IMG/VR virus record: IMGVR_UViG_3300037827_000551
Location: 19,519-83,518 of that record
Reading direction: 5' to 3' (one strand)
Length of the DNA: 64,000 nt
From: a virus
Position numbers and translations under genes: made by a program. The notes under the pieces were generated by a model. The model was not told where the DNA came from, did no database searches, and saw only the letters and a program-made list of their open reading frames with translations. Of this stretch, positions 1-64,000 are shown in pieces (position 1 is the first letter of the stretch; every line of letters starts with the position of its first letter).

Positions 1-22
1 TGGTCCGACTGGAGCAGGGCCA

Positions 23-343
23 ATGGGTCAATCAGGTGTAAGCCCGTCGTCCACGATCAGGGAGGCCGCCGAGCGAGAATTCATGGGACGTGGCGGACCT
101 CCTGTTACGGTTCCTCGGAAACTCGACCAGGCCGAGCATGGCGGATGCACCCCACCAGTGTTGCCGCTCCACGATCACTACGACGACTTAATCAAGGCTC
201 TCGATGATCATATCGAGAGCCTCAAGCGATCCCTAGAGACCCAGGGACGGACTATTGACCTCTTGTCCCAAATCATTGACCGGATGACCCAGCAAGAAGA
301 AAGCGCCGACGATGTGGAGCCGGCGAATAAGAGGAGTTTGTGA
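23..343 (+). CDS. Small phage protein with C-terminal coiled coil, possibly 5'-truncated
   Basis: The predicted protein has 106 residues from the ATG at 23. The reading frame has no stop between position 2 and this ATG, so the true start may lie left of the window. The first half is rich in Gly and Pro. Residues about 50-95 form a charged, heptad-like helix (LIKALDDHIESLKRSLETQG) that suggests a coiled coil. Its stop overlaps the GTG start of the next gene (GTGA), which points to translational coupling. I do not recognise a family. Confidence 0.6.
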   Translation: MGQSGVSPSSTIREAAEREFMGRGGPPVTVPRKLDQAEHGGCTPPVLPLHDHYDDLIKALDDHIESLKRSLETQGRTIDLLSQIIDRMTQQEESADDVEPANKRSL

Positions 344-675
344 GGGAAATTATCAAATGCCTCAAATGCGGCCATGACATGAACGAAGAAGGGATAAGCT
401 TCAATGGTTATCCTAGATTTGTTTGTGGGAATTGCCACGAAGCAATTGCAATTATGGATGGACCAACCACAAAAGAAGTCACTGAATCCAAGTCGTCGAT
501 TTGGCCTCCGCTCATGTTTTTCGCGGACAGGATGTTTAGCGACGAGGTTCGTGTAATCATGAAGGAAAGCATCCTTCGGGGAATTAACAACGGCTTTTTT
601 ATCATCGATGCCTCGACCGATGTTTTTCAGATGGTCGATGGCAGGTGGTCTCGGATTCGGGAGAAGCCAGAGTGA
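340..675 (+). CDS. Small zinc-ribbon protein of unknown function
   Basis: This 111-residue protein starts with GTG in a GTGA overlap with the gene before it. Two Cys pairs, CLKC at about residues 7-10 and CGNC at about 29-32, are spaced as in a zinc ribbon or knuckle. The remainder is a mixed alpha/beta sequence with no catalytic motif that I recognise. It ends in another GTGA overlap with a 40-residue gene, so it sits in a tightly packed operon. The metal site is inferred from the Cys spacing only. Confidence 0.6.
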   Translation: MREIIKCLKCGHDMNEEGISFNGYPRFVCGNCHEAIAIMDGPTTKEVTESKSSIWPPLMFFADRMFSDEVRVIMKESILRGINNGFFIIDASTDVFQMVDGRWSRIREKPE

Positions 676-794
676 CTATCAATGAAGCCAGGATCACGGC
701 GAAGATTGACCTTCTCTCGAATCTCTTGGTATTCTCTAGGGTTGTGAATCGTTACCAGCAATTGCCATTGCTATTGGTTTATAGCCAGAGTTAA
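672..794 (+). CDS. Short hypothetical protein (40 aa), translationally coupled
   Basis: A GTG at 672 opens a 40-residue frame that ends with TAA at 792-794, two bases before the next ATG. The GTG overlaps the upstream stop (GTGA), the spacing used throughout this operon, and the frame fills the gap between its neighbours exactly. The peptide is Leu-rich and contains LLSNLLVFSRVVNRYQQ. No family is recognised. The support is positional, so confidence is moderate. Confidence 0.5.
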   Translation: MTINEARITAKIDLLSNLLVFSRVVNRYQQLPLLLVYSQS

Positions 795-796
795 CC

Positions 797-1060
797 ATGA
801 TTGACATCGCGATCGAAACGATCATATCTCTCAAGGATGCCGCGAAACGATTTCCACCAGGTCGCGGAGGGCGTCCAACCCATCACTCTACGCTTTGCCG
901 CCTAATTCAAGAGCGCAAACTCGAAGGCATTCGCATGGGAAGCCATTGGTGTACCAGCGTAGAAGCTCTTCAGCGGTACGCAGACCGAGAGACTGCAATA
1001 GCTTTAGGAAACAAACCCGTTAGGCGACCCTACTGGAGTCACAATGAAGACGGTGAATGA
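797..1060 (+). CDS. DUF1580-like excisionase/MerR-type HTH protein
   Basis: An 87-residue protein that begins MIDIAIETIISLKDAAKRFP, followed by GRGGRPTHHSTLCRLIQERKL and HWCTSVEALQRYA. This layout (SLKDAAKRFP, R-x-T-H-x-STLxR, W-x-TSxEALQRY) matches the DUF1580 family known from planctomycetes such as Rhodopirellula, a winged-helix fold related to excisionase and MerR DNA-binding domains. It probably binds DNA and could be a regulator or directionality factor. The last 17 bases overlap the next gene. This is one of the better clues to a planctomycete host. Confidence 0.7.
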   Translation: MIDIAIETIISLKDAAKRFPPGRGGRPTHHSTLCRLIQERKLEGIRMGSHWCTSVEALQRYADRETAIALGNKPVRRPYWSHNEDGE

Positions 1061-1247
1061 AGCGATCGCTGCTCTTCGGGAAGCCCAGGAGAAGGCTGAT
1101 ATAGCGAAAGCGGCCCATGATGAGGCCGCTACTATTTTTCGCAAAGCCGGCGAGATATTCGAGACCAAAAAATTCGACTACCGAGAGGCCATGCAGGAGA
1201 TCAAGCGAGCCGAAGATGCGTGTCTTGAAGCCATCAGGTGGAATTGA
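1044..1247 (+). CDS. Small coiled-coil protein
   Basis: This 67-residue protein is almost entirely a predicted amphipathic helix rich in Ala, Glu and Lys (for example AIAALREAQEKADIAKAAHD), consistent with a coiled coil. The ATG at 1044 overlaps the preceding gene by 17 bases. No enzymatic motif is visible. The operon continues 13 bases later with the HNH gene. The function is unknown. Confidence 0.55.
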   Translation: MKTVNEAIAALREAQEKADIAKAAHDEAATIFRKAGEIFETKKFDYREAMQEIKRAEDACLEAIRWN

Positions 1248-1260
1248 GAGAGGCTGTCAA

Positions 1261-1614
1261 ATGAAATCACCCCCCACCTACAAGCCACGTTGGATGCCGT
1301 CCGCCAAGGAGGTCAAGGCTGATCGTGACAGCCAATATGATCGTACGCGGCGAGATCGCGAGGCCAAGGCGTTTTATAACTCTCAGGCGTGGAAGGCGTT
1401 GGCGAAGTTAGTGTTGGCCAAGCGTCCCTACTGCGAGTGCGAGGAGTGCACCAAGGCTGAGCTTTACACTCCGGCAACCCTGGTGCACCATGTGCGGGAG
1501 TTGTCAGAGTGCCCGGAACTAGGGTTGAATGAGGAGAACCTACGGAGCTATAGCCAGCGATGTCATTCCAGGGAACACTTCAGGAGGGGAAGGCATCAGT
1601 CTACTCAAGGATGA
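1261..1614 (+). CDS. HNH endonuclease
   Basis: A 117-residue protein with the fold order of phage HNH nucleases: a Cys pair (CECEEC, about residues 59-64), the catalytic VHH segment (about 77-79, PATLVHHVREL), an Asn in LNEENLRSYSQRCH (about 90-103) and the closing CHSREH. Free-standing phage HNH proteins act as homing nucleases or help HK97-type terminases to cut cos sites. Here the gene lies 7 kb left of the terminase genes rather than beside them, so either role is possible. The frame is open further upstream, but the ATG at 1261 starts cleanly 13 bases after the coiled-coil gene. Confidence 0.8.
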   Translation: MKSPPTYKPRWMPSAKEVKADRDSQYDRTRRDREAKAFYNSQAWKALAKLVLAKRPYCECEECTKAELYTPATLVHHVRELSECPELGLNEENLRSYSQRCHSREHFRRGRHQSTQG

Positions 1615-1627
1615 AATGGCCTACCAC

Positions 1628-1688
1628 ATAAAAGCATGCTTAAGCATGCTTTTATACGTATACATCTCTACGTTTATCAAAGTAATCC
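1628..1688. repeat. Palindrome copy 1 plus conserved 33-bp tail
   Basis: Positions 1628-1655 are a perfect 28-bp palindrome with core AAGCATGCTTAAGCATGCTT. The following 33 bases (1656-1688) are identical to those after the copy at 2149. The segments that follow each copy are also similar, ending in GAGTGCATGCA and a CACCTGC-like motif, so about 130-170 bp seem duplicated on the two sides of the RHH gene. Confidence 0.95.
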
Positions 1689-1762
1689 ATGCACCTACCC
1701 ACATGAACGATCAAACATGTAAGATTAATTAATTTTGAGTGCATGCAAATCCGCACCTGCCA

Positions 1763-1792
1763 TATAAAAGCATGCTTAAGCATGCTTTTATA
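1763..1792. repeat. Palindrome copy 2 (30-bp perfect dyad)
   Basis: This is the same core as at 1628 and 2149, here with perfect symmetry over 30 bp. The flanks differ from the other two copies. It lies downstream of the RHH gene in that gene's own orientation. It could be an operator, or a bidirectional hairpin ending transcription from both sides. Confidence 0.9.
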
Positions 1793-1881
1793 GTATGTCT
1801 ATACTGGGGTTTCACGACATGTTCCTGCCTTGGGTTTACCACCTCTTTCGATAGGTGCATTCAATAACTCCATGCATGCAC

Positions 1882-2097
1882 CTACGTCACATCCTCGTCT
1901 CTCGTCTCGCCCAACTGCTCGCATGCAATCCTGGCTGCATAGCGGATCGCCGCACTGAAACTAGCTACATCCGGAGCTTCGGCTTCAATGCGGGCTAGTC
2001 GGTCGATCGTATCTTGGTCCAGGGTAATGGTTTTGGTCTGATTGAATCGCGTAGCTCGGCCTTGCTTGGTTCGTTCGGTTGTCACTGTCTCGCTCAT
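1882..2097 (-). CDS. Ribbon-helix-helix DNA-binding protein
   Basis: A 71-residue protein with an N-terminal basic arm and then TKTITLDQDTIDRLARIEAE (about 22-41), the beta strand and first helix of an Arc/CopG-type RHH, followed by a second helix, FSAAIRYAARIACEQLG. RHH proteins bind DNA as dimers of dimers on palindromic sites and often repress their own promoter. A 28-bp palindrome lies about 50 bp upstream of its start, over a possible -10 box, and more copies flank the gene. A GGAG precedes the ATG. Autoregulation is inferred. Confidence 0.75.
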   Translation of the reverse strand: MSETVTTERTKQGRATRFNQTKTITLDQDTIDRLARIEAEAPDVASFSAAIRYAARIACEQLGETRDEDVT

Positions 2098-2148
2098 GGT
2101 CGCACTCCACTGTAAAAGATTTTGGTTTCACCACGAATGCCCTGTCAC

Positions 2149-2209
2149 ATAAAAGCATGCTTAAGCATGCTTTTATACGTATACATCTCTACGTTTATCA
2201 AAGTAATCC
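2149..2209. repeat. Palindrome copy 3 plus conserved 33-bp tail
   Basis: The perfect 28-bp palindrome (2149-2176) and the tail to 2209 are identical to copy 1. On the minus strand the palindrome overlaps the -10 region of a candidate promoter for the RHH gene, so it is the best candidate operator for that protein. Confidence 0.95.
2172..2201 (-). promoter_or_regulatory. Candidate promoter of the RHH gene
   Basis: Read on the minus strand, TTGATA (2201-2196) and TATAAA (2177-2172) are separated by 18 bp and point to the RHH gene. The -10 box runs into the 28-bp palindrome. The same arrangement exists at copy 1, where no minus-strand gene follows, so this call stays tentative. Confidence 0.45.
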
Positions 2210-2650
2210 GCACATTTATCCACTTGTGCACCCATGCACCTACTATGCACCTATACCAATAAACCATCAAACATATAAGCCAAACAGGATTTGAGTGCAT
2301 GCACATTTGAACCTGCTCTACACCTACGTCAATGCGTGCACTTGGAATGCATCCATGCGAAGCAGTAGAATGCATCCATGCGAAGCCATAGATCAATACC
2401 GGTTTACACGTAATCAGAAATTACCCCAAAATAGCGGAAAATATAGGATTTTAGCGGCCTCTAGATTGCCATGGATTCGATCCATGTATCATGCCTCACC
2501 GGTCGATCGACTAGTCGTTCCGACTCGTCCTAAAGCCCGCTAGCCCTTGGAAGCCACAGGATGCCGCAGGGGAAATCCTTGGCTCGGTATCGATTCCACG
2601 CTGGCTGCGCCATCTCGACGCCTAGTCGCTCATCGTAAGACCGTAAACGC
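2210..2650. other. Non-coding region with GCATGC motifs and a 19-bp direct repeat
   Basis: No convincing gene is seen here; the short open frames lack ribosome-binding sites and protein-like composition. The stretch has repeated GCATGC and CCATGC words, a 19-bp exact direct repeat (2345-2363 and 2368-2386, GAATGCATCCATGCGAAGC) with a 23-bp period, and an AT-rich part near 2405-2455. It could be a regulatory region, a site bound by the RHH protein, or a replication or partition site. Confidence 0.7.
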
Positions 2651-2692
2651 GAAAAAGGTCAGCGCCTCGCCTGATGGCGAATCGCTGACCTT
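2651..2692 (-). terminator. Intrinsic terminator of the leftward gene cluster
   Basis: On the minus strand a 10-bp perfect stem (AAGGTCAGCG with CGCTGACCTT, 2692-2683 and 2664-2655) encloses a second 5-bp stem and is followed by a T tract (CCTTTTTCGC). It lies 28 bases after the stop of the last minus-strand gene at 2721, so it ends the 8173-2721 cluster. Confidence 0.88.
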
Positions 2693-2720
2693 AGGGTATG
2701 TTCTGGTGGTGGCCCGTACG

Positions 2721-2978
2721 CTAGGCCGAGGCTTGGACCCGAGTCACTAGCTCAGATCCACATGTCGTCTCGTGCTCGCTCTGAAATTTCCGGACTCGGA
2801 CGGTAACTGGCCAGGACGTACATCTACTTATAGTACACCGGCACTCGCAGCATTGATATACCGTTCTTCGGGCGCCAGTGTGAATTATTCCAACAACATT
2901 TTTTCGTCGCAGGCGAGGATAGGCTATCCGGATAGCCTGCGCTATGGTCATTGGTTCTGATTGGGTGATTGTAGTCAT
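2721..2978 (-). CDS. Small Cys-containing protein, last gene of the leftward cluster
   Basis: An 85-residue protein, MTTITQSEPMTIAQAIRIAY..., with basic patches and a Cys-rich middle (QCCECRCTISRC, about 42-53) that may bind zinc. GAGG lies about 7 bases before the ATG, and the ATG overlaps the upstream stop (ATGA), so it is coupled to the broken gene before it. The good terminator that follows shows it is the last gene of the transcript. The family is not recognised. Confidence 0.6.
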   Translation of the reverse strand: MTTITQSEPMTIAQAIRIAYPRLRRKNVVGIIHTGARRTVYQCCECRCTISRCTSWPVTVRVRKFQSEHETTCGSELVTRVQASA

Positions 2979-3227
2979 GGTTTTTCCTCGAGTTTCTTGG
3001 ATTCGCGAAACGATTCAGAAAGCAGCCTGGACACAGCCATGCGACATCTCCTCTTTAGAGTTTCGCTCCACTCTCGGGAGACGTCGAACCGCTCGGCATC
3101 CCCTAGAAAGGGCAGTCCAAGCTCCCCAATGCGCTCGACAATCGGAATAACGTTCGGTAAAATGTCGCCCCGATTCGTCGCGGACCGTGAGGCGGGAAAG
3201 CGCAAAAACTCGGGATTCGAGCGTCAT
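2975..3227 (-). pseudogene. Small gene with an apparent frameshift
   Basis: The start that fits the cluster pattern, GGAGATCTAACG then ATG at 3227, opens MTLESRVFALSRLTVRDESG. That frame then becomes Arg/His/Trp-rich and stops at 3015. A second frame, offset by one base, reads DILPNVIPIVERIGELGLPF and onward and ends in an ATGA overlap with the next gene. Joining the two near the CCCC run at 3168-3171 gives one natural protein of about 83 residues. This is either a sequencing or assembly indel, a real broken gene, or a programmed +1 shift. The frame in use downstream is clear from the coupling. Confidence 0.55.
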
Positions 3228-3270
3228 CGTTAGATCTCCAAAAGTGTGATTGGATGCAATGCCACGCCGA

Positions 3271-3630
3271 TCAGCGTGGATACCAATCGTCGTCCAGTGC
3301 AAGCCCTGTCGGCTCAAGCTTCTCGGCCAACTCGTCGGCGTCGCCGACATTGGTCTCAAACCACGCTTCCCAGTCGCCGCTCTCGCGCGCGTTCTCGACA
3401 TCTTCGTCGCTCTCCGTCCCTGTACTGGACGTCGACCAGACAGTCACGGTATGCGGCTGGTTGCCGTAATACTCCCCCTCGCTCCAGCATGGAGACGCTT
3501 CAAGGTCACTGTAAACGTCGCCGTTCGGGGTTACCCGCACGGCGTGCCATCCGGGGCACGTCATGGATTTCAGCAAGGCTTCTCGGATCTCTTCGAGGAT
3601 CTTTTTTTTGCTCACAGTCGCGGTCATCAT
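3271..3630 (-). CDS. Acidic hypothetical protein
   Basis: The protein has 119 residues from the ATG at 3630, eight bases after GGAG. A TTG six bases earlier lies too close to the GGAG to be preferred. An N-terminal helix (KKKILEEIREALLKSM) is followed by a beta-rich part (WHAVRVTPNGDVYSDLEAS) and an acidic C-terminus ending DDDWYPR. It resembles small phage accessory proteins with no assigned role. It carries the shared leader and belongs to the leftward cluster. Confidence 0.65.
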   Translation of the reverse strand: MMTATVSKKKILEEIREALLKSMTCPGWHAVRVTPNGDVYSDLEASPCWSEGEYYGNQPHTVTVWSTSSTGTESDEDVENARESGDWEAWFETNVGDADELAEKLEPTGLALDDDWYPR

Positions 3631-3711
3631 GGTCAAGTCTCCATTCGTGGTTCGGTGCGGGTTTGGGATTTTGGTGTGCGGGTAATGTGTTGTCCGTGGC
3701 TCGCCTGGTGG

Positions 3712-3942
3712 TCAGATTCGTTTCCCGGAATTTTGGTCGATCAAAATTCCGGATGGATTGGTTCCTCCGAAAGTCACGATTTCGATGGCTTTCCGGGCCA
3801 ACTCGAAAGTGGGATAGCCGATGCCCCAAAATATCGTAATCCGCCTTTCCGCCCCGCGCGGACCATGGTCGATCTGGTCCGAAAACGGACAGAAAAGACC
3901 ATCGATCACAGCGATTTTCGGTTTCTCGTTTTCGGTCTTCAT
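3712..3942 (-). CDS. Small hypothetical protein
   Basis: A 76-residue protein starting MKTENEKPKIAVIDGLFCPF. The ATG at 3942 is chosen because it follows the cluster's leader (ACGAATGGAGACCGAG); the frame stays open upstream but without such a site. It is a mixed alpha/beta sequence with no recognised motif. The gap to the next gene (3631-3711) has only leader sequence. Confidence 0.6.
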   Translation of the reverse strand: MKTENEKPKIAVIDGLFCPFSDQIDHGPRGAERRITIFWGIGYPTFELARKAIEIVTFGGTNPSGILIDQNSGKRI

Positions 3943-4003
3943 CTCGGTCTCCATTCGTGGAAGATAGCCATGGCTTGGCCAGGGCTTTTGTTTGTGCCTG
4001 GCT

Positions 4004-4333
4004 TCAATACTCGATCTGATGGTTGTCGTCGAATCCGAGTCCACCTGGCTCATACTCGGGAAGCGCTTCAAGCCGTTTCCACTCGGTGTGGAATTCGGAT
4101 TCGCCACTCGCTCCGCTGTAGGTCGTACACCACGTGTTGTGGCTGGAACCGGGTGAATGATCGTTGGCGAACGTACCCTCCCAGATTTGGCCAAACACTT
4201 CATCAATCACGAACCATTGGCCAGAAAGGCCATCGGGGCTATCGGGTTCCTGATTCCGGTACTCGATTGTATCGATGAGATCGTCTGGAATTTCGGGAAA
4301 ATCCGGTTCGTAGCCCTGAATGGTGGTTGTCAT
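4004..4333 (-). CDS. Acidic hypothetical protein
   Basis: A 109-residue, strongly acidic protein (MTTTIQGYEPDFPEIPDDLI...) with many Asp, Glu, Trp and Tyr. It has no signal peptide or membrane segment and no known motif. Small acidic proteins are common among phage host-takeover and anti-defence genes, but nothing in the sequence shows such a role here. It lies in line with the other cluster genes. Confidence 0.6.
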   Translation of the reverse strand: MTTTIQGYEPDFPEIPDDLIDTIEYRNQEPDSPDGLSGQWFVIDEVFGQIWEGTFANDHSPGSSHNTWCTTYSGASGESEFHTEWKRLEALPEYEPGGLGFDDNHQIEY

Positions 4334-4409
4334 CGTTTGTACTCCTCGAATTTGTGTGTGTTGATGCGTAAAAAACCGTGAAATAGGCGGAATTAACTCC
4401 GAAAAACCG

Positions 4410-4919
4410 TCAGTTGATCAGGCCGACCTTGCGAGCCATTCGCTCGATTTCGTCAAGGTCGCTGGGGAGCGATTTCCGAAGACCGAAGAACTTCGCATAA
4501 GCATTTGCTTTTTCGATGTATTCGCGAGCCGCGACAAGATAAATATCCTTGTATTTCGTTGTTCGCTTTGCCTTGCCAGCATTCTCCCGAATTTGATCCA
4601 TGTAGTGTCGCCAGTTCCAGTTGTGGTCGTTGGCGGACCGAGGATCGACGTTCGGCACAGTGAACGTCTGCACGTCTAATCCGCAGACTGCGGATTGCGC
4701 GGCCTGAACATGGCATGACGTCGTGACTGAGTAGCGGCGAGAGGTGAAGAGCACGGCGCGCGATTTCTTCGAGGTGTGAAATCGAGCTACTTCTGTCGCG
4801 TAGCTAAGGTAAGAGGGACCGTGAAATGACACGTTTCCAGCGCTGCCCGATTTCTTGGTGGATTGTTGTGCCCATGCATGGGCCACATCGTATCGCGATG
4901 TGATTCGAGCGGTTCTCAT
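4410..4919 (-). CDS. Conserved-looking phage protein of unknown function
   Basis: A 169-residue protein starting MRTARITSRYDVAHAWAQQS, then SGNVSFHGPSYLSYATEVARF (about 28-49) and AVLFTSRRYSVTTSCHVQAA (about 55-74). This pattern (HAWA, short beta strands with SY, VLFTxRxYSxTTSxH) recalls a widespread family of phage and plasmid proteins without known function. The C-terminal half is helical and Lys-rich. The start has a leader-like CGGAGAC 9 bases upstream. Confidence 0.65.
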   Translation of the reverse strand: MRTARITSRYDVAHAWAQQSTKKSGSAGNVSFHGPSYLSYATEVARFHTSKKSRAVLFTSRRYSVTTSCHVQAAQSAVCGLDVQTFTVPNVDPRSANDHNWNWRHYMDQIRENAGKAKRTTKYKDIYLVAAREYIEKANAYAKFFGLRKSLPSDLDEIERMARKVGLIN

Positions 4920-4991
4920 GGTTCATGTCTCCGTGTGTTGATGGGTGAAAAAGCCTGAAAATAACCCTGAAATAGCGGAAATAAACTCGAA

Positions 4992-5702
4992 TTAGCTGGG
5001 AAAGATTTCGAGTTTACCGTTGTCATTGGGAAGGATCGTGGTCTCGCCGAAAGCTTTGGACGCGGCGGTCAGCCTGGCTGCTCTAGGCTCTACCCAGTCA
5101 CCATCCCAAAAACCGGCTCCGTGACCATTTCGGGTGAGCCAAAAATCATGGCCAGCGCGTTCGCTGTCCGAGAACCTCAGATTAGTCGCGACGCAACCAT
5201 AGCGAATATCGCCAATATTCGCATCAAAGAATGATCTGCATTCGTCTGTAATCAGCTGCATGGCTTCTGGCGTGAAGTCGTCGGTGGAGTAATAATCATC
5301 GAGAGCTTCTCCAGTGTCCATATCCACCGACGACCATAGAGCGCAATCGAGGTAAGCTTGCAGGAATTCGTCGAAGTCCGGCTCGAATGTGTCATCATCG
5401 GGCTCAGGGGGTAGCGGATCGTTGGGACGGATTGCGGCATCGCACCCGAAGCGCCCAGCGTAAGATTCGAGGTCTCCCAACAGTTCGGCTTCACTGTGAT
5501 AATGCGGCCCTATCCGTGGCGCTTCTCCGTTAATTCGAGGCGTGCTCAAATCAACAATTCTCCATAGTCCACGAACTTCACATAGGTAACCGAGTTCGAC
5601 GAATCGGGTTTTGCGAACCACGTGCGTGACTCCGAGAAAAAAACGTTGGATGCGAGACCTGAATGACCGACGCAACCGGACAGGGATCTTAGCGATGATC
5701 AT
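4992..5702 (-). CDS. Conserved phage protein (acidic, GHDFWLTRNGHGAGFWD motif)
   Basis: A 236-residue protein whose ATG at 5702 overlaps the stop of the upstream gene (ATGA). The N-terminus is basic. Residues about 115-236 carry the order FLQAYLDCALWSS, FTPEAMQLITDECRSFF, GHDFWLTRNGHGAGFWD and LTAASKAFGE, a pattern I know from many phage and mobile-element proteins of unknown function. The C-terminal domain is acidic. The long upstream extension of the frame is ignored because it lacks the overlap and leader. Confidence 0.7.
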   Translation of the reverse strand: MIIAKIPVRLRRSFRSRIQRFFLGVTHVVRKTRFVELGYLCEVRGLWRIVDLSTPRINGEAPRIGPHYHSEAELLGDLESYAGRFGCDAAIRPNDPLPPEPDDDTFEPDFDEFLQAYLDCALWSSVDMDTGEALDDYYSTDDFTPEAMQLITDECRSFFDANIGDIRYGCVATNLRFSDSERAGHDFWLTRNGHGAGFWDGDWVEPRAARLTAASKAFGETTILPNDNGKLEIFPS

Positions 5703-5887
5703 GTGCGTGACTCCGTGATCTGGTTGTAGATGTGGTGGCCAGCAACGCGGAAAATCACCATGAGGGTGATTCCACCGACGATAACCGCGATCGTGAATGC
5801 CGGAATCCCGAGCACTCCATTTACACATCCAATAATGACCATCGTTTCGAGAGTCGCTTGGATGATTTGGCGGGTGGCGGCTGTCAT
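5699..5887 (-). CDS. Small inner-membrane protein
   Basis: A 62-residue protein with two hydrophobic segments, about residues 13-30 (ETMVIIGCVNGVLGIPAF) and 31-48 (TIAVIVGGITLMVIFRVA), and polar ends. The ATG at 5887 follows the shared leader (GAACGGAGACCTAACC). It is coupled by ATGA to the conserved acidic phage protein gene. Possible roles include superinfection exclusion or membrane signalling, but none can be assigned. Confidence 0.65.
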   Translation of the reverse strand: MTAATRQIIQATLETMVIIGCVNGVLGIPAFTIAVIVGGITLMVIFRVAGHHIYNQITESRT

Positions 5888-5889
5888 GG

Positions 5890-6105
5890 TTAGGTCTCCG
5901 TTCGTGGTCCGCTCGCGACTTCGACTAAATCCAGCCATTCGGGTGGCGATCCAGCGTTTTTCAGGATCGCGAGGACCAAGCAAGTCTCCGCGTCGGTAAC
6001 ATAAGAGTTCAGGCCGACTGCGGCTTGGCCGGAATCGACATCGGACCGAATTCCGGCCTTCTGAAGTTCCACACGCGCCCAATCGCTGGCAAATCTCGTT
6101 CTCAT
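5890..6105 (-). CDS. Small hypothetical protein
   Basis: A 71-residue protein, MRTRFASDWARVELQKAGIR..., mostly helical. The start at 6105 follows the full leader (CCCCGAACCCCGAACGGAGA, then CCGAG). The stop lies two bases before the ATG of the membrane-protein gene. No family is recognised. Confidence 0.6.
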   Translation of the reverse strand: MRTRFASDWARVELQKAGIRSDVDSGQAAVGLNSYVTDAETCLVLAILKNAGSPPEWLDLVEVASGPRTET

Positions 6106-6149
6106 CTCGGTCTCCGTTCGGGGTTCGGGGTTTGGGGTCAAAATGCGGG

Positions 6150-6497
6150 TCAATCCTCGATATCCGAGACCAACCTTCGATGCAGTTCTTTCAGTTCGTC
6201 CTCGACGTCGCCGTTTTCGCAGCAATCTATGATCACCTCCGCGTCGTCGAGGTCCTCACAATCCCAGCCGGTACGGCACCATGTCGTGTCTATGTTCCCG
6301 ATGCCCGGGCAGCGAGCGGTAACGATCGGGCGCTCGTTGGGATCGATCTCAGCCCCCACAGAGTTGCCGATGTGCACGGACCCGTCAGCATAAAGGCCGA
6401 GAACCCATCCCCATGGAGCGGTCAGAAATTGGGCGAGTTCGGCCGGTCCCACGTTGTCTTGGATTAGGTTTTGGATCTCCGTTTTCGTCGCGGTCAT
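6150..6497 (-). CDS. Acidic hypothetical protein with paired Cys
   Basis: A 115-residue protein starting MTATKTEIQNLIQDNVGPAE. It has an N-terminal helix, a Trp/Gly-rich middle (APWGWVLGLYADGSVHIGNS) and an acidic C-terminal helix after IIDCCENGDVEDELKELHRR. The leader and GGAG stand directly upstream of the ATG at 6497. No known domain is seen. It is similar in size and style to its cluster neighbours, which suggests a set of accessory early proteins. Confidence 0.6.
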   Translation of the reverse strand: MTATKTEIQNLIQDNVGPAELAQFLTAPWGWVLGLYADGSVHIGNSVGAEIDPNERPIVTARCPGIGNIDTTWCRTGWDCEDLDDAEVIIDCCENGDVEDELKELHRRLVSDIED

Positions 6498-6529
6498 CGT
6501 TCGGTCTCCGTTCGGGGTTTAGGTATGGG

Positions 6530-6802
6530 TCAGGATTCCGTCGGCGTGAACTCCCAATGCCAGTCGATCGGACCGTCCGAACCTGGGGCATCCTCGTCAG
6601 TAAAATCGCCTGACGTGTCGCCCTGGCGAAGCTCCATCTCTATCACGTCGCATGGCTCTGGCGAAAGCACGATATCACCGCAGGCAAACACCTCGCCTTG
6701 AACCGAGTCATCCTCGACATAGAGTCCCAGGTAGATGCGATCATACCCAGGATGGGTCAGGCGGATCGTTCCGTCAGGAATTCGAGTTAGATTGGTGCTC
6801 AT
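6530..6802 (-). CDS. Acidic beta-rich hypothetical protein
   Basis: A 90-residue protein, MSTNLTRIPDGTIRLTHPGY..., with alternating strand-like segments (RIYLGLYVED, GEVFACGDIVLS) and many Asp and Glu. It may form a small beta barrel. The start follows the leader (CCCCGAACCCCGAAGGGAAGACC). The function is unknown. Confidence 0.6.
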   Translation of the reverse strand: MSTNLTRIPDGTIRLTHPGYDRIYLGLYVEDDSVQGEVFACGDIVLSPEPCDVIEMELRQGDTSGDFTDEDAPGSDGPIDWHWEFTPTES

Positions 6803-6832
6803 GATCTGGTCTTCCCTTCGGGGTTCGGGGTT

Positions 6833-7339
6833 TCAGGCTCCAACCTGAATCATTTTTTCAAGGCATTCGAGACAGTTGGCCCGGATCTCGGCGGAGGACG
6901 TGGCGGACTCGGCGTCGCCCTTGGCACACTCGGTGGCGTACCAGGCGGCGCACTTGGCGGCGTACTCGGCGGAATTGGTGGTGTACTCGGCGTACTCGGC
7001 GGACTTGGCGGACTCGGCGGCGTACTTGGCACACTTGGTGGCGTACTTGGTGGCGTACTCGGCGGCGGACTCGGCGGCGGACTCGGCACACTTGGCGTAC
7101 TTGGCGGACTCGGCGGCGTGCTCGGCCGCGTACTCGGCCGCAATTTCCGCTCTTGCAACCATGCACGCCAGATCACACCTTGTCCCGACGATTCGCGGAA
7201 TAAACGGCTTCAAGTCATCGCGGTGATTCGCGAATAATTCCGAGTCGTTGAGCTGAGTTACGTATACCCCGATTACAGGGCATACGCTCCCATCTCCACC
7301 AGCGAGCCGGTCGTCAGTCTGGCTTTTGATCGTCGTCAT
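6833..7339 (-). CDS. Alanine-tetrapeptide-repeat protein, paralogue of the gene at 63593
   Basis: A 168-residue protein. The N-terminal domain (about 18-65) reads CPVIGVYVTQLNDSELFANH, RDDLKPFIPRIVGTR and is nearly identical to the protein at the right end of the window. From about residue 63 to 150 it is a regular four-residue repeat, A-A-E/K-S/Y/C (for example AEYAAEHAAESAKYAKCAES), which would form one long helix with a Ser/Tyr/Cys stripe. The DNA repeat unit is about 12 bases (GCCGCCGAGTCC type). The repeat opens long false frames on both strands. The function is unknown. Confidence 0.8.
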   Translation of the reverse strand: MTTIKSQTDDRLAGGDGSVCPVIGVYVTQLNDSELFANHRDDLKPFIPRIVGTRCDLACMVARAEIAAEYAAEHAAESAKYAKCAESAAESAAEYATKYATKCAKYAAESAKSAEYAEYTTNSAEYAAKCAAWYATECAKGDAESATSSAEIRANCLECLEKMIQVGA

Positions 7340-7370
7340 CGCGTTCGGTCTCCGTTCGGGGTTCGGGGTT
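7340..7370 (-). repeat. Shared leader cassette before a start codon (representative copy)
   Basis: On the minus strand this reads ACCCCGAACCCCGAACGGAG then ACCGAACGCG and the ATG. Near-identical leaders precede the starts at 3630, 3942, 5887, 6105, 6497 and 6802 on this strand, with shorter versions before 4919 and 8173, and others at 58138-58163 and 58355-58381 on the plus strand. The GGAG is the Shine-Dalgarno sequence; the GAAC repeats upstream of it are not needed for that. Confidence 0.9.
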
Positions 7371-7381
7371 CGTGGTGAGTT

Positions 7382-7594
7382 TCAAAGTCCCAAAAATCCG
7401 TCCTTGAACCGCACTTTGTACTGCGAGCTGATCGCCCGTGCCCGGAAGATCAGGTTTCCCAGGATGACGGCGTGATTGTTGCGATCAGTGGCCGACCGGT
7501 CCGCGTCCTGGGAAACCTGATTCGCGAATTCGATCCGGCTTCTAAGGCTCGCGATGGCTTTCAGTGCGTCGGCCTGGCTTTTGATCGTCGTCAT
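7382..7594 (-). CDS. Small helical protein, first gene after the strong promoter
   Basis: A 70-residue protein starting MTTIKSQADALKAIASLRSR. The first seven residues, and the DNA encoding them, match the start of the alanine-repeat gene downstream (MTTIKSQ), so one 5' end was probably copied from the other. The remainder is helical. It is the first gene after the consensus promoter at 7638-7666. The function is unknown. Confidence 0.6.
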   Translation of the reverse strand: MTTIKSQADALKAIASLRSRIEFANQVSQDADRSATDRNNHAVILGNLIFRARAISSQYKVRFKDGFLGL

Positions 7595-7637
7595 CGTTCG
7601 GTCCTTTGTTTGCGGTTTGCGTTTGCCTTACACTTAC

Positions 7638-7666
7638 AATATACCTGGTCTCTATGTATAAGTCAA
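7638..7666 (-). promoter_or_regulatory. Strong sigma-70-type promoter of the leftward cluster
   Basis: On the minus strand, TTGACT (7666-7661) and TATATT (7643-7638) are separated by exactly 17 bp. It lies about 45 bases upstream of the start at 7594. An upstream element (TTTCCGAAAATCCCGAGAAA type) resembles the sequence above the promoter at 8228-8258. Confidence 0.85.
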
Positions 7667-7732
7667 CCTCTTTCTCGGGATTTTCGGAAAATAATTTTCG
7701 AGGGTGAAAATGGCCGTCCATGGCCGTTGCGA

Positions 7733-8173
7733 TCAGACCGTGTGAACAAAATGATATTGCGGCCGGACCGAGAGGGTCGCGTCGACCAGCTCGTTCGCCG
7801 CTACGATGCGTGGGTCGAAAGCCTGGACTAGATCGCACCGGCTGAGAAGATGACGATGGCTGGCCATGAGAGCGCTATGGAAGTCATCCAGGGTGCCGGA
7901 GTAGCCTTTCGCGGATAGGGTCGCGAAGACGTCGTTTATCCACGCCTTTGAGCCGCTGGCGAGCGGCGTGGACTGCGTGGCATTCAGGATGATCGCGTCA
8001 CTGAGCTCGCTGATCGACGGATACAAGATCGGGTCTAGGTCGGTGTTTAGATCGTATAATCGCGCCATCGTGTCCTCATACTCGCTGGCCGACATCGTGT
8101 CGCCTTCGCGACGAAGGTAGGAGACCAGGCTAGCCTTCTCGCTTTTCAGGCTTTCGAGTCTCGCGTTCGTCAT
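7733..8173 (-). CDS. Helical hypothetical protein, first gene of the leftward cluster
   Basis: A 146-residue, mostly helical protein (MTNARLESLKSEKASLVSYL...) with an N-terminal coiled-coil-like region (about 1-50) and a polar C-terminal half. CGGAGACAAGAAC stands before the ATG at 8173, a short form of the leader. It has its own candidate promoter upstream, so it is probably transcribed separately from, or in addition to, the genes after 7594. No family is recognised. Confidence 0.6.
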   Translation of the reverse strand: MTNARLESLKSEKASLVSYLRREGDTMSASEYEDTMARLYDLNTDLDPILYPSISELSDAIILNATQSTPLASGSKAWINDVFATLSAKGYSGTLDDFHSALMASHRHLLSRCDLVQAFDPRIVAANELVDATLSVRPQYHFVHTV

Positions 8174-8227
8174 GTTCTTGTCTCCGTGGTTCGTGCCCAG
8201 TGTGCTTTCTGTGTGCTCTCTACATAC

Positions 8228-8258
8228 AGTATACGCACTCCGAACCGAAAGTCGACAA
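8228..8258 (-). promoter_or_regulatory. Candidate promoter of the gene at 7733-8173
   Basis: On the minus strand, TTGTCG (8258-8253) and TATACT (8233-8228) are separated by 19 bp, slightly long. The sequence upstream (AT-rich with a TTCCGAAAAATGTTGTCG-like part) resembles that at the 7638 promoter, which supports a shared regulation. Confidence 0.5.
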
Positions 8259-8338
8259 CATTTTTCGGAATTTTTTCAAAATAGTTTTTTGGATGCATGC
8301 AATGAAGTGGGGTGGGCGAGTCGCTATCCTTATATACT
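8259..8338. other. Intergenic region with AT-rich element and TGCATGCA
   Basis: No gene is seen between 8174 and 8791. This part has an AT-rich element shared with the other leftward promoter, a TGCATGCA box (8293-8300), and TATACT at 8333-8338 that could be the -10 box of a rightward promoter without a clear -35. Confidence 0.5.
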
Positions 8339-8473
8339 GTGAGCCGATAGCCTACGTGGTGCATGCCGTCCCACGGACGCACCACCAGTCCCTAGCGTGG
8401 GCCGGCGATGCACCATCAGACCATGGCTAGACACCGGGCTGACGCCGGCCCATGTCGCGAGCTATTGGCTCAC
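8339..8473. ncRNA. Candidate structured RNA or DNA dyad element with a three-way junction
   Basis: Three nested pairings fit one fold. P1 pairs 8339-8351 with 8461-8473 (13 bp, one G-U on the plus strand). P2 pairs 8356-8361 with 8380-8385 and, inside it, 8367-8371 with 8375-8379. P3 pairs 8398-8407 with 8443-8452 (10 bp, GC-rich). Nothing codes here. It could be a non-coding RNA, a cis-regulatory leader, or a packaging site, since it sits about 320 bp upstream of the small terminase gene, where cos or pac sites often lie. The strand of any transcript is unknown. Confidence 0.5.
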
Positions 8474-8791
8474 TCCATGCTTGCGGGCTAGTCTTTACCT
8501 AACATGCGTTCACGAATGATGCATGCATGACATTAATGGCATCACATAAAGGTCCATCGTAGGTGTTATTCATAAGCGTATGATGATTTGAGAGTGCATG
8601 CATGGTATAGGGGGTTGATTTTCTGGATGGGTGCAACCACGACCGCTTGCCCCCCACTTACACATTTTTGTGGTCATTTTTCGTACCTTGACTCCAGAAA
8701 TTGACATTGACAAGCCCCTTGCGGCCGACCTAGAACCGTGATAACCTGAACCAGAATCGTCCGATCCAATCCTATTTTTTCGAGGACTCCA
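8474..8791. other. Leader region upstream of the small terminase
   Basis: No open frame of note. It has TGCATGCATG boxes near 8519-8527 and 8593-8602 and two overlapping TTGACA-like words near 8701-8712; TTGACA with TAGAAC 18 bp later is a weak rightward promoter candidate for the virion operon. The ATG at 8792 has only a weak GAGGACTCC before it. Confidence 0.45.
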
Positions 8792-9211
8792 ATGGCTGTC
8801 CGAGGCCAGAAACTCCGATCCGCCGACAATGGCGCGGAACTAACTGTGGACGCAATCAATCATGAAAAACTTGATTCCCCGATCAAGCTTTCCAAGGAAG
8901 CAAAGGTCGAATACGAAAGGCTTTGCAAGGTTCTCATCGCCCGAGCAACCATCGGTCGCGTCGACCTGTCCGTGATAGCGGAATGCGCCAGAATCAAAGA
9001 CTTGCTCAATCGGGCTCACAAGATGTGCGATCTCAGTCTCGATGCCAAGAACGTTTCAATGGTACGCCAATTCACAGCCCAACTCCGTGGTCTGCTTCGC
9101 GAACTGGGGCTTACAACCACACCGTCGCGAAACGTTGTTCGGACCATCGCCAAGTCGGGAGCACCGGCCGAGGCCATTGCCGGCATGATCAAAATTTCGG
9201 AGACAGCCTGA
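8792..9211 (+). CDS. terS: Terminase small subunit, P27-like
   Basis: A 139-residue protein that would recognise phage DNA and hand it to the large subunit for packaging. The central helices (LSKEAKVEYERLCKVL, then DLSVIAECARIKDLLNRA) and the C-terminal FTAQLRGLLRELGLTTTPSR match the P27 small-terminase pattern, in which a Q-x3-LLxELGLTPxSR segment is typical. Its size is normal for the family. It is the first gene of the virion operon, but the large subunit follows only 2.5 kb later. The stop overlaps the next ATG by one base. Confidence 0.7.
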   Translation: MAVRGQKLRSADNGAELTVDAINHEKLDSPIKLSKEAKVEYERLCKVLIARATIGRVDLSVIAECARIKDLLNRAHKMCDLSLDAKNVSMVRQFTAQLRGLLRELGLTTTPSRNVVRTIAKSGAPAEAIAGMIKISETA

Positions 9212-9537
9212 TGGACGCGGCTTCCAGACTTCGTGAAATACTGGCGGGAATGACTCGGCAAGAACGATTCAAGATGATGTGCATGTCCGGAATCCCCAAG
9301 ATAATCGAAACCGAAATGCTCGATATCGGCCTCGATGAATTCCATGCGATCCTCGTCGCCATGAACACTCGCGACCGGATTGGGATGGCAATCCGAGAAA
9401 ATCCAACCGTGGCCAAGGAGATCCTCAAGGAGATCGATCAAGAGGAGGCCCTGGTCAAGCAATTCACCGACCTCGCAAAATCCCCCGACACCCGCTCCGG
9501 CCACTGGCGGTACGCCGCTGATTCGGAGGATAGATGA
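9211..9537 (+). CDS. Helical hypothetical protein in the packaging region
   Basis: A 108-residue protein coupled by TGATG to the small terminase gene. It has a helical core (SRLREILAGMTRQERFKMMC) and a polar C-terminus rich in Asp, Arg and Ser. No recognised domain. The ATG at 9211 is chosen for the coupling; the frame is open further upstream inside the terminase gene. Confidence 0.6.
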   Translation: MDAASRLREILAGMTRQERFKMMCMSGIPKIIETEMLDIGLDEFHAILVAMNTRDRIGMAIRENPTVAKEILKEIDQEEALVKQFTDLAKSPDTRSGHWRYAADSEDR

Positions 9538-9538
9538 C

Positions 9539-9838
9539 ATGAGATGCTGCGACAAGGAGGCAAAGTACCAAGTTACTCCGGAACATGTCCTCGAATACGT
9601 CTACAGTCGCCGCGCCACCATGACCGTCATTGAGTTTCAAGACCAAGTCATAGCCTCGGTTAGCGTCTTGGACGGACTGATCAATGCCCATGAAATTGGT
9701 ATCTTTGGGGCTGTGGAGTCCTGTCTAAAGCAGGAGGCCACCCTTATCGCCCAGGGCAAGATCACAGGTGGGACATCGGTTGGCGATCGGATTTTGGCTG
9801 ATCATCGGGATATGCCGAAGCTGGAGGTGGTCTCGTGA
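9539..9838 (+). CDS. Small hypothetical protein
   Basis: A 99-residue protein, MRCCDKEAKYQVTPEHVLEY..., with a pair of Cys at residues 3-4 and a mainly helical body. It begins one base after the upstream stop. The stop overlaps the GTG of the next gene (GTGA). The function is unknown. Confidence 0.55.
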   Translation: MRCCDKEAKYQVTPEHVLEYVYSRRATMTVIEFQDQVIASVSVLDGLINAHEIGIFGAVESCLKQEATLIAQGKITGGTSVGDRILADHRDMPKLEVVS

Positions 9839-10221
9839 TCCCATTCGCCATTTTCGCCACAATCTCATTCGCCGTCTGGTTAACCCTCTGGGGCCTCGAT
9901 CGCTTGCCATGGCGGCGATCCGCCATCCCAGATCCAAAGGTTGATCCAGGGCCATCGATCTCGCTGACGCTCAGTGGGGCGACGACATCTTGGACTAACG
10001 ACACCCGCTTCACAGTCACGGGCCTTACCTCGGCGGTAATGACAATAAAGACGAGTGATACGGGATTCACGATTCTAAAGCCGGACCCGATCACGCCGGC
10101 CCCATTTTTCGGTGACGGCCGCACGATCAATCATGTCCGCGATGGTGATACACCTACGACGATCCCGGGATGGGCGTCGACACCGTTCTACCTCGGCGGT
10201 AATGACAATAAAGACGAGTGA
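9835..10221 (+). CDS. Membrane-anchored or exported small protein
   Basis: A 128-residue protein with one hydrophobic N-terminal segment (about 1-20, PFAIFATISFAVWLTLWGL), then WRR and a Thr/Ser-rich, beta-like tail. This fits an uncleaved signal anchor with the tail outside the cytoplasm. The coding region holds two exact 35-bp copies (10027-10061 and 10190-10224) read in different frames, so the C-terminus (YLGGNDNKDE) arose by duplication. GTG start in a GTGA overlap. The role is unknown. Confidence 0.55.
   Translation: MIPFAIFATISFAVWLTLWGLDRLPWRRSAIPDPKVDPGPSISLTLSGATTSWTNDTRFTVTGLTSAVMTIKTSDTGFTILKPDPITPAPFFGDGRTINHVRDGDTPTTIPGWASTPFYLGGNDNKDE
10027..10061. repeat. 35-bp direct repeat, copy 1
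   Basis: Exact copy of 10190-10224 (ACCTCGGCGGTAATGACAAT and onward). Here it is read as TSAVMTIKTSDT within the membrane-anchored protein. Confidence 0.95.
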
Positions 10222-10224
10222 TAC
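10190..10224. repeat. 35-bp direct repeat, copy 2
   Basis: Exact copy of 10027-10061, shifted by one base relative to the reading frame. It supplies the last residues and the stop codon of the upstream gene, and also the GTG start of the next open frame. Confidence 0.95.
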
Positions 10225-10547
10225 TTTGTGGTAAACCCGCCAGGTTTATCGGGCGCAGGAACCGGATCGAGATCTGGGCGTGCGACTCGTCCGGTTGCTT
10301 GGCCGAGAAATTTGAGGTTCTAGACCCGGCGAGCACTCAGTGTACAAGCGACAAAAATCTTGTACACTTAGCGGCAACGGAAAATTTTGATTTAATAAAG
10401 AGACCTGCCACCAAAAGCGAACACGCCCGGTGTAAACGGGCGTGCTGCCTTGAGTTGATTCCAGGATTGGCGTCCTGGAAGGCGGCAGGTGGACACGATT
10501 CCTTAGCCTACAAGGACCGAATCCGTGAAACCAATCGTACCCCCTGA
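10218..10547 (+). CDS. Doubtful open frame, zinc-ribbon-like N-terminus
   Basis: A 109-codon frame starting GTG in a GTGA overlap. The first 45 residues look protein-like (MILCGKPARFIGRRNRIEIW, then CDSSGCLAEKFEV) with Cys pairs that may bind zinc. The second half runs through a perfect dyad (10339-10368) and a structured element (10403-10490) and overlaps the next gene by 23 bases, so the real product may be shorter or absent. Confidence in the frame as annotated is low. Confidence 0.35.
   Translation: MILCGKPARFIGRRNRIEIWACDSSGCLAEKFEVLDPASTQCTSDKNLVHLAATENFDLIKRPATKSEHARCKRACCLELIPGLASWKAAGGHDSLAYKDRIRETNRTP
10339..10368. promoter_or_regulatory. 30-bp inverted repeat, likely operator or hairpin
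   Basis: Perfect 10-bp arms AGTGTACAAG and CTTGTACACT are separated by 10 bp. The symmetry and spacing suit a dimeric repressor. The AT-rich stretch after it (10380-10400) could hold a promoter, but no clear -35 and -10 pair was found. Confidence 0.7.
10403..10490 (+). ncRNA. Candidate structured RNA leader (three-way junction)
   Basis: P1 pairs ACCTGCC (10403-10409) with GGCAGGT (10484-10490). P2 is an 8-bp hairpin, CACGCCCG with CGGGCGTG (10422-10429 and 10437-10444). P3 is an 8-bp hairpin, TTCCAGGA with TCCTGGAA (10459-10466 and 10473-10480). All stems are perfect. It ends 34 bases before the GTG of the HTH/replication-like gene and has no T tract, so a leader or regulatory RNA is more likely than a terminator. 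Confidence 0.5.
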
Positions 10548-11574
10548 CAAGGGAAACGGCAAGTCCACACCACGAAAGATCAGGTATCCCTTCGACCCGA
10601 TCCCGAGGCTTGTCGCCGATTTGGTGGCGAAGAGAACACTTCGGGCGATGGACACCCAAGTCCTGACCCTCCTGCTACGCTACAGATCGCGCCTGCACGA
10701 TTCGTGCTGGACGACGCTCGGTCGGCTTGTCGAGGGCGTAGGACGGTCTGAGGCAACCGTTAAGCGATCTCTCCGCCGACTCAGGGACGCCGGTGTGATC
10801 CTGCATGTCCAGGTTGCCAGTCCCGATCCCGACGAACCTCGCAATCGGACCGGGTGGCGGTTCTACTTCCCATTCATGCAATCGGATGCCTCGCACGCGT
10901 GTGCGCGTAATTTGGGGGTCAATCCCGACCCCCCCCAGAGTGCAGAAATGACCCCCCCTGGGGATCAAGAATGGCCCCCCCCTGGGGTCAATTTTGACCC
11001 CCAAATAGAAACAGAAGGAATTCCCTCCCCTTTGGGGTTAGACAAAATCAACACGACTACGACCTCAGAACCGGAGTCGTCGTTGTGTGATTCTCCTTCG
11101 GATGAAGAAAAAACCACCGAGGAAGAGCAGGCGGAACTGACTTTCAAGGCCGAGAAGCGGTTCAACGCCGAGGGGCTCGATTGGCAGATCGCCAGCCTCT
11201 TGAAAAAGTATCCACGCCATTGGGTGGCGGACGCGCTCAAACGGCCAGGAACCACCACGATGGGTGGCGTCCGCAACACGCTGGAGGAGTACGTGGAGGG
11301 AGGGCGATCGAGGAAACCATCGGCGCCGAAGCGGGTGGAGTTTGACTCGGCCAAGTTCATTGCGACCCTGGATAAACTCGGCTGGCGGCTGGAGTGGGAC
11401 AACAAGCTCGGGCCTGATGGCGGCTTGCGGTGGTCGAAAACCCGGAAGGATGCCGAAAAGCCAAGCCCGGAACTCAAGTCTGAGTATGACACCAACTGGC
11501 GCGACATCGCGACATTTGTGCAATCGTCCCATGATTACCTATGCGTGGCGCCGAAGCTGAGAGTGGTCTCGTGA
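10525..11574 (+). CDS. Winged-helix replication-initiator-like protein
   Basis: A 349-residue protein beginning with GTG after AAGGA. Residues about 38-92 form a winged helix-turn-helix (MDTQVLTLLLRYRSRLHDSC, SEATVKRSLRRLRDAGVILH) of the kind in RepL/HTH_36-type phage replication proteins. A Pro-rich linker (about 130-210) is encoded by repeated C and G tracts with TGACCCC words, then a C-terminal domain (about 220-300, WQIASLLKKYPRHWVADALK) may contact a helicase or loader. It sits just before the large terminase, an unusual place; a regulator of packaging is an alternative. Confidence 0.6.
   Translation: MKPIVPPDKGNGKSTPRKIRYPFDPIPRLVADLVAKRTLRAMDTQVLTLLLRYRSRLHDSCWTTLGRLVEGVGRSEATVKRSLRRLRDAGVILHVQVASPDPDEPRNRTGWRFYFPFMQSDASHACARNLGVNPDPPQSAEMTPPGDQEWPPPGVNFDPQIETEGIPSPLGLDKINTTTTSEPESSLCDSPSDEEKTTEEEQAELTFKAEKRFNAEGLDWQIASLLKKYPRHWVADALKRPGTTTMGGVRNTLEEYVEGGRSRKPSAPKRVEFDSAKFIATLDKLGWRLEWDNKLGPDGGLRWSKTRKDAEKPSPELKSEYDTNWRDIATFVQSSHDYLCVAPKLRVVS
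10914..11004. repeat. Cluster of TGACCCC/GGGGTCA tracts inside the HTH gene
   Basis: Several C- and G-tract words repeat here, including GGGGGTCAA (10914-10922), TGACCCCCCCTGGGGATCA (10949-10967) and an 18-bp palindrome GGGGTCAATTTTGACCCC (10984-11001). The layout resembles an iteron cluster between two domains of a replication protein. The encoded linker is low-complexity. Confidence 0.6.
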
Positions 11575-11738
11575 CAAAAAATCCAAAACTGCTCTTGCAC
11601 TCCTTGTGCCGATCGCTCAATATCTTAATAGACTCCCAAAATCCCCAGGTTTCACCCTGTGACCAATCGCCGCAACTTCCTCGAAAAAGCCAGCGTGGCG
11701 ATAGTCACGCCGACTTATACCGACGGCGAAATCGCTAG
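11571..11738 (+). CDS. Short basic protein before the terminase, tentative
   Basis: A 55-residue frame with GTG start in a GTGA overlap with the HTH gene. It is basic and Ser/Gln-rich (MTKNPKLLLHSLCRSLNILI...). Another frame, 11659-11759 (GTG), gives MTNRRNFLEKASVAIVTPTY and ends in a TTGA overlap with the terminase start; it has a twin-arginine-like beginning. Only one of the two is likely real, and I cannot decide. Confidence 0.35.
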   Translation: MTKNPKLLLHSLCRSLNILIDSQNPQVSPCDQSPQLPRKSQRGDSHADLYRRRNR

Positions 11739-11756
11739 TCTCCTCATCACAACCCT

Positions 11757-13376
11757 TTGACCACTTCCGCCACAAAGCCGAAGCCTAAAAGCCGCGAACC
11801 AAAGTCGACGCCGAACCCCGCTGTCGACTTTATTAACGCCCTTCATCACACCGGGGATTTCCACGGCCAGCCGTTCGGCCTTCGTCCATGGCAAGAACAC
11901 GGCATCATCAGGAAGATCTTCGACGACAAGGGAAAGCCTAAATACAAAGAGGTATTCATAGGTATTCCAAGAAAATGCGGGAAAACCGAAATTCTTGGCG
12001 CTATCGTCGACTACCTCTTGTTTGGGACCGGGAAACGCTCCCAGCAAATTTACTCAGCTTCCGGTGATCACAAGCAAGCCGCTCTGATTTACAATGCCGC
12101 GACATCCATGATTCGCCAGAGCGAGGCCCTCTCGAACGTCGCCCAGATCTACAAATCGACCAAGCGGATCGAGTGCAATCCGACCGACAGTTTCTACGAA
12201 GCACTGTCATCTGAGCATGCACTTAAATACGGATTGCGCCCAAGCGTTATCATATTTGACGAGATGTGGGTCTTTCCCAACCGGGATCTCTATAAGGCTC
12301 TCACGTCAGCTTTTGGTGCCACGATCAACCCACTGACGATCACGATCACCACGGCGGGTTGGGACCGCTCCTCGCTTTGCTGGGAGCAGTGGAAATACGC
12401 CACCGATGTCCGCGATGGCCTTGTCGATGACCCGAACTTCCTGCCGATTATTTATGCCGCCGATCCAGAGGACGACTGGACTTCTGAAGAGACGTGGCGG
12501 AAAGCCATGCCGGCTCTTGGCGACTTTTGTCAACTCGACTTCATCAAAAGTGAGTGCAGGAAGGCGCAGCAAATCCCGGCTTACGAGAACAGTTTCAAGC
12601 AACTTTATCTCAATGTCTGGACCGACCAGGAACAAAAGTGGCTCTCCACCGAAGAGTGGGCCGCATGCAAGGGCGAATTCGACAGAATCGTGCTTCCCAA
12701 CGGTACTCCCTGTGTCGAGCACCTCTATGGCCAGCCGTGCTATGCCGGCCTGGATATGGGCATCACGGGTGACATGGCCTGCTACTGGATGGTATTCCCC
12801 CAGCCTGATGGCAAGGTTCATATTATCGGTCACGGATGGGTCCCATTTGACGGAAAGTGGCGAGATGAGCTTCGTAACAAGGATCGGTATATCGAGTGGG
12901 AGCGGATGGGGTATCTGACCTTCACCAAAGGTCCTGGCTCTGGCCCGTATCGAGTGGTCGACGAGGATCACATCAAGCGCGACATCATCGCGTGGCACCA
13001 GAAATACCCGGTTCGCGCTCTTTATGCCGACCGAGCTTATGCAATGGCTTTGATCATCGACCTATTTAACCGCGAAAGCATCAATATCAAGGGTATTCCC
13101 CAGGGAGCCGTCACGCTCAACGAAGCGTGTGTAACCCTTGAGGAAATGATACTGGGCAGACTGATATGTCATGATGGGAATCCGATCATGAATTGGAACA
13201 TCGCCAACGCCTCACTGATCCGCACGGTTACCGGCCTAATTTTCCCCAACAAGTCCTCGTCCACCGAGCGCATCGACGGCCTCGCCGCCCTGATCAACGC
13301 CCTGACGGCATACAAGGATGACCCCGAGAATCACGGTGACTCTTACTACAACAATAACCCGATCATGATCTTGTAA
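11757..13376 (+). CDS. terL: Terminase large subunit (HK97/Terminase_1 type)
   Basis: A 539-residue packaging motor and DNA-cutting enzyme. The N-terminus has the Q-motif-like HTGDFHGQPFGLRPWQ (about 31-46), Walker A GIPRKCGKTE (69-78) and Walker B VIIFDE (164-169). TAGWD (about 203) fits motif III. The nuclease domain starts at CYAGLDMGITGDMACYW, continues with ALYADRAYA and ends with TERIDGLAALINAL, giving three acidic residues for metal binding. Length is normal. The start is taken as TTG at 11757, which overlaps the upstream stop, because no ATG precedes the conserved region. Confidence 0.93.
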   Translation: MTTSATKPKPKSREPKSTPNPAVDFINALHHTGDFHGQPFGLRPWQEHGIIRKIFDDKGKPKYKEVFIGIPRKCGKTEILGAIVDYLLFGTGKRSQQIYSASGDHKQAALIYNAATSMIRQSEALSNVAQIYKSTKRIECNPTDSFYEALSSEHALKYGLRPSVIIFDEMWVFPNRDLYKALTSAFGATINPLTITITTAGWDRSSLCWEQWKYATDVRDGLVDDPNFLPIIYAADPEDDWTSEETWRKAMPALGDFCQLDFIKSECRKAQQIPAYENSFKQLYLNVWTDQEQKWLSTEEWAACKGEFDRIVLPNGTPCVEHLYGQPCYAGLDMGITGDMACYWMVFPQPDGKVHIIGHGWVPFDGKWRDELRNKDRYIEWERMGYLTFTKGPGSGPYRVVDEDHIKRDIIAWHQKYPVRALYADRAYAMALIIDLFNRESINIKGIPQGAVTLNEACVTLEEMILGRLICHDGNPIMNWNIANASLIRTVTGLIFPNKSSSTERIDGLAALINALTAYKDDPENHGDSYYNNNPIMIL

Positions 13377-13397
13377 TTCACATCAAGGGGGAATCCC

Positions 13398-14051
13398 ATG
13401 CCTTTGCAAACCAATACGACCGGTGTGTCATTTGTCTACAACAACCTGTCGGCCAGTGTGCAGGCCAACGTCAACGGCAACACCAATGCGGTCATTGCCC
13501 TGCCGACGGTCACGCAACTCGACACCCAGTCCGCCACGATGATAAGCGGCCGTGTTCCTGGGGGCAGCGCTTTCCGCACCGACACGAATGGTGTTGGACC
13601 GAACTTCAATTCCGGCGTCGTCATGTTGGACGGCTTTGAAATTCAGGCGGCCCGGCTAACTGGCAGCCAGATCGTCAATGGTGCCACCAAGTCGGGAGTG
13701 TTTTTTGTTATCCTGTCCGGCACCAATGCGGTGACGGTCCCCTTGACCAATACGAGCACCAACACCAACGGCGCGGCGGGCGATAACGTTTTTGCCAAAT
13801 ACTACGAAGTTACCCTGTACAATCTCTCTGGCCTCGATGGAAACAATTCCGCGAGCATGACCGTCGGCCCATCGGGAACGAACGGCAACAAACTCCAGAT
13901 GCCACTCACGAACTCAACTCTCACTATCGACGGGGCTTCGGCCCACATACTAAAATCAGTCAACGGCGTCGTGATCAATGCGGCTAATACGGCGATCACG
14001 ATCACACCGACCGCCAATTCAACGTTTGCCTGTATTGTCGTGGGAGCGTAA
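13398..14051 (+). CDS. Beta-rich virion-type protein (possible decoration protein)
   Basis: A 217-residue protein rich in Asn, Thr, Val and Gly with alternating strands (VSFVYNNLSASVQANVNGNT) and no charged core, in the style of capsid decoration or fibre domains. An excellent AAGGGGG stands 8 bases before the ATG. It lies between the terminase and portal genes, where some phages carry accessory head proteins. The role is inferred from composition and position only. Confidence 0.6.
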   Translation: MPLQTNTTGVSFVYNNLSASVQANVNGNTNAVIALPTVTQLDTQSATMISGRVPGGSAFRTDTNGVGPNFNSGVVMLDGFEIQAARLTGSQIVNGATKSGVFFVILSGTNAVTVPLTNTSTNTNGAAGDNVFAKYYEVTLYNLSGLDGNNSASMTVGPSGTNGNKLQMPLTNSTLTIDGASAHILKSVNGVVINAANTAITITPTANSTFACIVVGA

Positions 14052-14055
14052 GCCA

Positions 14056-14295
14056 GTGAAAACCAGGTCTCTCAAAATCGCCGCCGACCTTTGGATTGGT
14101 ATTCTGATGTACCAAAAACCACAGGTTTTCCGTGTCATAAAAAACGCTCTCCCCGAAGACGCCAAATGCGTCGGTCTTGAATTTGACCCGTTAGCGAACG
14201 TCGTGACAATCAAGATTTCCAGTACCGTTTTTCAAGACAGCGACCCCGACGAACTTCCTCCAGTTCAATTTGAAACATTCCCGAAAGGACAGTAA
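14056..14295 (+). CDS. Small hypothetical protein
   Basis: A 79-residue protein starting with GTG at 14056, four bases after the preceding stop (MKTRSLKIAADLWIGILMYQ...). It has a short hydrophobic patch and a beta-rich second half (LEFDPLANVVTIKISSTVF). The function is unknown. Confidence 0.55.
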   Translation: MKTRSLKIAADLWIGILMYQKPQVFRVIKNALPEDAKCVGLEFDPLANVVTIKISSTVFQDSDPDELPPVQFETFPKGQ

Positions 14296-14296
14296 C

Positions 14297-14710
14297 ATGG
14301 GCGACATGCTCCAAAAACAAGGCAAAATGACCGGCACCGGCGGCATGGTGTCACCTCAGCGAGTTCCGATGGAATGGATGAAAGAAAAACTGCCCATGAC
14401 CAAGGAAAGCCCGCAAGGCCCCGAGGTAACGTCAAAGCCCACGATGCGATCATTGGCCACCGGAGCCGAGTCGCGAGCACTGGCTCCAATCCCCGGTGAT
14501 GTGGTGTCAGCCCTCCAAGTCGGCGACCAGGGCGGCTTCCTGGCTGGTGTTCTGGCCAGCCGCCCCAGTGCCGCGACCAGAACAGCTCCTGGCGACGACG
14601 GCAACCTCTCGATCGGGGCTCAGGGCGAGGAAAAGATAGCCAAGGGCTCGGCGTCACGGACGACGGGTATCCCGGTCAAGGGCGAAACAATGGGCAAGGG
14701 GATGATTTGA
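14297..14710 (+). CDS. Low-complexity Gly/Met/Lys-rich protein
   Basis: A 137-residue protein rich in Gly, Met, Ser and Lys with little predicted structure (MGDMLQKQGKMTGTGGMVSP..., ending GETMGKGMI). It could be an internal or scaffold-like head protein or a flexible linker protein. The ATG is one base after the upstream stop. No family is recognised. Confidence 0.55.
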   Translation: MGDMLQKQGKMTGTGGMVSPQRVPMEWMKEKLPMTKESPQGPEVTSKPTMRSLATGAESRALAPIPGDVVSALQVGDQGGFLAGVLASRPSAATRTAPGDDGNLSIGAQGEEKIAKGSASRTTGIPVKGETMGKGMI

Positions 14711-14839
14711 ATGTGGTGGGCACCCCATCTCCGAATTCCTGGAGTCAGCGTCAGTTGGCTCCAGGATGAATCCGGCCACGGCGTCTCAGAGATCATCGTT
14801 GAGCCGAGTTATTGGGTCGTGAGCGAGATCATTGCATGA
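14711..14839 (+). CDS. Short hypothetical protein (42 aa)
   Basis: The ATG directly abuts the upstream stop, and the last codons overlap the next start by ATGA. The peptide, MWWAPHLRIPGVSVSWLQDE..., is beta-like with many Trp. It fills the gap exactly. The function is unknown. Confidence 0.5.
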   Translation: MWWAPHLRIPGVSVSWLQDESGHGVSEIIVEPSYWVVSEIIA

Positions 14840-15045
14840 TCAACCACGAAATCGCCGCATTGTGGGCCAGCATTTGCCCGACTCCGAAATTAAAGCGTCG
14901 ACTCAAGATCGAGTTCAAGTGCGGTGTACAGTGCGACGAACCGGGCCATTATTGTACTCATGCCACCCGCGAAGGGGCCGTATTTCACATCGAGGCCACG
15001 AATGCGGGAATGCCTCGGAGGATTTTTACGGAGGGCTGTCACTGA
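14836..15045 (+). CDS. Small Cys-containing protein
   Basis: A 69-residue protein with three Cys/His near its middle (KCGVQCDEPGHYCTH, about 29-43) that may bind zinc. It starts in an ATGA overlap with the 42-aa gene. Its C-terminus is FTEGCH. No family is recognised. Confidence 0.5.
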   Translation: MINHEIAALWASICPTPKLKRRLKIEFKCGVQCDEPGHYCTHATREGAVFHIEATNAGMPRRIFTEGCH

Positions 15046-15046
15046 C

Positions 15047-15280
15047 ATGAGCGATTCCTGGGAAATTAAGCCGCTTCAGTGGTCTCCTGAAGATCTCGAA
15101 TTCATTCGGTTGCGAGACGATCTCGACCGCAGAGCGTCTCACGCCAAGACGATCGGCGGGATTTACGGCGTTTCTCCTGTAGTTTTTGCATGGCACGCAA
15201 TAGCAGTTGGCTATGCATGCGAAGCAGTTTTCGCCCAACTTGTTGCCAATTCGATGCCGAGACAATCCAGAGGTGAGTAA
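15047..15280 (+). CDS. Small helical protein
   Basis: A 77-residue protein, MSDSWEIKPLQWSPEDLEFI..., with a helical body and a slightly hydrophobic C-terminal part (VVFAWHAIAVGYACEAVFAQ). ATG one base after the previous stop. It overlaps the following gene by 8 bases. The function is unknown. Confidence 0.55.
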   Translation: MSDSWEIKPLQWSPEDLEFIRLRDDLDRRASHAKTIGGIYGVSPVVFAWHAIAVGYACEAVFAQLVANSMPRQSRGE

Positions 15281-15428
15281 TCCCCGCTCATCTCCCGAGG
15301 AGCAACGACTTGAGCGAGAGCGGTTCGCTGTTCTCGCTCAAGCGTTCGAGCGGGCCAAGGCCGAAATAATTGAGCCGGCTCATGCCGCTGTTGCCGCGAT
15401 GGGTGATTTGGTGAAAAACATCAAGTGA
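15273..15428 (+). CDS. Short charged helical protein (51 aa)
   Basis: GTG start at 15273, overlapping the previous gene. The peptide is a charged helix (SSPEEQRLERERFAVLAQAF). It ends in a GTGA overlap. It is below the size many gene finders keep, but the overlaps on both sides support it. Confidence 0.5.
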   Translation: MSNPRSSPEEQRLERERFAVLAQAFERAKAEIIEPAHAAVAAMGDLVKNIK

Positions 15429-15637
15429 AACGCCAGCAACTTCGCGACAACCCGAAGAACCGGCACGATTTCAAGATTGGAGACCGGGTCAAGCTTTTGC
15501 CATGGGATGACACGTTAGGAACGGTCTATCGAATACCAAGGCGAATCCACGACAGGGTTGACGTTCGGTTTTTCGTCAACGGGGTTCCCGAGGTTTTCGC
15601 AGAATCTATCCCGGTACGCAGACTAGTCAAAATTTGA
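15425..15637 (+). CDS. Small SH3-like beta-barrel protein
   Basis: A 70-residue protein with the KOW/SH3-like order FKIGDRVKLLPWDDTLGTVY, then VDVRFFVNGVPEVFAES (about 15-60). Such barrels bind nucleic acid or act as small adaptors. GTG start in a GTGA overlap; its stop overlaps the portal start (TTGA). Its exact role is unknown. Confidence 0.6.
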   Translation: MKRQQLRDNPKNRHDFKIGDRVKLLPWDDTLGTVYRIPRRIHDRVDVRFFVNGVPEVFAESIPVRRLVKI

Positions 15638-17010
15638 GTAAACATGTCCCCTCAATCCTGAAAAAATCCCAAAGCAGGAGTATCGCCAAGAGGCAATATC
15701 AAGCCGCTGCCACCCTGAGCGCTCCCGGCTTCACCGCCAGCCTGACAACGCCGTCGATCGCTGGGATACTCGTCACACCTCAGACCGCCCTTACCTTCTC
15801 GGCCTATTACGCCGGGGTCAGGGTGATCACGGAGGACTTGGCCTCGCTCCCATTTTGTACGTTCCAGCGAATACCCAACGGCGGGTCGAAGGCGGTTCCG
15901 TCGCATCCCGTGTCGGTGCTATGGAATAGATCGCCTGATGGTGAGTCTACTTCCATGAATTGGCGGGAGGCATGGACGGGACACTGCTTAGGTTGGGGCA
16001 ATGCTTTTGCCGAGATCTTCTTTGACGACGCGGGCTACCCCGAACGCCTGTCGATGATACATCCATCCATAATTATCCCAAAGAGATTCCGTGATGGACG
16101 CCTATATTACGAATTGCAGACCAGCATCGGGTCCAACGCATCAGGCCGATACCGCATTATCCCCCCATGGAAAATCCTCCACCTGGCGGGACTCGGCTTC
16201 AACGGTCTTGTGGGTTACTCCCCGGTCGCTCTCGCAAGGGAATCTATTGGGTTGGGTAAAGCGGCCGAACAGTTCGGTGCCAGCCTCTTTGGAAACGGTG
16301 CGATACCACACGGGGTCTTACAGTACCCAGGAGTCCTAAAGGACGAGGCCCGCAAGAACCTCCGTGAAGGATGGAATCAGGTCCACCAGGGTTCAGCGAG
16401 CGCTAATCGTATCGCCGTCCTAGAACAGGGTGTTACCTGGGTTCAGACCCAGATTCAGCCCGAAGACGCCCAATTCCTCGCCGCCAGACAGTTCCAGGTC
16501 GTCGAAATCGCCCGAATTCTCCGCCTCGCCCCGCACAAAATCGGCGACTTCAGTCAGGCTCACTTAGCCAACATCGAGGCCGCGAACGACGACCACATCA
16601 TCTCGTGCATACGTCCTTGGGCCATAAGATTTGAACAATGTTCTGATCTGAAACTTTTTACCAGGGAAGAATACGACGCCGGATTTTATACCAAGCACGA
16701 CTTTCGGCCATTGCTGCTCAAATTAGCCAAGGATCGGGCGGATTACTACAGGAAGATGTTCGAGATTGGCGTATACACAGTCAATGAAATCAGGGAATTA
16801 GAAGGCTTGAATCCAATCAGTGACGCGGACGGTGGTAATCTCCGCTTCAGACCGGCCAACGAGATGGGACTCACGTCACCGGACAAAGCCATCGAAGAGG
16901 GACTGATGAGGAAGGGTGAGGAGGCCACATCGGACAAGACCCCCCGTGGCCTCATGGAATTGATGCACGACCGGAGCGTCATGAACGGAAATGGCTATCA
17001 CGCAGCCTAA
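15634..17010 (+). CDS. Portal protein (HK97 family)
   Basis: A 458-residue protein forming the dodecameric ring through which DNA enters the head. Typical parts are visible: AYYAGVRVITEDLASLPFCT (about 52-71), NAFAEIFFD, and the central LGLGKAAEQFGASLFGNGA-type helix (ARESIGLGKAAEQFGASLFG), followed by DEARKNLREGWNQVHQGSAS and IARILRLAPHKIGDFSQAHL. The TTG start overlaps the upstream stop (TTGA). Size and motif order are normal. Confidence 0.92.
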   Translation: MSKHVPSILKKSQSRSIAKRQYQAAATLSAPGFTASLTTPSIAGILVTPQTALTFSAYYAGVRVITEDLASLPFCTFQRIPNGGSKAVPSHPVSVLWNRSPDGESTSMNWREAWTGHCLGWGNAFAEIFFDDAGYPERLSMIHPSIIIPKRFRDGRLYYELQTSIGSNASGRYRIIPPWKILHLAGLGFNGLVGYSPVALARESIGLGKAAEQFGASLFGNGAIPHGVLQYPGVLKDEARKNLREGWNQVHQGSASANRIAVLEQGVTWVQTQIQPEDAQFLAARQFQVVEIARILRLAPHKIGDFSQAHLANIEAANDDHIISCIRPWAIRFEQCSDLKLFTREEYDAGFYTKHDFRPLLLKLAKDRADYYRKMFEIGVYTVNEIRELEGLNPISDADGGNLRFRPANEMGLTSPDKAIEEGLMRKGEEATSDKTPRGLMELMHDRSVMNGNGYHAA

Positions 17011-17107
17011 AAAGCCCCCAAAACGAGAAAATTTCACAAAAATCGACCCGTTGGCGCTCACGGATTACCAAGTCGTGGATCTGGGAAAAGAGTGCGATCA
17101 GAAATGA
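16991..17107 (+). CDS. Short hypothetical protein overlapping the portal gene
   Basis: A 38-residue frame, MAITQPKKPPKRENFTKIDP..., beginning 20 bases inside the portal 3' end in another frame and ending TGA at 17105-17107. It is Lys-rich. The 88 bases that follow (17108-17195) hold no clear gene, though a second frame there reads WIEEFLSGLRKNTDGGYKKI up to 17195. Support is weak. Confidence 0.35.
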   Translation: MAITQPKKPPKRENFTKIDPLALTDYQVVDLGKECDQK

Positions 17108-17195
17108 CCAGCGAACGTCTCATGCTTGGATCGAGGAATTTCTCAGTGGCTTGAGGAAAAATACTGATGGTGGGTACAAGAAAATCGGTGGCTGA

Positions 17196-17714
17196 ATGAG
17201 CATAATCGCGGCTAAGATTCACGCGGATTACTACGAAATTGCAGCAGATTCGATCAGTGTACTTGGGCATAGCCAAAGAAAGGACATGGACAAGGCCAAA
17301 CTCCTGGAAGTCAACGGGATTATCGTAGGTGGAACCGGGACCGCCCAAGAAACATCTTTGCTTGAAACCTTCCTTCGTACGCATAAGCCAAGTGAATCAA
17401 AAGACTCCTCGGTGCTCGAATGTTTCATCGAGTTTGCCTCCTGGAAGAAAGAGCGAACCACCAAGTACGAGATAGAAAACGACTATTTGGTAGGTTTTGA
17501 TGGCAAAGTCTGGCTGATCGAGGGATTTTACGTGTGTCAGGTGACCAAATTTCACGCCATTGGAGCTGGGGCCAATTTTGCGACCGCCGCAATGTTCCTG
17601 GGTCACGATGTCACCAAGGCGGTCGAAACAGCGATCGAGTTATCAATTTACTGCGAATCACCCGTCGTTAAATTCAGGCGAAACATGCGAGACCAAAATA
17701 GTGAACGTGCTTGA
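17196..17714 (+). CDS. HslV/proteasome-like Ntn-hydrolase
   Basis: A 172-residue protein in which the proteasome beta/HslV fold is recognisable. MSIIAAKIHADYYEIAADS matches the first strands, KAKLLEVNGIIVGGTGTAQE (about 34-53) the Lys-plus-GG segment, and FHAIGAGANFATAAMFLG with AVETAIELSIYC (about 118-150) the last strand and helix. After removal of Met the first residue is Ser, not the usual Thr. It lies between portal and prohead protease, so a role in head protein processing is conceivable, but it may have a regulatory function or be inactive. Confidence 0.65.
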   Translation: MSIIAAKIHADYYEIAADSISVLGHSQRKDMDKAKLLEVNGIIVGGTGTAQETSLLETFLRTHKPSESKDSSVLECFIEFASWKKERTTKYEIENDYLVGFDGKVWLIEGFYVCQVTKFHAIGAGANFATAAMFLGHDVTKAVETAIELSIYCESPVVKFRRNMRDQNSERA

Positions 17715-17856
17715 TCAGTACGAAGTCAGCATCGCCGCCATCGATTCCGACGCCCAAAACCCGGCAAATATCGCGAAAATCCGCCTGATTTTGCCCAAAA
17801 ACAGCGAAAAACTCGAAAAAACAGCGGTCGCATTGGTAAAAAACGCCGGAAATTGA
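17701..17856 (+). CDS. Short hypothetical protein (51 aa)
   Basis: GTG start at 17701, overlapping the 3' end of the Ntn-hydrolase gene by 14 bases. The peptide, MNVLDQYEVSIAAIDSDAQN..., has an acidic N-terminal and basic C-terminal half. It ends 7 bases before the protease gene. The function is unknown. Confidence 0.45.
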   Translation: MNVLDQYEVSIAAIDSDAQNPANIAKIRLILPKNSEKLEKTAVALVKNAGN

Positions 17857-17863
17857 GGCAAAA

Positions 17864-19078
17864 ATGTCAGTCTACATGAATTACGACGGCTTCAGATCTT
17901 GCCGGGGAATGATCGATCACGGCAAAGTCAGCGAGGAGCCGCTCAACCTGTCCGCCGAGGATGAAGCCCGAATGCTCGGCCCTGAAGGCACTGACGTCCA
18001 CGAGCACGCCAAGCATCACCTGGGCGTCGACGAGGACAAGGTGTGGACTGATCCCAAGCGAAATAAGTACCCATTCGCCAAAGAGGGTCGCGCCCACATC
18101 CCCGCTCTTCACGATATCCGCAATAAAGCCGCCGAAAACGGCCACGAGGACGTCAAGGATGCCGCCAGTATGCTCTTGGGTCACTTCAAGACCAAGCATA
18201 AGCCTGATGAGCGATCCGAACGATCACTGACCTTGGTGGAGATCCTGGACCCCGAGGAGCGTCGGATTGTCAAAAAGACAGACGGCTACCACGTGATGTC
18301 CGAGGATGGACAGAAGCATCTCGGGGGGCCATACAAGACTAAAGAGGAAGCCCTCAAGAGGTTGGGCGAGGTGGAATATTTCAAGCACGAGGGCAAATCA
18401 CAGATTCTATCCCCGGAAAAGCGTGTTCTCCCCTTTAATTTCGCCGATTTCCGGGTCAAGGACGGCGGCGACGGTTCTGATCGGAAACTGGTTGGTTACG
18501 CGGCCAAGTTCGACAAATTGAGCCAAAACCTCGGTGGTTTCCAGGAGAAGATCAACAAGGGGGCCTTCGACGAAGTCTTGAAGACGGCCGACGTTCGGGG
18601 CCTTCGCAATCACGATCCAGACAAGATTCTGGCTCGCACCGCCTCGGGGACCATGCGAATCGGAACCGATGACGTCGGCCTCTGGTATGAAATGTCGTTC
18701 CGCAATACGCAACTCTGGCGTGACACGCTCAGCGACATCGAATCCAAGGACATGGATGGTTCCAGCTTCAGTTTCACGGCCGACGAGAAGGCTGGTGACG
18801 ACGAGTGGGACGAGACGACGAATCCGCCGACTCGGACACTAAAGCGGGTTCGCGATCTCTTTGACGTCGGCCCCGTATCCTATCCCGCCTATCTCGACAC
18901 GACGGCCCATGCCCGCCAATGCCGGTCATACCAACGGTTCCTGGCCTCTCCCGCCCGCGAAGAGATGAACCGCATTCGCGAGGAGGAGGAAAAAAAGGCG
19001 GCCGCGCAGTTGCGGCGAAAGAAAATCCTTGAATTCAAGCTGGGGTTAGCCCCCGGCTTTCTCACGGTGACCACCTGA
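17864..19078 (+). CDS. Prohead protease with N-terminal extra domains (HK97 U35 family)
   Basis: A 404-residue protein in three parts. Residues about 25-115 (HHLGVDEDKVWTDPKRNKYP and onward) resemble a small helical domain seen with other phage proteases, about 140-175 a short KTDGYHVMSEDGQKHLG segment. Residues 207-350 are the serine protease: GYAAKFDK, catalytic-type RNHDPDKILART with H250, MDGSSFSFTA with the nucleophile at about S300-S303, and VGPVSYPAYLDT. It would cut scaffold and capsid N-termini during maturation. The C-terminal tail is charged and may act as scaffold. Confidence 0.85.
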   Translation: MSVYMNYDGFRSCRGMIDHGKVSEEPLNLSAEDEARMLGPEGTDVHEHAKHHLGVDEDKVWTDPKRNKYPFAKEGRAHIPALHDIRNKAAENGHEDVKDAASMLLGHFKTKHKPDERSERSLTLVEILDPEERRIVKKTDGYHVMSEDGQKHLGGPYKTKEEALKRLGEVEYFKHEGKSQILSPEKRVLPFNFADFRVKDGGDGSDRKLVGYAAKFDKLSQNLGGFQEKINKGAFDEVLKTADVRGLRNHDPDKILARTASGTMRIGTDDVGLWYEMSFRNTQLWRDTLSDIESKDMDGSSFSFTADEKAGDDEWDETTNPPTRTLKRVRDLFDVGPVSYPAYLDTTAHARQCRSYQRFLASPAREEMNRIREEEEKKAAAQLRRKKILEFKLGLAPGFLTVTT

Positions 19079-19086
19079 AACCTACG

Positions 19087-19380
19087 ATGGCACAAAACAT
19101 TCGCATTCGCCCGACCCCTACCCGCGATGGCCTCGCCGTTTTCGAGTTCACGGTAACCATCGAGGACGTCGAACTCGGGTCCTGGGAAGTCTCGCGGCGC
19201 CTTCGTAGGCAGTGCGACGATGTTTCGGTTTTGTGGAGCAACGGCGTAACTTCTCTGGCCTTCGCTCGTGCTGGCATCAGCTCATTTTCCGCTCTTGATA
19301 GTGCGTTAAATGACATCATTGCAGCCGGCATCGGTGGCCGAGTCTGTCACGGCCAAGATGCTCACTTGCAGCCCCGGTAA
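19087..19380 (+). CDS. Small hypothetical protein between protease and capsid genes
   Basis: A 97-residue protein (MAQNIRIRPTPTRDGLAVFE...) with a beta-rich first half and a helical second half. Only 8 bases separate it from the protease gene. No recognised family; it could be a head accessory protein by position. An 88-bp gap with no gene lies before the capsid gene. Confidence 0.55.
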   Translation: MAQNIRIRPTPTRDGLAVFEFTVTIEDVELGSWEVSRRLRRQCDDVSVLWSNGVTSLAFARAGISSFSALDSALNDIIAAGIGGRVCHGQDAHLQPR

Positions 19381-19468
19381 GCGTACTCAGACTTCAGTTC
19401 TTTCTCAATTCGATTCGCAGTTACCCAAGGCCCGGCTTTGCCGAGCATACCACGAAAGGTAATTACAC

Positions 19469-20968
19469 ATGCCTGCAATGGCAAAGCCGAAATTGACCGT
19501 ACCCGAGTTGCTCCGCAAGAAGTCGGAGCGCCAGGGAGAACTCCAAAAGCTGTCTAACGAGTGGACCAAGGATGGCCGAGAGACCACCGATGAAGAGATG
19601 GCCACTCTTCAAGAAATCTCGCTTGAAGTCTGCGAACGGGGCTTCTGGGATACGCAGATCGACGCCCGCAAGAAGTGGGACGTGATCGACAATAGCTTGA
19701 AGGGCGGCAAACGCGAGTCAGATCACACCTATGACCATGGCCTGATGCCGCACAACGACGTCATCAACACTCGCAACGGACGCTACGAGTACAGCTTCTT
19801 GAAGGTTCTCCGCCACCAATCCGACCCTCGCCGCTGGCCGTTGGATGGCATCGAGGGCGAAGTCGATACCGAGATGAAAAAGGCTCGATCGGTACAAATG
19901 CTCCCTTCGGCTAGAGGAACCCAAGTTCCTTTGGACCTGCCGATCGACCTGGGTCAATCCCTTCGTTTTGCTCAACGGAATGGCTTCGGTCGTTCGACGC
20001 TCACCCAGATGGCCTTGACTCGCAATAAAATGCGAGCCTTGGTCGGTGACGACGGCACCGAGTCGCGAACCTTGGACACCAATGCTGGTGGGGGTAGCAT
20101 CCCGACAATTCTCGACACGACGATGATCGAGATTTTGCGTGCGCGCATGGTTACGTTTAACCTTGGTGCGCGAGTGATGACTGATATGCAGGGGCTATTC
20201 GCCATCCCTCGGCAAGCGACGGCGTCAACCTTTTATATGGTTGGCCAGGGCTCGGCAGTCACCGGGTCAAACCAGACGATAGACCAAGTCCAGTTCTCGC
20301 CGCACACGGGCGGCGTTTACACGACCTATACTCGCCAATTTTTGGAGCAGACTAATCAGGACGCCGAGATGTTCGTCCGCGAGGATCAAGCGGCGGTTGT
20401 TGCCCGTGGCGTTGAGACCCAGGCCCTGAACGGCCAGGGCAACAACGGCTATCCGCTCGGTCTCTTGAACAACCCCGAGATCGGCGTATATGCCATCGGT
20501 GCCAATGGCGGAGCTCCGACGTGGACGCAGCTTGTTGCCCAGGAAGCATACGTGGCATTCTTCAATGCCGACGTGGGATCGCTCGGATACGTGACCGATG
20601 CCCTTGTTCGTGGCACACTGAAGACCACGACCAAGATCTCCGCCTCGACCTTTCCGATTTACCTCTGGAATACGGAAGCCCCTGATTTCCCGGTCAACGG
20701 CTACCCGTGTGCCGTGACGAATTTGCTGCCTCAGAATATCACCAAGGGCAGTGGCACGAACTTGCACGCCATGATCTTCGGTAACTGGGAAGATCTCATC
20801 TACGCCTTCTGGAGCGGCATGGACGTGATCATCGACCCGTACACCGCCGCAAGCCAAGGTGCGGTCAACGTTGCTACACTACAAGATTTTGATGTGAACG
20901 TACGTCACTATCAGAGCTTCGCCAACTGCACGGACATCATTTCCAGCATCGCGGCACCGAATACTTGA
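19469..20968 (+). CDS. Major capsid protein, HK97 fold
   Basis: A 499-residue protein. An N-terminal charged helix (about 10-100, PELLRKKSERQGELQKLSNE) fits the delta/scaffold domain removed by the protease. The following domains contain RNGFGRSTLTQMALTRN, TQALNGQGNNGYPLGLLN (about 317-335) and GNWEDLIYAFWSGMDVIIDP (about 443-462), typical of HK97-like capsids. Size is within the normal range. Cross-linking residues cannot be judged by eye. It lies in the expected order after portal and protease. Confidence 0.9.
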   Translation: MPAMAKPKLTVPELLRKKSERQGELQKLSNEWTKDGRETTDEEMATLQEISLEVCERGFWDTQIDARKKWDVIDNSLKGGKRESDHTYDHGLMPHNDVINTRNGRYEYSFLKVLRHQSDPRRWPLDGIEGEVDTEMKKARSVQMLPSARGTQVPLDLPIDLGQSLRFAQRNGFGRSTLTQMALTRNKMRALVGDDGTESRTLDTNAGGGSIPTILDTTMIEILRARMVTFNLGARVMTDMQGLFAIPRQATASTFYMVGQGSAVTGSNQTIDQVQFSPHTGGVYTTYTRQFLEQTNQDAEMFVREDQAAVVARGVETQALNGQGNNGYPLGLLNNPEIGVYAIGANGGAPTWTQLVAQEAYVAFFNADVGSLGYVTDALVRGTLKTTTKISASTFPIYLWNTEAPDFPVNGYPCAVTNLLPQNITKGSGTNLHAMIFGNWEDLIYAFWSGMDVIIDPYTAASQGAVNVATLQDFDVNVRHYQSFANCTDIISSIAAPNT

Positions 20969-20979
20969 TAGGAGTCACC

Positions 20980-21237
20980 ATGAATCGCCGCAGTCTCTTC
21001 GGCGTGATCCCGGCAATTTTCGCGGTGCCGATTTTGAGTAGGATGGCAGCAATGTTTTCACGGAAGCCCTTAGATCGGGATCACGTCAGATACTCGAAAC
21101 GGAAAAAGGAGATCGCGGGGTCCATGTGTGATTCGTGGAACAAGATGTTTTTGGACGACCAAATCGGCGACAAAGGTCGCCGTAGGATCATGACCCCGCT
21201 TACTCATGAAGAATACCAAGAGAGATTCCATGCCTGA
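20980..21237 (+). CDS. Small protein with twin-arginine-like signal
   Basis: An 85-residue protein starting MNRRSLFGVIPAIFAVPILS, an RR motif before a hydrophobic stretch as in Tat signals or membrane anchors. GGAG lies 5 bases before the ATG at 20980. The rest is charged. It may be anchored in or sent through the membrane, which is odd inside a head gene cluster. Another gene in this window (11659 frame) begins in a similar way. The function is unknown. Confidence 0.55.
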   Translation: MNRRSLFGVIPAIFAVPILSRMAAMFSRKPLDRDHVRYSKRKKEIAGSMCDSWNKMFLDDQIGDKGRRRIMTPLTHEEYQERFHA

Positions 21238-21685
21238 TAACCCCATCAGCCCTGATTCAATGAAAAAGGGCGTCGCGTCGATCCAAAAGCCAACGGAACC
21301 TCTACGGCTTGGGCATTCGGAAGAGAGGTTGCCCGGTTCGGGCTACAGCCCGAAGAACCTCTGTTTCTACGAGCATGTTTCGCCAAAGTCGATTATGATC
21401 GGCGGTCGAGTCGTCGCGACCGGCGAAGTGATTGCGATCACATCGGAAAAGGAAATCCCCAGCAAATTCTCGCTACAGCCCGACTACCTTTCCACGAGCC
21501 GGGCGAGCGAATTGATCAAAGGGAAGTTCGGCCGCGAACATCCAGGCCCGGCGACGGTCTCGATTCGCAGGCCAGATGTTGAGGATGTGCTCAAGAGTTA
21601 CGGGTTCCAGCCCAAGAGCCTGATGGGCAATCGCATGACCGTCGCACCCCCGGAGGCCGTGAAACAGAAAGCGGGGGCGTTTTGA
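21230..21685 (+). CDS. Hypothetical head-region protein
   Basis: A 151-residue protein, MPDNPISPDSMKKGVASIQK..., with a beta-rich middle (IMIGGRVVATGEVIAITSEK) and a helical C-terminal part. It overlaps the preceding gene by 8 bases and couples to the next by TGATG. Position after the capsid gene suggests a head or connector accessory protein. No family is recognised. Confidence 0.55.
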   Translation: MPDNPISPDSMKKGVASIQKPTEPLRLGHSEERLPGSGYSPKNLCFYEHVSPKSIMIGGRVVATGEVIAITSEKEIPSKFSLQPDYLSTSRASELIKGKFGREHPGPATVSIRRPDVEDVLKSYGFQPKSLMGNRMTVAPPEAVKQKAGAF

Positions 21686-21933
21686 TGAGTGTGAATTGTG
21701 GCAAAGTTCTGCCGCTTGGTTCGGTTCACCACTCTATCCACACCGATTACTGGTTCGGCGACACAGTCTATCTCAGGGTTCGCTCCGATCGCCACAAGGG
21801 GATGATCATCGGCATCCGTCTTTGGCCCGACGGCCTGGCTTACAATGTCACGTGGGGTTACAGTGGAGCCGAAACGCCGCATTATGGGATGGAGTTGACC
21901 TCGGAGTTCGAGTCGGATTTGGGGGTTATTTGA
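21685..21933 (+). CDS. Small hypothetical protein
   Basis: An 82-residue, beta-rich protein (MSVNCGKVLPLGSVHHSIHT...) containing YWFGDTVYLRVRSDRHKGMI, which resembles a small barrel. It is coupled on both sides by TGATG. The function is unknown. Confidence 0.55.
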   Translation: MSVNCGKVLPLGSVHHSIHTDYWFGDTVYLRVRSDRHKGMIIGIRLWPDGLAYNVTWGYSGAETPHYGMELTSEFESDLGVI

Positions 21934-21970
21934 TGCCAGGGAATGGACCAGCGCCAACAGGGCAAAAGCC
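21932..21970. repeat. 39-bp source of a captured segment
   Basis: This 5' end of the Pro-rich gene (GATGCCAGGGAATGGACCAG and onward) is repeated with a single mismatch at 43158-43196, where it lies within a direct repeat in an unrelated gene on the other strand. Confidence 0.95.
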
Positions 21971-22202
21971 GTCGCCGCCGCCAGCACCGCCATTGCCGAA
22001 GAATTTGACCTATGGGATTCAAGTGACGAACCGAGAAATCAACGCTGTGCCAGCAACGCCTCCTGCCCAATCATGGAAGCCCATGGCTCGTTTGCCGCAG
22101 ATCGACCCGATGGTTATGCTGGAGTTATTGAAGGCCGGCGTGATGACCAAGGACGAGGTTCGGGAGAGGCTGGGGCTGTCGAAAGAGAGCGAGAAGTCAT
22201 GA
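21933..22202 (+). CDS. Small Pro-rich protein
   Basis: An 89-residue protein with a Pro-rich N-terminus (PAPTGQKPSPPPAPPLPKNL) and a helical C-terminus (DPMVMLELLKAGVMTKDEVR). Its first 38 bases were copied into the gene at 43046-43513 (38 of 39 identical). It is coupled by TGATG and ATGA to its neighbours. The function is unknown. Confidence 0.55.
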   Translation: MPGNGPAPTGQKPSPPPAPPLPKNLTYGIQVTNREINAVPATPPAQSWKPMARLPQIDPMVMLELLKAGVMTKDEVRERLGLSKESEKS

Positions 22203-22522
22203 CGACCATCAATCAAATGCGAGTCGGCTTTGGCTACCAGACAGTCCCTGGTGGCGACCGAGAAATCTCAAAAGGCGGGTTCCGCATGGGCGACAAGCCG
22301 CTTGAAATGTTTGATGTCAGCCCGTCGCCCTACCCGGCGTACCACAGTGCGTTAATTGGGGCTACTGACGCCGACGCCGAGCAGTACGTCCACGAGGACG
22401 CCGCCAGGTTCTTAGCGGAAATCAAGACCACGATCGATGCTCCGCCGAGTCCGGAACGAACATGGCAACTTCAGGTTTATAGTTGGCTCTATGCGATCAT
22501 CAAGGGCAAGGTGAAGTTGTGA
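22199..22522 (+). CDS. Hypothetical protein
   Basis: A 107-residue protein in an ATGA overlap with the upstream gene and a GTGA overlap with the downstream gene. It has a polar N-terminal half (MTTINQMRVGFGYQTVPGGD) and a helical C-terminal half. No motif is recognised. Confidence 0.55.
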   Translation: MTTINQMRVGFGYQTVPGGDREISKGGFRMGDKPLEMFDVSPSPYPAYHSALIGATDADAEQYVHEDAARFLAEIKTTIDAPPSPERTWQLQVYSWLYAIIKGKVKL

Positions 22523-22749
22523 GCTTCGATATCAAGGGCATCGATTTCAATTACGCAACCCAAGAATACATGACTGAGGTCATGGTTCGGATTTTGGTCG
22601 AGATTCGCGATGGGCAGAACGAGCAAATCGCTGAGATGGCCGAGGCGAACGAACTGCTCCGGAAGTTGATCGAAGTGACCGGAAATCTCGGTCCTGATAT
22701 TTGGGATATAGCTGAGCGGATTACACACGTGGAAAAACTCGTTCGCTAG
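22519..22749 (+). CDS. Small helical protein
   Basis: A 76-residue protein with a GTG start in the GTGA overlap. It is mostly helical with a coiled-coil-like part (MVRILVEIRDGQNEQIAEMA). The function is unknown. Confidence 0.55.
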   Translation: MSFDIKGIDFNYATQEYMTEVMVRILVEIRDGQNEQIAEMAEANELLRKLIEVTGNLGPDIWDIAERITHVEKLVR

Positions 22750-22757
22750 GTGAAGCC

Positions 22758-22826
22758 ATGAGCGAAAACAAGTTCAAGGTTCCTGTCAGGACATGGCCAG
22801 AACCCGAGGCCGCTTCCACTAAATGA
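22758..22826 (+). CDS. Very short peptide gene (22 aa)
   Basis: The frame MSENKFKVPVRTWPEPEAAS ends in an ATGA overlap with the connector gene and begins 8 bases after the preceding stop, with GGTGAAG upstream. Its exact fit between two genes suggests it is translated, perhaps only to couple the connector gene. The product need not be functional. Confidence 0.4.
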   Translation: MSENKFKVPVRTWPEPEAASTK

Positions 22827-23824
22827 CCTGGCCTGGACTACCATCAGGATTCCAGCAAAACTACTGGCGGATCAATCAGCTTATTCCGCCCGCCCAAGAG
22901 CCGGTCACGCTCTCTGATGCTAAAAATTTCGCCCGCATTGAATTTGACAACGACGACGCGACGGTCACCGACCTGATCACAGCCGCGAGGGAATACGCCG
23001 AAGTAGCCCAGAAGCGGGCTATTCCGACCCAAGTATTCCAGATGTACATGATGGGGTTTTCGTGGTCGGGTGGATATTATGACCGAATCATACGTTCAAT
23101 AGGTCCCAGCCCGTGGTGGCTACCATCGGCCCAAGGGATCATGACCATTCCTCACCCGAACGTTCAGATGGTGCTCTCGGTCCAATACATCGACCCTTCA
23201 AGTGGATTATGGGATTATGTACAGCCTAGCACTTATACATTTAGCTACAATAGTACGCCAGGCCGCATATCCCCTATTGAGGGGGCGGTTTGGCCGTTGC
23301 CTCGACCTCAGCAGGACAACGTTATCATCACGTTTGTGTCCGGTTACGGTCCAACCGCTCAAGGCTCGGCTCAGAGTCAAACCCTCGCCGTCCAGGGTGT
23401 GGCGACGTCGGGCACCTTCGTCTTGAGTTGGAATGGCGACACAACCACGAACCTCAACTGGAACTGTCAAAGCAGCGACATCCAGACCGCCTTGCAGGCC
23501 CTGGGAAACATCGGGGCAAACAACGTCACCTGCATAGGCGGTCCCTTCCCTGTCGCTCCAATTATCGCTACGTGGGCGGGAACGCTCGCTTCCGGGTATC
23601 AACCGCTAATCACAGCGACGAGCAATCTGAGCGGAATCGCAACCAGTCAGCCCTCGGTGCTTACAAATATCGCTCCGCTGATGCCGTCGAGCACTCGCAC
23701 AGCCTTGAAACAAATCGTCGCGGACACATACGAGAACCGTGAAGCGAGTATGGATATCACACTCAAGATTACCCCAACGAGCAATCGGATGTTGCAACCA
23801 GAGATGTGGGGTAGTTACGTATGA
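22823..23824 (+). CDS. Head-tail connector with an inserted beta domain
   Basis: A 333-residue protein. Residues about 20-75 (VTLSDAKNFARIEFDNDDAT, ITAAREYAEVAQKRAIPTQV) and the last 45 (LMPSSTRTALKQIVADTYEN) match HK97 gp6/phiE125 gp8-like connectors, which are usually near 200 residues. Between them lies an extra part (about 182-285): LAVQGVATSGTFVLSWNGDT, IQTALQALGNIGANNVTCIG, then a YTV-like strand order, similar to repeat domains of phage and planctomycete surface proteins. The insertion may form a decoration on the neck. Confidence 0.8.
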   Translation: MTWPGLPSGFQQNYWRINQLIPPAQEPVTLSDAKNFARIEFDNDDATVTDLITAAREYAEVAQKRAIPTQVFQMYMMGFSWSGGYYDRIIRSIGPSPWWLPSAQGIMTIPHPNVQMVLSVQYIDPSSGLWDYVQPSTYTFSYNSTPGRISPIEGAVWPLPRPQQDNVIITFVSGYGPTAQGSAQSQTLAVQGVATSGTFVLSWNGDTTTNLNWNCQSSDIQTALQALGNIGANNVTCIGGPFPVAPIIATWAGTLASGYQPLITATSNLSGIATSQPSVLTNIAPLMPSSTRTALKQIVADTYENREASMDITLKITPTSNRMLQPEMWGSYV

Positions 23825-23852
23825 TTAATTCTATTTATTTTACAGGGAACGC

Positions 23853-25463
23853 ATGAGCGACGCAATCGACTCGATCGACCCCGAAGAAATGACCGTTCGT
23901 CAACTTGTTGATGAGGTTCGCCGATCGCGGGGAACTCCTGTTCAGCCAATGGAGTCGATCCCACCAAAATACAGCATTGTGATCATGTACCCCAACGCGG
24001 GCTATCTGATGCCGTGTGCCTTCGCGTCGTCGCACGGAGCCTCATTCAAGCATCGAGTCAGTGTCTTCCCATTACAATTTGGTGATATCGAACACAATTT
24101 CAACATGATGCTTTGTTCGTCATACAGCGAGAGAAAAGACAAAGAGTTAACCCACATCGCCATGGCCCACAGCGACATCGGAGCCCAATCAGGTTGGCTC
24201 GACGTTCTCCTGGAAGAAATGGACCGACTCGACGCCGATATCATGACCACGGTACTGCCTATCAAGGATGAGCGAGGCTTGACGACTACCGGTATCCGCT
24301 ACCCCGAAGTCTGGGGAACCCGCCGGCTGACGATGCACGAGATTGCCCGGCTCCCCGAAACCTTTTCGATCGACGACACCGACGAGCCAAGGGGCACCCT
24401 GGCAATCAACACAGGGCTCTGGGTCGCTCGGTTTGACGAACGCTCACGAATACCGTGGCATCGCTTTGAGGGCTTTCACCCCAAGCACAAGATCGATTGG
24501 TCAGACCCCGAGAACCCACAGGCGTGGTTCGATTCGGAAGACTGGCTTTTTTCAGACTGGTTAGCCAAAGAAGGCATCAAAGCCTACGCCACTCGCAAGC
24601 CGGTCGCTTTCCATCGCGGAGGCCAGGATTTCGGCAACCAAGGTACATGGGGCACATGGGACAGAGAATTACAGCGGCCTCAACGTCCGGTCGACGAGCG
24701 GATCTCGACCCTTCCCAAGCCGAACCTGACGATCGAGACCGAGCACCCAGTCGCGGTCGATAGCCTCGATCACACGCAGCCGCTTGGCACGGCTCTGGAC
24801 AATTTCTTCAGCTTGGCCTTCAATCGCAAACTCTATGAATTGATCCCTGCCAAGGAAGTCCGTCTCCTCGATCTCGGATGTGCCGGCGGTGGCCTTGTAC
24901 GCTCAATCCTGGAAGACGGCGGGTTCGCAGTCGGGGTTGAAGGCAGCGACTTCAGCAAGGAGCGACAACGGGCCGAGTGGGCGACGATACCGGAGTGGCT
25001 GTTTACCGCCGACGTGACCGAGCCGTTCGCGATCAAGAATTGTGCGACGGCTGATCCGCTCAAGTTCAATGTGATTACGGGCTGGGAATTCTTCGAGCAC
25101 ATCGCCGAGGATAAACTCGAAGCCCTCTGGGCGAACATCCTTAAACACGCCACCAACGACGCGATCCTGATTGGCACCATCTCGCCACGAGAGGAACCGC
25201 ATCACGTGACGGCAAAGCCAAAGAATTGGTGGATCGACAAGATGGCCGAAGCCTCGCTTCAAGCCGATTGCGAGCATGTCATGTGGGTCGGTCACGCTCC
25301 CGAGATCGAGGAGCACTTCGGCACTGATCTTGTTCGCCAAATTGCTCAGGGTAACACTGGATCGTTCGCGTTTGGGATGAGGATAGTGGAAGGCGGCGGC
25401 CGATTCAGCAACAGGATCTCGAACGCGATCAAAGCCAGTGCTTTCGCAAGATCAAAAGCCTGA
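23853..25463 (+). CDS. Glycosyltransferase-like and methyltransferase fusion
   Basis: A 536-residue protein with two domains. The N-terminal part (about 35-285) has features of a GT-A glycosyltransferase: an early hydrophobic strand (KYSIVIMYPNAG), HSDIG (about 106-110) as a DxD-like site and EDWLFSDWLAKEGIKAYATR. The C-terminal part (about 320-520) is a class I methyltransferase with motif I LDLGCAGGG (339-347) and ITGWEFFEHI near motif IV. It could modify surface sugar or a virion protein. Position among connector genes is unusual for such an enzyme. RBS AGGGAA precedes ATG. Confidence 0.75.
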   Translation: MSDAIDSIDPEEMTVRQLVDEVRRSRGTPVQPMESIPPKYSIVIMYPNAGYLMPCAFASSHGASFKHRVSVFPLQFGDIEHNFNMMLCSSYSERKDKELTHIAMAHSDIGAQSGWLDVLLEEMDRLDADIMTTVLPIKDERGLTTTGIRYPEVWGTRRLTMHEIARLPETFSIDDTDEPRGTLAINTGLWVARFDERSRIPWHRFEGFHPKHKIDWSDPENPQAWFDSEDWLFSDWLAKEGIKAYATRKPVAFHRGGQDFGNQGTWGTWDRELQRPQRPVDERISTLPKPNLTIETEHPVAVDSLDHTQPLGTALDNFFSLAFNRKLYELIPAKEVRLLDLGCAGGGLVRSILEDGGFAVGVEGSDFSKERQRAEWATIPEWLFTADVTEPFAIKNCATADPLKFNVITGWEFFEHIAEDKLEALWANILKHATNDAILIGTISPREEPHHVTAKPKNWWIDKMAEASLQADCEHVMWVGHAPEIEEHFGTDLVRQIAQGNTGSFAFGMRIVEGGGRFSNRISNAIKASAFARSKA

Positions 25464-25526
25464 TTGGTGCTTGGTACGAATTGACAGCCAAAGGAGAGAC
25501 GGCTTTGGCGGAGATCATGGGCATCC

Positions 25527-25934
25527 GTGGTTAGACCAGTAAAATCCGGGCGAAGCAGGCAGCGAGTGCTCCTCTTCGATGTTCCAGAAAGTGGTGTCGA
25601 TTCATTCGGACAGCCATCGCAGAGCACGGTCCAGATCACGAATACGGCGGCTACCGACGGCGGCTTCTGGGCCGAAGTGATTCCACTTCAGGGCAACGAA
25701 ATGCTGAATGTTAGAACCGTGTGGCCAACGGCTAGCCATATCGTTCACATGCGTTGGCTTGGATCGGTTATTCCATCATCTCCCGATAATCCCAACGGCC
25801 TACTTGTTCCAAATATGAAGCTACAGCTCCTTTTGGACAATTCGATTCTAAATATGCTGTTCTGTGACAATGTCGAGAAAAGAAACCGCCAGTGGACTCT
25901 GACCTGCGAGGAGCACATTAATGCCACCTCTTGA
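25527..25934 (+). CDS. Head closure / head-tail adaptor protein
   Basis: A 135-residue beta-rich protein with the head-tail joining signature: SGRSRQRVLLFDVPESGVDS, FGQPSQSTVQ (about 28-38), then FWAEVIPLQGNEM and ASHIVHMRWLGSVI. This order is that of SPP1 gp16/HK97 gp7-like stoppers that close the neck. The start GTG at 25527 is the likely one. Between 25463 and 25527 a short frame, ELTAKGETALAEIMGIRG, is open but unassigned. Confidence 0.75.
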   Translation: MVRPVKSGRSRQRVLLFDVPESGVDSFGQPSQSTVQITNTAATDGGFWAEVIPLQGNEMLNVRTVWPTASHIVHMRWLGSVIPSSPDNPNGLLVPNMKLQLLLDNSILNMLFCDNVEKRNRQWTLTCEEHINATS

Positions 25935-25946
25935 TGCGGAGATATC

Positions 25947-26339
25947 ATGAGTACCCAAGCCACCGTCACTCGCGGCCTGCAAACAATCCCGTCGTACCCC
26001 TCGATCAGTGGCTACACGCAATCCGTCGGCGGAGTCAATTCGGCGCCGATCTCATATGGGCCCACGGGATTCGCCGCGAACACAAACGCATCCCTGATTA
26101 ACGCCGTGATAACGCATGCCACGGTTCAAGAAGTGGTTCTGTGGAGCGACAAGGGAATTACGCTGAATTTCGGCAATGCCACCAATGGTACTCCGAGCAT
26201 TATTCTTCAGCCGGGCTCGGTTTTCGAGTGGAATTCAAGTGACGGCTATTTCGCGAACCCGTTTTCCACGAACACGAACACGATCTATGTGAGCTGCAAC
26301 GCGGCCTCAAGGCTCTCCATGTTTATACTCCAAGCCTGA
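25947..26339 (+). CDS. Small beta-rich tail-region protein
   Basis: A 130-residue protein with many Asn, Ser and Thr (MSTQATVTRGLQTIPSYPSI...), beta-rich and without catalytic motif. Its location between the head closure and gp10-like genes suggests a neck or decoration part. No family is recognised. Confidence 0.55.
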   Translation: MSTQATVTRGLQTIPSYPSISGYTQSVGGVNSAPISYGPTGFAANTNASLINAVITHATVQEVVLWSDKGITLNFGNATNGTPSIILQPGSVFEWNSSDGYFANPFSTNTNTIYVSCNAASRLSMFILQA

Positions 26340-26342
26340 TCC

Positions 26343-26774
26343 ATGACCAAAGTCAAAATCATAGTCACTGGAATCCCGGAAATCGATCGCCGCCTTCGCA
26401 CGCTTCCTTACCGCGTTCAGCGGAAAGTCGTCATGCAGAGCATGAGAAAAGGCATGAAGATCGTTCTATCCGAAGCCAAGAAGCAGGTTCCTGTTGATAG
26501 TGGGTTGACCAAGGCCAATATCAAACTCCGTGTATTCAAGTTCAGAAAGCGCGACGAACAGGGGCTTCAGGTCTCCGTGATGTCCAATCCGGGATTCATC
26601 CGGGTCACCAAGGCTGGTATTCGCTATTGGTATCCGGCCATCGTCGAATTTGGGGCGAAAAACAGGAAAGCCAATCCGTTCCTCCGCAGGACGTACACAT
26701 CAATGGGTCCAATGGCCCGCAATATCGCCATGATCGCGCTCCGCGATGGGGTTATAAGAGAAGCCGGATGGTAA
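26343..26774 (+). CDS. HK97 gp10-like tail completion protein
   Basis: A 143-residue protein. It has the family order: I-x-G-x-x-E-I-D-x-x-L (VTGIPEIDRRLRTLPYRVQR), an early helix with MKIVLSEAKKQVPVDSGLTK (about 38-57), then YPAIVEFGAKNRKANPFLRR (about 98-117). These proteins bind at the head-tail interface and complete the tail. The length is typical. It is in the expected place before the tail terminator, but with the giant repeat gene in between. Confidence 0.85.
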   Translation: MTKVKIIVTGIPEIDRRLRTLPYRVQRKVVMQSMRKGMKIVLSEAKKQVPVDSGLTKANIKLRVFKFRKRDEQGLQVSVMSNPGFIRVTKAGIRYWYPAIVEFGAKNRKANPFLRRTYTSMGPMARNIAMIALRDGVIREAGW

Positions 26775-26781
26775 CTACTAA

Positions 26782-29700
26782 ATGAGCTGGGTTTTCGTAC
26801 AGCACGCATTCCAGGGTGGCACCGCCTCGCAGGCATCGGTCACGCTCGCTATGACCAGTGTCGTCGTCGGCGATCTTCTGATTGCCACGGTCTCGTTCTT
26901 CACCGGCACCCACACACCGTATTCGCTCAGTGATTCGAGCGGTAAGAACACGTGGACCGCCGGAGTTCTCCAGGGCATAACGACAAACGTGTGCGTCCAG
27001 GAATGGACAACCATTGTCCAGTCCGGTGGCGGCGGATCGATCAACGTCGAGGTCCAGACGGCATCCAGTACCGACTTCATGGGCTTGAACGTCGACGAAT
27101 ATTCCTTCCTCCAGGGCGCCACGATCACACTCGGGACGCTCGCCCATGCAACCGGCGCCTCACCCACGGCGATCTCCAGTGGCAACGTGAGTTGGACCGG
27201 AACCGGCAATTTCCTCCTGTGGGGGGCGGCGGCATCCGCGAACGCGACGGCCACGTGGTCCGCCGGCACCAATTTCAACCTTCGCTGCAATCAACCGCAT
27301 GCCACGGGCTACGAAGCCCTGATGACCGAGGATCAACTCAATCTCACGTCGGCCGCATCGCCGATCCCAATCACAGCCGGGTCAACGGCGACTTCCGGAG
27401 ACTGGGTGGCGATCGGCCTCGCATTTTTAGAAACGCCAGCGATCGCGATTACACCGGCCACCGTCCCCGCCAACCATTCCGGGCACATCACGCTCACCCT
27501 GGTCGGAACGGGGACGTCGTGGCTTGGCAGTCCGACCTGGACCGTCACTGGGGCCGGAACCTCGTATGTCGCCGGGTCGGCAATCGTTACCACGAATACG
27601 GCCGCGACGATCAAGGTGACGACGTCTGGCTCGACGGGGCTCGCGACGGTCTCTGACGGCACGTTTTCCGGTCAGTTCACCGTCGCCACGGCAACCCTCT
27701 CTGTCGTGCCGGCGGCCGTTGGGACAAGTGTGACAACCAGTCTTACGTTAACCGGAACGAACACGCTCTGGACAACCGAGACGGCGTCAACCCTGTTCTC
27801 GGCGTCAGGCGTCTCGGGAACATCGATCACTGGGGCGAGTATCACTGTCTCGTCCAATACGGCCGCCACAGCCAATCTCGTCAGCGGTTCGACTGTCGGC
27901 ACCGCGACGATCACCGACAATAGCACGACAGCCACGGATACGGTTGTTGTCGAGGCCAATTTCCCAACGATCACGCCGAGTCCGACGATTGTTCCCGTGG
28001 GCATCGGCACAACGAATTACGCAACTTTGCCCAGCAGCTTGGCATCGTCGCCTGTTCTGGTCACCCTGGTCGGATTCAACACGGGCTGGACCGGCGGCAC
28101 GACATTCACCGTTTCTGGGGTTGCTGGCTGCTCGGTCGTCGCGGCATCGACAGTTATTACCTCGGCGACCCTGGCTTCGTTCTGGCTCGAAACGGCTAAG
28201 GCTACGGGCACGCTTACGATCACCGACGGCTCCTATGAGTGCACAATCCAGGTCGTTCCCGGAGCGATTGTCGGGCAGGCTTATGTATGCCGAAGTGCCG
28301 AGACCTTATATTTCTTTACCTATCCGGCAACCGACGCTCCGCTGACGCTTGCTGGCACCTCATCAAGTCAGTCGCTAACCTATGCCATCGTCAATACGAC
28401 GACCACTAACGGCGGCACTGGTTACACCAGCCCCATCGCCTCGATCGTCGGCGGCGTTTCGATCACTCTGACGGCTGGCGGCACAGGCTATGGTTCGGCT
28501 CCGACCGTGGAAATCACCGGTGGTGGCGGCACGGGCGCCAGTGCGACCGCCCTGATCTCGGATGGAGCCGTCTCTGGATTCACGGTTACGCCTGGAACTG
28601 GCTATCAGTCGGGCATGCCGATCACGATCACCATGATCGGCGTCGGCACGGGGGCGGCAGCCACGGCGACAGTTATTGCCAATGGCGGTACTGGATGCCA
28701 ACTGGGCACACCGATCGTGTCCGCCGGAGTCATCACTGGGATTCCAGTTGTAACGACCGGCAGCGGTTATACGGGCGCTCCGTCAATCACGATCACTGAT
28801 TCGACAGGAGTGGGAGCCACAGCGACACCGATCTTGGGGGGCAATCCACTCCTGATCACGGGCGGCACCATGAACCCGGCCGCTCCGATCACCGCGATCA
28901 ACGGCGTACCCACGATCAAGGTCAATGGCAATTCCGTCGAAGTGCCTTTGTATATTAACTCTTATCCCATCAGCAATCCCGGAACGGCTTACGCTTCAGC
29001 TCCAATTGTAACCGTATCTGGGGGCACGGGCACCGGGGCGGCATGCACGGCGGCGATCACGGTAGCAGGCCAAGCCAGCCTCCTGCTGACCAATGGCGGT
29101 AGCGGGTATACGACTCCGCCAATCGTCACCCTGAATGCCAGTTCGTCCGGCTCCCCGGCTGTGGTTCAGACCTTCATCGCTGGTGGCGCGGTCGTCGGCT
29201 TCCGCGTCACTCAGTCGGGCACCTACGCTACGACACCGACAGTGACGATCACGGGTGGTGGCGGTGGCACGGGACTGGCCATTACCGCATCAAACGCCGT
29301 GGGCTGCGTTTATTCAATCACGGCGTCATGTATCGGAAGTAATTATCTATCGACGGACACGATCACAGTCTCGGTGGCCGCCGGGGCGGGCACAACAGCC
29401 GTGGCGAACTCGCTCATTGGGCCGATCTGGGGAAGCCAGTCCCTGAGTGCCCCATTCGTGGCCTATCAGACCATGTGCGGCGGCGTGGCGTCTATCGTAG
29501 TTCAAGCCGGAGGTAGCGGTTACACCAATCCCACGGCGACGGCCAGTGGAGGCGGAGGAACCGGTCTCGTACTGGGAACGCCAATCATCGCTGACGGCGT
29601 GATCACCTCAGTTTTGGTGTCGGGAACTGGACCTGTTTCCAATCAAGTCGGCATCGTCGATGCCAATGGGACGGGCAGCGGGTTCGTTGGCTATTACAAC

Positions 29701-32700
29701 AGTGTCGCCAATTCAATCACTTCGGTCACGATCGAGAATGGTGGAGCAAATTACTCGGCTTCGGGTAGCCTGACCGCCAAGTCGATCACCTCGAATACGA
29801 GCCAGGGTGACGTCGCATCGAACCCAGTTTATAGCACCGTTACCCCATCCAACGGTGTGATCGTCTCAATCCCCGTACTGTCTCCCGGAATTGGGTACAC
29901 CTCGGCCCCGACGATCACTATCACCGACCCCGGCGGAAGCGGTTCAGGGGCCGTCGTCGTGCCGATTATGACCGGGCCGGCGGCGACCGATACGGTCACG
30001 TACTCGGCCCCAGCGGGATGGCTATCCACATCGGTCGGTACGGTGCCGGCAGCGACGAATGCCCCGGTTTACAATTTTGGCGGATCGCTTGAGCCCGCAT
30101 TTTCGCAAGCCCCTGAAACCATGCTCATGGGCATGAACATTAACCCACTCTATGGTTACGGGGCCGGCAAGAATATCAATCAAAGCTGGCTCAAATGGGC
30201 TCTTAACTGGACCGGAGCAACGGCTCCGATTTCGGCGACGACACAGCTAAGCGGGGCACTCTACTCGATCGCTGGAGCCACAACCACAACCGGAACCCCG
30301 ACGACGCTCACGTTCGCGTCAGCTCCGACAGTCAGTATCGTCAACCACTACGTTTGGTTCCCTGGAGATTCGTCAGGCGGAATCTACTTGATCGCGTCAG
30401 GATCAGGGACCTCGTACACGATCTCGCCCGGATTTGGCGGTAGTGCTGGCCTTTCTGGAATCACCTGCCAGATCGTGCCAGCAACTTCACTGGCGGTCTA
30501 CAACGGGGCATCCGACACGGCGGGCGGTGGCGCGATTATCACGGCGACTGTCAATGGATCAGGGGTGATCACCAGCTATACGGTTCTCTATGGTGGCTCG
30601 GGATACACAGCGACACCAAAGATATTTGTGCCGCCTCCGGTTTCCGGGGGAACCCAAGGTTCGGCGACGGCGACCATGTCGGGTGGGTCGGTGACGGCGG
30701 TCGCGGTCAACACAGCGGGAGCCGGGTACACGAATTCAATGCTCAGTAGTTATCCGATGGCAATCGCCACGGTTGTTAGCGGATCGGCGACCGTCACGTT
30801 TTCGGCATCTCAGGCCAGCCTTATCGGCAACTACATCTGGTTTTCGGGCGATTCGAGCGGAAGCCTTTATTCGGTTACGGCGGGCAGCGGCTACTCCTGG
30901 ACGATTAGTCCGGTATTCGCTGGCAATTCCGTCGCGGAGACACAGGCTTTTATCTCCCCCAAGACCAACATCGTGGCCTATAACGCGGCCTCGGATATCA
31001 CGGGTGCGGGGGCCATCATCGCGGCGACCGTGAGCAGTGCCGGAGCAATCACTGGGTTTACGATCCAATCGGGCGGTGGCAATTACACGACGGCTCCGTC
31101 GATTCAACTACCGGCACCGGCATCGGGCGGATCGCAGGCTTCGGCGGGAACGGTGACCGTTTCAGGCGGCGGGATTACAAACATCGCGGCCGGCACGCCT
31201 GGTTCTGGCTATGCGGGATCGACGGTCGATGGCCACCCGATCGCAATCAACGGAACTACGAATCCACAAGGAGCCGCATCAACTCCAACGGCTTACACGG
31301 TATTCGCCGATACGGGTCACTCGCAAACCACGGGAACCACGGCGGCTCCATTGCCAGATCTCTCGGGGGTCTGGACATTCACCGCCAGCGAATCGAATCC
31401 CAGTTCTCCAATGACGGCGACGGTCTACTCGGGAACAACGCCGATCACGGCGGTTCCGGTGAGTGGACCGAATATCGGTGGTGTCGTCAGCAAGACATGG
31501 CAATTTACGGTTCCAAGGAATATCCCTGGATTCTCACTTGTTCTTCTGACTGAAGGCTCTGGATATACCGGCACGCCGACAGCCGCATTCACGGGCGGCG
31601 GTGGCACCGGAATGACCGCCACAGTGCTGACAAATGCGGCCGGAAATGTGATCGGCCTAAAATTAACCTCGATCGGCACCGGGTACACGTCGGCTCCAAG
31701 TGTGGCGATCTCGGGGGCTGGAACCGGAGCGACCGCCCAAGTCTTGGCTTTGGGAAACTCGCAGCTCAATCTCTCGCTGGCGATTGCCGGGCCATCGGCC
31801 GGGGCAGGTTCGGCCTACACACTCTCTAATGAGTTAATGGTCGCCCCTGTTCGCGGTACGGGAGCGGCGGCGGTTCCAAATCAGTCGAACCTGATGGCGC
31901 CCGACGTCAACATGGTGTCGTGGTTGTCGTTGCCCAATGGTTCGGGAGCGGCAACTCTTCGTTGCTGGCCGATGCAGAACAACGCCTGGTACACGAATGT
32001 TGTTGATGTCAGTGATCTTCGTCCAGAAAACGATTTCACGTGGGCCGATGGAACTCAAAGGAATACCGCATTCACGGTCACGGCGATCAGGCAGTACCAA
32101 GTTTCCACGTCTCCTTATGTGTTCACGTCGAATAGCGGATATGCTCCAGCGAATACCACGGGCTATCCCGGCACGATGAGCAGTTCCGGCATCGCTGGAG
32201 CACCACTTTCCAATTGCTGGACGCCAGCGAATATCCAGTGGGCCGGATTCGGGTTTAGCGGCAACACTTGCATCGTCGCCGAGTTCGTCACCGCAGCGGC
32301 ACACGGACTTCGCACCGGTCAGGTCATCACGTTTCCGGGCACTCCTTGGCTTGCGACACTGCCGGTATTTGATGCCAATTTCAACTCGGGGGCAGGGCGG
32401 AATATCGTCACCTCGCTTTCGGGAATCACTGTGACAGCCTTTGTGACCGGTGCCAACACGTTCGCCATTGGATTTAGTGCCAGTGCCAGCGTGATCACAT
32501 CGGGTACTAATTCGGCCTACGTGATCGGCAATATTCCGTGCAACTTCGATGTGTCGATGGTATTCGAGCCGTTCTTCGAGGCTCCCCCTGTCGAAGCGTT
32601 CGTCGGCCTCTGTAACGCGGTTCCTGGTTGTGCTCTGCATATTTTTGTGCCCGACTTCGCGACCGACGCCTGTACGGCGGCGATGGCTCAGCGGATTCGC

Positions 32701-33918
32701 GACTCGCTCGACGTCGGCCGTGATGTTTATATCGAGACCCATAACGAGCACTGGAATTCGGGCGGCTACTTCGTGCAGTATATGGCCGCTTTCCAGATGG
32801 CCAATCTTTGCTCGGGATTCGCCTCAATCATTGGGTCGACCGGCAATGCGAACAACGATTTCTACACCTATGACTCGGCCCACAAGCAGCAAATTTTCAT
32901 AAACGTATTCAATCAAGAGGATATCAACGGCAATACCAATCGCGGCGACTCGATCGTGGGCGTTTTCGGAGCTCAGGCCACGGCGTCAAGCTCGGCCACG
33001 GCAATGGTTGCTTACGCCAACCGATTTAACGCCACGTCACCCGCGACCCCCGTGCAGATCGACGCCATCATGGCGGCCCCGTATTACAATATTCCGACGG
33101 ACCTGCCGATCGCCCAAGTGGCGGCGATGACCTATTCCAACTACCAGGGGAGCCTTCAGTATCAGTGTCTGACGCCATGGACGATCGGTATGTATATCGA
33201 CTTGTTCAGACACTATGCGCTCTATTGCTTGGCGGATAATATCGCGTCCCCGGCGAGCGCAATCCCGAATTACAATCTCAGTTTGGTTCCTGGACAGACC
33301 GTCCCCCCATTCATGATGTGCTATGAGGCCAGCGTTCAAATCCTGGTCTACACCCCGGTTTCAGTCACCGACTGGAGCATGCGAGGATATGTTGCCCACG
33401 ACATGTATTTTCACCCCTACTTCGCTGACTTGAACCAAGCCTTTTATTTAGGCGTTCAGCAATCCGGAGCGAAAATCATGTGCTGCTTCGAGTTGTGCGC
33501 CCAGCGGTTCGCCGAAAACACGAACACGGCATTCACGCTCGTCCAGGGCGTACCAGACGGCTTTGGAGCGACCGTCGCCTGGGGCTTCGTCACCTGGGAA
33601 GGTATGGCTGCCGGTCGCGGAGATGGGACGCTCGACGAGAACGGTAATGCGACCGTCAATCAGTTTTTCAACAACGGCAACAACACGGGTGGCATCGCCC
33701 AGGACCTGGACAACGTCTCGCCAAAGCTTCAGAGTTGGCGGAATTTCGCCGAAGCGGCCAACCCGATACCACCTCCTCCAGCGGGAAGCGGTGGCGGCGG
33801 CATCGCGGGACCTACCGAGGCTCAGCTCGCCATGGTGGCCTATCTGGGCAACATGCCACGGCGACGGCGGAAGAAATTCGGCGGCAAGATTCGGGGCGGG
33901 ATGACCTTCTACGAATGA
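26782..33918 (+). CDS. Giant repeat protein with glycosidase-like C-terminal region
   Basis: A 2378-residue protein with no Cys-rich or membrane segment. Residues about 20-215 and 215-500 are beta-sandwich or Ig-like. Residues about 530-1660 carry many copies of a Gly/Thr/Ala unit of the [20 protein letters not shown] type. The C-terminal 450 residues are globular and contain [11 protein letters not shown] (E1985, N1988-E1989), similar to the Asn-Glu acid/base motif of GH-A glycosidases, and MMCYEASVQ as a possible nucleophile. The last part is basic ([15 protein letters not shown]). It may be a depolymerase-bearing fibre. Its position before the tail terminator is unusual. Confidence 0.75.
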
Positions 33919-34376
33919 GCCAATTCTTTGAACAGGCCCTTGTCGCCAAACTCCAGGCAATCCCCGAACTGGCCGCAATCCTCGGGGCCTGGAATAACGC
34001 GGCGGCGATTTTTAAGACCAGCGTACCGCAGACCTACGACTACGGCCGCAATGGACCCGCGCTCACGTATTTCGTTGCCGAGAAGCCCATGGGCCACGTG
34101 CTCACCGGATCTGATGGGACGGCTGTGGCGAATACCATGCTGGCGGTCTCAAGCTACAGTTACGGTCAATCCAAGACAGCGATCGAGGCGATCTGGAACG
34201 ACATCGACGGCGTGCCCGGACAATGGGGCGATGGGACCTGCGAGATTATCAGTGTGGTCCAACAAGACGACTCCGATCAAGTGACCGAACCCAAGGCGGG
34301 ATCGGATCAATGGCTATATGCTTGTGTATGCGAATATCGGATTTTTTACAGGGTGTCTATCCCTTCTCTCGTTTGA
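33915..34376 (+). CDS. Tail terminator protein (DUF3168-like), copy 1
   Basis: A 153-residue protein starting [20 protein letters not shown], with the DUF3168 order: a helix near the start, [40 protein letters not shown] and a beta-rich C-terminal half with [20 protein letters not shown]. These proteins cap the tail tube. The ATG overlaps the stop of the giant gene (ATGA). A paralogue follows 0.6 kb downstream. Confidence 0.75.
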
Positions 34377-34383
34377 GGTTTAA

Positions 34384-34500
34384 ATGGCAGTCGGACTCGC
34401 GGTGAACATTGCGCTCGCTCAATTCAATACCCAGGCAGGTGCCGAGACCATCGACACTGGCGTCCATCAACGGCGATCATCCCCCAAGTTTAACGAGTAG
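34384..34500 (+). CDS. Short hypothetical protein (38 aa)
   Basis: ATG at 34384 with GAGG five bases upstream and a stop six bases before the next gene. The peptide MAVGLAVNIALAQFNTQAGA... has a hydrophobic start that might be membrane-directed. It stands between the two terminator paralogues. The function is unknown. Confidence 0.5.
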   Translation: MAVGLAVNIALAQFNTQAGAETIDTGVHQRRSSPKFNE

Positions 34501-34505
34501 TCAAT

Positions 34506-34982
34506 TTGCCGGCCGCCTTCCAGTTATTCGAGGAGGCCCTTAAAGCGAAGCTGAACGCGACGCTGGGGCTCACGGCACTTCTGGGTGTAATTCCCGGCGG
34601 AGCACCGGCGATCTTCGTCGCGGCGGTTCCGCAGACTTATGATTTTGGGCGAAACGGAGCGGCGCTGACGTATCTGGTGCCTACCAAGCCGCGAGGTCAC
34701 GTTTTGACCGGCTCTGACGGCACAGCCGTGGCACGGGTCCAATTCGACGCCTGGGGATACCAAGAAGGCATCGTCAAGCAAATCATCGAGGCGATCAGGC
34801 AGGCCATTGATGGGGTCCCGGTCAACCCGTGGGGGACGGGCTACGTAAATATCGTGTCCGTGGTTCAGCAGAACGACTTGGATCTGGATGAACCGCCCAA
34901 GGCGGGGACGGATCAGTGGGTCTACCGCACAATGAGTGAATATAACGTAATGTACCGCACGGGTTTGCCCACGCTCAACTGA
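34506..34982 (+). CDS. Tail terminator protein (DUF3168-like), copy 2
   Basis: A 158-residue paralogue of the gene at 33915: both share VPQTYD-FGRNG, LTYx[13 protein letters not shown] and VSVVQQNDLDLDEPPKAGTD-type C-termini. TTG start at 34506. Two tandem copies are unusual, since one terminator normally suffices; they may form different rings or specialise for the tube end and the connector. Confidence 0.7.
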   Translation: MPAAFQLFEEALKAKLNATLGLTALLGVIPGGAPAIFVAAVPQTYDFGRNGAALTYLVPTKPRGHVLTGSDGTAVARVQFDAWGYQEGIVKQIIEAIRQAIDGVPVNPWGTGYVNIVSVVQQNDLDLDEPPKAGTDQWVYRTMSEYNVMYRTGLPTLN

Positions 34983-35000
34983 GCCGAAAGAGAGGAAGCT

Positions 35001-35249
35001 ATGCCGCACTCCGAGGTGACATTGGGCATGGGGAGAACCTATGCGATCGTCCTTCATGACCGGGTTGTCGATATCGTTGGTCCGATCAAGGGGCCGGGCA
35101 AGTCGGCCTACGATCATGACCGGATCGTGGATATCACGTGGCGGCCCGACATCAAGGTTGGGGATACTTGGCCATGGCTGAATCTGAAGGATTTGGCGGA
35201 AAAACAAGCCAAGGAGAAGGCCGAATCGGAACCTCCCAATACCACGTAA
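35001..35249 (+). CDS. Small hypothetical tail-region protein
   Basis: An 82-residue protein (MPHSEVTLGMGRTYAIVLHD...) with a beta-rich front and a charged helical end (LKDLAEKQAKEKAESEPPNT). AGAGAGGAAGC precedes the ATG. It lies between terminator and tail tube genes, where some phages encode tail chaperone-type helpers. No assignment is possible. Confidence 0.55.
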   Translation: MPHSEVTLGMGRTYAIVLHDRVVDIVGPIKGPGKSAYDHDRIVDITWRPDIKVGDTWPWLNLKDLAEKQAKEKAESEPPNTT

Positions 35250-35268
35250 TAGAAGGGAAATATAAATA

Positions 35269-35718
35269 ATGGCAACCGTGTGGGGTTCACAGGGCACCAC
35301 GCTAGGCGTCGACGAACTGTCAGGCGCCTCAAATTCATTTACGTTGATCAGCAACGTGACCTCGCTCACCGCTGTTGGAGGCGGCTCTGTCACGCAGGCT
35401 CTTACCACGGCGCTTGCATCTACCGTGCACACCTTCAGGGCAACGATCAAGAAGCCATCTGAAGTATCTTTTGATGTGTGGTACGATCCGACTGATTCGG
35501 CCCACAAGTTCATCCGCAACCTGTGTGACACGCCGTCGAACGGGCCAAATTACTGGCTCGCGACCTACAACACGGGCAACACAAATTCCACCTGCCAGTT
35601 CTTGGGATCGGGCATTTCCAACTTCGACGGTTATTCCACGGCCGACGTCGAAGACAACCTGATGACGACCTTCGCGGTACAACAGACCGGCCTGCCAACC
35701 TGGGTGAATGCAACATGA
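35269..35718 (+). CDS. Major tail tube protein
   Basis: A 149-residue beta-rich protein with many Thr and Ser, starting MATVWGSQGTTLGVDELSGA, then LISNVTSLTAVGGGSVTQAL and FRATIKKPSEVSFDVWYDPT. Size, composition and position directly before the G/GT chaperone fit the tail tube subunit of long-tailed phages. Its last three bases overlap the next start (ATGA). Confidence 0.75.
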   Translation: MATVWGSQGTTLGVDELSGASNSFTLISNVTSLTAVGGGSVTQALTTALASTVHTFRATIKKPSEVSFDVWYDPTDSAHKFIRNLCDTPSNGPNYWLATYNTGNTNSTCQFLGSGISNFDGYSTADVEDNLMTTFAVQQTGLPTWVNAT

Positions 35719-36086
35719 GCGAGATTGGTGAAAAGTTCCTGGCGAAAGCCAGGGCATGGAAGCCCACGTACGAACCGATGGACGTACCAGGAATTGGGAC
35801 CGTCCACATTAAGCGACTTGATGCGGGCGAACGGGACCGGTACGAATGGGCTTCCAAGAAATACGATAGCAACACAAGCCGCTCGCTTGTTCTGGTGCAC
35901 TTCCTATTTGACGGCGAGCGAGGGTCCAGGCTGTTCAGGGATGAGGATTGTGCCGACCTGGACCACCTCGATCCCGCAATGATCGATCCCGTCGTTGCCC
36001 GAGCCCTGACATTCAACGGCTATACCGAAGCCGAGCGTGAGGAACTCGTAAAAAACTTGAACGGCCAGCCCGCCAATTTATCCTGA
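35715..36086 (+). CDS. Tail assembly chaperone gpG-like
   Basis: A 123-residue zero-frame product. Between the tail tube and tape measure genes, it holds a first beta-rich part with IGTVHIKRLDAGERDRYEWA and a helical C-terminal half. As in lambda G, the ribosome can slip at the heptamer 36050-36056 near the 3' end and make the longer GT fusion. The stop is TGA at 36084-36086. It would bind the tape measure protein before tail assembly. Confidence 0.85.
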   Translation: MSEIGEKFLAKARAWKPTYEPMDVPGIGTVHIKRLDAGERDRYEWASKKYDSNTSRSLVLVHFLFDGERGSRLFRDEDCADLDHLDPAMIDPVVARALTFNGYTEAEREELVKNLNGQPANLS

Positions 36087-36325
36087 AGCTGGCCAGGGAT
36101 CTCCATAAGTTCCCGTGCGAAGTCGAGGCACTTGACGCGGCGGAGTTTGATGAGCTGCAACTCTACTACAATCAAAATCCACCGGCAGACCTCGTGTACA
36201 TGATCGCCCAGCTTTGCTCGATCACGTACAACGCCAATCGCGGCAAGGGGCCAGCGAGGGGTATCGATTACTTTATTCCGAAGGTGGTCGAAGTACCGGC
36301 CCATCTGCGGAAGAAACAAAGGTAG
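35715..36325 (+). CDS. Tail assembly chaperone gpGT-like fusion by -1 frameshift
   Basis: The zero frame is read to AAC at 36054-36056, then the ribosome shifts back by one base and continues LERPARQFILKLARDLHKFP through HLRKKQR to TAG at 36323-36325. The product has about 203 residues. The T part contains EVEALDAAEFDELQLYYNQN and has no start codon of its own, so it can be made only as a fusion. The stop lies three bases before the tape measure ATG. The slippery heptamer is A AAA AAC in the exact zero-frame register needed. Confidence 0.88.
36050..36056 (+). promoter_or_regulatory. -1 ribosomal slippery site A AAA AAC
   Basis: The heptamer has the form X XXY YYZ with zero-frame codons GTA AAA AAC. 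A shift by -1 leads into the T frame, which stays open to 36323. Whether a hairpin follows was not determined. Confidence 0.88.
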
Positions 36326-36328
36326 CCA

Positions 36329-37822
36329 ATGGCGATTATTGGCCGAATCTCGATCCTGATGGCCCTGAACGCGGCGGGTCTAACTAAAGGTGTCGGCTTG
36401 GTCCGCGCCGAGTTGAACATGATGTCTCGGTCATTCGGCGGCCTTGCTCTCGCGGCGGCTGGTTTTGCCGCCGTTACGGTTGCGGCGATCGGCAAGGCGG
36501 TCCTGTCGGCGTCAAATCTTGAAGAACAGACCGACCTGACGCGAGATCAGTTTGGCAAGTTCGCGAGCCAAGTCATCGATCAATCAAATTTGTTAGCCGA
36601 TGCCTTTGGAATGACCAAAGCCAAAACCCTGGAAGCAGCCTCGGCGTTTTCCGGGATGTTCGAGGGGGCTGGATTCGCCGGGAAGGCCGTTGCGGACCTG
36701 AGCGTCCACTTTGTGAAGCTTGGTGCCGATCTCTCGCGAGCCCGGAATATTGACATAGACGAAGCTCTTCTCAAGCTTCAGAGCGGACTCTCCGGTGAAG
36801 AGGAACCCCTCAGGCGATACGGCATTGACTTGCACGAGACCCACGTAAAATCCGTCGCCGCCGCCAACGGAATCGGACACCTCGGCCAAATGCTTACCGA
36901 GTCCGAAAAAAAAACGGCCCGCATGATCATTATCAATGAGGGGCTTACCAAGTCGTGGGGCAATATGGCCAAGACCGGCGATAAGACGGCGGGCGCCATT
37001 CAGGGGCTTCAGGGTCGCACCGAGAACGCCTTCGCGGCAATTGGTGAATCTATGCTCCATATCGCAGCTCCCGCTCTCGAAGAACTCCAGATCGGCATTG
37101 CGGCCCTTCAGAATTGGTGGCTCAGCTCGGCGGATGCTGGGGTCAGGGCGACAGATTTAACAGTGGCCGGCGTCGACAAGGCGGGCAACGCCGTCGGTTT
37201 TCTCCAGAAGGGCATCGGCAATCTCGCGAACATGTGGCAGGTGGTCCAGATCGCATTTACGGGCATGCAAGGCGTCGTGATCACTGGGTTGAATGCGATA
37301 TTTAAAACGCTAATGTATGTGACTAACCAGTACGTAAAACTTTTGGAATGGGCCACTGGAACCAGGGGGTCAAACGGCAAGTCCGAAGGAGAATTCGCCC
37401 AGTTCGGCAAATGGCTCCAGTCACAGGAGGACGCGACCGCCAAACAGGCGTGGCAGCAACTTTCGGCACCATGGAAGAGCGAGGATGTCGACAAGGCTTT
37501 CGCCGAAGAAAGAAAGAAGCGGGACGAGGCCCGCGCGAAACTATCATCCCAAGGCAAACTGGATATCAACAAGTTCAGGCCAACAAATGCCCCTAATGAA
37601 CTTTTGAAGCCCAAGCACGATAAGCAATTCGCTGACGCCGAGACCTACGGATCAAAAGAGGGTGCCAATATTCTAATTCAGTCCATGTACGGTGGCACCA
37701 AGCCAACTGATGCCGCGATTGCTCAGACGGCCCAGAACACAGCGCGGTCCAACGTGCTCCTGGAGGCAATCCGGCAGCAGTTCGCACAGCAGGTTGGCAT
37801 CAATGTACTAAACGGGTTCTAA
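36329..37822 (+). CDS. Tape measure protein (short)
   Basis: A 497-residue protein that begins MAIIGRISILMALNAAGLTK, a phage-tape-measure-type start, followed by hydrophobic helices (LALAAAGFAAVTVAAIGKAV, about 38-57) and long helical stretches with a hydrophobic region near 300-330. It lies just after the GT chaperone. Tape measure length scales with tail length, so this suggests a relatively short tail, roughly 70-80 nm by the usual 0.15 nm per residue rule. Confidence 0.85.
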   Translation: MAIIGRISILMALNAAGLTKGVGLVRAELNMMSRSFGGLALAAAGFAAVTVAAIGKAVLSASNLEEQTDLTRDQFGKFASQVIDQSNLLADAFGMTKAKTLEAASAFSGMFEGAGFAGKAVADLSVHFVKLGADLSRARNIDIDEALLKLQSGLSGEEEPLRRYGIDLHETHVKSVAAANGIGHLGQMLTESEKKTARMIIINEGLTKSWGNMAKTGDKTAGAIQGLQGRTENAFAAIGESMLHIAAPALEELQIGIAALQNWWLSSADAGVRATDLTVAGVDKAGNAVGFLQKGIGNLANMWQVVQIAFTGMQGVVITGLNAIFKTLMYVTNQYVKLLEWATGTRGSNGKSEGEFAQFGKWLQSQEDATAKQAWQQLSAPWKSEDVDKAFAEERKKRDEARAKLSSQGKLDINKFRPTNAPNELLKPKHDKQFADAETYGSKEGANILIQSMYGGTKPTDAAIAQTAQNTARSNVLLEAIRQQFAQQVGINVLNGF

Positions 37823-37825
37823 TCC

Positions 37826-38956
37826 ATGGGTTTGCCACTTCTAAACTACCCCGCCGTTCTCGGATTCGGCGGTATCATTGAGTCGATCACCAATATCCAG
37901 GGCGAAGGAGGCCAGGGATTAACGTGGGGGATTGACCAGATTGAACAGGCGTGGCAAGGATCACGCCAGTACATGAACACACTTCGCATTATCACTAACG
38001 GTGCGTATACGGGTCCAATCCAGATTATGGAGGAATTGATCGGATGTGGCGTTGTGATTGGTGCTCCATATGTTTACCCGATCCCCGAATTCGGCGTGAA
38101 TGCGAACCCGGCGTCATTCTTTCCGACGGAGCAAGACACGGGTTCGTTCGTCCAGCGAGTTAATCTCGTTCCCGAGGCCGAAGACGGCCTTCAGTGGCTT
38201 TGCCATATCGAGTATGGTTCGTACTATATCTGGCACGAGTTGGGAACGACCAATGCCACGTTTTGCTCGTTCCTGCCGACGGACTTCAAGCCGATAGTCA
38301 GGTGGGGAACACAGAAGTACCAGCGATACTATCCGACTGATGCGTTTGGCAATCCCTACGTGAATACGGCCGGTATTGGATTGATCAATCCGCCGTACCG
38401 CGAAGAATCGACGCAAACCCTGACGATCATCATTTGGCAGTCAGAGTACATCGAACCTCTTTTTCAATCGTACCGGGATACAGTGAATCTCAATCCGTTT
38501 TTTACCTTTGACCCCTACCAAGCTAAATGTAGAGACATTGACGGCGAGCGAATCTACACGGCGGATTATGGCTACGTTTGGCGGGTCAAGTATGAGTTTG
38601 AGATGAGGCAGGTCACGATCAATTATACGCCCCAGTCAGGGGGTCCGGCCGTCAAAAATGTGTACGGGTGGCAAGACTTGGTTCTCAATGCGAGTTATTA
38701 TGCGTTCGGTGGAGCCACGGGTGCCCTGGGGCCGATTTTGCCGATCCTGGTTAATGGCCAGCCGGTATCGCACCCAATGATCCTGAATCAAGACGGAACT
38801 TGTACTCTTATATCGCCATTCCCCAATGTGGTCGGCACTATTCCGGTTCAGAATTTAAAGGGAAACCAAGCCTTGTTCATTCCGTTTTATAACTACCCAT
38901 ACTCAGATTTTGATGATTTCAATTTCCCACCAGACATGCTCTCTACTAATCAATAA
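37826..38956 (+). CDS. Tail-tip protein (distal tail region)
   Basis: A 376-residue protein, aromatic and Pro-rich, beta-like throughout (for example YVYPIPEFGVNANPASFFP and FIPFYNYPYSDFDDFNFPPD). It begins three bases after the tape measure stop, where the distal tail protein or baseplate hub usually lies. I do not recognise a named family; the assignment is from position. Confidence 0.6.
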   Translation: MGLPLLNYPAVLGFGGIIESITNIQGEGGQGLTWGIDQIEQAWQGSRQYMNTLRIITNGAYTGPIQIMEELIGCGVVIGAPYVYPIPEFGVNANPASFFPTEQDTGSFVQRVNLVPEAEDGLQWLCHIEYGSYYIWHELGTTNATFCSFLPTDFKPIVRWGTQKYQRYYPTDAFGNPYVNTAGIGLINPPYREESTQTLTIIIWQSEYIEPLFQSYRDTVNLNPFFTFDPYQAKCRDIDGERIYTADYGYVWRVKYEFEMRQVTINYTPQSGGPAVKNVYGWQDLVLNASYYAFGGATGALGPILPILVNGQPVSHPMILNQDGTCTLISPFPNVVGTIPVQNLKGNQALFIPFYNYPYSDFDDFNFPPDMLSTNQ

Positions 38957-38963
38957 TTAAATA

Positions 38964-39377
38964 TTGATAGAAATCAATACACGAAATACCCTGTTTAGCC
39001 CCCGAATGGCCCGTCACGTGGTTGACGGCACCGAGCGAATCGAGGGCCAGTTCTATCCGCTTCTGCCAACTCCACAGCGATTCGCCTATTGGACTCCGTC
39101 GATCGTCGAGGCCGTGGTGACCACGGCGATACCGCCTTTCAATTCATCGACGAATTCCTACGGTATCGGAGCGGCCCAGATCTACCTCGATGACGCGAAT
39201 TCGGTGACCCAGGTTGATGCGGCATATTTGCAGCCTGAAGGGGCGAACACGAATTCAGTGGTGGTGCTGAATTGGTTGACAGGGACTGGCACGATCGCCG
39301 TCAACACGCATATTCTGATCGCCCCCCGTAATGGAAACTGGCGACTCGTAACAGGTGATTGCAACAATAGTGGATAG
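38964..39377 (+). CDS. Tail-tip protein
   Basis: A 137-residue beta-rich protein (MIEINTRNTLFSPRMARHVV...). The frame starts at TTG 38964 without a clear Shine-Dalgarno; an ATG at 39006 (MARHVVDG) is an alternative. It lies between two tail-tip genes, so a small baseplate component is likely. The next gene starts shortly after. Confidence 0.5.
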   Translation: MIEINTRNTLFSPRMARHVVDGTERIEGQFYPLLPTPQRFAYWTPSIVEAVVTTAIPPFNSSTNSYGIGAAQIYLDDANSVTQVDAAYLQPEGANTNSVVVLNWLTGTGTIAVNTHILIAPRNGNWRLVTGDCNNSG

Positions 39378-39387
39378 GAGATAAGAC

Positions 39388-41337
39388 ATCGCCACCCTTC
39401 AGATGTATGATCGCACGCGAGAGACTAGTTCTACAAATGGAACCGGCACCATTTCGCTTCTCGGGGCCGTCACGGGGTATCAGTCCTTCGCGGTGAGCGT
39501 GGGCGATGGCAATCAGTCGTATTACACGATCGCGGATCAGACTGGGGGGAACTGGGAGGTTGGGATTGGGACCTACACCCTCTCTGGATCAACCCTATCC
39601 CGCACTACGGTTCTCTCCTCATCCAATTCCAACGCCCTGGTCTCATTCGGATCTAATGTCAAGGATGTCTTCGTCACCTGTCCCGCCACGATCCTGACTG
39701 AGATAGGCACCGGTGGTGGGACTGTCACGTCATTCAACACCGGCGCGGGACTCACTGGTGGTCCTATTACAACAACCGGAACCGTCGCCGTTAACTCTAA
39801 CGGCATCACGGCCGGCCTATTTCGCCAGTCAAATTCATTTAGTCTCGTGGGAAACCCCACGAACGCCACAGCGAACGTCGCCGATATCTCCCTGGGATCA
39901 GGGTTGTCGTTCTCCGGAAATTCCCTGGTTGCGGCTGTCGGCACTGGCACCGTGACCCAAGTCAACACGGGCACCGGGCTTGTGGGTGGCCCGATCAACA
40001 CGACGGGAACGATCAGCCTGAATTCACCTGTGGTGGTCGCCAACGGTGGCACGGGTCTCATGACCCTGCCAAATGGGGCGGTTCTGATCGGCAACGGGAC
40101 GAGCGTCGTCAACTTCGCCGTCACGGGCACGAACGGCCAACTCCTGATCGATCAGGGCTCAGGCAACAACCCAGCTTTCGAGCCCATGTCAGGCGATGCG
40201 GTTATTGCGAAAACCGGAGCGATCACGGTTAGTAAGACCAATGGAACGTCCTTTGCTCCGTCGGCCACGATTGATGCGACTAACGCCGGCAATATCACCA
40301 ACGGCACCCTTGTTGTCGCCCACGGTGGCACGAGCATTAATTCGACGTCGCCGTACGCCCTTTTGTGCGGTGGAACCAATTCCACGGCACCTCTTCAGCA
40401 GGTCGGCAGCCTCGGCAATTCCGGCTATGTACTGACCTCGAACGGCAATGGGTCGCTTCCAGTCTGGACATCGCCATCATCAGGGGGCACCGTCACCTCG
40501 ATCACTGCGGGGACTGGACTAAATGGGGGTACGATCACGACGTCCGGCACGTTCAGCCTGAATTCACCTGTGGTGGTCGCCAACGGTGGCACGGGAAATA
40601 CTAGCCTGACGGCCTACGCGGTTCTTTGCGGCGGCACGAATTCGACGGCGGCCCTTCAGCAAGTGAGTGGATTAGGGACCAACGGACAGGTGCTCACATC
40701 GGCTGGAGCAGGGGCATTGCCGGCATGGCAGCCCGGCGGTGGCGGATCGGGCACCGTGAACTCGGGGACCACCCCGCAGGTCGCCTGGTACGCATCCAAT
40801 GGCACGACCGTCTCAGGTCGAGCTGGACGCTACGCCCTCTTCACGATGACCGCCACGGCGACGGTAGTCAATACGGGCACTGAAACCACCCTGATCGGCT
40901 CGGGTACTGGCTCGCTCACGATTCCAACAGCGGATATTATCGCGGGCAAGACAGTCCGTTTTAGAGCCATGGGCTATTGGTCGAGTTTGGGGGCGGTCGC
41001 GGGTAATGTCACGTTTAACTTCAAGGCTGGCTCGAATGTGCTGGCGACGAGCGGGGCGGTCGCGGTCCCCTTAAGCCTAAGTAACGACTACTGGGAAGTG
41101 ACGGCCGAGATCACGATCTACTCAATCGGGGGCTCCGGCACTGTTTGGACCCAAGGGAAATTCCTATCCGAAACCCCGGCACTCGGGGCCTTTGTCGCGG
41201 GCATGGTGACGACGACGCCATCCAATTTCGCGGGGACTCCGCTCACGAATCCTCTTGATCTCACGATCACGTGGTCGGTGCCGTCGTCGTCAAACACGAT
41301 CACTTGCACTAACGTCGCTGTTGACACCATAAACTGA
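39388..41337 (+). CDS. Tail fibre with repeats, ATC start suspected
   Basis: A protein of about 649 residues. The first ATG (39403) would leave AGGAG 22 bases away. Five codons upstream, ATC at 39388 has AGGAG at 7 bases and gives ATLQMYDRTRETSSTNGTGT, close to usual fibre N-termini. Residues about 110-460 carry Gly/Thr-rich repeats with VVVANGGTG, and a 42-bp segment is exactly repeated 540 bp apart (40014-40055 and 40554-40595). It would bind host surface structures. The C-terminal region is beta-rich. Confidence 0.7.
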   Translation: MATLQMYDRTRETSSTNGTGTISLLGAVTGYQSFAVSVGDGNQSYYTIADQTGGNWEVGIGTYTLSGSTLSRTTVLSSSNSNALVSFGSNVKDVFVTCPATILTEIGTGGGTVTSFNTGAGLTGGPITTTGTVAVNSNGITAGLFRQSNSFSLVGNPTNATANVADISLGSGLSFSGNSLVAAVGTGTVTQVNTGTGLVGGPINTTGTISLNSPVVVANGGTGLMTLPNGAVLIGNGTSVVNFAVTGTNGQLLIDQGSGNNPAFEPMSGDAVIAKTGAITVSKTNGTSFAPSATIDATNAGNITNGTLVVAHGGTSINSTSPYALLCGGTNSTAPLQQVGSLGNSGYVLTSNGNGSLPVWTSPSSGGTVTSITAGTGLNGGTITTSGTFSLNSPVVVANGGTGNTSLTAYAVLCGGTNSTAALQQVSGLGTNGQVLTSAGAGALPAWQPGGGGSGTVNSGTTPQVAWYASNGTTVSGRAGRYALFTMTATATVVNTGTETTLIGSGTGSLTIPTADIIAGKTVRFRAMGYWSSLGAVAGNVTFNFKAGSNVLATSGAVAVPLSLSNDYWEVTAEITIYSIGGSGTVWTQGKFLSETPALGAFVAGMVTTTPSNFAGTPLTNPLDLTITWSVPSSSNTITCTNVAVDTIN

Positions 41338-42512
41338 TGCTGGGAATCGCACCCGAATCCGCGACTCCGATTTCCGCTCTCTGGCCACTGGAAGTTCCTG
41401 GCCCGGCTCCGAGCGGTGGCCCTGGCATCGGCTGGCTTGCGTGCGGTTGTTGCGCGGGTGGCTGTTCGGTAACCATTTGCATAACCGGCTGCCCGGACGG
41501 AACCCCACTCCCTGGCGCCAGCGTTACAGTCTTGAGCGGTGGCATTCCGGTCAGCGATTGTACCACGTCAGTGATCGCCGGTTGTTGCGTGGTATCGATC
41601 CCGTCAAGCGGACTGTACGAGGTCATGATTGCCGCCAGCGGTTATATCACTTATAGTATAACCCAGACCTTGACATGCGGTGATTCGTACGTGATCGAGA
41701 TGACCCCGACCGGGTTGTCGGCCGTCATGTTTTCGATCGGCGGCTGCAATGCGATATTTTCCATGCTCCCCGGCGCGCTCTGCGAGGTCGCGGGGCAATC
41801 CTGCACTACAGACGCACTTGGCCAGTGCACGATCTCGTACGTGCCCGCTGGAACTTATACTTGGACTGTGAGCAAATCTCGTTATGCCACACAGAGCGGC
41901 TCTATTACAGTTTCAGCTTGCGGTACAGGATTCGTAACTCTTAACCTTTTGCCGGCGAGCGGATATGCCTTCGTCTATTCCAGCCCAGGAATTTGCTGCT
42001 ACCAGGACCCGGCTCCGACCACGCTTTCGTTGACCGACACAGCAACTGGGGCGTGCGCGATGGCGTACAGTTCCTTGACCCAGGTCTGGACTGGGTCAGT
42101 GACATGGGACTTCCCATCTTACTGCGCTTTATCGGCATCTCCAGGATCTGTGATTACTTACACGTGGCCATCAACTGTCGCTGGCTATCCTGGTTGCGGA
42201 GTTGGAATTAGCATCGCTCCACCGTCGTGTGCCAATGGGCTTGAGGTTAGTAATTTCGCTCCACCGCCGAATCCATGCTGCATTAATCAGGTTGGATACT
42301 ATTTGACCGAATGCTGTGTCGGTGACCCGTCTTGTGGGCCGCAGTCATTGACCCTGAGTGCCGACGTTCCGGTCGACGTCGAGCAGGTCATGACACCATG
42401 TGACCCGACTGGGATTTTCGACGGTGATGGCATCTATATTTGCAGTTGCGGAAACACGGGTGGTTGCTGCTATTCGGCTGGAGCCGCCAACACAATCACG
42501 ATCACGGAGTGA
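41337..42512 (+). CDS. Cys-rich beta-sandwich surface protein
   Basis: A 391-residue protein with many Cys (for example CGCCAGGCSVTICITGC), which suggests disulfide bonds formed outside the cell. Residues about 45-125 and 130-205 follow the CarboxypepD-regulatory order (GTPLPGASVTVLSGGIP, then LYEVMIAASGYI; AGQSCTTDALGQCTISYVPA, then GTYTWTVSKSRYATQSG). Start by TGATG overlap with the fibre gene. It is likely a tip protein or adhesin of the tail. No signal peptide is seen. Confidence 0.65.
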   Translation: MLGIAPESATPISALWPLEVPGPAPSGGPGIGWLACGCCAGGCSVTICITGCPDGTPLPGASVTVLSGGIPVSDCTTSVIAGCCVVSIPSSGLYEVMIAASGYITYSITQTLTCGDSYVIEMTPTGLSAVMFSIGGCNAIFSMLPGALCEVAGQSCTTDALGQCTISYVPAGTYTWTVSKSRYATQSGSITVSACGTGFVTLNLLPASGYAFVYSSPGICCYQDPAPTTLSLTDTATGACAMAYSSLTQVWTGSVTWDFPSYCALSASPGSVITYTWPSTVAGYPGCGVGISIAPPSCANGLEVSNFAPPPNPCCINQVGYYLTECCVGDPSCGPQSLTLSADVPVDVEQVMTPCDPTGIFDGDGIYICSCGNTGGCCYSAGAANTITITE

Positions 42513-42514
42513 TT

Positions 42515-42904
42515 ATGGAGTGGCCCGAGGCTCTTGAATCCGAGGTGGCTCGCACCAAGAATGAACGACTCCGCGAACTGTGCGGCGAGACACATCCGGA
42601 TCACGTGGTCCACCGCCAGCGAGTCTTGGCTAAGGCAATAAATGGACCGAAAGCCCTCGCGTATCCGTCATTGCTAGAGCAGGCGGGAAACGCCATTGGG
42701 GCTCTCGGTCGAGTTGCTGGAGCGGCTATTCAGGGGAAACCGGTTCTGGTTGATATTGACGAGAAGAACCGACGGCTGGCGATTTGTGACACATGCGAGT
42801 TTTTTGATCACGCTCGGGAGCGATGTTCAAAGTGTGGATGTCCCGCCAAGCTCAAGGTGGCACTAGCTACCGAGATTGGGCACTGTCCTATCGGACTTTG
42901 GTGA
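42515..42904 (+). CDS. Small zinc-ribbon protein with CGC motif
   Basis: A 129-residue protein. The C-terminal part has CDTCEFFDHARERCSKCGCP (about 91-110) and CPIGLW at the end, spaced as in DUF6171-like zinc-binding proteins of phages, and the N-terminal part is helical (RVLAKAINGPKALAYPSLLE). It is the last gene on this strand before the opposing cluster. The function is unknown. Confidence 0.65.
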   Translation: MEWPEALESEVARTKNERLRELCGETHPDHVVHRQRVLAKAINGPKALAYPSLLEQAGNAIGALGRVAGAAIQGKPVLVDIDEKNRRLAICDTCEFFDHARERCSKCGCPAKLKVALATEIGHCPIGLW

Positions 42905-43058
42905 TCTGGGGCATGTAATACGGTTCCAGTTTCGGCGAATGGTTCGGTTTCCCCGCATGTAGATCGGGGACCGAGAGCCGCTCGATGATGAGCGACGCCG
43001 CGATAACCGAGGTGGCAAGCACAAGCCCGACGGCAAGGCACTGGATCATTCCACGCAT
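42888..43058 (-). CDS. Small membrane protein (56 aa)
   Basis: A minus-strand frame of 56 residues: MRGMIQCLAVGLVLATSVIA and a hydrophobic segment to about residue 25, then a Pro/Lys-rich tail (LHAGKPNHSPKLEPYYMPQI). GAGGAGA lies six bases before the ATG. It overlaps the end of the plus-strand zinc-ribbon gene by 17 bp. A signal anchor with an outer tail fits. It could be a lysis accessory protein (spanin- or holin-like) by location, but there is no direct evidence. Confidence 0.6.
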   Translation of the reverse strand: MRGMIQCLAVGLVLATSVIAASLIIERLSVPDLHAGKPNHSPKLEPYYMPQITKVR

Positions 43059-43513
43059 TTCCGATTCTCCTCAATAAGCCCAAGAGCCGTTCTTAAGCAC
43101 TCTTCCCCAAGTCTGACACAGTCAAATGAACGTTTCTCGCATTCATTGCATCTCTGGGATGCCAGGGAATGGAACAGCGCCAACAGGGCAAAAGCCTCAA
43201 ATGAACGTTTCTCGCATTCATTGCATCTCTGGGGGCAGACCCAAGATGGGTTACCGATGATCGCGGCTACATCTTGGGCGGTCGCAGTTTCCAGGTTTAA
43301 CTGTTCAAGTTTGGCGAAGATGTCATCGCTGCGCTCGTCACCCAGTACTTCAACATCTTGTGGGTACTGCGATTTCCACCGCGATGCCACCGACCGGACT
43401 TGCTCTCGCTCATTCATGATTTGCACGCTATCGACTCCATCAAGAACCTGGGTGATCGACCGAAGATTTTCCGATCGGCTTTTTTCGACCGCCGTCGAGG
43501 TGGCATGCGACAC
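43046..43513 (-). CDS. Hypothetical protein with an in-frame 25-residue duplication/capture
   Basis: A 155-residue protein, mostly helical and charged. Its coding region has two 37-bp direct repeats (43122-43158 and 43197-43233) with a 38-bp foreign segment between them. This adds RCNECEKRSF a second time plus EAFALLALFHSLAS, 25 residues, without breaking the frame. Start GTG at 43513. It overlaps the upstream gene by 74 bp. The zinc-like RCNEC motif may be functional or an accident. No family is recognised. Confidence 0.6.
   Translation of the reverse strand: MSHATSTAVEKSRSENLRSITQVLDGVDSVQIMNEREQVRSVASRWKSQYPQDVEVLGDERSDDIFAKLEQLNLETATAQDVAAIIGNPSWVCPQRCNECEKRSFEAFALLALFHSLASQRCNECEKRSFDCVRLGEECLRTALGLIEENRKCVE
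43122..43233. repeat. Direct repeat pair flanking a captured 38-bp segment
   Basis: 37 bp at 43122-43158 and at 43197-43233 are identical. Between them 43159-43196 matches the 5' end of the gene at 21933 with one mismatch. The 75-bp insertion is divisible by three. Confidence 0.95.
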
Positions 43514-43958
43514 AGGCTGATCTTGTCGCTTTGGGGTTGCCTACGGCATTGACGATAACTCCGACGAGTTGATCATTGAGATAAAGTTCGTTGGTTATGG
43601 GGTCGAAACAATCGAAGCGGATCGCGTCACCGCAAATCGAGCACGACCTCTCTTTTGCAACCGTCATCATAATCCGTCCTAGTTCTGGTTTTGCCTGAAT
43701 TTTCGCCCATTCCTTGAAAATCACGTCGGGATCAAAATTCGTATTATTGGCGGCATTGAACCGCACCACGACAGCCTTGATCTCTCGTTCCCACACTTCA
43801 TACGATTTGAGAAAGTTGGCTTGGGACACGGGCCAGATCAGGGCGAATAGCTCGGTTTTCACTTGTTCGTGGATTCCGGACACCATTGCCACTGGATTGC
43901 GATTGAAGCGGAGGAGTGCGAGAAAGGGATCAAACTGAGCGTCGTCGTCGATCCTCAT
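43440..43958 (-). CDS. Hypothetical protein with two Cys pairs
   Basis: A 172-residue protein. The ATG at 43958 is in an ATGA overlap with the stop of the PEP-CTERM-like gene, and GGAGG lies ahead. The C-terminal half has CSICG (about 106-110) and CVACH (about 152-156), a possible zinc-binding pair. The first half is helical. The function is unknown. Confidence 0.65.
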   Translation of the reverse strand: MRIDDDAQFDPFLALLRFNRNPVAMVSGIHEQVKTELFALIWPVSQANFLKSYEVWEREIKAVVVRFNAANNTNFDPDVIFKEWAKIQAKPELGRIMMTVAKERSCSICGDAIRFDCFDPITNELYLNDQLVGVIVNAVGNPKATRSACVACHLDGGRKKPIGKSSVDHPGS

Positions 43959-44329
43959 TGCCACTTCCTCCACAAAAGCACCGCGCTCAATCCAATAGCC
44001 CACAGAACCCACGACGATGGTTCGGGAACGCCTCCGCCTTGTGGTGGGCCTGGCGGTGACGAAGACTGCGTCACGTGTCCTGGAGTCGACGGAGGCGGCT
44101 CGCTCGCGACGAGTGACTCCTTGATCCATTCGCCGAGCCGGGGATGATAGTGAGTGAATCGCAGGGGATTGAGTTCGTACCTGGCCTCGATATAGATCAC
44201 AAATGGCGTGGACGGTAGGATGTCGCCGTGGGTCTCGCGATAGGCTTCGAGGACCTTGTTTTCGTGGGCCTCAAAACTCCGCGTGATCCACTCGGGGTTG
44301 AATTTGGGTAGCGGGTCAACTCGGGACAT
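43955..44329 (-). CDS. Protein with PEP-CTERM-like C-terminus and no signal peptide
   Basis: A 124-residue protein. The last 25 residues have the PEP-CTERM order: VPEPSSWVLWAIGLSAVLLW, then RKWQ, i.e. PEP, a hydrophobic helix and a basic end. Such tails sort proteins to the cell surface by exosortase, but normally with a Sec signal peptide at the N-terminus, and here the start (MSRVDPLPKFNPEWITRSFE) is polar. The protein may instead be a tail-anchored membrane protein, with the PEP by chance. A linker rich in Pro and Ser precedes the tail. Confidence 0.7.
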   Translation of the reverse strand: MSRVDPLPKFNPEWITRSFEAHENKVLEAYRETHGDILPSTPFVIYIEARYELNPLRFTHYHPRLGEWIKESLVASEPPPSTPGHVTQSSSPPGPPQGGGVPEPSSWVLWAIGLSAVLLWRKWQ

Positions 44330-44424
44330 TGGGGTCTCCTCAGCAAGAACAAGAGAAATACTTGGCTAGTTTGTCTGGGGCGATTAGGTTTCCAGGGCGT
44401 CAGTCGCCACGGTTCGCTTGTTGC

Positions 44425-44928
44425 TCACTGGGTTATCCTTCCGGGTTTGTCTTCTGCCGCGAAGTCCATTCCAGATCGCAAGCCATTGACACTGTCAAGA
44501 ATCGCTGATGGGGCATAACCACCGCGAACCGTGGCGAGCCAACCTTTATAAGAGGCGGTCTCGCCCCCAAAGGCACTGGCCCCATTATCGACCAGCCATT
44601 GGGCCAACTCTTCAGGCGTGGCGAATGCGGGGCTGATTGGGGTCCCTTCGGTCGTGTTCTCATACATCATGTAATGGGTTGGCTCCTCGGTCCACACTGG
44701 ACGATAATAACCTTGTTCCGGAGGATTGCCCGACCAATCCCAATAATAACGATGGTCGGCCTTGTATTCGGCGCAATCAGGATGGGTTCCATCTCGCCAC
44801 GCATCACATTTTTGAAGCCACTCCTCGGCGGCGGAATCGTAATCCTTGTCGTACATTGGCAGGAAGTGGCCATCCTCGTTTAGTGGATGCTGCCAATCTT
44901 TGGGAACTCGTCTCACTTCGCGACCCAT
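44425..44928 (-). CDS. Conserved phage protein of unknown function (MGREVRRVP family)
   Basis: A 167-residue protein starting MGREVRRVPKDWQHPLNEDG, with AAEEWLQKCDAWRDGTHPD, YYWDWSGNPPEQGYYRPVWT and GTPISPAFATPEELAQWLVD. I recognise this as a family found in many phages and in plasmid regions. AGGAG stands before the ATG at 44928; the longer upstream frame lacks one. Its function has not been reported to my knowledge. Confidence 0.75.
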   Translation of the reverse strand: MGREVRRVPKDWQHPLNEDGHFLPMYDKDYDSAAEEWLQKCDAWRDGTHPDCAEYKADHRYYWDWSGNPPEQGYYRPVWTEEPTHYMMYENTTEGTPISPAFATPEELAQWLVDNGASAFGGETASYKGWLATVRGGYAPSAILDSVNGLRSGMDFAAEDKPGRITQ

Positions 44929-44972
44929 TCGGAATTCTCCTCTGGAGGGATAAACTAGGACTCGAAAATGGC

Positions 44973-45260
44973 TTAGCCCTTCTCCCAATAATGTGGAATC
45001 GGTTCGCCTTTCTTGGCATTGCGGCAAACATTAGCAATCCATTTCAGTTTTTTCTCCAAAAGGTCCGGATTATTATGGCGATAATTGTACTCGACTTCTT
45101 GGAGAGAAGTTTTCTCTAGAATTTTGTGGATCACATCGTCAAAGTAGCGAGCAAGAACGAGAAGTCGAAACTCGTCCGAGTCATGAGAACCACACTGAAG
45201 TCGACTCTGAATCCGCATGAAATCGGGGTCATCCAAGCTGACGCGAAGGATCGGATTCAC
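44973..45260 (-). CDS. Hypothetical protein, first gene of the second leftward cluster
   Basis: A 95-residue helical, charged protein (MNPILRVSLDDPDFMRIQSR...). GTG start with AAGGAG 8 bases upstream. It is divergent from the RHH gene at 45401, with the operator region between them, so its transcription may be linked to that switch. No family is recognised. Confidence 0.6.
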   Translation of the reverse strand: MNPILRVSLDDPDFMRIQSRLQCGSHDSDEFRLLVLARYFDDVIHKILEKTSLQEVEYNYRHNNPDLLEKKLKWIANVCRNAKKGEPIPHYWEKG

Positions 45261-45322
45261 GGTTTAACTCCTTGTGATGTTCGATTGATCGGTGGCCTGT
45301 TCTCGCTTGGTGAACAATACGC

Positions 45323-45359
45323 AAACTGTATTGACTTGTCAAGACACTTTGGTAATATT
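45323..45359 (+). promoter_or_regulatory. Promoter and operator of the RHH gene at 45401
   Basis: TTGACT (45331-45336) and AATATT (45354-45359) are 17 bp apart. The stretch 45323-45350 matches the operator at the next two promoters (AAACTGT, GTC, AGACA and TTT in register). It lies 42 bp before the RHH start, so the protein may repress itself and the divergent cluster. Confidence 0.75.
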
Positions 45360-45400
45360 TGAGCAGGTAACAGGACTCCCTATTCATAAGGTGAATCACG

Positions 45401-45604
45401 ATGTCTAGAAGCAACCCACGTATTCGTCGCGGTTATCGATTTACCCCCCAGGCCGTCCGCGAAATCAATGCCCTGTCCGTTCACTTTGAGGGATTGGATA
45501 AAACACGGGTAATTGAGAATGCAGTCCATGAAAAGGCTGTACGGGAAGGACTTGCTGAGGATTCTCCGAAAAAACCTTTGAAAAATTCTAGCAAACTGTC
45601 TTGA
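45401..45604 (+). CDS. Ribbon-helix-helix regulator, likely master repressor or activator
   Basis: A 67-residue protein with a basic N-terminus (SRSNPRIRRGYRFTPQAVRE) and a typical RHH second helix (TRVIENAVHEKAVREG). RHH proteins bind short palindromes. Its own promoter and the next promoter downstream share the same dyad, and a third copy lies at 63.3 kb, so it may control several operons. The gene is monocistronic by the look of the next promoter, which begins before its stop. Confidence 0.75.
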   Translation: MSRSNPRIRRGYRFTPQAVREINALSVHFEGLDKTRVIENAVHEKAVREGLAEDSPKKPLKNSSKLS

Positions 45605-45629
45605 CACGTCTAGACAGTTTCGATATAAA
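45594..45629 (+). promoter_or_regulatory. Strong promoter with 28-bp operator before the 45684 operon
   Basis: TTGACA (45601-45606) and TATAAA (45624-45629) are separated by exactly 17 bp. The region 45593-45620 reads AAACTGTCT-TGACACGTCT-AGACAGTTT, a dyad with perfect 9-bp arms. The first 23 bp (45594-45616) recur exactly at 63289-63311. Confidence 0.9.
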
Positions 45630-45683
45630 TTTGGCTGTGGAGACGAGGAGAATCGGGACGACGCGGATGGGGGGGACGAAGCA

Positions 45684-46274
45684 ATGGATCAAGATTCTTC
45701 TGCAAGAGAACCTACCAAGCAAGCTGACGAAAGGCGACCAGAAAAAGCAAGCATGAATCCAAAACTGATCGAACTGAAGGGCGGCGAGTTCATCGACCCG
45801 TCATTTATCATGGCTGTGAGCTGGGGGCCAAATCCAATGAATGCACTTGAAAACTCCGACAGTCTCAAATGCATGAAGCCTTGGGTCACAATCTTCTGGG
45901 GAGAACAGCGATCGACCTGCATTAGATGTGGCAGCACATCAGAGGCCAAGGATTATTGTGGCAGTATCGCGGCAATGGTCAATCAGAATCAGCAAGACAT
46001 GAAGGCCGAGGAAGCCGCCAAACTGCTCGCTGCCTGCAATCGGACAGCCGGTCAACTAATTGCGATTTTGATGAAGGGTGGCCTTGGAGTCTCAGAGGCG
46101 GCGTACAAAGAGCACGACGCCTACAAGGCCGCATTTCGTGCAATGGTCGGCCGCGATCCAGGGTGGGAAGATTACGAAGTTATGGGTGTTCATGATAACG
46201 AGCACAGAGAACCGGTTAGCGGAATGACGATCCGTGAGTGCCATCGGACCTCGTTTAAGGACTATTTTGAATGA
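45684..46274 (+). CDS. Hypothetical early protein with Cys pair
   Basis: A 196-residue protein, first gene after the strong promoter. It has CIRCG (about 75-79) and C-terminal CHRTSFKDYFE, but otherwise no recognised domain. The middle is helical (QQDMKAEEAAKLLAACNRTA). The start has a purine-rich stretch (GGGGGGGACGAAGCA) before it. As the first early gene it may act in host takeover, but this is only a guess. Confidence 0.65.
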   Translation: MDQDSSAREPTKQADERRPEKASMNPKLIELKGGEFIDPSFIMAVSWGPNPMNALENSDSLKCMKPWVTIFWGEQRSTCIRCGSTSEAKDYCGSIAAMVNQNQQDMKAEEAAKLLAACNRTAGQLIAILMKGGLGVSEAAYKEHDAYKAAFRAMVGRDPGWEDYEVMGVHDNEHREPVSGMTIRECHRTSFKDYFE

Positions 46275-46498
46275 TCCAAGGCCAATCAATTACGGTGACC
46301 GGCACCGAAACCGGTATCGAAATTACCTGGCGGGAAAGCGGTAAGACCTGGATCGCCCGCCACCTGTTCAAGGACCAGGCGGACAAGATTCTCGGCGGCG
46401 CACTGTGGAATTCACAGCGGGATTTTCGGGCGAAGTGGGAACTCGTGGAGGATACTGATGGCATTCAATACCCGAATCATTCGGACGCGGCATCTTGA
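46271..46498 (+). CDS. Small hypothetical protein
   Basis: A 75-residue protein in an ATGA overlap. It is beta-rich at the start (SITVTGTETGIEITWRESGK) and polar later. It overlaps the next gene by 41 bp. The function is unknown. Confidence 0.55.
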   Translation: MIQGQSITVTGTETGIEITWRESGKTWIARHLFKDQADKILGGALWNSQRDFRAKWELVEDTDGIQYPNHSDAAS

Positions 46499-46703
46499 GT
46501 ATATCGGCACCGCTGGTGGCCACACTGGGGGGGTACTGGGTCGACACAAACGCGATTTTTTGGGGTGGATCGACGATGACAAAGCGTTGGCTCGGTGTCC
46601 CCGCGAATGGCTGGACGAGTTTATCGAGATTCGCGATCAGGTCGAGGAGGATTTTTTTGATTACTACTACGATTGTGGGGTTCATACTTTGAGGGACGAG
46701 TGA
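46458..46703 (+). CDS. Small acidic protein
   Basis: An 81-residue protein with aromatic and acidic clusters (EFIEIRDQVEEDFFDYYYDC). It overlaps the upstream gene by 41 bp and ends directly before the next start. No family is recognised. Confidence 0.55.
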   Translation: MAFNTRIIRTRHLEYIGTAGGHTGGVLGRHKRDFLGWIDDDKALARCPREWLDEFIEIRDQVEEDFFDYYYDCGVHTLRDE

Positions 46704-46961
46704 ATGTGCGTACGAACTTGCCGCGATCTTGAGCCACACAGAAGTCATCTCTGGTGCCCTGAATGCCGGGATGACCTCGAAGCCCAGGATATCGCCAAAT
46801 ACGAGGCCAATACCCGAGCCGAGATGGCGGCGGCTTACTGGCCGAGCGAAGCGGAATTGAATCACTGGTTCACGATGCGGGAGTTGTCGGTGCCTGACGA
46901 CCCATTGGCGGTCTATCAAGAATGGTTTCAGCGGATTTGGGCTAAGGAGGACGAGACATGA
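46704..46961 (+). CDS. Small Cys/Trp-containing protein
   Basis: An 85-residue protein with MCVRTC and CPEC (about 2-6 and 18-21), a likely zinc knuckle, then a helical part with EAELNHWFTMRELSVPDDPL. Directly abuts its neighbour and ends in an ATGA overlap with the nuclease gene. It may be a nuclease accessory, but there is no direct evidence. Confidence 0.55.
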   Translation: MCVRTCRDLEPHRSHLWCPECRDDLEAQDIAKYEANTRAEMAAAYWPSEAELNHWFTMRELSVPDDPLAVYQEWFQRIWAKEDET

Positions 46962-47917
46962 ATGATGAAATAGAGGCCCGTAGCTTCGAGAGTGGAGTCT
47001 ACGGAATGAACGTGATACCAACCGAAGGACTTACCAAAGAGCAGGTATTCGCCCTCCGTGGTATCGGAGCCTCAGATGCGGTGATCATATGTGGAAAGGG
47101 CCATCTCGGTTCATCGCGGCTCAAACTGTGGTACGAAAAACGGGAAGGGAAACCCTCGGGCGATCATGACGAATTCACCCGGAATCTTTTCCGTTGGGGA
47201 AACTGGCTTGAGGATGACATCGCGGCTTGTTTTGAGCAAGATCTGGGACTCAAGATCTCGGAAACACAGGTCTTGGTGGCGCACCCTGAATATCCGTGGG
47301 CAACAGCGCTGATCGACATGGTCACCGAGGACGGTCAGATCGCCGATTCCAAGGCTCACACCTGGATTGCGGCACGCAACTTAGTCGACGGCAACCCAAA
47401 TACACTGCCTGCCAAAGCCCACATTCAGGCGGCGTGGCAGATGTGGGTTTGCGACAAGCCATCAGCAAGATGGGCGTGCTTTGACGGAGCCAACCTTAAG
47501 CTCATGCACTTCCTGATCGATCGCGACGATGAACTGATCGAGACTGTCGTCGAGCTTGTCAGCCGATTCAAGGAAAGCGTTGACCTCGGCATTATGCCCA
47601 ACGAGTTTGACCCCGAAGATTGCGACTATCTGAAAAACCGGTTCACGCGGGTTAATGAGCAGGCGGAACTCGTTATCGAGGACCACGAACTTATTGATCA
47701 CGCCCGGCTTTATTTCGAGGCCAAGGAAGCCAGGTCCTACGCGGATGATCAGGTCGCTGTGCATGAGGCGGCATTACGACTGGCGACCGGCGATGCGGCG
47801 TTGGCTCGAATTGGGCCATATACGACAAAGCGGACGGAGCGGTCAAGGAAGGCGTCCACGACCAAGGCGTCGAGTTGGGTGGAGTTCAAGGTAATTGGTC
47901 CGAAGGAGGGGAGATGA
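46958..47917 (+). CDS. YqaJ-like exonuclease of a recombination module
   Basis: A 319-residue protein with the lambda-exonuclease-like order: RGIGASDAVIICG (about 30-42), FRWGNWLEDDI (about 77-87), HPEYPWATALIDMV (about 109-122) and the metal site IADSKAHTW (about 127-135), with the acidic residues in LEDDI, ALID and ADSK as probable ligands and Lys as helper. It would degrade one DNA strand from ends and feed the annealase two genes downstream. The short genes between them are coupled. Confidence 0.8.
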   Translation: MNDEIEARSFESGVYGMNVIPTEGLTKEQVFALRGIGASDAVIICGKGHLGSSRLKLWYEKREGKPSGDHDEFTRNLFRWGNWLEDDIAACFEQDLGLKISETQVLVAHPEYPWATALIDMVTEDGQIADSKAHTWIAARNLVDGNPNTLPAKAHIQAAWQMWVCDKPSARWACFDGANLKLMHFLIDRDDELIETVVELVSRFKESVDLGIMPNEFDPEDCDYLKNRFTRVNEQAELVIEDHELIDHARLYFEAKEARSYADDQVAVHEAALRLATGDAALARIGPYTTKRTERSRKASTTKASSWVEFKVIGPKEGR

Positions 47918-48168
47918 GTAGGCAGTGTTGGTTTCGTCCGGCCCGCGTCTGGATCAACCCCCAGCCGGAAGCGGGAATTGTGGGCGGCTGGTTTCAGTCC
48001 TATTGGCGGTCTGGGATATTCCATTGTTTCGTGCAAGGTCACCAAGAGGACGAATGGGGACCGGGGAACTTTCCGGCGGCGATTGTCGAAGCATCCGACG
48101 GGACTGTCCATGTCACGTATGCGGAATGTGTTAATTTTGGAGTCACGAAACCGGAGGAGGGGAGATGA
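47914..48168 (+). CDS. Small hypothetical protein
   Basis: An 84-residue, aromatic-rich protein (MSRQCWFRPARVWINPQPEA, then GWFQSYWRSGIFHCFVQGH), beta-like, that looks like a small all-beta fold. GGAGGGGAG precedes ATG and it overlaps both neighbours. The function is unknown. Confidence 0.55.
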   Translation: MSRQCWFRPARVWINPQPEAGIVGGWFQSYWRSGIFHCFVQGHQEDEWGPGNFPAAIVEASDGTVHVTYAECVNFGVTKPEEGR

Positions 48169-48245
48169 GTGAACCTGTCAGGCCGACGTGTGCGACGTGT
48201 CCGTATTGGGCCAAAAACCCTAACAACGAAAGAGGAACCGAATGA
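48165..48245 (+). CDS. Very short Cys peptide (26 aa)
   Basis: Open frame MSEPVRPTCATCPYWAKNPN... with a TCATCPYW motif, ATGA overlaps on both sides. Short CxxC peptides before RecT-like genes are seen in some phages. Support is the tight packing. Confidence 0.45.
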   Translation: MSEPVRPTCATCPYWAKNPNNERGTE

Positions 48246-49321
48246 ATCGCAATGGGGCAGATCTAGTAACAGTCGAACCGACGTCAACGGAGCTGGTTCG
48301 CCGTGAGGGCATGATGGCCTTCGCGGAGATGCGTGAGATGGCGGATGAGATCGCCAAGAGCGGCTGTTTTAAAGCCGGCTACAATCCGATGACCCCCCAA
48401 CAGGTCATGGTCCTCATGATGTTGGCTCGTGCGCGGGGCTTCGCCATGATTGAGGGCGTGATGCGGTACGACATCATCGAGAACGTGCCCGCAATGAAAG
48501 CCAAGTGCCTCCTGGCGGAATTCCAGGCGGCGGGCGGCCAAATCGAATGGCTCGAAACCAATGACAAGGTTTGCCGGGCAACGTTTCGACATCCAGTGCT
48601 TCACCCGGACCCATTCTTGGTGGACTTAACCTTCGACGATTTCGAGCGCAAGGGCGTCGTCTACGGCAAGGATGGCAAGGTCAAGTCTAATTGGCATCGC
48701 TGGCCAGCGGCAATGTTGCGGGCGCGGGCTGAGTCCGAGGGAATCAACGCGATCATGCCTGGCGTGGCAATGGGAATTCCGATGGCCGATGAGATCGAGG
48801 TGATCGAATCTGAGCCCGTCCGCGACCCAGCGATAAGCCGACTCAACGAGCAGCTTCGCAGACGCCTTCCAGCTCCGCCGGTGCCCGCGATTGAGCCACC
48901 GCTTGCTGATTCTGGTCCGCCGGAATCGACTGATCCCGCAAATGAACCCAAGTCAGCCAAACCCACAAAGACCGCGCCCACCACGGAGTTCGGTCGGTTC
49001 ATTCAGGGCCAAATTGACAAGTACGAGTCCGAGCTTGCCAAACTGGCCAAGGATCACACCGAGATGGACTACTCCAAGGATCACGTTGCCTTGGAGCAGG
49101 TAGTTAACCATGTCGCTAAATCGATCGTCGGCGAGGCCAACTATGCCATGCTCCAGACCAATGGCAAGCACGACAAGAACAAGGTCCGAACCCTGATGAT
49201 CGACAAGTGGGAGTCGGACCAGGATTTCATTTCGGATGAGACCAAGGATTACCTGGAGGCCAAGCTTTCGGCTTTGCGTCCAGCCGAGGTTGGGGCGGAA
49301 TTTGATGACCCAGAGAGGTGA
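48242..49321 (+). CDS. RecT-like single-strand annealing protein
   Basis: A 359-residue protein. Residues about 25-190 match RecT/Bet-type annealases: MMAFAEMREMADEIAKSGCF, NPMTPQQVMVLMMLARARGF, VMRYDIIENVPAMKAKCLLA and NWHRWPAAMLRARAESEGIN. The rest is a Pro-rich linker and a helical end (about 250-345) that may bind a partner. Together with the YqaJ-like exonuclease it forms an annealing module for recombination and concatemer formation. Length is slightly above the family average. Confidence 0.75.
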   Translation: MNRNGADLVTVEPTSTELVRREGMMAFAEMREMADEIAKSGCFKAGYNPMTPQQVMVLMMLARARGFAMIEGVMRYDIIENVPAMKAKCLLAEFQAAGGQIEWLETNDKVCRATFRHPVLHPDPFLVDLTFDDFERKGVVYGKDGKVKSNWHRWPAAMLRARAESEGINAIMPGVAMGIPMADEIEVIESEPVRDPAISRLNEQLRRRLPAPPVPAIEPPLADSGPPESTDPANEPKSAKPTKTAPTTEFGRFIQGQIDKYESELAKLAKDHTEMDYSKDHVALEQVVNHVAKSIVGEANYAMLQTNGKHDKNKVRTLMIDKWESDQDFISDETKDYLEAKLSALRPAEVGAEFDDPER

Positions 49322-49324
49322 TCG

Positions 49325-49678
49325 GTGACTTCAATCACATTCGAGTTTATCGGTGAAAACTTGCCATCGGAGCACGTTCTCGCTAAGGGTTTCTGGAAAT
49401 TCGCGATCTCCGCCGATGTTTCGTACGACCCTGGAAATACCTGTGGACCTCCGGAGAATTGCTATCCGCCGGAGGGGGAGTGCAATATCACGGCGGTTGA
49501 GTTGATATGGCCCGTCGACTCGGATGATGAATCGAGGGTCCAGGCATCCCCAATCGAAGAGGCGTTCTGGAAACTCTTGCACGAGGATTCGGATCTGCTT
49601 AAAAAAGTCGAATTCGCGTTGTTCGATCGGTACGACGATGACTGTCGATTTGATGATCATGAGACAGGAGACTTTTGA
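49325..49678 (+). CDS. Acidic hypothetical protein
   Basis: A 117-residue protein, GTG start. It has Cys and Pro near the middle (NTCGPPENCYPPEGECN) and an acidic helical C-terminus. Coupled by TGATG to the next gene. No family is recognised. Confidence 0.55.
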   Translation: MTSITFEFIGENLPSEHVLAKGFWKFAISADVSYDPGNTCGPPENCYPPEGECNITAVELIWPVDSDDESRVQASPIEEAFWKLLHEDSDLLKKVEFALFDRYDDDCRFDDHETGDF

Positions 49679-49890
49679 TGCAAAGCAGTATGAGTACAGC
49701 ACTGAAAACCAAGCAAGGCGTGATCGACCTGATGAAATCAAGCCAGAATCGCGTCGAGTGGAACGCGAACTGTCTCGCTGTCAAACTGGCCAACCAGGGC
49801 AATCCGGAATATCCACGCATGTTCGTGGAATCGGTTGTTGAGTCGAGGATTGCTGGGGCGGTGATTTCTTCGTTTGGAGACCCATCATGA
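49678..49890 (+). CDS. Small hypothetical protein
   Basis: A 70-residue protein (MQSSMSTALKTKQGVIDLMK...) with helical character. Coupled to both neighbours by TGATG and ATGA. The function is unknown. Confidence 0.5.
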   Translation: MQSSMSTALKTKQGVIDLMKSSQNRVEWNANCLAVKLANQGNPEYPRMFVESVVESRIAGAVISSFGDPS

Positions 49891-50270
49891 AGATTACCGA
49901 GATCACGGTCCACGTGGGCCGGGTGATTCCGCATCCGCTTTATAGTTACTCGAACCTCAAGCCGGGAATGAGTTTCAAGGCCACGATCTGCGAGGGAGAA
50001 GATCCCTACGTGCTGATGGCTGCCCTCCACAAGCACGCGGAACGGATGCTCGAAGGGCACTGCGAGTGGTTGAGAAAAAGTCTCGTCAATGCTGACGTGG
50101 AGTCCGAAATTACAGACCCGTCATTCCTGCCATGTGACGAGATCGAGGTTGAGTACGACGAGGACGACGCTGCCAAACGAGATGATCGAGTCTTAGGTGA
50201 GAGTTGCGTTCGGATATCACCCTACGCAAGCACCGATGATTACGAGAACGAGCATCAGGGTAAACCATGA
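49887..50270 (+). CDS. Conserved phage protein (VHVGRVIPHPLYSYSNLKPG type)
   Basis: A 127-residue protein with an N-terminal strand order ITEITVHVGRVIPHPLYSYS, then LKPGMSFKATICEGEDPYVL and a helix AALHKHAERMLEGHCEWLR. Proteins with this order are common near phage recombination genes, and some seem to bind single-stranded DNA, but I am not sure. The C-terminal tail is strongly acidic. Confidence 0.65.
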   Translation: MKITEITVHVGRVIPHPLYSYSNLKPGMSFKATICEGEDPYVLMAALHKHAERMLEGHCEWLRKSLVNADVESEITDPSFLPCDEIEVEYDEDDAAKRDDRVLGESCVRISPYASTDDYENEHQGKP

Positions 50271-50455
50271 CCTGGCCGCACAACGCCGCTGATGACGCCG
50301 CTGAACGCCAGCGGCTCAAGCCGGGCGAGCTGGCCGAGGCTGAATTCGCGGCGTGGCTCGCTCGGGTCATTCCGCCGCCATTGGGGTGGGACGAGTATTG
50401 GGCTTGGGCGAAAACGATGACACGAGAGAGACACCTAAATGCCACACGACGCTGA
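50267..50455 (+). CDS. Short hypothetical protein
   Basis: A 62-residue frame with Trp-rich end (WDEYWAWAKTMTRERHLNAT), overlapping both neighbours (ATGA and 17 bp). The function is unknown. Confidence 0.45.
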   Translation: MTWPHNAADDAAERQRLKPGELAEAEFAAWLARVIPPPLGWDEYWAWAKTMTRERHLNATRR

Positions 50456-51461
50456 GAGTAACGTGGTTTGGATTGACCCCAATGAACTCCGCACGCGAGA
50501 ACCATTCACGTCACTGTTTACCGCCGACGTAGGCGTGGAGTCACGCATCTATGAGTCAATGAAAGGAGGCTACGACCCCGCTGAGCCCGTGGTGGTATGG
50601 CGACAAGAAAACGTTGTGCTTGACGGTCACACCCGAGTGGCACAGGCGATCAAACACAATATTCTGGTTGCCGTTATTTTCCGGGATGAGCCGGACGAAA
50701 ACGAAGCGATCATCTACGCTTATTGTCGTCAAATCAATAGGCGCCAGTTGTCCCATGGCGCGATACTCGTGGCGGTCAGCGCGGTGGACAAAAGGCGCGG
50801 TTCGGGAGGTGATCACAAGAGTGAAAAATCAAAAGCATCTCGGGATGCTTTTGATTCCAAGCCTCTCTATGGCCACCACAAGACCGCAAAGGAAACCGGA
50901 GACGCTCTTGGAATCAGTCAGGCTACGGTGGAGCGTTCGCGAACGATCCTTGATTATGCCGAGAAGACGGGAGATGACACCGAAATGAAGGCTGTGGCGA
51001 ATGGCAAGAGTATCACGAGTGCCGCTACGGACTCCAGGACTAAGCTTGTCCCCAAGCGGCGAGAGGCGGTAAGAAAGTATTTCGAGGCCAACCCTGATGC
51101 CACGATCAAGGTGGCATCAGTAGACCTCAAGATCGGCATGTCCACGCTTGCCAAGGACAGGGACGCTCTTGGACTGACCGATCGTCGCGGGCCAAGCATT
51201 CAAAAGCCGATCACTCCCAAGGCCCATCTTCCCTACTCGGGCCCGATCTGGAAAAACCTGATCGACGGCCACGCTATTGCAATGAAACGCATCCACGAAT
51301 ATGGCGGCATTAAATTTGTCGCACACGACTGGAAGCCCGATCGTGTCGCGAGCGCCATCGACTTTGCTGAGAGCTCCGCGAAAGACTTTGCCCGCATCGC
51401 AGATCAACTTCGGGAACTTTCCGCCGAGACGACACGCCTTTCTCCAGGAGAAGTTGCATGA
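50439..51461 (+). CDS. ParB-like nuclease-fold DNA-binding protein
   Basis: A 340-residue protein. Residues about 10-105 carry the ParB/sulfiredoxin order: IDPNELRTREPF, then DPAEPVVVWRQENVVLDGHT, RVAQAIKHNILVAVIF and the CRQINRRQLSHG after it. A helix-turn-helix follows about residue 145 (TAKETGDALGISQATVERSR). The C-terminal part is helical. This family includes phage partition and nicking proteins. It is next to another ParB-fold gene and the RecT module, suggesting DNA segregation or recombination. Confidence 0.75.
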   Translation: MPHDAESNVVWIDPNELRTREPFTSLFTADVGVESRIYESMKGGYDPAEPVVVWRQENVVLDGHTRVAQAIKHNILVAVIFRDEPDENEAIIYAYCRQINRRQLSHGAILVAVSAVDKRRGSGGDHKSEKSKASRDAFDSKPLYGHHKTAKETGDALGISQATVERSRTILDYAEKTGDDTEMKAVANGKSITSAATDSRTKLVPKRREAVRKYFEANPDATIKVASVDLKIGMSTLAKDRDALGLTDRRGPSIQKPITPKAHLPYSGPIWKNLIDGHAIAMKRIHEYGGIKFVAHDWKPDRVASAIDFAESSAKDFARIADQLRELSAETTRLSPGEVA

Positions 51462-52315
51462 GCTTACTTCCTTTATCTGATTTCCCCAGAAAGCCCCAGA
51501 TCACACTATCGTGGGAATTCATCACGCCTGACCGCGCGCGGGAATTGATGGAGCGAAACCTTGAGCGAAACCGGACGCTCCGCAAGTTGTGGGTGTCATC
51601 GCTCGCTGCCGCGATCAGAAGCGGAGAATTTCTGCCCACGCACCAGGGAATCGCGCTCGATGAAAATCACGATATGATCGACGGCCAACACAGGCTTCAG
51701 GCGATCATCGAAGCCGACATCGGATGCTGGCTACTCGTGGCACGGAATGTGCCTAAGAACGCGGTCGTCGCAATGGACTTGCACGCCCGGAGAGCGCCCC
51801 ATGATCAGATCAAGATCATGTCTGACAATCTTGATTTTATTCCGGACAACAAGGATGTCGCGATTGCCCGGATGATGAAAAGCGGGGGAGCGAAGAACGG
51901 GGACGCCCGGATCGACCCAGAGACTTCGTTATTGACTACGAATCAGATTCACCACTTCTTGATAAATCACTGGCAAGCAATCCGGTTCTCTCGACAGTTC
52001 TACGCCACAGCTCCTAACTCTGCACCGATCCGGGCTGCTGTCGCACGTGCGTACTACTACATGGATCGCGAGAAACTGTCTCGCTTCATGCAGGTTCTCG
52101 CGACACAATTAGCCGACAATCCCAGCGAGCACGCCGCTGTGAATTTTCGGAAGTGGTGCGACGATCTCAAAAACGCTCACATCGTCCAAGGTGGCCGAAC
52201 AAGCCGCGCCGACCTTTACATGATCACGATATCGGCGATCCATGCATTCTTCAAAGGACAGACAGGCCGTTCATTCAAAGCCGCCGAAATCGATCCATGG
52301 CCGCTCCCTGAGTGA
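51458..52315 (+). CDS. ParB-fold protein with DGQHRL motif
   Basis: A 285-residue protein. It has the pattern ITPDRARELMERNLERNRTL, RSGEFLPTHQGIALDENHDM and IDGQHRLQAIIEADIGCWLL (about 73-92), which matches ParB-fold proteins that carry DGQHRL instead of the DGHTR of classic ParB. The C-terminal two thirds are helical. These are common phage and plasmid proteins of uncertain role. ATGA overlap with the ParB-like gene upstream. Confidence 0.7.
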   Translation: MSLLPLSDFPRKPQITLSWEFITPDRARELMERNLERNRTLRKLWVSSLAAAIRSGEFLPTHQGIALDENHDMIDGQHRLQAIIEADIGCWLLVARNVPKNAVVAMDLHARRAPHDQIKIMSDNLDFIPDNKDVAIARMMKSGGAKNGDARIDPETSLLTTNQIHHFLINHWQAIRFSRQFYATAPNSAPIRAAVARAYYYMDREKLSRFMQVLATQLADNPSEHAAVNFRKWCDDLKNAHIVQGGRTSRADLYMITISAIHAFFKGQTGRSFKAAEIDPWPLPE

Positions 52316-52347
52316 CCTGGATGATAAATAACCAAAGGAGACAAATC

Positions 52348-52524
52348 ATGAGCGACGGCGAATTACTGGTGAAATTGCAGCGAATGGAAAAAGACGAGCG
52401 GTGTGGAAATCAGGTCATGGATCGTGAGACTATTGGCGAGGCCAAACGACGCCTCTCTGAAGTGCTCCATGAGTTGGCCAGCGTTCGGCGAAAGGGAATT
52501 CCGATTTGGGGGCGGTGCATGTGA
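52348..52524 (+). CDS. Small helical protein
   Basis: A 58-residue protein with ATG at 52348 and AAAGGAGAC 6 bases upstream. It is a charged helix (KLQRMEKDERCGNQVMDRET). It ends in a GTGA overlap. The function is unknown. Confidence 0.55.
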   Translation: MSDGELLVKLQRMEKDERCGNQVMDRETIGEAKRRLSEVLHELASVRRKGIPIWGRCM

Positions 52525-52745
52525 GCGACGTGGGCCGAAATCCATTTCTAGCCGCCGAAATGATCCGGTGTCCCAAATGCGGATCGATAGAGGCCGCTGC
52601 GAATTTCAAGGTTGTCGCGGCTCCCCTTTACAGTGATATCCGAACCGGGATAGCGAAGTGTCCCAAGTGCAATTACTGGGCCGAGGTGTCGTGGGTCATG
52701 CAACAGCTTTACACGAGTCCGCCGATGGAGGAGGAGGTGACGTGA
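52521..52745 (+). CDS. Zinc-ribbon protein
   Basis: A 74-residue protein with CPKCG (about 17-21) and CPKC (about 47-50), a standard zinc ribbon, and an acidic end. GTG start in the overlap. Its family is a common small phage zinc ribbon. GTGA overlap with the next gene. Confidence 0.6.
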   Translation: MSDVGRNPFLAAEMIRCPKCGSIEAAANFKVVAAPLYSDIRTGIAKCPKCNYWAEVSWVMQQLYTSPPMEEEVT

Positions 52746-53104
52746 ACAGGAAGCAGCAAAAGAAACAAGAGGATGCCTATTATCGTCACATAGGCATTCG
52801 GATTCGGTCGCTGCGAAAGCAGCTAAATTTAAATCAGGACAATCTTTCCAGGGCTTGCGGCTTGAGCCGAACCTCGATCACCAATATGGAGTGTGGACGG
52901 CAACGGATGACCGTACACTCGATTTTCAGGCTAGCGAAAGCCCTTGGAGTATCCGCGATCTACTTGATCGACGGGGCTGATTCGGTTGACTATGATCCAA
53001 TGCGAGAGGCTGACACAAAAGAGATAATTCGACTCAAGGAAGAGAACCGGAAATTACATATGTGGGCAGACCACATTCGGAAATCAGTGGAGTACCAGCC
53101 ATGA
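52742..53104 (+). CDS. XRE-type transcriptional regulator
   Basis: A 120-residue protein with a canonical helix-turn-helix, RSLRKQLNLNQDNLSRACGL, then SRTSITNMECGRQRMTVHSI (about 23-62) and FRLAKALGVS. The C-terminal part (about 85-115) is a coiled coil for dimerisation. It is likely a repressor of an early promoter. The small size and lack of a protease-like domain fit a phage repressor. GTG start in GTGA overlap. Confidence 0.8.
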   Translation: MNRKQQKKQEDAYYRHIGIRIRSLRKQLNLNQDNLSRACGLSRTSITNMECGRQRMTVHSIFRLAKALGVSAIYLIDGADSVDYDPMREADTKEIIRLKEENRKLHMWADHIRKSVEYQP

Positions 53105-53445
53105 AACTGATCATCGCGGGAAGCCGGAGTCGACAGTTGACCATGACCCAAATTCTGAAACTCAACGCCCTATACGCGGATTTCAATGTCACTGAAGTGA
53201 TTTCCGGCGGAGCGAAGGGTGTCGATGAATGCGGCGAGAAATGGGCTCGTGCTCATCGGATTCCCGTCACGCAGTTCAAACCGGACTGTGAAGCCTTTGG
53301 AAAACGTGCGGGGCCGCTGCGAAACGAGGTGATGGCCCGCTATGCCGACGCTGTGGTTTTGTTTCCTGGTGGTCTCGGGACTGAATCGATGTTCGTGGAA
53401 GCGACCAAGGCCGGGATTCAGATTTTTGATTGGAGAGACGAATGA
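53101..53445 (+). CDS. YspA-like SLOG-family protein
   Basis: A 114-residue protein starting MKLIIAGSRSRQLTMTQILK, with the SLOG/DUF2493 signature ISGGAKGVDECGEKWARAHR (about 39-58), then GPLRNEVMARYADAVVLFPG and GLGTESMFVEATKAGI. SLOG proteins bind nucleotides or derivatives; phage copies are widespread and roles in nucleotide sensing or anti-defence are discussed. ATGA overlap with the XRE gene. Confidence 0.75.
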   Translation: MKLIIAGSRSRQLTMTQILKLNALYADFNVTEVISGGAKGVDECGEKWARAHRIPVTQFKPDCEAFGKRAGPLRNEVMARYADAVVLFPGGLGTESMFVEATKAGIQIFDWRDE

Positions 53446-53648
53446 GTAAGTTTACAGAAATCGCAAAGCGTTTCGCCAGGATCGCCGAGAAATACCAGTC
53501 GGCGAAAGAGGCGACCAAGGAAGCCGAATCCGAATGTAATGACACCTCCGAATGGGTTGACGCATTTGAAAACGAGGAGCGGATCGGCGAGAAGTTCAAT
53601 CAAGCTTTGGCCGAATTTATTGAAGCGGCGGGAGGATTCGATGACTGA
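53442..53648 (+). CDS. Small charged helical protein
   Basis: A 68-residue protein (MSKFTEIAKRFARIAEKYQS...), a long charged helix, coiled-coil-like. ATGA coupled to the SLOG gene. The function is unknown. Confidence 0.5.
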   Translation: MSKFTEIAKRFARIAEKYQSAKEATKEAESECNDTSEWVDAFENEERIGEKFNQALAEFIEAAGGFDD

Positions 53649-53907
53649 ATCGGAAATCATGCCATGCGAGCATGATGGATGCGTTCGGGTTGGCAATCCT
53701 TGCTACACGAATGCGTGTGACATAGACGGCGAAGGCCCGAATGGTTACTGGTGCCCCGAGCATTCCCAAGAAGCCGGGTTCTGCTATTTATGCGGATTGT
53801 TCTGGGGTGGCATCGAATCATTTGAATTTGGAAATGGGTTGTGCGACAACTGCCGGGATTCTGGCGATTACGACGATTGCAGTTATTTTGATGAGGTGGA
53901 ACTATGA
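53641..53907 (+). CDS. Cys-rich zinc-binding protein
   Basis: An 88-residue protein with at least ten Cys/His: CEHDGC, CYTNAC, CPEH, CYLCG and CDNC. It probably binds two zinc ions. Acidic elsewhere. Overlaps both neighbours. No family is recognised; it could be a small zinc-finger adaptor. Confidence 0.55.
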   Translation: MTESEIMPCEHDGCVRVGNPCYTNACDIDGEGPNGYWCPEHSQEAGFCYLCGLFWGGIESFEFGNGLCDNCRDSGDYDDCSYFDEVEL

Positions 53908-54191
53908 CTGACGCGGAAGAGTTATGGTTTCTCACGGCCGCTCGCAGGGACCCCGATGGTCCAGAGTCGGCAATGCTAGCCAAGATGGCGGACCTGCGAC
54001 TATTGGCCACTTTGGCTATCTACGTGATCCAGAACGAGGGATTAGACCCGGTCATAGCTTTGACGCAAACCGCCGAGAATTTTCGGTTCGGGATAAACCA
54101 AGACATGCTTGAGGAGATCGAATTTCTGGTCAAGGCGACACGAGAGATGTTTGAGGCGAAAACGAAGGGAGGCCGAGATGAGCGAAACTGA
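53904..54191 (+). CDS. Small helical protein
   Basis: A 95-residue helical protein (MTDAEELWFLTAARRDPDGP...) in ATGA overlap with the zinc protein gene. It has an amphipathic middle (MADLRLLATLAIYVIQNEGL). The function is unknown. Confidence 0.5.
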   Translation: MTDAEELWFLTAARRDPDGPESAMLAKMADLRLLATLAIYVIQNEGLDPVIALTQTAENFRFGINQDMLEEIEFLVKATREMFEAKTKGGRDERN

Positions 54192-54405
54192 GACCAAGAT
54201 TGATTGGATTCAAAGCGACCACGGCGACCTGATCGCAGTTCGCAATACAGATCGGCGATTGACCAGGGTGATGTACCGGGTTGTCTACCGGGAATTCAGC
54301 GGCCAGAGGTGGCAACCATTTATTGGGAAAATCATGGGCGACCCAGGGACGCTCTGGGAATGCCTTGAGGTTTGCGAGAGACATGAGAATGGGGTGGCGC
54401 GATGA
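54178..54405 (+). CDS. Small hypothetical protein
   Basis: A 75-residue protein with Trp-rich strands (MSETETKIDWIQSDHGDLIA, then VVYREFSGQRWQPFIGKI) that may form a small beta barrel. GGAGG precedes the ATG. The function is unknown. Confidence 0.5.
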   Translation: MSETETKIDWIQSDHGDLIAVRNTDRRLTRVMYRVVYREFSGQRWQPFIGKIMGDPGTLWECLEVCERHENGVAR

Positions 54406-54521
54406 GCGACTTCTTCATGTCAGTTACCGTCGGGCTTTTGGTGTCCATTTCGTGGGGAATCATGACGATCAATATCACTCTTGATGGGATTTTGGATGAG
54501 ATGCGCAAGAGGAAGTTGTGA
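54402..54521 (+). CDS. Small membrane protein (39 aa)
   Basis: ATG at 54402 in an ATGA overlap. MSDFFMSVTVGLLVSISWGI is hydrophobic, then MTINITLDGILDEMRKRKL is polar and basic. A single membrane segment fits. It is the last gene before a promoter. A holin, or other membrane role, is possible but unproven. Confidence 0.45.
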   Translation: MSDFFMSVTVGLLVSISWGIMTINITLDGILDEMRKRKL

Positions 54522-54531
54522 GGAAATTGAG

Positions 54532-54560
54532 TTGACTAACAGTACGCACGGAGTTAGTAT
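54532..54560 (+). promoter_or_regulatory. Promoter with inverted-repeat operator before the RHH gene
   Basis: TTGACT (54532-54537) and TAGTAT (54555-54560) are 17 bp apart. Half sites ACTAAC (54535-54540) and GTTAGT (54553-54558) form a dyad across the spacer. The RHH gene starts 9 bp later, so autoregulation by it is likely; the transcript may have a very short leader. Confidence 0.7.
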
Positions 54561-54568
54561 CTAAACCC

Positions 54569-54760
54569 ATGCAAACAGCAAATCCCCCCAAAAGACGACA
54601 GAAGCGAGTCCTCTCCGTCAAGGCTACTCCTGAGTGGCACGACTGGCTCGATGGACTTGCAGGTCATGCTGGACGCGACAAGTCCACCACAATCGAGGAT
54701 GCCGTGCGAGAGCACGCAGTGAGACTTGGATATGACCGAAGACCCCCCCGGCGCGTCTGA
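54569..54760 (+). CDS. Ribbon-helix-helix regulator of the replication region
   Basis: A 63-residue protein with RHH-type order KRRQKRVLSVKATPEWHDWL and DKSTTIEDAVREHAVRLGY. The N-terminal basic region may add DNA contacts. The dyad in its promoter would be the target. It precedes the initiator genes, so it may control replication timing. Its 3' end overlaps the next gene. Confidence 0.7.
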   Translation: MQTANPPKRRQKRVLSVKATPEWHDWLDGLAGHAGRDKSTTIEDAVREHAVRLGYDRRPPRRV

Positions 54761-54914
54761 TGGGGTCAATTTAATGAAGTGGTTTCGGTTTTACAACGAG
54801 GTTTACCGCAACGACAAGGTGCAGTCCCTGCGCCCGGAACTCTTCCGGTTTTGGGTCAACCTGTGTCGTGATTGTCACGACCTATTCCACAAACATGGCA
54901 GACTTGCAAAATAG
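54732..54914 (+). CDS. Truncated initiator-like paralogue
   Basis: A 60-residue protein. Its KWFRFYNEVYRNDKVQSLRP-ELFRFWVNLC-like start resembles the first 30 residues of the initiator gene downstream (KLWSTTLDNEKIQSLNGDQV, KVWLNLLLV), but it ends after about 45 aligned residues. It may be a remnant after iteron duplication or a small regulator that interferes with the initiator. ATG at 54732 or 54774. Confidence 0.5.
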   Translation: MTEDPPGASDGVNLMKWFRFYNEVYRNDKVQSLRPELFRFWVNLCRDCHDLFHKHGRLAK

Positions 54915-54918
54915 TCAA

Positions 54919-54992
54919 GTCACGGCATTGTCACGGCACTGTCACGAAAATGTCACGTGACATGTCACGTGGAAAGTCACAAGGGTAGTCAC
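54919..54992. repeat. Iteron array 1: seven GTCAC sites
   Basis: GTCAC begins at 54919, 54930, 54941, 54952, 54964, 54976 and 54988, with spacings of 11, 11, 11, 12, 12 and 12 bp, close to one helical turn. Several extend to GTCACGTGAC-like palindromes. The array lies directly upstream of the initiator start. Confidence 0.9.
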
Positions 54993-55913
54993 GTGCATAA
55001 GCCTTGGCTCAAATTATGGTCGACAACGCTCGACAACGAGAAAATTCAATCGCTAAACGGCGACCAAGTCAAGGTGTGGCTCAACCTCTTGCTAGTGTCG
55101 TTGCGGTTCGATCGGGACGGCCTATTGCCACCACTTTCGACCATCGCGTTCCAGTCCAGGACGACCATCGAAGAGGCTCAAAATATGATCGACAAACTTG
55201 TTGACAAGGGCCTGATCGAAAAACGCCTAAGTGGTTACGTGGTACACGATTGGAAACACTGGCAAGGCGACGGAATGAGCGACGCGGAACGCCAGCGAAG
55301 GAAGCGGAAAAGGGACCGCCAGAACCCCGGAAAATGTCACGTGACAGGTAACGTAACGGGCAACGTAACTGGTAACGTAACTGGTAACGTAACAAGTCAC
55401 ACGCCTGTCACGCACATGTCACGTAATCGCGCGCCCGAAGATTCAGATTCAGAGAAAGAGAAAGAAAATACCCCCCATAAGCCCCCCAAGGGGCATGTTG
55501 TCGCGTTCGTTCTTCCGGACTGGATACCCCCGACGGACTGGGCTGACTACCTGGCCATGCGGCAACGAATCCGGAAGCCAGCCACCCCGCGAGCCAAGGA
55601 GCTCGCCGTGAAGACCCTGGAGCAACTCCGCTCCGAGGGCCACTCCCCGGCGGATGTCCTCCAGCAATCGATCCTGAAGTCCTACCAGGGGCTTTTCCCT
55701 GTCACGCCGAACGGCAACGGCTTCCACCGTCCGGATAGCAAGCCGGCGCAGCCACCGACTAACACGCTTCGACCGAGCCAGGCGGCTTGCGATGCCGCGA
55801 TAGCACCCGCGCTCGAACTGAGACGCCAACTCGACGAAAGGAAAGCTCATGCCGCCGAACAACGCAAACTCGCCGACACCGCCAATGGGGGCTCTCCAGC
55901 AAGCCAAAACTGA
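54993..55913 (+). CDS. Phage replication initiator (DnaD/replisome-organiser-like) with internal iterons
   Basis: A 306-residue protein. The N-terminal domain is a winged helix (HKPWLKLWSTTLDNEKIQSL, then LSTIAFQSRTTIEEAQNMID, KLVDKGLIEKRLSGYVVHDW), typical for phage initiators. A middle linker (about 115-155) encodes T-G-N-V repeats because it is built of 12-bp iterons (see 55336-55422). The C-terminal part (about 170-260), PPTDWADYLAMRQRIRKPAT and helices, may recruit the helicase or its loader. GTG at 54993 is chosen with AAGGG upstream; a GTG at 54957 is also possible. This resembles lambda O, which has its origin inside its own gene. Confidence 0.75.
   Translation: MHKPWLKLWSTTLDNEKIQSLNGDQVKVWLNLLLVSLRFDRDGLLPPLSTIAFQSRTTIEEAQNMIDKLVDKGLIEKRLSGYVVHDWKHWQGDGMSDAERQRRKRKRDRQNPGKCHVTGNVTGNVTGNVTGNVTSHTPVTHMSRNRAPEDSDSEKEKENTPHKPPKGHVVAFVLPDWIPPTDWADYLAMRQRIRKPATPRAKELAVKTLEQLRSEGHSPADVLQQSILKSYQGLFPVTPNGNGFHRPDSKPAQPPTNTLRPSQAACDAAIAPALELRRQLDERKAHAAEQRKLADTANGGSPASQN
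55336..55422. repeat. Iteron array 2: eight GTCAC/GTAAC sites inside the initiator gene
   Basis: Sites begin at 55336, 55348, 55360, 55372, 55384, 55396, 55407 and 55418, spaced 12, 12, 12, 12, 12, 11 and 11 bp. The unit is GTAACGTAACTG-like with GTCAC at both ends. It encodes repeated TGNV residues. It probably is the core of the replication origin. Confidence 0.9.
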
Positions 55914-56361
55914 GAGCATGAACTGTCCGTTCTGTGGTGGCGAGGGGATGGTCACGATTTTCCACCGGGACTATGAGGGAATTCCCTCGGTTTTGGTCGA
56001 AACGGCCGATGGATTTCGCAAGTCGAAGGTTCTGAGAGCGACGGCCTACTGCGCTTGCACGGCGGGTCAAACCATCTCCGTGAATCACCAGCACACAGCC
56101 AAGGATGTTTACGACCGGACACCAAGCCTCCGCATTCTAATGGGCAATCCAGGCTCTCTGTGGTCGTCTGACGACCCTTCCACGCCCAAGTCCATCCAAC
56201 AGACGGACTGGGGCGATCAACGCCACCAGGTGGCATCCTTGCCCCTCACACAGAATCGCCCAGAATCGCCAACCCGCGCATCCATTTTCGGTGCCGGTCC
56301 CCGCGCCAAGCCGCCGGCGCCCCACGTTGTACCGACGACTGACGACGAACCCGCGTTTTGA
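55849..56361 (+). CDS. Zinc-binding protein downstream of the initiator
   Basis: A 170-residue protein (start ATG at 55849 with AAAGGAAAG upstream; an ATG at 55918 is also possible). It has CPFCGGEG and CAC (about 25-32 and 66-68), a zinc-ribbon-like pair, and a Pro-rich end, KPPAPHVVPTTDDEPAF. The 3' 56 bp recur at 59043-59101. It may partner with the initiator, as lambda P or DnaC loaders do, but it lacks an ATPase motif. Confidence 0.55.
   Translation: MPPNNANSPTPPMGALQQAKTESMNCPFCGGEGMVTIFHRDYEGIPSVLVETADGFRKSKVLRATAYCACTAGQTISVNHQHTAKDVYDRTPSLRILMGNPGSLWSSDDPSTPKSIQQTDWGDQRHQVASLPLTQNRPESPTRASIFGAGPRAKPPAPHVVPTTDDEPAF
56306..56361. repeat. 3'-end repeat, copy 1
   Basis: CCAAGCCGCCGGCGCCCCAC and onward through GAACCCGCGTTTTGA recurs at 59043-59101 with small changes. 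Here it encodes the end of the zinc-binding protein. Confidence 0.9.
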
Positions 56362-56430
56362 ATGGTGGAGGTCGTTCCCCCGCCGGTGCAGGACCTGGTG
56401 GCCAAGTGGATGAGGAGAAAGGCGAAGTGA
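56362..56430 (+). CDS. Very short peptide (22 aa)
   Basis: The frame MVEVVPPPVQDLVAKWMRRK directly follows the upstream stop and ends in a GTGA overlap with the NADAR gene. It may only couple translation; a function is not evident. Confidence 0.4.
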   Translation: MVEVVPPPVQDLVAKWMRRKAK

Positions 56431-56951
56431 GTGATATCCAATTCTATCGGGCGAATGAAAAGCCGTACGGGTGTTTCTCTAATCTCCGTTGCGCCACATT
56501 CGTTTTTGATGGACTGGTTTTTCCAACCGCCGAGCATGCGTATCAATTCGGAAAGCCTCGGAAGCCAGAGGTGCGAGAATGGCTTATGGCGGCGCCCAGT
56601 CCTTCGTTGCTGGCAATGGCAGCCCATGGGCTTTACGCCTGGGATATCTCGCCCGGATGGTCGCAAGGTCGACGGGACAGGATGCGGCGCGTCGTCGAAT
56701 CCAAATTTCGACAGTGCCACGACTATGCCAATATCTTGTTGTCGACCAGCGACTCGCGAATTGTTGAGTGCGCGACGGTCGATAATGAAGTCAATCGGCG
56801 CTGGGGTGAAGTGAACGGAAAGGGCCAGAACTGGCTTGGCCTGATCTTGATGGAGGTTCGCGATTCGCTGCGCGCCGATCCACCCCCGCGAGACTTGGTG
56901 GTCAAGTTGTTCCCTGGACATTACCAGCTCACGGAGGGCGCAATCCCATGA
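56427..56951 (+). CDS. NADAR-domain protein (YbiA-like N-glycosidase)
   Basis: A 174-residue protein. It shows the NADAR order: IQFYRANEKPYGCFSNLRCA, then FPTAEHAYQFGKPRKPEVRE (the EHAYQ and Lys region), and the end WGEVNGKGQNWLGLILMEVR (about 134-153). NADAR enzymes remove riboflavin-pathway intermediates or ADP-ribose attached to nucleic acid bases, and in phages they may undo host ADP-ribosylation defences such as DarT. GTG start in GTGA overlap. The next gene is DUF4031-like, which co-occurs here. Confidence 0.8.
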   Translation: MSDIQFYRANEKPYGCFSNLRCATFVFDGLVFPTAEHAYQFGKPRKPEVREWLMAAPSPSLLAMAAHGLYAWDISPGWSQGRRDRMRRVVESKFRQCHDYANILLSTSDSRIVECATVDNEVNRRWGEVNGKGQNWLGLILMEVRDSLRADPPPRDLVVKLFPGHYQLTEGAIP

Positions 56952-57217
56952 GTGTCTACGTTGATGACATGCGAGCGCCGTACGGCCGAATGATCATGTG
57001 TCACATGGGCGCCGACACAGCCGAAGAGTTGCACGCGATGGCCGACGCGATCGGCGTTTCCAGGCGATGGTATCAGGATAAACATTACGACATATGCATG
57101 GCTAAGCGCGCAAAGGCAGTCGAGTTGGGTGCGATTGAAACGACCCGGATGAAGCTTGGTCGCATGATCGTCAAACAGCGAACCGGCGTGGACATCGGAG
57201 AGGAGTCTATCCCATGA
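56948..57217 (+). CDS. DUF4031-like protein
   Basis: An 89-residue protein, MSVYVDDMRAPYGRMIMCHM, then ADTAEELHAMADAIGVSRRW, YQDKHYDICMAKRAKAVELGA. This matches the DUF4031 family, with conserved VDDMR and H-x-x-ADTxxELH residues that could form a metal site. It is a common partner near phage nucleotide-metabolism genes. No verified function is known to me. ATGA overlaps on both sides. Confidence 0.75.
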   Translation: MSVYVDDMRAPYGRMIMCHMGADTAEELHAMADAIGVSRRWYQDKHYDICMAKRAKAVELGAIETTRMKLGRMIVKQRTGVDIGEESIP

Positions 57218-57393
57218 GTAAGCACGTCGAGTGGTATCAGCCTGGCTACTGGCAACAACAGATCCGCCTGGCCCTTGCGGACATCAGCGTCAGATGCCCC
57301 TGGTGTGATGGCAACGGGTGCGACATGTGCGGCCAGTCCGGTCTTGTCTCGCCGCAGTTGGCCGCGAAACACAAGGAGGGCGCCATCCCATGA
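57214..57393 (+). CDS. Small zinc-finger protein (59 aa)
   Basis: The protein has CPWCDGNGCDMCG (about 28-40), a DnaJ-type zinc-finger half, after a Trp/Gln-rich start (MSKHVEWYQPGYWQQQIRLA). ATGA overlaps with the DUF4031-like gene and with the DHFR gene show it belongs to the operon. Its partner is unknown. Confidence 0.6.
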   Translation: MSKHVEWYQPGYWQQQIRLALADISVRCPWCDGNGCDMCGQSGLVSPQLAAKHKEGAIP

Positions 57394-57914
57394 CCATCAC
57401 GGCAATTGTCGCCATGGACTACAACGGTCTGATCGGCTCGGGCGGCAAGCTTCCATGGCACATCCCAGACGACTTGAGGCGGTTCAAGGATTACACGATC
57501 GGCAAACCGTGCCTGATGGGACGGAGGACGTGGGAATCGCTTGGCGGAAAGCCTTTGCTTGGGCGAAAGAATATCGTGATCAGTCGCACTCTTTCACCAG
57601 GGTTTCAAGATGCCGGCGGATTTCACCCATTCTCGGTGTACTGGTCTCCGGTAACCGCGATCATACACCTAGATGCTGTTGGAACACCCGAGCTTTGCAT
57701 CATCGGCGGTGGCGAGGTTTACCGGTCGACATCGGATTTATGGGACAAGGTGATCGCCACGTGGGTTCACGGGGATTACCAGGGCGACACGTGGTTTCCC
57801 CACGAAGAACTCTTGGCGGATGAATGGCAAATTGTGGGAGATTCGATCCGAGTCATAAAGACATCCGTAAGCTGCACGACTGTTACTTATGAGCGCAGGA
57901 GGCCCATCCCATGA
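57390..57914 (+). CDS. Dihydrofolate reductase
   Basis: A 174-residue enzyme that reduces dihydrofolate to tetrahydrofolate with NADPH for thymidylate synthesis. Motifs: IVAMDYNGLIGSGGKLPWHI (about 5-24), PDDLRRFKDYTIGKPCLMGR (the acidic active-site residue about 26-27), RTWESLGGKPLLGRKNIVIS and CIIGGGEVYRS (about 107-117). Size is normal for bacterial DHFR. It lies in the NADAR/DUF4031 group, so the operon may serve nucleotide metabolism. No thymidylate synthase is seen nearby. Confidence 0.88.
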   Translation: MTITAIVAMDYNGLIGSGGKLPWHIPDDLRRFKDYTIGKPCLMGRRTWESLGGKPLLGRKNIVISRTLSPGFQDAGGFHPFSVYWSPVTAIIHLDAVGTPELCIIGGGEVYRSTSDLWDKVIATWVHGDYQGDTWFPHEELLADEWQIVGDSIRVIKTSVSCTTVTYERRRPIP

Positions 57915-58039
57915 CCCCCCGCCAAGCCGCCGCGCAACTGGGCGTATCAGTCACCAAGGTTCGCGAGTTGTACAGAGACCGGCGCATCGGACACTACCGT
58001 GTGTCAGTCTTGTACGGCCGCAAGCGTGACGAATCGTGA
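57911..58039 (+). CDS. Small excisionase-like HTH protein (42 aa)
   Basis: The peptide MTPRQAAAQLGVSVTKVREL, then YRDRRIGHYRVSVLYGRK, is a MerR/Xis-type HTH: TPxQAAxxLGVSxxxVRELY, then RxIGHYR. It is very short but complete for the first two helices and wing. It may be an excisionase or small regulator. ATGA overlap with the DHFR gene. If an integrase exists it is outside the window. Confidence 0.6.
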   Translation: MTPRQAAAQLGVSVTKVRELYRDRRIGHYRVSVLYGRKRDES

Positions 58040-58085
58040 CAGGAGTGCCAAAACGCCAATCTCAAAATAATTCCTGACATGCCTA

Positions 58086-58114
58086 TTGACTGGACATGTC
58101 CTCGGCGGTATTAT
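58086..58114 (+). promoter_or_regulatory. Strong promoter with a palindromic operator
   Basis: TTGACT (58086-58091) and TATTAT (58109-58114) are 17 bp apart. A 10-bp palindrome, GGACATGTCC, is at 58092-58101 in the spacer. The downstream leader GGGTGTTGGATGTGAGTGAG (58117-58136) is similar to one after the promoter at 63296. Confidence 0.88.
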
Positions 58115-58137
58115 CAGGGTGTTGGATGTGAGTGAGA

Positions 58138-58163
58138 CCCCGAACCGCGAACGGAGACATGAG
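58138..58163 (+). repeat. Leader cassette copy (plus strand)
   Basis: ACCCCGAACCGCGAACGGAG followed by ACATGAG precedes the ATG at 58164. It matches the leaders in the left minus-strand cluster. Confidence 0.85.
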
Positions 58164-58352
58164 ATGACGACCTGCGGCAACTGCGAACGGGAGATTAACG
58201 GAGAGACGTACGACGCGACCCAGGAGATCGCCCAGGAGCGTCTCGACGCCGCCAAGGAAGCCGCCCAGGCGGTGTTCGACGCGATCCTGGGCGCCAACGA
58301 CGTCGACGTCATCCAGCGGATGACCGACGCCTTGAGGCGTCTCACGAAGTGA
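58164..58352 (+). CDS. Small helical protein with N-terminal Cys pair
   Basis: A 62-residue protein with CGNC (4-7) and a long Ala-rich helix (QEIAQERLDAAKEAAQAVFD). It follows the leader cassette and is the first gene after the strong promoter. The Cys pair may bind zinc with partners in a dimer. The function is unknown. Confidence 0.55.
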   Translation: MTTCGNCEREINGETYDATQEIAQERLDAAKEAAQAVFDAILGANDVDVIQRMTDALRRLTK

Positions 58353-58381
58353 CGACGCCCGAATCACGAACGGAGACCGAG

Positions 58382-58630
58382 ATGACTGAAACCGAACGCC
58401 AAGCCCTGGTCGCTCTGCGACGATCCATGCAGCGAGACATGTTTACTTTGAACGGGCGAATCGATGCTCTCCGAGAAAGCATCCTTTCCACCCATGCCGG
58501 AAAGAGTGATCCTGACATCGTGTTGGATAGCCCAGAACTAACCGCTCTGCTCGCCGAACGCCGCGCTCTGATGGATGCAATGCCGAAAGCGTCAGAACTC
58601 GGCTTGGTAATCGGAGCACCCAATGCCTGA
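58382..58630 (+). CDS. Small helical protein
   Basis: An 82-residue helical protein (MTETERQALVALRRSMQRDM...). The ATG at 58382 follows another leader cassette (CGAATCACGAACGGAGACCG). It ends overlapping the RHH gene by 8 bp. No family is recognised. Confidence 0.55.
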   Translation: MTETERQALVALRRSMQRDMFTLNGRIDALRESILSTHAGKSDPDIVLDSPELTALLAERRALMDAMPKASELGLVIGAPNA

Positions 58631-58820
58631 AACCAAGCCCAAGCGCGTCCGCCCCCGGCCGTGCTATCTCCAGGTTGAGTTGACACGTGATGAGTCAAAC
58701 TGCCTGGACGCCATCGTGACTGGGTGGGAAGCGAGTGGTGGACTGAGGTGGAATCGCGCCGCTGTGGTGCGCGAGTTGATCATTCAGGCGAAGAGAGCGC
58801 TGAAAGCGCCGAGAGGGTGA
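58623..58820 (+). CDS. Ribbon-helix-helix-like protein
   Basis: A 65-residue protein with a basic start (KPKRVRPRPCYLQVELTRDE) and a helix pair (SNCLDAIVTGWEASGGLRWN, RAAVVRELIIQAKRALKA). This fits an RHH with a short strand. It would be the fourth RHH protein in the window. It may regulate the 58.1 kb promoter. Confidence 0.6.
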   Translation: MPETKPKRVRPRPCYLQVELTRDESNCLDAIVTGWEASGGLRWNRAAVVRELIIQAKRALKAPRG

Positions 58821-58821
58821 G

Positions 58822-59082
58822 ATGTATTACGTATGGTCAATAGTCGATGACTATACCGACACGGTCCACCTGGAAGGATATCGCTCGCGCATGAGCGCGG
58901 CGTTCGCGTTGGCCCGCAAGCGCTTTCGGGAATACAGAGGCAAAGTCGGCATCCGGGTCACTCTAATCGATGGATCGATTGTCGCCGATGATGTGTCGGA
59001 TTTTACAATGCGCCGCCAGGCAAGCTCGACACCATCCCCCCACCAAGCCGCCGGCGCCCCACGTTGTGCCGACCGACGATGA
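58822..59082 (+). CDS. Hypothetical protein with altered C-terminus
   Basis: An 86-residue protein (MYYVWSIVDDYTDTVHLEGY...). The last 17 residues are encoded by a 3'-end repeat also found at 56306, but in a different frame, so the natural end was probably replaced. The first 68 residues look normal. The function is unknown. Confidence 0.5.
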   Translation: MYYVWSIVDDYTDTVHLEGYRSRMSAAFALARKRFREYRGKVGIRVTLIDGSIVADDVSDFTMRRQASSTPSPHQAAGAPRCADRR

Positions 59083-59101
59083 CCATGAACCCGCGTTTTG
59101 A
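59043..59101. repeat. 3'-end repeat, copy 2
   Basis: A second copy of the segment at 56306-56361. The frame that gives KPPAPHVVPTDDDHEPAF is not used by the annotated gene here, which ends at 59082. Confidence 0.9.
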
Positions 59102-59114
59102 CCAGGAGGAGGCC

Positions 59115-59336
59115 GTGCGAACCAAGAAACCCAAGAGATGCCTTCGATGCGGAGTACCCGCCCAAGTGATCGGGGAGCGGTTAGCGATGATCGGCCCCGA
59201 CAAGTTCGCGATCGTGTTTTGTTCGATCGACTGCGCTGCCGAATGGGCATTATGCGAAGTGCAAAATCGACGTCGAGCTATGCGACGTGACCGAGAGTTG
59301 AACCAACCAAAGGAGGTGTACCGTGCCGATTACTGA
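59115..59336 (+). CDS. Small zinc-binding protein
   Basis: A 73-residue protein starting GTG with AGGAGGAGG upstream. It has CLRCGVP (about 9-15) and CSIDCAAEWALCE (about 36-48), Cys pairs of a zinc ribbon. The longer frame upstream has no such RBS. The function is unknown. Confidence 0.6.
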   Translation: MRTKKPKRCLRCGVPAQVIGERLAMIGPDKFAIVFCSIDCAAEWALCEVQNRRRAMRRDRELNQPKEVYRADY

Positions 59337-59727
59337 GGGAAAGTGGGCGATCGACCCACCAACATGTGCGAGAGACCAGGGTCTCATCACTATCTCGGCA
59401 GTGGACGAAAAAGGCAAGACGTACACCGACGTCTGCATGGTGTTCGCTGATTCGTTCGCAGACAACCCTGATGAGGCTGACGCCAACGCCCGTGCCATCG
59501 CCGCGTTGCCGATGCTCTTGGCCGCGTGCCAGATGCATGAACTTTACGAGCGTTGGTATGAATCTAACCTTTCCAGTCCCAAAGAATCCGAAAACTTGCG
59601 GGAACTCACAGAATTATTGATAGCGCATGGATATGTCGTTGGCGGTGACAAACACCGGTGCGATTTCATTACTGACTTCCGCCGTGACGTCATCGCTGCC
59701 GCAACCGGGCAGGAGGTGGCATCGTGA
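59323..59727 (+). CDS. Phage protein with PDEADANARAIAALPMLLAA segment
   Basis: A 134-residue protein. The first half is beta-rich (GLITISAVDEKGKTYTDVCM). PDEADANARAIAALPMLLAA (about 46-65) is known from many phage proteins of unknown role. The end carries TGQEVAS, shared with the next genes at DNA level. GTG start. Confidence 0.65.
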   Translation: MPITEGKWAIDPPTCARDQGLITISAVDEKGKTYTDVCMVFADSFADNPDEADANARAIAALPMLLAACQMHELYERWYESNLSSPKESENLRELTELLIAHGYVVGGDKHRCDFITDFRRDVIAAATGQEVAS

Positions 59728-60053
59728 CACTGGACGAGATGGTCGACGCACTCAATGTGGCTAAAGAAGCGTGCCAAAACCACGGGTGGCACGCCTCGGC
59801 CGAAAGGCTCGATCTGATTGCCGCCCGACTTCGCGAGACGGCGAATCACGAGGCATTGGCCGAGACTGTCCGCGACAAAGTCTTGTGGATCGATGATCTC
59901 CTCGAATCAGTCGAAAGTCGCACTGTTTACGACGCCAAGGGAAATCCTTCCAACGGATTTGGATTTGCTGCCGCTCCCGACTGGGAGCTTCGCCAGAAGC
60001 GCGACGACCTGACCGAAGCTCTCGCCGCAACCGGGCAGGAGGTGACGAAGTGA
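59724..60053 (+). CDS. Helical protein with RLRETANHEA, paralogue 1
   Basis: A 109-residue protein. It contains RLRETANHEALAETV (about 35-49) and a C-terminal TGQEVTK, both repeated in neighbouring genes. GTGA/ATGA-type overlaps. The family is not recognised, but it recalls small phage proteins arranged in tandem. Confidence 0.55.
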   Translation: MTLDEMVDALNVAKEACQNHGWHASAERLDLIAARLRETANHEALAETVRDKVLWIDDLLESVESRTVYDAKGNPSNGFGFAAAPDWELRQKRDDLTEALAATGQEVTK

Positions 60054-60475
60054 CAGCCGAGCAAATTGAGGCAATGATCGCCGACGTTCGCAAGATTGCC
60101 GAAGGGATCGAAGGAAATTTCCCCGAATGCGCCAGGGTTCTCGACGTCGTAACTGATCGCCTTCGCGAGACGGCGAATCACGAGGCTTGCGTGCGTGCCC
60201 TACACGCTTTCTGGGAATCATGTTTTGGCGACGACGACGAGCGGATCGTCGCCGACAACATGGTAATTCACGCTTTGAGGGCCGAGGAAGCTCTCGCCGC
60301 AACGCAACCCCCAGCCGAGGAGCAACCGAGCCGCATTAAACGCGAATTAGCCGTCGCACTCAAACTCTATGCCAAAGCTCGCAAGATCACCATTGACGAA
60401 GCCACCGAGAACGTACGTGACGCCGTTGATATCAACACAACCGAGGAAACCGATGGGAAAAGTCACGTGGATTGA
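60050..60475 (+). CDS. Helical protein with RLRETANHEA, paralogue 2
   Basis: A 141-residue protein. It shares the 25-bp CTTCGCGAGACGGCGAATCA-type segment with the previous gene (59830 and 60163 regions). It carries EEQPSRIK, repeated in the next gene as EEQPQ. The C-terminal part is polar. The function is unknown. Confidence 0.55.
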   Translation: MTAEQIEAMIADVRKIAEGIEGNFPECARVLDVVTDRLRETANHEACVRALHAFWESCFGDDDERIVADNMVIHALRAEEALAATQPPAEEQPSRIKRELAVALKLYAKARKITIDEATENVRDAVDINTTEETDGKSHVD

Positions 60476-60611
60476 GTGTCCCCATTGCGGTGGGACCGGC
60501 ATTGAAACTGACGATGACGACAACGACGTCGACTGCATCGCATGCGATGGCAAGGGTGTGGTCGTTGAGTCCGAAGAACCCGACGAACCAACCGAGGAGC
60601 AACCGCAGTGA
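60453..60611 (+). CDS. Small DnaJ-type zinc-finger protein
   Basis: A 52-residue protein with CPHCGGTG and CIACDGKG, the two halves of a DnaJ-like zinc finger, followed by an acidic tail. It overlaps the upstream gene by 23 bp. Small proteins of this type are common in phages. Confidence 0.6.
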   Translation: MGKVTWIECPHCGGTGIETDDDDNDVDCIACDGKGVVVESEEPDEPTEEQPQ

Positions 60612-60781
60612 TCGTCTTGAAGTTTAAAGATCTCGACGAGATTCAATTGCGATTATGGCTAATCATGAAAGGCCATGATCCAAACTCGATCGATCCCGCG
60701 TTCGCCACGACCGACGTGATTGAGCTCTTGGTTTCCGACATCCGGAAACTGAGAGACAAGCAGACCCCGAAAGGAGAGTGA
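60608..60781 (+). CDS. Short hypothetical protein (57 aa)
   Basis: A 57-residue frame, MIVLKFKDLDEIQLRLWLIM and onward. GTG start in a GTGA overlap, stop three bases before the next start. It is helical and charged. The function is unknown. Confidence 0.5.
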   Translation: MIVLKFKDLDEIQLRLWLIMKGHDPNSIDPAFATTDVIELLVSDIRKLRDKQTPKGE

Positions 60782-60784
60782 TCC

Positions 60785-61120
60785 TTGAGCCGTACCGCAT
60801 TCAATCTCAAATCGATGTCAGTCTTAGATGATGGCAAGACCGCAATCGCCGTCGGGAAACATCTCGAACGGGCCGCTCGTGACTGTTACGACCGGCCTAC
60901 CGACTTCAAACCGCGCGTCGTCATTCTCCAGATCGAGGTCACCCCGATCGAGAACGATGACCAAAACGTGATGGTGCAGTGCTTCGCGTCCTCGAAAGTC
61001 CCCCCTCATCGGAGCCGGACTGTCGAGATGCGGGTCCATGGTAACGGCCAGTTGCTGTTCAACCCGGACAGCCTTGACAACGTCGACCAAGAAACCATGT
61101 TTGGAGATAACGAGCCATGA
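60785..61120 (+). CDS. Hypothetical protein upstream of the DUF2303-like gene
   Basis: A 111-residue protein (TTG start with AAAGGAGAG upstream), beta-rich with KPRVVILQIEVTPIENDDQN and a polar end. Coupled by ATGA to the DUF2303-like gene, so the two may work together. No family is recognised. Confidence 0.6.
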   Translation: MSRTAFNLKSMSVLDDGKTAIAVGKHLERAARDCYDRPTDFKPRVVILQIEVTPIENDDQNVMVQCFASSKVPPHRSRTVEMRVHGNGQLLFNPDSLDNVDQETMFGDNEP

Positions 61121-61878
61121 TCAAGGAAGCATTGGAATTTCTGGCGAGCCAGGCGCGACTTGCGGCTGATGTCAATGTACTCGACAACATCAAAGACCCG
61201 CGCGCCGCTCACATGAGCGATTCTTACGGCAAGCCGTTCACGGTAGCGCAGCCCAAGCCGCCCCGCAAACACGTGATCGAATCGCTGGTCGATCTGATCC
61301 AGCTCGCGAACCGATTCGCGCAGAACTGCGAGGTCGTGACCTGGTACAACGAATCATGTGTCACTGTTGTACTGGACGACGACGGCCACCGGATCGAACG
61401 AGCGACTTTCACGTTGAACGAATCCGAGCTGTTCCAGAGGGTCCGCGAACTCAAGAAACAGCGATTCGACATCAAGGCATTCGTGCGACTTCTAAAGGTT
61501 GAACTGGTTGGCACACTCGATCCGCACATGCTGTTGAATATCGTGCGTTCCCTGAAATTCGAGAACGGCATCGTGGTCAAGGCCAAGCTCGACCGACAAT
61601 CCGAATCCATGGGTCGCGAGATCGTTTCGGCGGTGTCAGGCGATAAGGACATTCCCGAGTTTGCGACGCTTCAACTCCCGGTCTACCGCAACCTCGGCGA
61701 ACGAGAGCGATTCGCACTGATCTGCTCTGTCGAGGTCGATCCCTCCGAGGGTCGCTTTGCACTGATCCCGTTCCCAGACGAGATCGAGCGCGTTCAGCAA
61801 ATGGCCGTTCAATCGATTCATGCTCGGCTGGAGGGGGGGCTTCTCGATACCGCTCCCTGTTACTACGGCAGTCCATAA
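61117..61878 (+). CDS. DUF2303-like (YfdQ-type) phage protein
   Basis: A 253-residue protein. It shows VTVVLDDDGHRIERATFTLN (about 82-101), then ESELFQRVRELKKQRFDIKA and a beta-rich second half, the DUF2303/YfdQ pattern. The N-terminus contains PPRKHVIESLVDLIQLANRF. It is thought to be a phage early protein with unknown role. Size is normal for the family. Confidence 0.65.
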   Translation: MIKEALEFLASQARLAADVNVLDNIKDPRAAHMSDSYGKPFTVAQPKPPRKHVIESLVDLIQLANRFAQNCEVVTWYNESCVTVVLDDDGHRIERATFTLNESELFQRVRELKKQRFDIKAFVRLLKVELVGTLDPHMLLNIVRSLKFENGIVVKAKLDRQSESMGREIVSAVSGDKDIPEFATLQLPVYRNLGERERFALICSVEVDPSEGRFALIPFPDEIERVQQMAVQSIHARLEGGLLDTAPCYYGSP

Positions 61879-61879
61879 C

Positions 61880-62187
61880 CAAACCAACCGTCGGCCCGCT
61901 CAGTTGGCCTGGACTGATCAAAGGAGATAAACATGGGGTGGATCAGAATACTCGTATGTGATGGGTGTTTCGAGAGAATCGAGCCAGAGCCGTCCGGACG
62001 AGTGTCGTCCACCGACACGGCGTGCGACCAAGATGCGATCCACTACGCGAAGAGCCGAAAATGGACCAAATCGGGCAAGCGCAAAGACCGCAAATATTAT
62101 TGCCCGACTTGCACGCGAATCCTTCGCGACAAAGGTATTCCAGAAGCCAAACCAACCGCCGGCCGCTCAACCGGCTTGGACTGATCG
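61880..62187. repeat. Diverged direct repeat of about 40 bp at each end
   Basis: The stretch near 61880-61920 (CCAAACCAACCGTCGGCCCG and onward) resembles 62149-62187 (CCAAACCAACCGCCGGCCGC and onward), both ending with TGGACTGATC. Confidence 0.8.
61933..62184 (+). CDS. Small zinc-binding protein
   Basis: An 83-residue protein with CDGC (about 9-12) and CPTC (about 57-60). Its C-terminus, EAKPTAGRSTGLD, is encoded by a segment repeated from the 61880-61920 intergenic region. AAAGGAGAT lies before the ATG. The function is unknown. Confidence 0.55.
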   Translation: MGWIRILVCDGCFERIEPEPSGRVSSTDTACDQDAIHYAKSRKWTKSGKRKDRKYYCPTCTRILRDKGIPEAKPTAGRSTGLD

Positions 62188-62277
62188 TGGATAACCCATG
62201 ATCGGTTAAGCAAACGAGCAAGTGAGGTTCCTTGGTTCCGTCGATATCATTTCAGGGTTTGTGTAAGTCAGTACCAC

Positions 62278-62316
62278 AACCTCTGGCCATGCCGTCGAAC
62301 AGCATGGCCAGAGGTT
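62278..62316 (+). terminator. 15-bp perfect hairpin, possible terminator
   Basis: AACCTCTGGCCATGC (62278-62292) pairs with GCATGGCCAGAGGTT (62302-62316) with a 9-nt loop; TTTA is the only T tract after it. It may be a terminator or a regulatory hairpin that lies just before the gene at 62338. Its 3' half recurs inside that gene (62620-62640). Confidence 0.6.
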
Positions 62317-62337
62317 TACCAAGAGAGAGGTGAGGAG

Positions 62338-63000
62338 ATGGAGTGGAGCGAAAACGTTCGTGCATTGCTTAAAGGCACAGATTTATGCGGGTTCTGTCGT
62401 GATTCGGCCAAAGAATGGGCCAAATCCGCCCTGGCCGAGATTGACCGGCTGCAAGGCGAATTCACAAAGGCGGCTACGAATCGTGACAACTGGGCGAGAA
62501 CGGCGGAACTCAATAGAGCCGACGTCGAACGGCTGAAGATCGAGAACGCGATGCTTCGGGAGGATCAGAATCGATGGGAGAATCGAATCGATGATCTCAG
62601 GGACCAACTCGCCGCCCGAGAACAGCATGGCCAGAGTGGTTTAACACAAGAGAGAGGTGAGGCGACGGAGTGGAGTCAAGATAGATGCGAACTGGAATCA
62701 TGCCTCAAAGCAGGAGCATTTTCGGCCACCAGAGGCGCGATGATTTGGAGTGCTCTGGCCGAGATCGACCGGTTGACGAAAGTTGGCAACGGGCTGCTGG
62801 GTTCCTACCGTGCGATGGAGTCGGAACTCGCCTCGCTCAAGGATCAACTCGCCGCCCGCGACGCGTTGTCGCGGGCGATCGCCAGCCTGATTGAACGGGT
62901 GACAAGCCTGGAGAAAAACACTGACGAGCACGAAAGTCTGATCGACGACCTTGATAATTTACTGAGCAAGATCAGGGATGTTTTAAACAAGGAGTCCTGA
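62338..63000 (+). CDS. Coiled-coil protein made of two fused repeats
   Basis: A 220-residue protein. The two halves align: MEWSENVRALLKGTDLCGFC with TEWSQDRCELESCLKAG, and KSALAEIDRLQG with WSALAEIDRLTK, each followed by a coiled coil and DQLAARE/DQLAARD. The linker AREQHGQSGLTQERGEATEW is translated from a copy of the 5' leader (hairpin half, GAGAGAGGTGAGG RBS). So two tandem genes fused after loss of a stop. It precedes csrA. The function is unknown. Confidence 0.65.
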   Translation: MEWSENVRALLKGTDLCGFCRDSAKEWAKSALAEIDRLQGEFTKAATNRDNWARTAELNRADVERLKIENAMLREDQNRWENRIDDLRDQLAAREQHGQSGLTQERGEATEWSQDRCELESCLKAGAFSATRGAMIWSALAEIDRLTKVGNGLLGSYRAMESELASLKDQLAARDALSRAIASLIERVTSLEKNTDEHESLIDDLDNLLSKIRDVLNKES

Positions 63001-63001
63001 C

Positions 63002-63178
63002 ATGTTGGTACTTTCACGCCACGTCTGCGAAAAGATCATGATCGGCGACGACATCGTGATTGAGGTTATTTCCATTCGCGGTGACAAGGTGCGTTTGGGA
63101 TTTACCGCACCCATTGAGATCCCGGTTGATCGCGAAGAGATCCGCGATGCCAAACTCAGAGACGGGAGCTTAAGATGA
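63002..63178 (+). CDS. csrA: CsrA-type RNA-binding translational regulator
   Basis: A 58-residue protein read from the nucleotides: MLVLSRHVCEKIMIGDDIVI, EVISIRGDKVRLGFTAPIEI, PVDREEIRDAK. This is a clear CsrA: conserved L-x-L-x-R start, IMIGDDI, IRGDKVRLG and the RNA-binding PVxREEI at the C-terminal strand (Asp where His is typical). CsrA binds GGA motifs near ribosome-binding sites to repress or activate translation. AAGGAG precedes ATG. In this genome the leaders contain repeated GGA words. Host-like genes of this kind are seen in a few phages. Confidence 0.92.
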   Translation: MLVLSRHVCEKIMIGDDIVIEVISIRGDKVRLGFTAPIEIPVDREEIRDAKLRDGSLR

Positions 63179-63345
63179 CCAACACCGAGTTCGTCGACAT
63201 CCTGCTCTGGAACCGGAATGTCGGATCAGCCGCGAGGACGAAGCGGGAAGCGACGCGAACCTTCTTGTTGCTCCAAAATAATTCCCCGAACTGTCTTGAC
63301 ACGTCTAGACACTTTCCGTATGTTTTGGGTGCTGGATGTGACTGA
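63175..63345 (+). CDS. Short frame after csrA, tentative
   Basis: A 56-codon frame in an ATGA overlap with csrA. The first 35 residues look protein-like (MTNTEFVDILLWNRNVGSAA...). Its later part runs through the promoter and operator at 63289-63324, so the annotated end is doubtful. Confidence 0.35.
   Translation: MTNTEFVDILLWNRNVGSAARTKREATRTFLLLQNNSPNCLDTSRHFPYVLGAGCD
63289..63324 (+). promoter_or_regulatory. Promoter with the shared RHH operator
   Basis: TTGACA (63296-63301) and TATGTT (63319-63324) are 17 bp apart. The 23 bp at 63289-63311 are identical to 45594-45616. The downstream leader GGGTGCTGGATGTGACTGAG (63327-63346) resembles that at 58117. Confidence 0.85.
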
Positions 63346-63373
63346 GACCTAAGTGGAAAGCAAGAGAAAAGCC

Positions 63374-63589
63374 ATGGTGAGCAACACAGAATCACGCGAG
63401 GCAACGGTTGACAATTCGCCCAGGTGGATTTGCCGATGGAAAATCAAGTTGACCGGAATGTGCGGGCAGGGGCCGCCGGCAACCAAAGAACATGCCCAAG
63501 CCCTAGCCGACTATGGAAACGCCAGGTCTCATGGTACTACATATTGGATCGAACCTGTTTTTACACCAGACCCCCAACCCGGAGACTAA
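63374..63589 (+). CDS. Small hypothetical protein
   Basis: A 71-residue protein from ATG at 63374 (an upstream GTG at 63353 is also possible). It has Trp/Cys-containing strands (WICRWKIKLTGMCGQGPPAT) and a polar end. It is the first gene after the shared promoter. The function is unknown. Confidence 0.5.
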   Translation: MVSNTESREATVDNSPRWICRWKIKLTGMCGQGPPATKEHAQALADYGNARSHGTTYWIEPVFTPDPQPGD

Positions 63590-63592
63590 GCC

Positions 63593-64000
63593 ATGTCCAA
63601 AGTTCAAATTATGCCTGATCGCCTCGAAAGATTTTCGTCTGTCCGCCTTCGCAAGGGGAAGGGCGAAGGCGGGAATGGTCACATCGATGTCTGCGCCATG
63701 CAGGCCGCCGACTGGCTCGCTGGTGGAGATGGGAAAACCGACGCTCCTGAATGCGTATGCCCTGTAATCGGGGTATACGTAACTCAGCTCAACGACTCGG
63801 AATTTTTCGCGAATCACCGCGATGACTTGAAGCCGTTTATTCCGAGGATCATCGGGACGAGGGGCGACCTGGCGTCCGTGGTTGCAAGAGCGGAAATTGC
63901 GGCCAAGCATGTTGCCCAGTACGCCGCCAAGTGTGCCGAGTCCGCCGCCGAGTACGCCGCCGAGTCCGCCACCAAGTGTGCCAAGTACGCCGCCGAGTCC
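63593..64000 (+). CDS. Alanine-tetrapeptide-repeat protein, cut by the window end
   Basis: At least 136 residues. After a 40-residue start (MSKVQIMPDRLERFSSVRLR...) comes a domain nearly identical to the protein at 6833-7339: CPVIGVYVTQLNDSEFFANH, RDDLKPFIPRIIGTR. From about residue 105 the A-A-E/K-S/Y/C repeat begins (AAKCAESAAEYAAESATKC) and runs off the window. The two copies lie on opposite strands 56 kb apart. The shared part is nearly identical at DNA level, which suggests a recent duplication. Confidence 0.85.
   Translation, partial: MSKVQIMPDRLERFSSVRLRKGKGEGGNGHIDVCAMQAADWLAGGDGKTDAPECVCPVIGVYVTQLNDSEFFANHRDDLKPFIPRIIGTRGDLASVVARAEIAAKHVAQYAAKCAESAAEYAAESATKCAKYAAES

Follow-up and report, generated by a model that had tools for sequence, protein, structure and literature searches.

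Organization of the locus

The DNA analysed here, a 64-kb window corresponding to positions 19519-83518 of an 83.5-kb virus record, contains at 54993..55913 (+ strand) the gene for a predicted replication initiator of 306 amino acids. Terminase, capsid, RecE-like and RecT-like genes are present in the record, which indicates that it derives from a tailed phage. No close relative of this phage was found in the collections searched, nor did the whole initiator, used as a single-protein query against viral contigs, retrieve close relatives; the alignment of more distant initiators was too divergent to yield a pattern search. The GTG at 54993 is most probably the start codon of the initiator gene, because it is preceded by AAGGG and because the N-terminus aligns with those of homologues at this point. 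An AlphaFold model of the protein contains a winged-helix domain (aa 3-112, modelled with confidence), a disordered linker (aa 116-181) that covers the repeats described below, and a helical C-terminal domain.

The initiator matched PHROG 678, annotated as "replication initiation O-like" (6e-24), PHROG 3926, annotated as "replication initiation protein" (3.5e-13), and PHROG 186 (8.6e-7). A match to PF09681 (Phage_rep_org_N; 1.9e-4) was a near miss, at 21.9 bits against a cut-off of 23.3, and RepA_N (PF06970) was not among the Pfam matches at E<=1. Matches to O proteins were limited to the C-terminal part (query residues from about 139). Solved structures searched with the initiator sequence gave nothing significant; by Foldseek, the best whole-domain structural match was the DnaD N-terminal domain (2vn2, rank 2), a weak match with E=0.035 and a TM score of 0.55 by target length. 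By its sequence and predicted fold, the protein is a winged-helix, O/DnaD-like initiator.

Two arrays of short repeats are associated with this gene. Array 1 (54919..54992, + strand) consists of seven GTCAC sites starting at 54919, 54930, 54941, 54952, 54964, 54976 and 54988, with gaps of 11, 11, 11, 12, 12 and 12 bp and an inverted GTGAC at 54957. It lies outside the probable coding frame, between a truncated paralogue of the initiator and the initiator start codon, and extends over the ribosome-binding site: a Shine-Dalgarno-like AAGGG, read from the sequence at 54981..54985 (+ strand), is located 7 nt before the GTG and between the sixth and seventh GTCAC. No tandem tract follows array 1. 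Array 2 (55336..55422, + strand) lies within the codons of the initiator linker and is the proposed initiator-binding part of the locus. Its eight sites are GTCAC at 55336, GTAAC at 55348, GCAAC at 55360, GTAAC at 55372 and 55384, and GTCAC at 55396, 55407 and 55418, with gaps of 12, 12, 12, 12, 12, 11 and 11 bp; seven are exact and one (55360) is degenerate.

An earlier note on this DNA had reported seven GTCAC sites 11-12 bp apart upstream of the initiator, eight GTCAC or GTAAC sites inside it, and a mirror-like order of spacing. Both arrays are far beyond chance in shuffled sequence. The upstream positions and gaps and the mirror order (11 then 12 bp in array 1, 12 then 11 bp in array 2) are confirmed; the eight internal sites are phased as described, except that the third reads GCAAC. 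The note had not recorded a second, interleaved register within array 2 (55341..55393, + strand), which consists of GTGAC at 55341 and GTAAC at 55353, 55365, 55377 and 55389, each 5 bp after a site of the first register and again at 12-bp spacing.

Further upstream, a gene at about 54569-54757 (to 54760) encodes a small basic protein of 63 amino acids, ribbon-helix-helix-like by eye only and with no Pfam or PHROG match, which is a candidate alternative reader of both arrays. Downstream of the initiator are genes for a NADAR-domain protein (56424-56951; PF08719, 6e-23) and a dihydrofolate reductase (57387-57914; PF00186, 2e-40).

Selection on the DNA of array 2

The window contains three GTCAC triplets at 11-bp spacing, compared to 0 in 100 dinucleotide shuffles, and chains of three or more phased sites were absent from 200 base shuffles. 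Because array 2 is coding, we also recoded the linker with the codon usage of the phage. In 20,000 trials the recoded linkers contained a mean of 4.0 and a maximum of 10 GT[CA]AC sites, compared to 11 observed (p<5e-5). GTA is the rarest valine codon (8.5%), yet it encodes the valine of every one of the four TGNV units, whereas the third bases of the Thr and Gly codons, which fall in the spacer, vary. The last three units of array 2, spaced at 11 bp, break the reading frame. That recoding never reaches 11 sites and that all four repeats use GTA shows selection on the DNA of array 2 as well as on its peptide. The earlier note held that the iterons force a TGNV peptide repeat. The repeat is real and goes with the 12-bp spacing, but the recoding demonstrates that the protein alone leaves the DNA unexplained.

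A tandem tract follows array 2

Shortly 3' of array 2, and absent from the earlier note, are five hexamers at 55439..55468 (+ strand; AGATTC AGATTC AGAGAA AGAGAA AGAAAA), or (AGANNN)5 with AGA in register, which we propose as an unwinding element. The 35 nt at 55436-55470 that contain the tract are 69% AT, the highest in the region.

The linkers of related initiators often have a 5- or 6-nt tandem repeat in the same place. Such a tract was found in 10 of 14 relatives chosen by protein similarity alone (phages L503 and L514-L516; genomes L517-L522 and L524-L527), by a criterion that at most 2.6% of random windows matched (p about 1e-13). Runs of at least three AGA-hexamers or -pentamers occurred in 34 of 96 array loci and in 0.2% of control windows. 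A search of viral contigs for (CAGATA)4 returned at least 120 stretches. Among the matches listed, 114 lie in a same-strand ORF of at least 150 amino acids, at a median position of residue 131; 69 of 120 belong to the family defined by the initiator HMM, and the matches of 91 non-redundant ORFs are mostly to initiator or primosomal families. The control (CAAGTA)4 gave 23 stretches, none of them in an initiator (0/23). It is possible that (CAGATA)4 is a universal marker of intragenic phage origins. Among the matches listed, the (CAGATA)4 loci (L529-L648) are mostly initiator linkers, all in the DTDT frame, with iterons that vary (GTAAC/GTTAC, CGAACG, AACGTTG, GTCAC).

The tracts mostly keep one reading frame across phages (DTDT/SEKE), and an additional peptide role is therefore possible. 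Tracts of other sequence in the same place (CCCGA, CCTAG) encode other peptides. That 10- and 11-bp arrays go with different tract periods (5 or 6) was rejected as only suggestive (Fisher p=0.054).

Phased arrays in other phage initiators

A scan for four GTCAC words at fixed spacing across 2.9 million viral contigs yielded 105 stretches at 11 bp, at least 120 at 10 bp, at least 119 at 12 bp and, for the reversed word at 11 bp, 39. According to an HMM of the N-terminal domain, 79 of 120 arrays at 10 bp (among the matches listed) and 46 of 105 at 11 bp lie inside initiator-family ORFs; the HMM counts were 5 of 119 at 12 bp (among the matches listed), 2 of 39 for the reversed-word control and 4 of 117 for 11-bp arrays in bacterial genomes (among the matches listed), all of these being counts that are not fully independent because the HMM was seeded from array-bearing ORFs. 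The PHROG tallies are independent and agree, with replication initiation, replisome organizer and DnaD-like families dominating the genes that carry 10- and 11-bp arrays. These differences identify helical phasing in phage initiators as the signal; an array at 12 bp does not by itself mark an initiator.

Several patterns were discarded. Four GTCAC at 12 bp fail as an initiator marker, the matches listed being mostly non-initiators, several of them structural, and the 11-bp pattern in bacterial genomes is not the same element, consisting among the matches listed mostly of unrelated repeats. The strand bias of the 10- and 11-bp arrays (94:0 and 67:0 among the matches listed) is trivial as a sign of functional polarity, since the reverse unit GTGAC contains TGA and so produces a stop when all frames are cycled.

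Two further observations came from the scan. The 12-bp arrays of L108, L110, L117, L121, L163 and similar loci encode long TGNV repeats in non-initiators, several apparently structural; these appear to be an independent low-complexity repeat. Contig IMGVR_UViG_3300001914_000007 carries one GTCAC array within an initiator ORF and, tens of kb from it, a double array in non-coding DNA close to an integrase-like ORF (L095/L105), a pair reminiscent of SPP1 oriL/oriR.

Iteron core and initiator domain

The earlier note had named iterons that are absent or unphased in close relatives as grounds against its reading; the collections hold no close relative, but more distant relatives with this type of initiator do carry phased iterons in the same linker. 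Within the 14 relatives chosen by protein similarity alone, the core is GTNAC in L503, L517, L519, L520 and L526, GTTTC in L518 and, by inspection, GATATCA at 11 bp in L515/L516, so that the core varies while the linker layout stays; in L524 and L527 inspection revealed no clear iterons or tract. In L526, a bacterial genome, a short, early-ending winged-helix ORF is followed, outside its frame, by GTCACGTTACCG three times at 12 bp and then by a 5-nt AAGCC/GAGCC tract, apparently a non-coding version of the layout. L516 (PQ492659.1, Limnohabitans phage DC33) has a genome of 39 kb and a replication region like those of Caudoviricetes; its filing under Inoviridae is probably wrong.

GTNAC sites are present in the N-terminal-domain homologues of EcoS640R1, P7869 and Bradyrhizobium phage ppBjS10J-1. 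The C-terminal-only homologues of mEpX1 and Gifsy-2 and K-12 YdaU, whose N-terminus differs from that of the window initiator, are without a GTNAC array. That GTNAC follows N-terminal rather than C-terminal-only homology points to the N-terminal winged helix of the initiator as the probable reader of the arrays. Some N-terminal homologues use other cores, and the GTNAC rule is thus valid for the branch of the window initiator and not for the whole family.

The occurrence of two arrays, which the earlier note considered unusual, proved to recur: among the matches listed, 56 pairs were found in 225 loci. Many come from one Rac-like group, in which the first array is inside the winged-helix codons; the first array of L036 and L067, like that of the window, is found at the start codon of the initiator. 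In the window and in all of the double-array loci examined (12 of 12), a tract follows the linker array alone. L036, L067 and the Rac-like group did not show the mirror order of spacings, which is therefore probably incidental.

Array 1 and a proposed partial duplication of the initiator

The ORF that ends just before array 1 (54774..54914, + strand; 46 amino acids) corresponds to the N-terminal half of the initiator winged-helix domain. It matched the window initiator by BLASTP (2e-6) and the family HMM (4.5e-10), each as a single comparison; by phmmer against the ORF database it matched the initiators of L518 (7e-4) and L036 (2e-3), and its match to PHROG 3926 had E=0.011. Array 1 begins 145 nt past the ATG of this ORF, while in EcoS640R1 and P7869 the array inside the winged-helix codons begins 128 nt past the start codon. 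In addition, a 25-bp segment is common to both arrays (54946 and 55330; 92% identical). Neither the truncated paralogue nor the common segment appears in the earlier note. Taken together, the 46-aa fragment, the similar offsets and the common segment suggest that a partial duplication of the initiator with truncation would be the simplest account of both the ORF and array 1.

If so, array 1 might be only a relic of that duplication, a truncated copy left with its array and without present function. This we consider rather unlikely: the initiator fragment, its offset and the common segment are all as such a relic would have them, but array 1 has kept every one of its seven GTCAC cores intact and in phase, an argument for continued selection, and L036 and L067 also have arrays at the start codon with no such fragment noticed there. 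From its position over the ribosome-binding site, array 1 is probably an operator, with an autoregulatory role, or looping DNA.

A predicted replication origin

The gene family, the phasing of the iterons, the constraint on their DNA, the relatives and the adjacent AT-rich tract lead us to predict, with considerable though not full confidence, that the locus is the theta-type replication origin of the phage, embedded in the initiator gene and working much as outlined below. The earlier note had called the two arrays probably the replication origin; these lines of evidence support an intragenic origin well, but the core given in the note was too short, since it should extend through the tract to 55468, and of the two arrays, judged by the tract, array 2 alone resembles an origin. 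As only the linker array has a tract, we assign the putative origin to array 2 plus the tract (55336-55468) and a regulatory or looping role to array 1. GC skew had no inflection at 55 kb and was uninformative as an origin indicator.

We suggest that GTNAC(G) cores are bound by the N-terminal winged helix, one for each helical turn (10-12 bp), and that initiator protomers would thereby stack along one face of array 2. This nucleoprotein would open the adjacent AT-rich purine hexamer tract (55439-55468), the presumed unwinding element, which may also serve as a register of single-stranded sites. The O/DnaD-like C-terminal domain would then bring in a helicase. Searches of the record, possibly an incomplete one, gave neither a DnaB-type helicase homologue nor a DnaC/P-type loader (no match to the query PF01695); the helicase and loader used are thus probably those of the host. 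Least certain is the part played by array 1: initiator bound there might cover the ribosome-binding and start region and so repress its own synthesis, might loop to array 2, about 340 bp away, or might do both.

The arrays could instead be operators for the replication operon, bound by the initiator or by another regulator such as the 63-aa protein, with the origin elsewhere. Array 1 does cover the ribosome-binding site, and a small gene for a possible DNA-binding protein (54569-54757) lies just upstream, but we think this explanation improbable, given that array 2 is well inside the gene and accompanied by an AT-rich tract, a position it shares with the arrays of relatives and with known intragenic origins, and that across phages the use of GTNAC follows the N-terminal domain of the initiator itself. 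Least probable is that the linker repeats are protein low complexity (TGNV, SEKEKE) grown by slippage, with the DNA motif as a by-product, as the 12-bp TGNV-encoding arrays of tail and other non-replication genes and the constant frame of the tract might suggest, since 10- and 11-bp arrays change frame with every unit, array 1 is outside the reading frame, synonymously recoded linkers always have fewer sites than the real one, and the CCCGA and CCTAG tracts encode other peptides in the same place.

The layout of a phased array followed by a tract occurs in well over a hundred other phage sequences, those of unrelated phages among them. Beyond the intragenic origin predicted for this phage, we propose tentatively, as an idea that we regard as somewhat short of an even chance, that these loci form a large, undescribed class of phage origins with a two-part code in the initiator linker: phased iterons with a GTNAC or other core, spaced 10-12 bp apart so that each helical turn carries one, and after them a tandem tract of period 5-6 nt (AGANNN, CAGATA, CCCGA, CCTAG) read as single-stranded DNA by the initiator or a helicase loader. 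If true, phages would have their own version of the DnaA boxes and DnaA-trios, with a regulatory loop closed by any extra array that lies at the start codon or close to it. For most phages the replication origin has yet to be mapped; the signature of phased iterons, then a 5-6-nt tract, in the linker of a winged-helix initiator would allow origin prediction in uncharacterised phages and prophages, and it links iteron type to the DNA-binding domain of the initiator. It also raises a testable question, namely whether the tract is a single-strand recognition register like the DnaA-trios.

Comparison with known origins

In lambdoid phages, iterons lie in the middle of the initiator gene, where they encode a linker, and are followed by an AT-rich tract (PMC7466680). 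The lambda O origin and the window share this arrangement, and the C-terminal part of the window initiator matches O-like proteins. However, the lambda iterons are longer and unlike GTNAC (sequences in PMC7466680) and form a single cluster, and lambda encodes a loader of its own, P. The window has a pair of arrays and a hexamer tract; neither lambda-type iterons, nor an O N-terminal domain, nor an adjacent P/DnaC-type loader (PF01695, searched in the record) was identified. Lambdoid relatives that share only the C-terminal domain have no GTNAC array.

In SPP1, oriL lies in gene 38 and comprises an AT-rich unwinding element and direct repeats to which the product of that gene, the initiator, binds; there is a second site elsewhere (PMC6316719). 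The window likewise has repeats within an initiator gene (that of the replisome organizer gp38 in SPP1), an AT-rich neighbour and a second site, but the second site is about 13 kb away in SPP1 and about 340 bp away in the window, and SPP1 encodes a loader, gp39, and a helicase, gp40, neither type of which was found in the possibly incomplete record of the window. In RepA_N plasmids such as pSK41, Rep boxes central in rep are bound by an N-terminal winged helix, and the central linker encoded by the origin is dispensable as protein (PMC5703833). These are plasmids, whereas the window is from a phage with an initiator that lacks a RepA_N domain match, and we have not seen a hexamer tract described for pSK41. 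Bacterial oriC combines double-stranded initiator boxes with short-period repeats read as single strand (PMC10201434). Only this two-part logic of DnaA boxes and DnaA-trios, or the DnaD recognition element, is comparable; the phage tracts have a period of 5-6 nt and a different sequence, and we claim no match to TnnT.

Thus the locus has the features of an intragenic iteron origin, with phased direct repeats in the initiator gene between the DNA-binding and C-terminal domains and an AT-rich region beside them, and it resembles the lambda O, SPP1 oriL and RepA_N origins but, as judged from its sequence, lacks defining features of each. In literature mostly outside subscription journals, we found neither GTCAC/GTCACG iterons nor short tandem tracts in phage origins, nor the combination of phased GTNAC, a 5-6-nt tract and a start-codon array. 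Intragenic iteron origins are known, and a helically phased GTNAC class with a hexamer tract was not found described, which is weak evidence of novelty.

The closest full-length homologues found are in Rac-like (YdaU/DicC-module) enterobacterial and Pseudomonas prophages, L364, L275, EcoS640R1 and P7869. We found no published origin mapping for these four, and the position of the Rac origin oriJ was found neither in the K-12 annotation nor in the literature covered that names oriJ. Their initiators have an overall identity to the window initiator of only about 27%, their spacing is 10-11 bp, and their first array is within the winged-helix codons rather than upstream of the gene. As in the window, GTCAC sites form two phased arrays in these prophages, of which the second occupies the linker and has a tract of period 6 after it. 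The window fits a group of winged-helix initiators with a phased GTNAC array in the linker and, after it, a 5-6-nt tandem tract.
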